A stretch of DNA of 12,135 bases, from the NCBI GenBank assembly GCA_016926315.1, contig JAFGOU010000435.1, forward strand, positions 1-12,135, in the 5' to 3' direction. The position numbers and the translations under genes were made by a program. The notes below the pieces were generated by a model, which was given only the letters and a program-made list of their open reading frames with translations, was not told the origin of the DNA and ran no database searches. Positions 1 to 12,135 of this stretch are shown here, one piece after another; positions within the stretch are counted from its first letter, which is position 1; each line of letters begins with the position of its first letter. Source of the stretch: Chitinispirillaceae bacterium. GTDB taxonomy: Bacteria > Fibrobacterota > Chitinivibrionia > Chitinivibrionales > Chitinispirillaceae.

Positions 1-27
1 ATGGTTATCGTATGGCTCCGCGGCATA

Positions 28-96
28 AGGTACTGTAGCTCGCAAAATATACGCTAAAAGCGTATATTTGCCTCACACAGTACCTAAGCAGTACCT
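28..96. repeat. Nested inverted repeat with an extra direct copy of its arm
   Basis: An outer perfect 9-bp inverted repeat (AGGTACTGT at 28-36, ACAGTACCT at 77-85) encloses an inner perfect 10-bp inverted repeat (AAATATACGC at 45-54, GCGTATATTT at 60-69) with a 5-nt loop. The octamer CAGTACCT occurs again at 89-96, exactly 11 bp after the copy at 78-85, about one helical turn. Three copies of an 8-mer in 70 bp is unlikely by chance. It could be a protein-binding operator, the terminator or attenuator of a gene left of the window, or a mobile-element remnant. The inner hairpin is AT-rich and has no clean T-run after it, so a simple terminator is not the best fit. Confidence 0.55.
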
Positions 97-118
97 GTTC
101 GGAATAAGCAGATCTTTT

Positions 119-147
119 TGTCATTTTGAGTGTAACGAGAAATCTTC
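119..147 (+). repeat. Degenerate copy of a dispersed intergenic repeat (TCATT-TGAG type)
   Basis: The segment reads TGTCATTTTGAGTGTAACGA and continues GAAATCTTC. From memory it resembles a short repeat of the form TCATTCTGAGCGAAGCGAAGAATCT, which recurs between genes in many environmental bacterial genomes. The ends pair: ATTTT at 123-127 with GAAAT at 139-143 (one G-T pair). Only one copy is in this window, so its repeat nature cannot be shown here and rests on recall of the family. Confidence 0.35.
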
Positions 148-377
148 CCTGATGAAATAAACGGGTAAGGCTTTCTCATCCCGTCACCACCAAGATCTAA
201 TTTTGAACCGGTGCTTAGAACTGAAAAAACGGGTTTTGATCGAAACGTTTAACATAAGTAGATCCTTATATCCGCCATTGGGAAGTTGACGATGTTGTTC
301 CAGACCTGTTGTTTGTTGGATAGGGGGGATTCCGGTAAATACCGGTCTTCCGGGATAAGGGTTCCAAACGCAAGATG

Positions 378-383
378 AAGGGA
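378..383 (+). promoter_or_regulatory. Ribosome binding site that favours the start at 393
   Basis: AAGGGA lies 9 nt before the ATG at 393. An in-frame ATG at 375 has only an AAGGG 13 nt upstream, which is too far. Starting at 393 also gives a cleaner signal peptide, so I prefer it. Confidence 0.45.
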
Positions 384-392
384 AGTTTTTGT

Positions 393-3300
393 ATGGTAAA
401 TCACTCATTCGGCAGATGGATCGCCGCGATTGGAGTTATTTCCATTGTCGCCACGGCCATTAATGCGGCGACATTCACCGTTGCAAAGGACGGGAGCGGG
501 CAGTACAACACGATCATGGCTGCCGTCAGGGTCGCAAAGGCGGGTGACTCGGTACGGATAATGGACCTGGCCACCTATGCCGAACAGGTCATAATCGACA
601 GCACGAAAACCGGGCTGATACTCTGTTCCCGGAGCCCCACGTCGTTCAGCAAACCGCGGATCGTCTACCGTGACTTGGTGAATGTCGGCCCGCGAAATTA
701 CCAGGAGTCACTCATCGACAGCCTGATCACGTTTGACCGGAACGGCGCATTGCAGATCCTGGCCGCACGAAACGTGGTCATCGACGGAATTGCCGTTGAT
801 GGGGGCGGTCCGTATTCGTTCGGCTATCCTGCCATCTGGAACAACCGGGATGCGCTTCAGCACGGCAACGGCGCGATCGCGCTCTGGATGTGCGGAGGCA
901 TTCATATCAAGAATTGCAGCATCTCCAACGCGTATTTCGGCATAAATTTCAAAGATCGTAACCAGGGGGGAATATTCGGCAACCCCAACCCTGCCGACAA
1001 CGAGCCATGGAGGGTCGTTCCGCTCTCAGGGTATGGCAAGACCGGAAACCATATCATCGAGTACAACCGGATACATCACAACTCAGTGGGTATGTTTTTC
1101 GAATCGTCCTGGGATCTCGGCAGCACGATCCGCTACAATCTTATCTATGAAAACCACCACCACTCAGACGCCTTTGCCACGGAAGTGAAAGCAAAAACCT
1201 CTGACGGCGGCAACCAGCCGGGCGGCGCCTTGATGTTCAAGGACGTCATGCTCAGCCCGCTGGCGATCTATAACAACACCTTCTGGCACAATTTTCTGGA
1301 AATGATCGGGCACTGGAAAACCGGGTATCAGCACCTGGTGTTCAACAACATTTACGGTGCGCCGTACCGGTATTTCAACGTTGAAACGATTGCCAACGCG
1401 ACCTATATGGACATTTGCAAGTGTCTGCCGAACCGGATGAACAACTGCATTTTCGCCGCGCATCAACAGGCGCCGAATCCGAGTTATGTCGCCATTTTCA
1501 ACAATTTTCAACCCCAGGCGGTCAACAACCAGATATTGCCGGGTGCGCTGGTCGTCGGCGGAACCCCTGCGTGGGCCGCCTCGGCCGACATCCGCTGGCT
1601 CGAGACCCCCTTTCTTTCGACCGACACGGCAAGCGCTAATTTTCTTGTTCCCGACTGGAGCGATCCGTCGGTCCAGAGCTTCATTATCAACAAGGGCTGG
1701 GAGGCATCCGGCGTGCGGGATCCCGATGGTTCCCGTGCCGATCTCGGCGCCATTCCGCAGGGCGGCGGCAGGGCGGTGGACGTGGCAACGATCATCCCGC
1801 CCATGCCGGTGATGTTAAGCAACACGACCAGCGGCAGCACCGCCACCGTGACCTTCGCGCTGTTGAGAAGGGGCGGCTCGATGACCGCTCCCACGATCAA
1901 GATGCACCGCTGGATCAGCAACCTTCCGTACGATAATACCGCTTGGTCGTCCAACTGGGCCGCGGGCGTGATCACCGCGGCGAATGTCAACACGATTGCC
2001 GCGCCTGCGACGCCGGTGGCGGTGGGCAGCAACAGCTACACCTTTCGCCTGCCGGTTGCGCAGACAACGAGCTATGCGTTTTTAGAGATGATCATCGAAG
2101 GCACCGGATCGAACAGCCTGCCCTATACCTCAACCGTCGGGTTTATTCCTTACCGTAAACTTGACTACTATTTTCTGGTGGAGATCCTTGACCGGAACAC
2201 GAGCGCCGTGCTTACCCAGGTCCACGCGGGAGACACCGTGGCTCTGCGCGTTCGCGCCTATTCGGCTGACGGCACCATTTTCTCGAATCCGATCAGCAAT
2301 GTTGACATCATCCTGCAATCCGGTTTCCAGTTGTTGACTACCACGACAGACCCGGCAACACCGCTGGTGGTGATCGCCTTGACCGGTGCGGCTTCGGGGT
2401 ATCGCAACAACAACGTCATGTTTACCAGGGTTCCTGTGGGTGATATCGAGATCGTTTCGGCCCGCGGTTCGTGGACCGATGGTACGAACACCCTGCCTTT
2501 CGGGTGCCGGCCCGCTATCATCAAAATCCTCCCCGGCCCGCCGGACAGCGTGGTGTTCCAGAATCCTCCCTCGGTCAAGTTCCAGGCAGCAACGCCAATT
2601 ATCGATCCGGGCATTCCCTACAATGGCCTGCTCTATGTTTACGACCGGTTCGGCAACCGGGCGGACCAGCCCACGGCGGTCAATCTCTCAAGCTTGAATT
2701 CGACCATCGGCAATATCGTGGGAACCGCGCCGGTCACCATCACGACCGACACCACCGGTTCCGGTATTTTCCAGGTTGAGGTGACCAACGGAAGCATGGG
2801 CCAGATTTTTTCTATTCGCGCCGATCTGCCGGGAAAACAGCCCGACACGGCGCGGCTCAAGGTCGGCGCGCCGCGCGACCGGTTATGGATTTTCTTTGGC
2901 GACACCGCTGCCTACGACCCGACCGTCCGGCTGCAGGGCACGGTGGGCGAGCGGCTGCCGGTGGTGATCATGTGCGGCAAGGTCGCGAATCTCGATTCAG
3001 CGGTCGCCACCGCCAATTTCACCTTTTCGGTGCTCGGCGCGACGGCGGGGCTCGAGTTTTACGCATCCTCGGCCGCCGCGACCTCCGCGACAAGCTTTTC
3101 CCTGGTGAACGGCCGCGCGACCGTATGGGTCACGAGCAGCGTGGCCATATCGAACGGCCAGTTCGCGGTGTCGCCCGACACGGTCAATACGGTCCAGCCG
3201 TCGGACCCGCGCGATAAAATATATTTTGTCAAGCCAGCGGTGGTGATCGACAGCGCGTTCTATTACACGGACAACGGCTTTGGACGTGTCGACCGCGTCG

Positions 3301-5000
3301 AGGTGTACTACAAGGACACGCTGGCGTTCGTGCCCGACTCCATGATTTTCTACTGGCCGTCGAAAATTACGCCGACCCCGAACCGCAGGGTGGTGACGGC
3401 AGCGGGCGGCGGCATGACGCTTGCCGCTGATAAAAGGCATTTGACCGTGACGCTGGCAACGCCGTTCCCTGCGGAGATCACCGCGGGCAGCACGGGCGAG
3501 AATCTCGGCGCGAGCTGGAACCGTTCCAACGCCGCGCCGACGCTGCCTGCCGAAGAGACACCCTTCAGGATCCAGGACCGCGTGGGCCCGCTTGCCATGC
3601 GCGCGCTGCTCGTGGAACGGCTCGGCGGCGGTGCGGGAACCGATACCCTGTACGTCTCTTTTTCAGAGTCCATCGTTCCGGCGTCCCTTGTCGGCGCGTC
3701 GCTGATTCTTATTAAGGCGGGAGCGGAGTCGCAGCTCACGGTTTCCGCCGCGACCGCGGCCGCGAACAACAACTACCGGCTGGTGGTCACGGGCACGGTC
3801 GCGCCGGCAGAGGGCGATTCGCTTCGCCTGCAGCCGGGCGGCCCGATTACCGATTCGACGGTCTGGCTCAACACGCCGCACCTGAGCAACCGGCCGGTGG
3901 TCATTGGGATCAAACCCGTGCCGGCGACCATTCTTTCGGCGTACTATCAGGATCGCGATGCCAACGGCCATGTGGACCACGTGGTGCTTCGATTCGCGAA
4001 AAAGGTCGCGCTCGTGGACTGTATCATTGAGCTTGACTTCGGCGTACCGCCCAAAATCGATTCGGTGGCCACCGGCAGGCTGAGTGCGGTGGTCACACCC
4101 GGGAGTCCATCCGACAGTATCGTCGATGCAAACATAGCAGGGCTGTTCACCGGGATATCCTATATCAAGACCGGCGGAAACATGAAGGCGACGGTTTCCT
4201 ACCGTTCCATTCCCGGCGAATCGGTGTCTTTTGGCAATGTCGCGGACAGTGCGGCGCCGGTGCTGATTGATTCCGCCACCTACTTTCCCGGGAAGGCGCT
4301 CAGCGCGACGGAATCCGATGCGGATACGCTCAGGGTTCATTTTTCGGAATCGATTAATTCCGCCCAATTGAAAGACACGCCGTTCAAGCTTTTCAGCGCC
4401 CTCATGGCAGCGCCGTATACGTTTACGGTTAATCCCTCCTCGATTGTTCCTGCAGGTCTTGTCAGCAATGGGGGCAGGGCGTATAAAATGATCGTTTCCA
4501 GCGGAGTGAATCCTGCCGCTATCCGTTTCCCGAGAACCGGAGACTCGCTATGGATCAATCAGAACGGCGGAATAAGGGATAGCGGCCTGGTGGTCCAGAA
4601 CAAGGAACCGAACCATAAGGTCAAGCTGTTCGTCGTGTTGAAACAGGATATCCAGATAATACTTTCTTCAAATCCGTTTGTAATAAACCAACAATTTGAT
4701 CTGGCCAATCCGAGGATCAGCGGAAGTGGTGTCGCCGTTATTATCAAGCCGCTCGGTGCCATGGGAGACCTGTCAAACATCACCGAAGCCTCGATAACCA
4801 TTTACGATGTCCTGGGCAACATCGTTCTCGAAAAAACCAAAATGAGCCAGAATATCCCCGAGAATGTCTATGCCTTCAACTGGAACGGCCAGAATAGAAA
4901 CAACCGGATGGTTGGTACCGGCACCTATGCCGCGGTCATCACCACGGTTCGAACCAATAAACAATATAGAGACCTTGTAAAGATCGGAGTCAAACGATGA
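393..5000 (+). CDS. Giant secreted beta-helix protein with Ig-like modules and a FlgD-Ig-like C-terminal domain
   Basis: A 1535-residue protein (1541 if the ATG at 375 is used). Residues 1-25 look like a signal peptide: basic start, hydrophobic run, cleavage after INA. Residues ~27-455 resemble a right-handed parallel beta-helix (pectin-lyase/NosD-like), with N-rich coil turns such as IEYNRIHHNSVGMFF and IRYNLIYEN, ending in DPDGSRADLGAIP, a common closing motif of such domains. Residues ~465-945 look like several beta-sandwich/Ig-like domains, one with the Big_1-like phrase YVYDRFGNRADQPTAVNLSS. Residues ~947-1410 hold a duplicated module. Residues ~1427-1535 resemble the FlgD Ig-like domain (IYDVLGN, then GTGTYAAVI, ending KIGVKR), often found at the C-terminus of surface proteins in Fibrobacterota and relatives, where it may act in outer-membrane export or anchoring. 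A polysaccharide lyase or binding role is possible, but I cannot identify catalytic residues. It is the first gene of the operon and its stop overlaps the next start. Confidence 0.85.
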   Translation: MVNHSFGRWIAAIGVISIVATAINAATFTVAKDGSGQYNTIMAAVRVAKAGDSVRIMDLATYAEQVIIDSTKTGLILCSRSPTSFSKPRIVYRDLVNVGPRNYQESLIDSLITFDRNGALQILAARNVVIDGIAVDGGGPYSFGYPAIWNNRDALQHGNGAIALWMCGGIHIKNCSISNAYFGINFKDRNQGGIFGNPNPADNEPWRVVPLSGYGKTGNHIIEYNRIHHNSVGMFFESSWDLGSTIRYNLIYENHHHSDAFATEVKAKTSDGGNQPGGALMFKDVMLSPLAIYNNTFWHNFLEMIGHWKTGYQHLVFNNIYGAPYRYFNVETIANATYMDICKCLPNRMNNCIFAAHQQAPNPSYVAIFNNFQPQAVNNQILPGALVVGGTPAWAASADIRWLETPFLSTDTASANFLVPDWSDPSVQSFIINKGWEASGVRDPDGSRADLGAIPQGGGRAVDVATIIPPMPVMLSNTTSGSTATVTFALLRRGGSMTAPTIKMHRWISNLPYDNTAWSSNWAAGVITAANVNTIAAPATPVAVGSNSYTFRLPVAQTTSYAFLEMIIEGTGSNSLPYTSTVGFIPYRKLDYYFLVEILDRNTSAVLTQVHAGDTVALRVRAYSADGTIFSNPISNVDIILQSGFQLLTTTTDPATPLVVIALTGAASGYRNNNVMFTRVPVGDIEIVSARGSWTDGTNTLPFGCRPAIIKILPGPPDSVVFQNPPSVKFQAATPIIDPGIPYNGLLYVYDRFGNRADQPTAVNLSSLNSTIGNIVGTAPVTITTDTTGSGIFQVEVTNGSMGQIFSIRADLPGKQPDTARLKVGAPRDRLWIFFGDTAAYDPTVRLQGTVGERLPVVIMCGKVANLDSAVATANFTFSVLGATAGLEFYASSAAATSATSFSLVNGRATVWVTSSVAISNGQFAVSPDTVNTVQPSDPRDKIYFVKPAVVIDSAFYYTDNGFGRVDRVEVYYKDTLAFVPDSMIFYWPSKITPTPNRRVVTAAGGGMTLAADKRHLTVTLATPFPAEITAGSTGENLGASWNRSNAAPTLPAEETPFRIQDRVGPLAMRALLVERLGGGAGTDTLYVSFSESIVPASLVGASLILIKAGAESQLTVSAATAAANNNYRLVVTGTVAPAEGDSLRLQPGGPITDSTVWLNTPHLSNRPVVIGIKPVPATILSAYYQDRDANGHVDHVVLRFAKKVALVDCIIELDFGVPPKIDSVATGRLSAVVTPGSPSDSIVDANIAGLFTGISYIKTGGNMKATVSYRSIPGESVSFGNVADSAAPVLIDSATYFPGKALSATESDADTLRVHFSESINSAQLKDTPFKLFSALMAAPYTFTVNPSSIVPAGLVSNGGRAYKMIVSSGVNPAAIRFPRTGDSLWINQNGGIRDSGLVVQNKEPNHKVKLFVVLKQDIQIILSSNPFVINQQFDLANPRISGSGVAVIIKPLGAMGDLSNITEASITIYDVLGNIVLEKTKMSQNIPENVYAFNWNGQNRNNRMVGTGTYAAVITTVRTNKQYRDLVKIGVKR
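3231..4634 (+). repeat. Tandem duplicated ~230-residue module inside the giant protein
   Basis: Protein-level repeat; copy 1 is about 3231-3914 and copy 2 about 3921-4634. Each copy has the same order of blocks. First is an aromatic strand with an Asp/Gly loop, TDNGFGRVDRV versus DRDANGHVDHV (the second fits DxDxNGxxD, as in dockerin/EF-hand-like calcium loops). Second is DRVGP or DSAAP followed by DTLYVSFSESI versus DTLRVHFSESI. Third is GDSLRLQPGGPITDS versus GDSLWINQNGGIRDS. The DNA copies have diverged, so this is an old duplication. The DTLxVxFSES strand recalls SbsA-like/Big_5 Ig domains. Confidence 0.75.
4986..4989 (+). promoter_or_regulatory. Ribosome binding site inside the end of the giant gene
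   Basis: GGAG lies 7 nt before the ATG at 4997, within the last codons of the upstream gene. With the ATGA stop/start overlap this points to translational coupling. Confidence 0.6.
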
Positions 5001-5827
5001 TCTCACTTTTTTGCACCCGGACGCTGCGCTGCGCCGTGATCGCGCTTGGGGTCTTTGTTGCCGCGCCGTCGGTATACGCCGCGGGCAAGTCGATCACCGT
5101 GCCGTCGGGCAAGATCAAGACCATCAAGCAGGGCCTTGCCAGGGCCGGCCAGGGCGATACGGTATGGGTCGAACCCGGCGTGTACCGCGAAAACCTCATG
5201 GTCAACCAGGGCATCACCCTCAAATCCCGGATGCTGTACAAGGCGGTCATCAATGGCGGCAAGCACGGCACGGTCGTCTCCCTTGCCCGAAAAACCACGA
5301 TTTCGGGATTTGAGATACGCAACGGGACCATCGGGGTTCATGCGAAGAGCATCGGCATCTCCGTTTCCCGCTGCCGCATCGTGAACAACTGGCAGACCGG
5401 GATCGTGTGCGTGCGGAGCCTGGCGACGATCGAAGACAACGTCATCGCCTTCAACGGCGGCTCGGGCATCCAGATTTACAACGTGAGCGCGACGGCGGGA
5501 ACCATCAATCACAATACCATTGCGTATAACGGCAACCACGGTATCGCGCTGGGCGGAAACGCGCCCGTTCCCATTGAAAACAACATCATCGCCTTTAACG
5601 AGCGGTTCGGCATTCTGATCAAGGGCAACCGCAAGGGGCTTACCATCGAGTCGAACAATGTGTACGGCAATTTCTTCGGTTCTCCCGGTCCGCCGGCCAA
5701 AAACGTCGCCATTGATCCCGAATTCGCCTCGCCGAGGATGAAAAAAGACTTTGCCGTGAAATCAAAACAGCTCAAGGGAATCAAAGGATCGGATAACGAA
5801 CAGTTCGGTATCAGGTTCATTTATTAA
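4997..5827 (+). CDS. Secreted right-handed parallel beta-helix protein
   Basis: 276 residues. Residues 1-28 form a signal peptide (MISLFCTRTLRC, a hydrophobic stretch, cleavage after VYA), so the protein acts outside the cytoplasm. The mature part opens like many pectin-lyase-fold proteins: TIKQGLARAGQGDTVWVEPG at 42-61, then YRENLMV. Regular coils follow, each of the form IxxNxIAFNxxxGIxI: about 122-138, 145-160, 169-185 and 193-208. This is the NosD/DUF1565-like beta-helix pattern. No catalytic triad or known lyase signature is visible, so it could be a polysaccharide lyase, a binding protein or a structural surface protein. The opening motif parallels that of the beta-helix in the upstream gene, suggesting a related fold and substrate. 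The ATGA overlap couples its translation to that gene. Confidence 0.85.
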   Translation: MISLFCTRTLRCAVIALGVFVAAPSVYAAGKSITVPSGKIKTIKQGLARAGQGDTVWVEPGVYRENLMVNQGITLKSRMLYKAVINGGKHGTVVSLARKTTISGFEIRNGTIGVHAKSIGISVSRCRIVNNWQTGIVCVRSLATIEDNVIAFNGGSGIQIYNVSATAGTINHNTIAYNGNHGIALGGNAPVPIENNIIAFNERFGILIKGNRKGLTIESNNVYGNFFGSPGPPAKNVAIDPEFASPRMKKDFAVKSKQLKGIKGSDNEQFGIRFIY

Positions 5828-5832
5828 TAACG

Positions 5833-5851
5833 GCGATACCCTACGTATCGC
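5833..5851 (+). promoter_or_regulatory. Intercistronic hairpin
   Basis: GCGATAC (5833-5839) and GTATCGC (5845-5851) form a perfect 7-bp stem with a 5-nt loop in the 55-nt gap between the second and third genes. No T-run follows, so it is not a standard terminator. It may protect or process the mRNA, or tune expression of the third gene relative to the first two. Confidence 0.5.
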
Positions 5852-5882
5852 GGAAGCATTATCCAGAACACCGTCTTTTCAA

Positions 5883-8147
5883 ATGAAAGAACGCACCAGC
5901 ATGAGACACACAAAAGCATTCCGAGCCGCATACGGGTGGTTGGTCGTGCTTGCTCTCTCCGGAGTCGTTTCCTTTTCCGCCGCCGCCGGCCTTCCCGGTG
6001 AATTCGTCATCACGCAGCGGTGGCGCGAGCTCGCGTCGAACTATTCGCCCCTCTCGAACCCTGCGTTTTTGACCCAGGAGAACTACCTGACCGCCCGTCT
6101 TACGTCCTCCACCATCCTGCAGGAGTTCTTTCATCTCGATGCCGGCGTTACGCTGCCCATCGGTCTCTTCCAGTCTTTGGGTCTTTCGCTGGCAATGGAG
6201 GGACCGAACCGCATCAATGAGTGGATAAACGGGGATTCAACCGGCAGATCCCTTTCAGCGCAGACCCAGCATATTACGCTCAGCTATGCGATCAACCCGT
6301 GGAACGGGCTTTCTCTCGGAGTGAACCTTAACCTGCTGCAGCAGTCGGCGTTCGGCGAGCAGCGTATGGGCGGCGGAGCTGACCTCGGCGTCTCGTACCG
6401 GCTTCTTAAAAACCCGATCGTCGGCAACCATCTGCTGGGCCTGGCGGTCCAGAACCCGTTGACCCTGCGTCTTTCCTCCATACCCATAGACATCTACTCC
6501 CGCAATATCCGGTTAACCCTGTATTCAACCTACCTTGAGAAAATGATCGAGAGCAATTTCGACTACTGCCTCAAGGACGGAGAGACGGAATATTCCGGAA
6601 GGCTGGGGGTCGCCATTATCCAGATGTTCAGGCTCTACGCGCTCATGGGCTACTCGACCAACGGATTCGGTCACTGGGGCGCGGGGGTAACGGTCAATAT
6701 GCCGTCGATCTATCAGGGGCGCGACCTGCTCGCCGGATACCAGATCATGCAGGTCTCGACCGACAAGGTGCTGTCCAACACCTTTTACGTGCGCGCCGAA
6801 TTCGGTTCCCACCGTGAAGAGGTTTTCGCGCGTACCGACAAGCTCGACGTGGCGCCCAACGCGATCTATCTCAAGGCGCTCCAGCTCTACAAAGAGGGAA
6901 AATACTGGGAAGCGTATTTCCTGTTCTCGCAGATTTTAAACGAGTATCCCGATTTCTTCAACAACGACTGGGTGCTTTTTTACTCCGGGAGCTGCCAGGA
7001 GAAAATGGACTTTCGGACGATCAGCCTGCTGACGCATTCCGCGCTCGAGCTTGAATATCCGTTCAGCAATGCGATGATCCCGGCCCGCCTTTCCACGATG
7101 CGGATCCACTACCGCAACGGCGATTTTTCCAATGTCGAAAAGATCTTCCAGCAGCTTCAGGAGAAAACGGTCGCCGATTCCATCAAGTATTCCGCGGATT
7201 ATATCATGGGTCAGGCGCTCATGGAACGAAAGGAGACTGACAGGGCCATTGAGGTGCTTATGCGGGTCCACCCCTCCCATGCCGACTATCTTTTTGCCCA
7301 GCACTCCATTGCCGTGGCGCAGTTTACGCAGGAAAAATACGACGAGGCGATGCTGAGCCTTCAGAACTGCGTGACCGAACGGCCCAAGGAGCAGAATAAA
7401 AAAGAGGTCGTCAACCGCTCGTACCTTCTCCTCGGGTATCTGTTCTTTGAAAACCCGCTTAATGAGGAAAAGCCCCTTTCCAAGACGGTCGCCATGCTCC
7501 GCGAGATCCCGCCGCAGAGCGTATACTACGACGAAGCAACCCTTGCACTCGGATGGACCGCCATCAAGGCGCAGCAGTTTGCCGACTGCATCAAGCACGG
7601 CGAGGCGCTGCGCTCATCGAAGAACCCGCTGTTTCATTTCGAAGGGGCGCTCATTTCTGCCTACGGATATATGAACCAGCAGAAGAATACCGAGGCAAAG
7701 GAGATTCTCTCCGCCGCAACCGCGCAGATCGAAAACCTGCGTCCCGTGTCGGAAGATTCGGTTTCCATGGAACAGCAGCGGTACCTCGATACGCGGTCGA
7801 CTTACGATTTCCTGGCCAAGCGGGTCGCTGAGTGTGCCCAGAAGCAGCAGATCGGGCCGGTGCTGCAGGAAAACGCCTCCCTTCGCACCGAACAGCGCGA
7901 TATCAAAAAGAGGATCGACCAGTCGATCGCCTATTTCGACGCCTATAAAAAAGGCCTGTTCCTGACGCGCAATTACGAGACCATCAAGAGCGAAATCGCC
8001 TATATGCTTGCGGTCGTCACCCGCCGCACCGCGGCCACCGGACAGATGAAGCAGCTCGAAAAGGCCAAGGAAAAAGAGAAGGACATCGACAAGGAGATCG
8101 AAAAGCTCAAGCAGGAGATGGAAAAGATGGAGAAGAACGGGAAGTAA
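5883..8147 (+). CDS. PorV/PorQ-like outer-membrane barrel fused to periplasmic TPRs and a coiled coil
   Basis: 754 residues. Residues ~1-35 form a signal peptide (basic start, hydrophobic VVLALSGVVSF, cleavage near AAA-G). Residues ~45-308 look like an outer-membrane beta-barrel of the PorV/PorQ kind: SNPAFLT near the start, alternating amphipathic strands with Gly/aromatic turns, LGVSYRLL...LLGLAVQNPL at 168-193, and a last strand ending FYVRAEF. Residues ~327-616 hold tetratricopeptide repeats, for example AIYLKALQLYKEGKYWEAYF at 327-346, and further units near 434-467, 468-501, 549-582 and 583-616. Residues ~660-683 and 718-754 are charged coiled coil, the tail very rich in Lys/Glu. I infer a barrel in the outer membrane carrying a periplasmic TPR scaffold. 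PorV-type proteins serve type IX secretion, so a role in export or surface attachment of the two upstream proteins is plausible but unproven. Neither ATG 5883 nor in-frame ATG 5901 has a strong ribosome site; the start could be 5901. Confidence 0.8.
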   Translation: MKERTSMRHTKAFRAAYGWLVVLALSGVVSFSAAAGLPGEFVITQRWRELASNYSPLSNPAFLTQENYLTARLTSSTILQEFFHLDAGVTLPIGLFQSLGLSLAMEGPNRINEWINGDSTGRSLSAQTQHITLSYAINPWNGLSLGVNLNLLQQSAFGEQRMGGGADLGVSYRLLKNPIVGNHLLGLAVQNPLTLRLSSIPIDIYSRNIRLTLYSTYLEKMIESNFDYCLKDGETEYSGRLGVAIIQMFRLYALMGYSTNGFGHWGAGVTVNMPSIYQGRDLLAGYQIMQVSTDKVLSNTFYVRAEFGSHREEVFARTDKLDVAPNAIYLKALQLYKEGKYWEAYFLFSQILNEYPDFFNNDWVLFYSGSCQEKMDFRTISLLTHSALELEYPFSNAMIPARLSTMRIHYRNGDFSNVEKIFQQLQEKTVADSIKYSADYIMGQALMERKETDRAIEVLMRVHPSHADYLFAQHSIAVAQFTQEKYDEAMLSLQNCVTERPKEQNKKEVVNRSYLLLGYLFFENPLNEEKPLSKTVAMLREIPPQSVYYDEATLALGWTAIKAQQFADCIKHGEALRSSKNPLFHFEGALISAYGYMNQQKNTEAKEILSAATAQIENLRPVSEDSVSMEQQRYLDTRSTYDFLAKRVAECAQKQQIGPVLQENASLRTEQRDIKKRIDQSIAYFDAYKKGLFLTRNYETIKSEIAYMLAVVTRRTAATGQMKQLEKAKEKEKDIDKEIEKLKQEMEKMEKNGK

Positions 8148-8180
8148 CGGGTCTGGACGGGAATGGTCGCATTTTAGAGA

Positions 8181-8207
8181 GCCCCGCAGTAATGCGGGGC
8201 TTTTTTT
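8181..8207 (+). terminator. Intrinsic terminator of the beta-helix operon
   Basis: GCCCCGCA (8181-8188), loop GTAA, TGCGGGGC (8193-8200), then seven T. It is a strong GC stem with a T-run, 33 nt after the stop of the third gene and oriented for + strand transcripts. On the other strand the sequence after the hairpin is TCTCTAAAAT, which gives no good U-run. Confidence 0.93.
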
Positions 8208-8260
8208 ATGGGGCAGACCGTGGGCACCTGCATGGTCGCCTCACGATAGTTCCCTCACCC
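8208..8260. other. Short convergent gap without a visible - strand terminator
   Basis: The gap between the + strand terminator and the stop of the - strand GH94 gene holds no hairpin with a T-run facing the - strand. Transcripts of the phosphorylase operon may end by another mechanism or run into the antisense of the barrel-TPR gene. Confidence 0.4.
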
Positions 8261-10672
8261 TCACCCCAGCACCACCTCGATCGCCACCGTCTCCCCCTCT
8301 TTGCCCAGGGGAACGAGGTTTCCCTTCTGGAGGCGGCCGTTGACCGTCATGGAGGCAACCCCCTTGTTTTTATGGTCAGGATTTTTCACCGAAACCCTGT
8401 ACAGGCATCCCCTGAATTTTCTTTCTACGGAAAAACCTTCCCACGACGACGGAATGCAGGGGTCGATGACGAGCCCGTTATACGCGGATCTCAGCCCCAG
8501 AATGTGCTTCGTTGCCGCCTGGTAGGTCCACGACGAGGTGCCTGAGAGCCAGGAGTTGCGTCCCAGGCCGAACTGCGGATGTTCGTCGCCCAGGATGTTC
8601 TGGGCGTACACGTACGGTTCGACCTCGTATTCGTCAATGCGCTCGTTTTTTTTCGCCGGATTGATCTGGTCGTAATATTCGTACGCGTAATCGCCGTTGC
8701 CGAGAATGGTCTCGGCGATCATTACCCAGGGGTTGGTGTGGAGAAAAATGCCGCCGTTTTCCTTTGCGCCCGGAGGATAGGTGGTAATGCCGCCTTTTGA
8801 CGGGTCGAATCCGTTGAATCCGGGCGTGGAAAGTTTTATTCCTTTGGGCGTGTTGAGCATTTTCCGCACGCTGTCGAGCGCGGCCCTGCCGCGCTCCGGA
8901 GAAGCGAATCCAGCGATAACCGGCCATGACTGGCCGTTGATGTAGATCTTACCGTATTCGTTGTTATGCGATCCGAGCGGCGTGCCGTCGGCGTCGAAAT
9001 AGCGGAGGTACCACTGGCCGTCCCAGGCTTTTTCGTTGACACTCGCCTTGATTGCCGCATAGTCGGAGGTGTATTCGTCAACCAAGGCTTTTTTGTTTAG
9101 AAACGCGGCCAACTCGATCATTTCGAGGAGTGCTTTGCCGTAGAGGCAGGCGTTGAACATGGATTCGGCGCCGGCGGGCAGATTCACGCAGTCGTTCCAG
9201 TCCGCGAACCCGAGAAGCGGCAGGCCGTGAACGCCCATATTTTCGCGGGTAAAGTGCAGAGCGCGGCGAAGGTGGTCGACGACGGTGTCCTTTTCCACGG
9301 GATCTCCCCCGCGGGACTTTTCGTAGTAGGGCACGATCTCCCTGAGAAACGCGCTGTCGCCGGTATCCTTGACATACGAGGTCACCGCGAGCACGATCCA
9401 TAAATGGTCGTCGCCGTAGTATTGAGGGCGGTCGGGCCGCTCGTGCGCGTCGCCGTTTGAAGCCTCCATGCTCAGGGGATTGAACTGATGCATGGCCGAC
9501 CCGTTGCATTTCTGGGTGGAAAGCAGCTTGATAAGAAGCGCTTTCGCCTCCACGGGCAGGTGGCCGGTCACGCCCATCACGTCCTGCGAACTGTCGCGGA
9601 ATCCCAGGCCGCGCGTTCCCAGTCCGAGCTGGTAATAGGAGAGGTAGCGCGACCAGTTGAAGGTGACGAAGCACTGGCGGGGATTGTGCACGTTGATCAT
9701 GCTGTTGAACGCCGCGTCAGGAGTGCGCACCTGCATGACGGAAAGGTGGCGTTGCCAGAAATCGGCCTGTGCCGCAATCGCGCGGTCGACCTCGGCGGTG
9801 TTCCTGAAGCGTTTGATCTGCGGCATCGCCGCCTCCACGTTTTTTTCCTGGCAGAGCTGGGTGACGAGGCGGCGCTCCTCGCCGGGCGCCAGGGTGCCCA
9901 GCCGGTGCATGAGCGCGGCGATGTTGTCGCCGCGGTTTGCTTCGCTGCTGTCGAGCTCGGCGTTTTTAAGCAGGAGCGGATGTTTCCAGGTGCCGTATTC
10001 GTTGTCGCCAAGAAACCGCTTCCGGTCCGTGGCAAAGGAGGAGGCCGGCAGATTCGAGGTGAACAGGTTCACGTTCGTGTCGCGTTTCATGAACGCGTAC
10101 TGGAGCAGGATGGAGAGGCCGTTATTGTCGGTGACGCAGCGTGACTGCATGGTCTGCGGCACCCAGTCGGCGTTCGTGTACTGCTTGACCGCGTCGAAAT
10201 GGGTATATTCGAGAACCGGGATGAGATCGAGGGAAAGAGGCTTGCCCGAGATATTGGAGACCCTGATGTCCCGTATTTCCAGGTGCGCGTCGAGCGGCAC
10301 GAATATGCGGCAATCGGTCAGTACGCCGTACATTACGGTGACGATCCGGGTGTAGCCGAGACCCACGTGGCATTCGAACCGGTCGAACGGGTCGAGCGTG
10401 GGAACGAAAAACGGCGAAAAAAGGCGGTACCCGTTTCCCTCCCGGATGCGGCAGTAAAGGGTTTCCCCCTTGAACTCCGAGGACGGCATCTGCTGGATGT
10501 ACTTGGTGATCCGGTTGAGCGACGGGTCGCCTTTGCAGATAAGAGCGCCTCCGGTGTGGTCCACGAACCCGCCGAACGCGATCGTGCCGATATAATTGAT
10601 CCATTTTACCGGCGTTTTCGGACTGGTGATCACATATTCCCGCGCCGCGTCGTCGAAGTAGCCGTAGGTCAT
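8261..10672 (-). CDS. GH94 beta-glycoside phosphorylase, acceptor specificity unknown
   Basis: 803 residues from the ATG at 10672. A GH94 enzyme is a cytoplasmic inverting phosphorylase that splits a beta-glycoside with phosphate to give a sugar 1-phosphate. The N-terminus (MTYGYFDDAAREYVI, then WINYIG) is typical of the family, and the ~800-residue length fits cellobiose, chitobiose and cellobionate phosphorylases. Landmarks: GLGFRDSSQD near 355-364, the catalytic block FADWNDCVNL with the general acid at Asp494, YPPGAKENGG near 632-641 with the phosphate-site His645, and SWLSGTSSW near 707-715. Compared with cellobiose phosphorylase, the loop after the catalytic Asp is about 18 residues shorter and the Glu of GEISSYPPG is Gly. 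Donor-site Arg354 and Asp360 are kept, which suggests a glucosyl donor; the acceptor may be a longer, oxidised or otherwise different sugar. It is downstream of the cellobiose phosphorylase gene. An in-frame ATG at 10699 overlaps that gene's stop but lacks a well-placed ribosome site. Confidence 0.92.
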   Translation of the reverse strand: MTYGYFDDAAREYVITSPKTPVKWINYIGTIAFGGFVDHTGGALICKGDPSLNRITKYIQQMPSSEFKGETLYCRIREGNGYRLFSPFFVPTLDPFDRFECHVGLGYTRIVTVMYGVLTDCRIFVPLDAHLEIRDIRVSNISGKPLSLDLIPVLEYTHFDAVKQYTNADWVPQTMQSRCVTDNNGLSILLQYAFMKRDTNVNLFTSNLPASSFATDRKRFLGDNEYGTWKHPLLLKNAELDSSEANRGDNIAALMHRLGTLAPGEERRLVTQLCQEKNVEAAMPQIKRFRNTAEVDRAIAAQADFWQRHLSVMQVRTPDAAFNSMINVHNPRQCFVTFNWSRYLSYYQLGLGTRGLGFRDSSQDVMGVTGHLPVEAKALLIKLLSTQKCNGSAMHQFNPLSMEASNGDAHERPDRPQYYGDDHLWIVLAVTSYVKDTGDSAFLREIVPYYEKSRGGDPVEKDTVVDHLRRALHFTRENMGVHGLPLLGFADWNDCVNLPAGAESMFNACLYGKALLEMIELAAFLNKKALVDEYTSDYAAIKASVNEKAWDGQWYLRYFDADGTPLGSHNNEYGKIYINGQSWPVIAGFASPERGRAALDSVRKMLNTPKGIKLSTPGFNGFDPSKGGITTYPPGAKENGGIFLHTNPWVMIAETILGNGDYAYEYYDQINPAKKNERIDEYEVEPYVYAQNILGDEHPQFGLGRNSWLSGTSSWTYQAATKHILGLRSAYNGLVIDPCIPSSWEGFSVERKFRGCLYRVSVKNPDHKNKGVASMTVNGRLQKGNLVPLGKEGETVAIEVVLG

Positions 10673-10678
10673 TGAGGT

Positions 10679-10683
10679 TCCTT
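10679..10683 (-). promoter_or_regulatory. Ribosome binding site that decides the start of the second GH94 gene
   Basis: On the - strand AAGGA lies 6 nt before the ATG at 10672. The protein then begins MTYGYFDD, as GH94 enzymes usually do. The alternative ATG at 10699 adds nine residues with no family counterpart that I recall. Confidence 0.7.
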
Positions 10684-10695
10684 TATGTTTGGACG

Positions 10696-12135
10696 TCATC
10701 CCATTACCGCTTCCACCTGGTGTTCTTTCCCGTCATTCATAACCGGTACGACATTTCCGGCAACCGTAATACCGTCCACGGTCAGGCTTTTTATCCCCTT
10801 GCTGACATGCGACGGGTTTAGGACGATTATTGCAAATGTCGCACCGCGGAACTTCCGCGTTACCGTAAACCCGTCCCATTCCCGCGGAAGACAGGGATCA
10901 ATCACCAGGCCGTCGTATTCGGGCCGTATGCCGAGAAGGTACTGGGAAATCGCGACAAAGTTCCAGGCCGCGGTACCCGTAAGCCAGGAGTTCTTTGCCT
11001 CGCCGGGTCGTCCGGCCGCGTCCGTGCCCGCCACCATCTGCGAGTAGACATAAGGTTCGGTGCGGTGAAGATCGCTCTTCTCTTCGATATACGCGGGCGC
11101 GATGCGGCAATAGTAATCGAACGCCTTGTCGCCGCGGCCGATCATAGTCTCGGCGATCATGATCCACGGGTTGTTATGGCAGAAAATACCAGCGTTCTCC
11201 TTATAGCCGGGCGGGTATGAGGAGATTTCGCCAAGCTCTACATGATAGGTCCGGTAGGCCGGGTTCTGGAGCACGATCCCGTAGTTCGTCGCGAGCCGCT
11301 GCGCAACCGCATCGAGCGCTTTTTTCGCCTCGCCGGTCTCGACGCCGATCCCCGCCATGACGCAGTACCCTTGCGGTTCGATGAAGATCTGTCCTTCGGC
11401 ATTGTCGCGGCTGCCGATCTTGTTGCCGAAGAAATCATACGCGCGTAAAAACCATTCGCCGTCCCAGCCGTGCCTGAGCACCGTGGCACGCATGCGCTCC
11501 ACTGCGTCGAGCGCCCGTTCCGCCCCGGCGGCGTCCCCTTTCCTTCTGCACAGCGCCGCGTACTCCGGCCCGATGGCAACGAACATGCCGGCGATAAATA
11601 CCGACTCTGCGGTGCGTCCCGTGCGGTTGCCCGTGGTCTGGTATGATTCGTCGGGCGTTTCCGAAAAGCAGTTGAGGTTCAGGCAGTCGTTCCAGTCGGC
11701 CCGGCCGATGAGCGGCAGGCCGTGGGGACCGAGGTTGTTCGGCACATGGTCGAAGGAACGCCTGAGATGCTCGAGAAGCGTCGCCTTGTTGTCCGGGTCG
11801 TTGTCAAACGGCACCTGCTCGTCCAGAATGTCGAAATCGCCGGTCTCCTTGATATAGGCTGCAACGCCCGCGATGAGCCAGAGAGGGTCGTCGTTGAATC
11901 CGGCGCCGATATCGTTGTTGCCCCGCTTGGTCAGCGGTTGGTACTGGTGATAGGCGCTGCCGTCGGCGAACTGGGTGGAGGCGATGTCGATGATCCGCTC
12001 CCGCGCCCGCGACGGCACCTGGTGCACGAATCCGAGCAGGTCCTGGTTCGAGTCGCGGAAGCCCATGCCGCGGCCGATGCCGGTCTCGAAGTACGACGCC
12101 GAGCGCGACATGTTGAACGTCACCATGCACTGGTA
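10696..12135 (-). CDS. cepA: Cellobiose phosphorylase (GH94), 5' end beyond the window
   Basis: 479 C-terminal codons are visible; about 330 N-terminal residues lie beyond the right edge, since the family is ~810-820 residues long. The enzyme (EC 2.4.1.20) converts cellobiose and phosphate to glucose 1-phosphate and glucose in the cytoplasm. The match to Cellulomonas/Clostridium cellobiose phosphorylases, judged from memory, is close over long stretches: [74 protein letters not shown]-type [13 protein letters not shown], and [14 protein letters not shown]. Counting from these anchors, the Asp coded at 11686-11688 corresponds to the general acid Asp490 of the C. gilvus enzyme. Equivalents of Arg351, Arg362, Asp368, Trp488, Glu649, His666, Thr731 and Gly732 are all present, so the enzyme should be active and cellobiose-specific. 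It is the upstream gene of a pair with the second GH94. The apparent Met at 12126 is internal, not the start. Confidence 0.95.

Follow-up and report, generated by a model that had tools for sequence, protein, structure and literature searches.

What is the role of an outer-membrane barrel that continues into a long helical arm and that is encoded directly behind two genes for secreted proteins? This question is raised by the third gene of the 12,135 nucleotides of Chitinispirillaceae DNA analysed here (the window). Based on the predicted fold of its product, on the operon in which the widespread member of its family stands and on the conserved linkage to its partners, we propose that the window encodes a satellite outer-membrane head for an envelope machine of the Agl/Glt-TonB kind, driven by protons and present across the Fibrobacterota, a reading to which we give a probability of about 55%.

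The three genes of the window

The window contains three consecutive plus-strand genes, at 375..5000 (1541 aa), 4997..5827 (276 aa) and 5883..8147 (754 aa), and the 4-base overlap between the first and the second together with the 55-base gap before the third suggests that they form one transcription unit. Promoter- and terminator-like sites in the window are no commoner than in shuffles. The database copy of the third gene has 748 aa, so its translation probably starts at 5901, giving a protein of that length.

The first gene encodes a large secreted protein with weak beta-helix-type matches in the N-terminal part and a FlgD-Ig/CHU_C-like C-terminus, with all of its Pfam matches under the cut-off. 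Its FlgD-Ig-like C-terminal domain (residues 1451-1541, 4725..4997, plus strand), which ends in IGVKR, scores 69.9 bits against a profile of the C-termini from other loci that was made without the window row. The second gene encodes a secreted beta-helix protein that is a conserved partner of the third. That the two are beta-helix proteins of one kind is rejected, because the 276-aa protein belongs to the family of satellite partners (A2), with a full-length match of 366 bits over positions 5-272 of 272 (the window row being among the 12 seeds), and the 1541-aa protein gives only the weak N-terminal matches of beta-helix type.

Directly downstream of this module, on the minus strand, two tandem GH94 phosphorylase-type genes are present (8261-12126), the second of which is truncated by the window end. 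NCBIfam gives no phosphorylase subtype for them, and no called gene in the other fetched loci is similar to the pair.

Predicted architecture of the barrel-TPR protein

ORF 5883-8147 is predicted to encode a signal peptide, an NPA-type hatch, a 14-strand barrel (~68-312), TPRs and a coiled-coil tail. On the plus strand, the signal peptide, which is type I-like as read by eye from the sequence (MRHTK...SAAA), occupies 5901..5987; the hatch, 5988..6083, with the NPA motif at residues 59-61 (6057-6065); the predicted 14-strand FadL/PorV-fold outer-membrane barrel (residues 68-312), 6084..6818; the TPR arm (residues 325-620), which would lie in the periplasm, 6855..7742; and the predicted long helices with the coiled-coil tail rich in Lys and Glu (residues 621-754), 7743..8144. 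The earlier note had placed a barrel at residues 45-308 and had it continue into TPRs and a Lys/Glu-rich coiled-coil tail, and the prediction bears out both points; its suggestion that the TPRs are a docking site is plausible. The same architecture of barrel and TPRs is predicted for the core member of the family discussed below, and the models, with pTM values of 0.54-0.55, do not fix the relative orientation of the domains.

The 14 predicted strands place the window protein in the FadL/PorV superfamily of outer-membrane barrels. With the FadL/TodX channels it shares the strand number and the N-terminal hatch with the NPA motif, after which FadL entries among its comparison matches are named; by contrast, the present family has the TPR arm, and its partners are beta-helix or adhesin-like proteins. 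At N59-P60-A61, conservation is 80% or more among the satellites (59), the core proteins (20) and the Fibrobacter-type members (6) compared. In all, 47 positions, those of the NPA included, are kept across the three classes, with a dense run at the junction of barrel and TPRs (308-362), and a motif in the tail is common to the window protein and the core protein (alignment A3). Between core and satellite proteins the identity is 32% in the first TPRs, 30% in the coil, 17% in the barrel and lowest, 13%, in the helices 621-697, and this pattern does not pinpoint the interface with the motor.

With PorV (LptO) of the type IX secretion system (T9SS) the window protein has in common the barrel fold, the NPA-type hatch and the FlgD-Ig-like C-terminal domain on many of the neighbouring proteins, but it scores 25.1 bits against the curated PorV_fam cut-off of 90, carries ~440 extra residues of TPRs and coiled coil, and no T9SS gene was noticed beside it. 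Its helical arm aligns over most of its length with SprE/PorW of the T9SS extended translocon; however, the window protein has no significant sequence match to SprE/PorW, and the alignment is just as good with generic TPR proteins. In 6h3i, 8gl6 and 8gl8 we take the chains, from the entry titles and general knowledge, to be PorV and SprE. Searches of PDB sequences with the window protein gave, among the matches listed, generic TPR proteins and a few chance rows and no T9SS chain, and the idea of a PorV-SprE fusion, which is one of fold, has accordingly been demoted. Note also that the PorV_fam proteins of Chitinivibrionia have an insertion of ~460 residues of beta-propeller-like repeats (by eye) right after an NPAGLG-type hatch, in 11/11 loci (L073-L083, e.g. 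L080:5907-8597 and L076:2982-5387).

Distribution of the family and its core operon

A protein search gave 146 homologues, of which the best 120 are mostly 740-820 aa long and come, where an organism is named, from Chitinispirillaceae, Chitinispirillales, Chitinivibrionales or Fibrobacter. A scan of genome contigs with the single protein gave no match, and one based on an alignment gave 48 loci. The 24 genomes reached through these loci have 1 to 14 matches each when fragments and weak TPR hits are counted, and at most seven above 180 bits. Among 150 sampled genomes of the phylum Fibrobacterota, 141 have a match at E <=0.001 (a few of them weak); exactly one match is present in 73, the hits of the core kind often being split in two, and a match of the satellite kind (E <1e-150) is present in 36, of which 24 are the starting genomes. 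The barrel-TPR family is real, conserved and under-described.

The widespread member stands in an operon with the order beta-helix-OmpA, barrel-TPR, a TPR protein of 1240 residues, ExbB, ExbD, ExbD and a TonB/GltG-like gene. In 20 core loci of Chitinivibrionia, searched by tblastn, the genes present stand in one order in 20/20; beside the core gene the beta-helix-OmpA gene and the long TPR gene are each found in 18, ExbB in 16, the two ExbDs in 14 and 13 and the GltG-like gene in 13, and most of the absences are stretches that end there. In the fetched loci of the Fibrobacter type all seven genes are present in order in 12/12. The gene calls are greedy longest ORFs, sometimes on the wrong strand, and one locus (L117) that gave no hit in that way has all seven genes by tblastn. 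In one core locus (L061) the barrel-TPR gene is preceded by a gene of 457 aa, not by beta-helix-OmpA, and a beta-helix protein of the OmpA kind lies in that genome (G007) on another contig, C299.

With one ExbB/TolQ and two ExbD/TolR genes beside a GltG-like gene, the core operon has the composition of the Agl/Glt type. Its last gene scores 78.1 and 82.7 bits for the AgmX/PglI C-terminal domain against a curated cut-off of 40; the scores for the GltG equivalog (107.6 and 65.6 bits, cut-off 650), for the GltC equivalog (36.3 bits, cut-off 450) and, with the long TPR protein, for PorW/SprE (56.8 bits, cut-off 250) are under the cut-offs. The operon as such is already in print, since the available text of Luciano et al. 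(2011) reports an Agl/Glt core complex (GltC, D, E, G, AglR, Q, S) in a single region in one member of the Fibrobacteres, with duplications (PMC3169522); that text mentions no barrel or beta-helix with it. The core operon is like this complex in that ExbB, two ExbDs, a GltG-like protein and TPR proteins are encoded in one region and in that the lineage has duplications. It differs in that a TPR subunit and a barrel of FadL/PorV fold form one protein, which is paired with a beta-helix protein, and in that the curated GltG and GltC scores are not reached; moreover, in the available text on M. xanthus the barrels GltA/GltB are separate and OmpA-like (PMC4488436), whereas the Fibrobacterota barrel has the FadL/PorV fold.

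In Chitinivibrionia, and in the window, there are in addition "satellite" barrel-TPR genes without motor genes, whose neighbours are genes for either a short beta-helix partner or a large protein that has a FlgD-Ig-like C-terminus. Outside the core loci no hit for ExbB, ExbD or GltG exceeds 40 bits, and one ExbD-like gene was found later at L111; that satellites have a motor of their own is rejected on these grounds. A GltG-like match is present in 27/27 of the satellite-bearing genomes tested, above 330 bits in 23; the matches in G002 (234 bits, contig edge), G017 (245) and G050 (153) are uncertain, because TonB-like paralogues reach ~240-280 bits in the same genomes.

The cellulose-induced cluster of Fibrobacter succinogenes

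It has long been asked how Fibrobacter, which lacks a cellulosome, holds on to crystalline cellulose and digests it. In F. succinogenes S85 the genes FSU_2396 (OmpA, 55.97 kDa), FSU_2397 (TPR, 83.84), FSU_2398 (TPR, 146.67), FSU_2400 (ExbB, 23.06), FSU_2401/2402 (ExbD, 32.44/18.24) and FSU_2403 (TonB, 32.45) are described in the available text of PMC4619616 and PMC6851124. Where the genes were called, the products of the fetched Fibrobacter-type loci have, in the same order, 55.6-56.1, 83.7-88.8, 142.3-147.4, 22.2-24.2, 32.2-32.6, 18.0-20.0 and 32.5-35.7 kDa, the largest values coming from early start codons. By annotation, order and size alone, FSU_2396-FSU_2403 would be the core operon that is found in the 12/12 Fibrobacter-type loci, and the barrel-TPR protein may be the unrecognised barrel of the cellulose-induced Fibrobacter complex.

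As far as the available text goes, these seven genes (2396, 2397, 2398 and 2400-2403) are up on cellulose by 1.2 to 1.73 fold, and FSU_2396 and FSU_2397, which would be the two head proteins, are cited together in one vesicle complex with cellulases and the fibro-slime protein FSU_2502 (PMC6851124); a four-protein complex and high expression of the cluster FSU_2396-2404 in gnotobiotic sheep are given in PMC8092306. The cluster is published as OmpA, TPR and TonB/ExbBD, and the available passages of the three papers (PMC6851124, PMC4619616, PMC8092306) mention neither a barrel in FSU_2397 nor a beta-helix in FSU_2396. Unlike this cluster, the window copy is a satellite without adjoining motor genes.

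Partners of the satellite proteins

A beta-helix gene on the same strand is found at position -1 of the barrel-TPR gene in 40/79 cases, at -2 in 18/63, at +1 in 4/64 and at the other positions within five genes in 0/323, where the core loci are included and the seeds of the profile come from the same loci, chosen by similarity and not by position. The beta-helix partners of satellites and of core form one family, which is well bounded in whole genomes: 68 hits exceed 250 bits, 19 lie at 200-250 and the next ones at 110 and below. Within 4 kb and on the same strand of a barrel-TPR hit lie 62/68 of the strong members. Of the other 6, three are at contig ends by coordinates, one (L109) stands in front of a core gene that the contig end truncates, G015:C107 is a real exception and the sixth is G007:C299. 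Of the 19 hits at 200-250 bits, the one near a barrel-TPR gene is the +1 partner in G017. The tendency of homologues to neighbour beta-helix genes, whose absence would have refuted the reading of the earlier note, is thus confirmed. There is also a third class of beta-helix proteins (L098-L104, L106-L108, L112, L113), about one per genome, without an OmpA domain and without a barrel-TPR neighbour, several of which end in a TSP3-like tail.

The 276-aa protein of the window is 42-47% identical to five satellite partners. On a tree of the beta-helix proteins the partners at -1 and at -2 are largely separate, with 3 changes each versus 19.8 and 16.7 in shuffles, and the window protein groups with those at -1 (SH-aLRT 97). 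On a tree of 83 barrel-TPR proteins, 22 have a beta-helix partner, 22 a partner with the C-terminal domain, the window both, 18 neither (some of these at contig ends) and 20 are core; the partner labels cluster, with 7 changes versus 19.4 in shuffles for the beta-helix and 10 versus 19.5 for the C-terminal domain, and 0/500 shuffles are as low. The trees are quick maximum-likelihood ones without bootstrap, in which the window rows are on long branches and the position of the window on the barrel-TPR tree is not settled. As far as such sequence comparisons go, they indicate that in the satellites the barrel-TPR gene and its beta-helix partner were probably duplicated together. Note also that the partner of the core protein carries a peptidoglycan-binding OmpA domain, which weakens the idea that the beta-helix partner is a simple secreted surface protein.

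The FlgD-Ig-like C-terminal domain is encoded at -1 in 19/79 cases, at -2 in 4/63, at +1 in 2/64 and elsewhere within five genes in 3/323. Nine of the more than 20 large partners were scanned, giving FlgD_ig in 6, VWA_2 in 4, PA14 in 2, CHU_C in 2 and NCBIfam fibro-slime in 2 (best E 2.9e-32). Among the 8 large partners viewed singly, the Pfam cut-off is exceeded by VWA in L038 and by PA14 in L018 and L040, and by no FlgD_ig match.

Several other arrangements were seen at the satellite loci. L039 has two satellite barrel-TPR genes, between which a large protein with the C-terminal domain and one of 457 aa are encoded; before the beta-helix pair, 8 of the first 48 satellite loci have genes for a membrane glycosyltransferase of the GT2 type and for a radical SAM protein (e.g. 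L006:5948-8049); and in one satellite group (L004, L018, L019, L020, L040) a TPR protein of ~1600-1720 aa is encoded upstream, with nitroreductase- and pseudouridine-synthase-like genes (names by eye) downstream.

Genomes in which the satellite is the only head found

Six genomes (G017, G020, G021, G027, G029, G050) have exactly one barrel-TPR gene, of the satellite type, and no core one was found in them; these are draft genomes, so that an unseen core gene is possible. In G020, G021, G027 and G029 (L126-L129) the series TPR-ExbB-ExbD-ExbD-GltG-like is intact and in order, with an unrelated gene at the place of the two head genes. The same unrelated gene precedes the TPR gene of G017 (L130), within which the contig ends, and in G050 only fragments are seen, that of the TPR gene scoring 184 bits. 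At L128:2587-3917 the GltG-like gene is split into two ORFs, by assembly error or decay. Should the motor require a head in the outer membrane, no candidate other than the satellite was found for it in these genomes.

Proposed model of the machine

The best reading of the satellites is that they are alternative heads, in the outer membrane, of a single motor. As the satellite loci carry no motor genes, the docking of satellites on the motor is what we infer. Based on our model, the barrel would sit in the outer membrane, with the TPR arm and the coiled coil reaching into the periplasm and docking on the large TPR protein of the motor. Proton flow through ExbB/ExbD in the inner membrane would drive the GltG-like, TonB-type rod, and the long TPR protein would pass the motion on to the TPR arm of the head that happens to be mounted. 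The beta-helix protein would tie the head to peptidoglycan in the core version or to a surface partner in the satellites. In the window, the 276-aa protein would be the dedicated partner of the barrel-TPR protein and the 1541-aa protein the surface protein held or presented by the head, so that motor work may pull, move or stabilise the surface protein or a polymer bound to it.

The model has parallels in M. xanthus. In the available text of the papers, the two paralogous heads Glt and Nfs share one Agl motor (PMC3858216), the GltA/GltB barrels bind the TPR protein GltC (PMC4488436) and CglB, a protein with a von Willebrand domain, is recruited by the Glt complex (PMC13104615). A wider version, tentative and in our opinion possible though distinctly less probable than the model itself, is that each cell has one proton-driven motor and several heads that can replace one another, a genome having up to about seven barrel-TPR genes, and that every head has a beta-helix adaptor or a surface protein of its own (beta-helix, VWA, PA14/fibro-slime), the core version being the unrecognised barrel of the cellulose-adhesion complex of Fibrobacter.

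Other readings of the locus

Another reading, unlikely in our judgement but the strongest of the alternatives, is a cargo-specific shuttle of PorV type, in which the barrel receives the C-terminal domain of its neighbour at the SprA translocon and passes it on for attachment, with the TPR arm as an SprE/PorW-like dock. SprA is over the cut-off in 22/24 of the relative genomes (PorU in 15/24) and 22/63 of the satellites in the tree, with the window in addition, adjoin proteins with a T9SS-like C-terminus, so that a link of the cargo to T9SS is possible. However, the window protein misses the PorV_fam cut-off, none of its listed matches to PDB sequences is a T9SS chain, separate PorV_fam proteins are present in the same genomes (23/24 over the cut-off), and pairings with small beta-helix proteins are as many (22) among the tree members as those with the C-terminal domain (22). 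The earlier note had suggested an export or surface-assembly device for the neighbours; as a primary reading, an export device of the T9SS gives way to the placing of the core member in an ExbB/ExbD/ExbD/GltG-like operon, to the OmpA domain on its beta-helix partner and to the short beta-helix partners, none of which matches the FlgD-Ig-like C-terminal profile.

FadL-fold barrels are uptake channels, and it might be expected that the barrel is the outer-membrane channel of an energised importer, working with the TonB/ExbB/ExbD cluster in the uptake of cellulose or chitin oligosaccharides. The two GH94 phosphorylase-type genes just downstream in the window would fit this; yet they are on the other strand, have no phosphorylase subtype from NCBIfam and are unmatched by the called genes of the other fetched loci, and the adhesin-like neighbours (VWA, PA14, fibro-slime) speak more for surface attachment than for uptake. 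The available text of PMC6851124 proposes that FSU_2400-2403 take up cellodextrins in a TonB-dependent way and states that a MalA-like protein was not identifiable; FSU_2397 could be that barrel. Altogether we regard an importer as rather improbable.

Least probable of all is a passive scaffold, in which the beta-helix and barrel-TPR proteins anchor surface enzymes and adhesins on peptidoglycan, or give outer-membrane vesicles their shape, without work from a motor, as might be read from the vesicle complex of FSU_2396/FSU_2397 with cellulases and a fibro-slime protein (available text of PMC6851124 and PMC8092306) and from the OmpA domain on the core beta-helix protein, because the operon linkage with ExbB, two ExbDs and a GltG-like gene holds across the phylum and the motor is kept where only a satellite head is found.

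Implications

With the proposed machine, a cluster so far explained separately as scaffold, importer and vesicle factor would be brought together. If the "TPR protein" is a barrel-TPR fusion and the "OmpA protein" its beta-helix-OmpA partner, the cellulose-induced OmpA/TPR/TonB/ExbBD cluster would become one trans-envelope machine that is directly testable, and the genomes with a satellite as the only head found are a natural test of the exchangeability of heads. The satellites indicate that the head was duplicated with its partner and was then re-paired with other surface proteins. If the model is true, a polymer-degrading bacterium could put mechanical work into whichever adhesin it displays.
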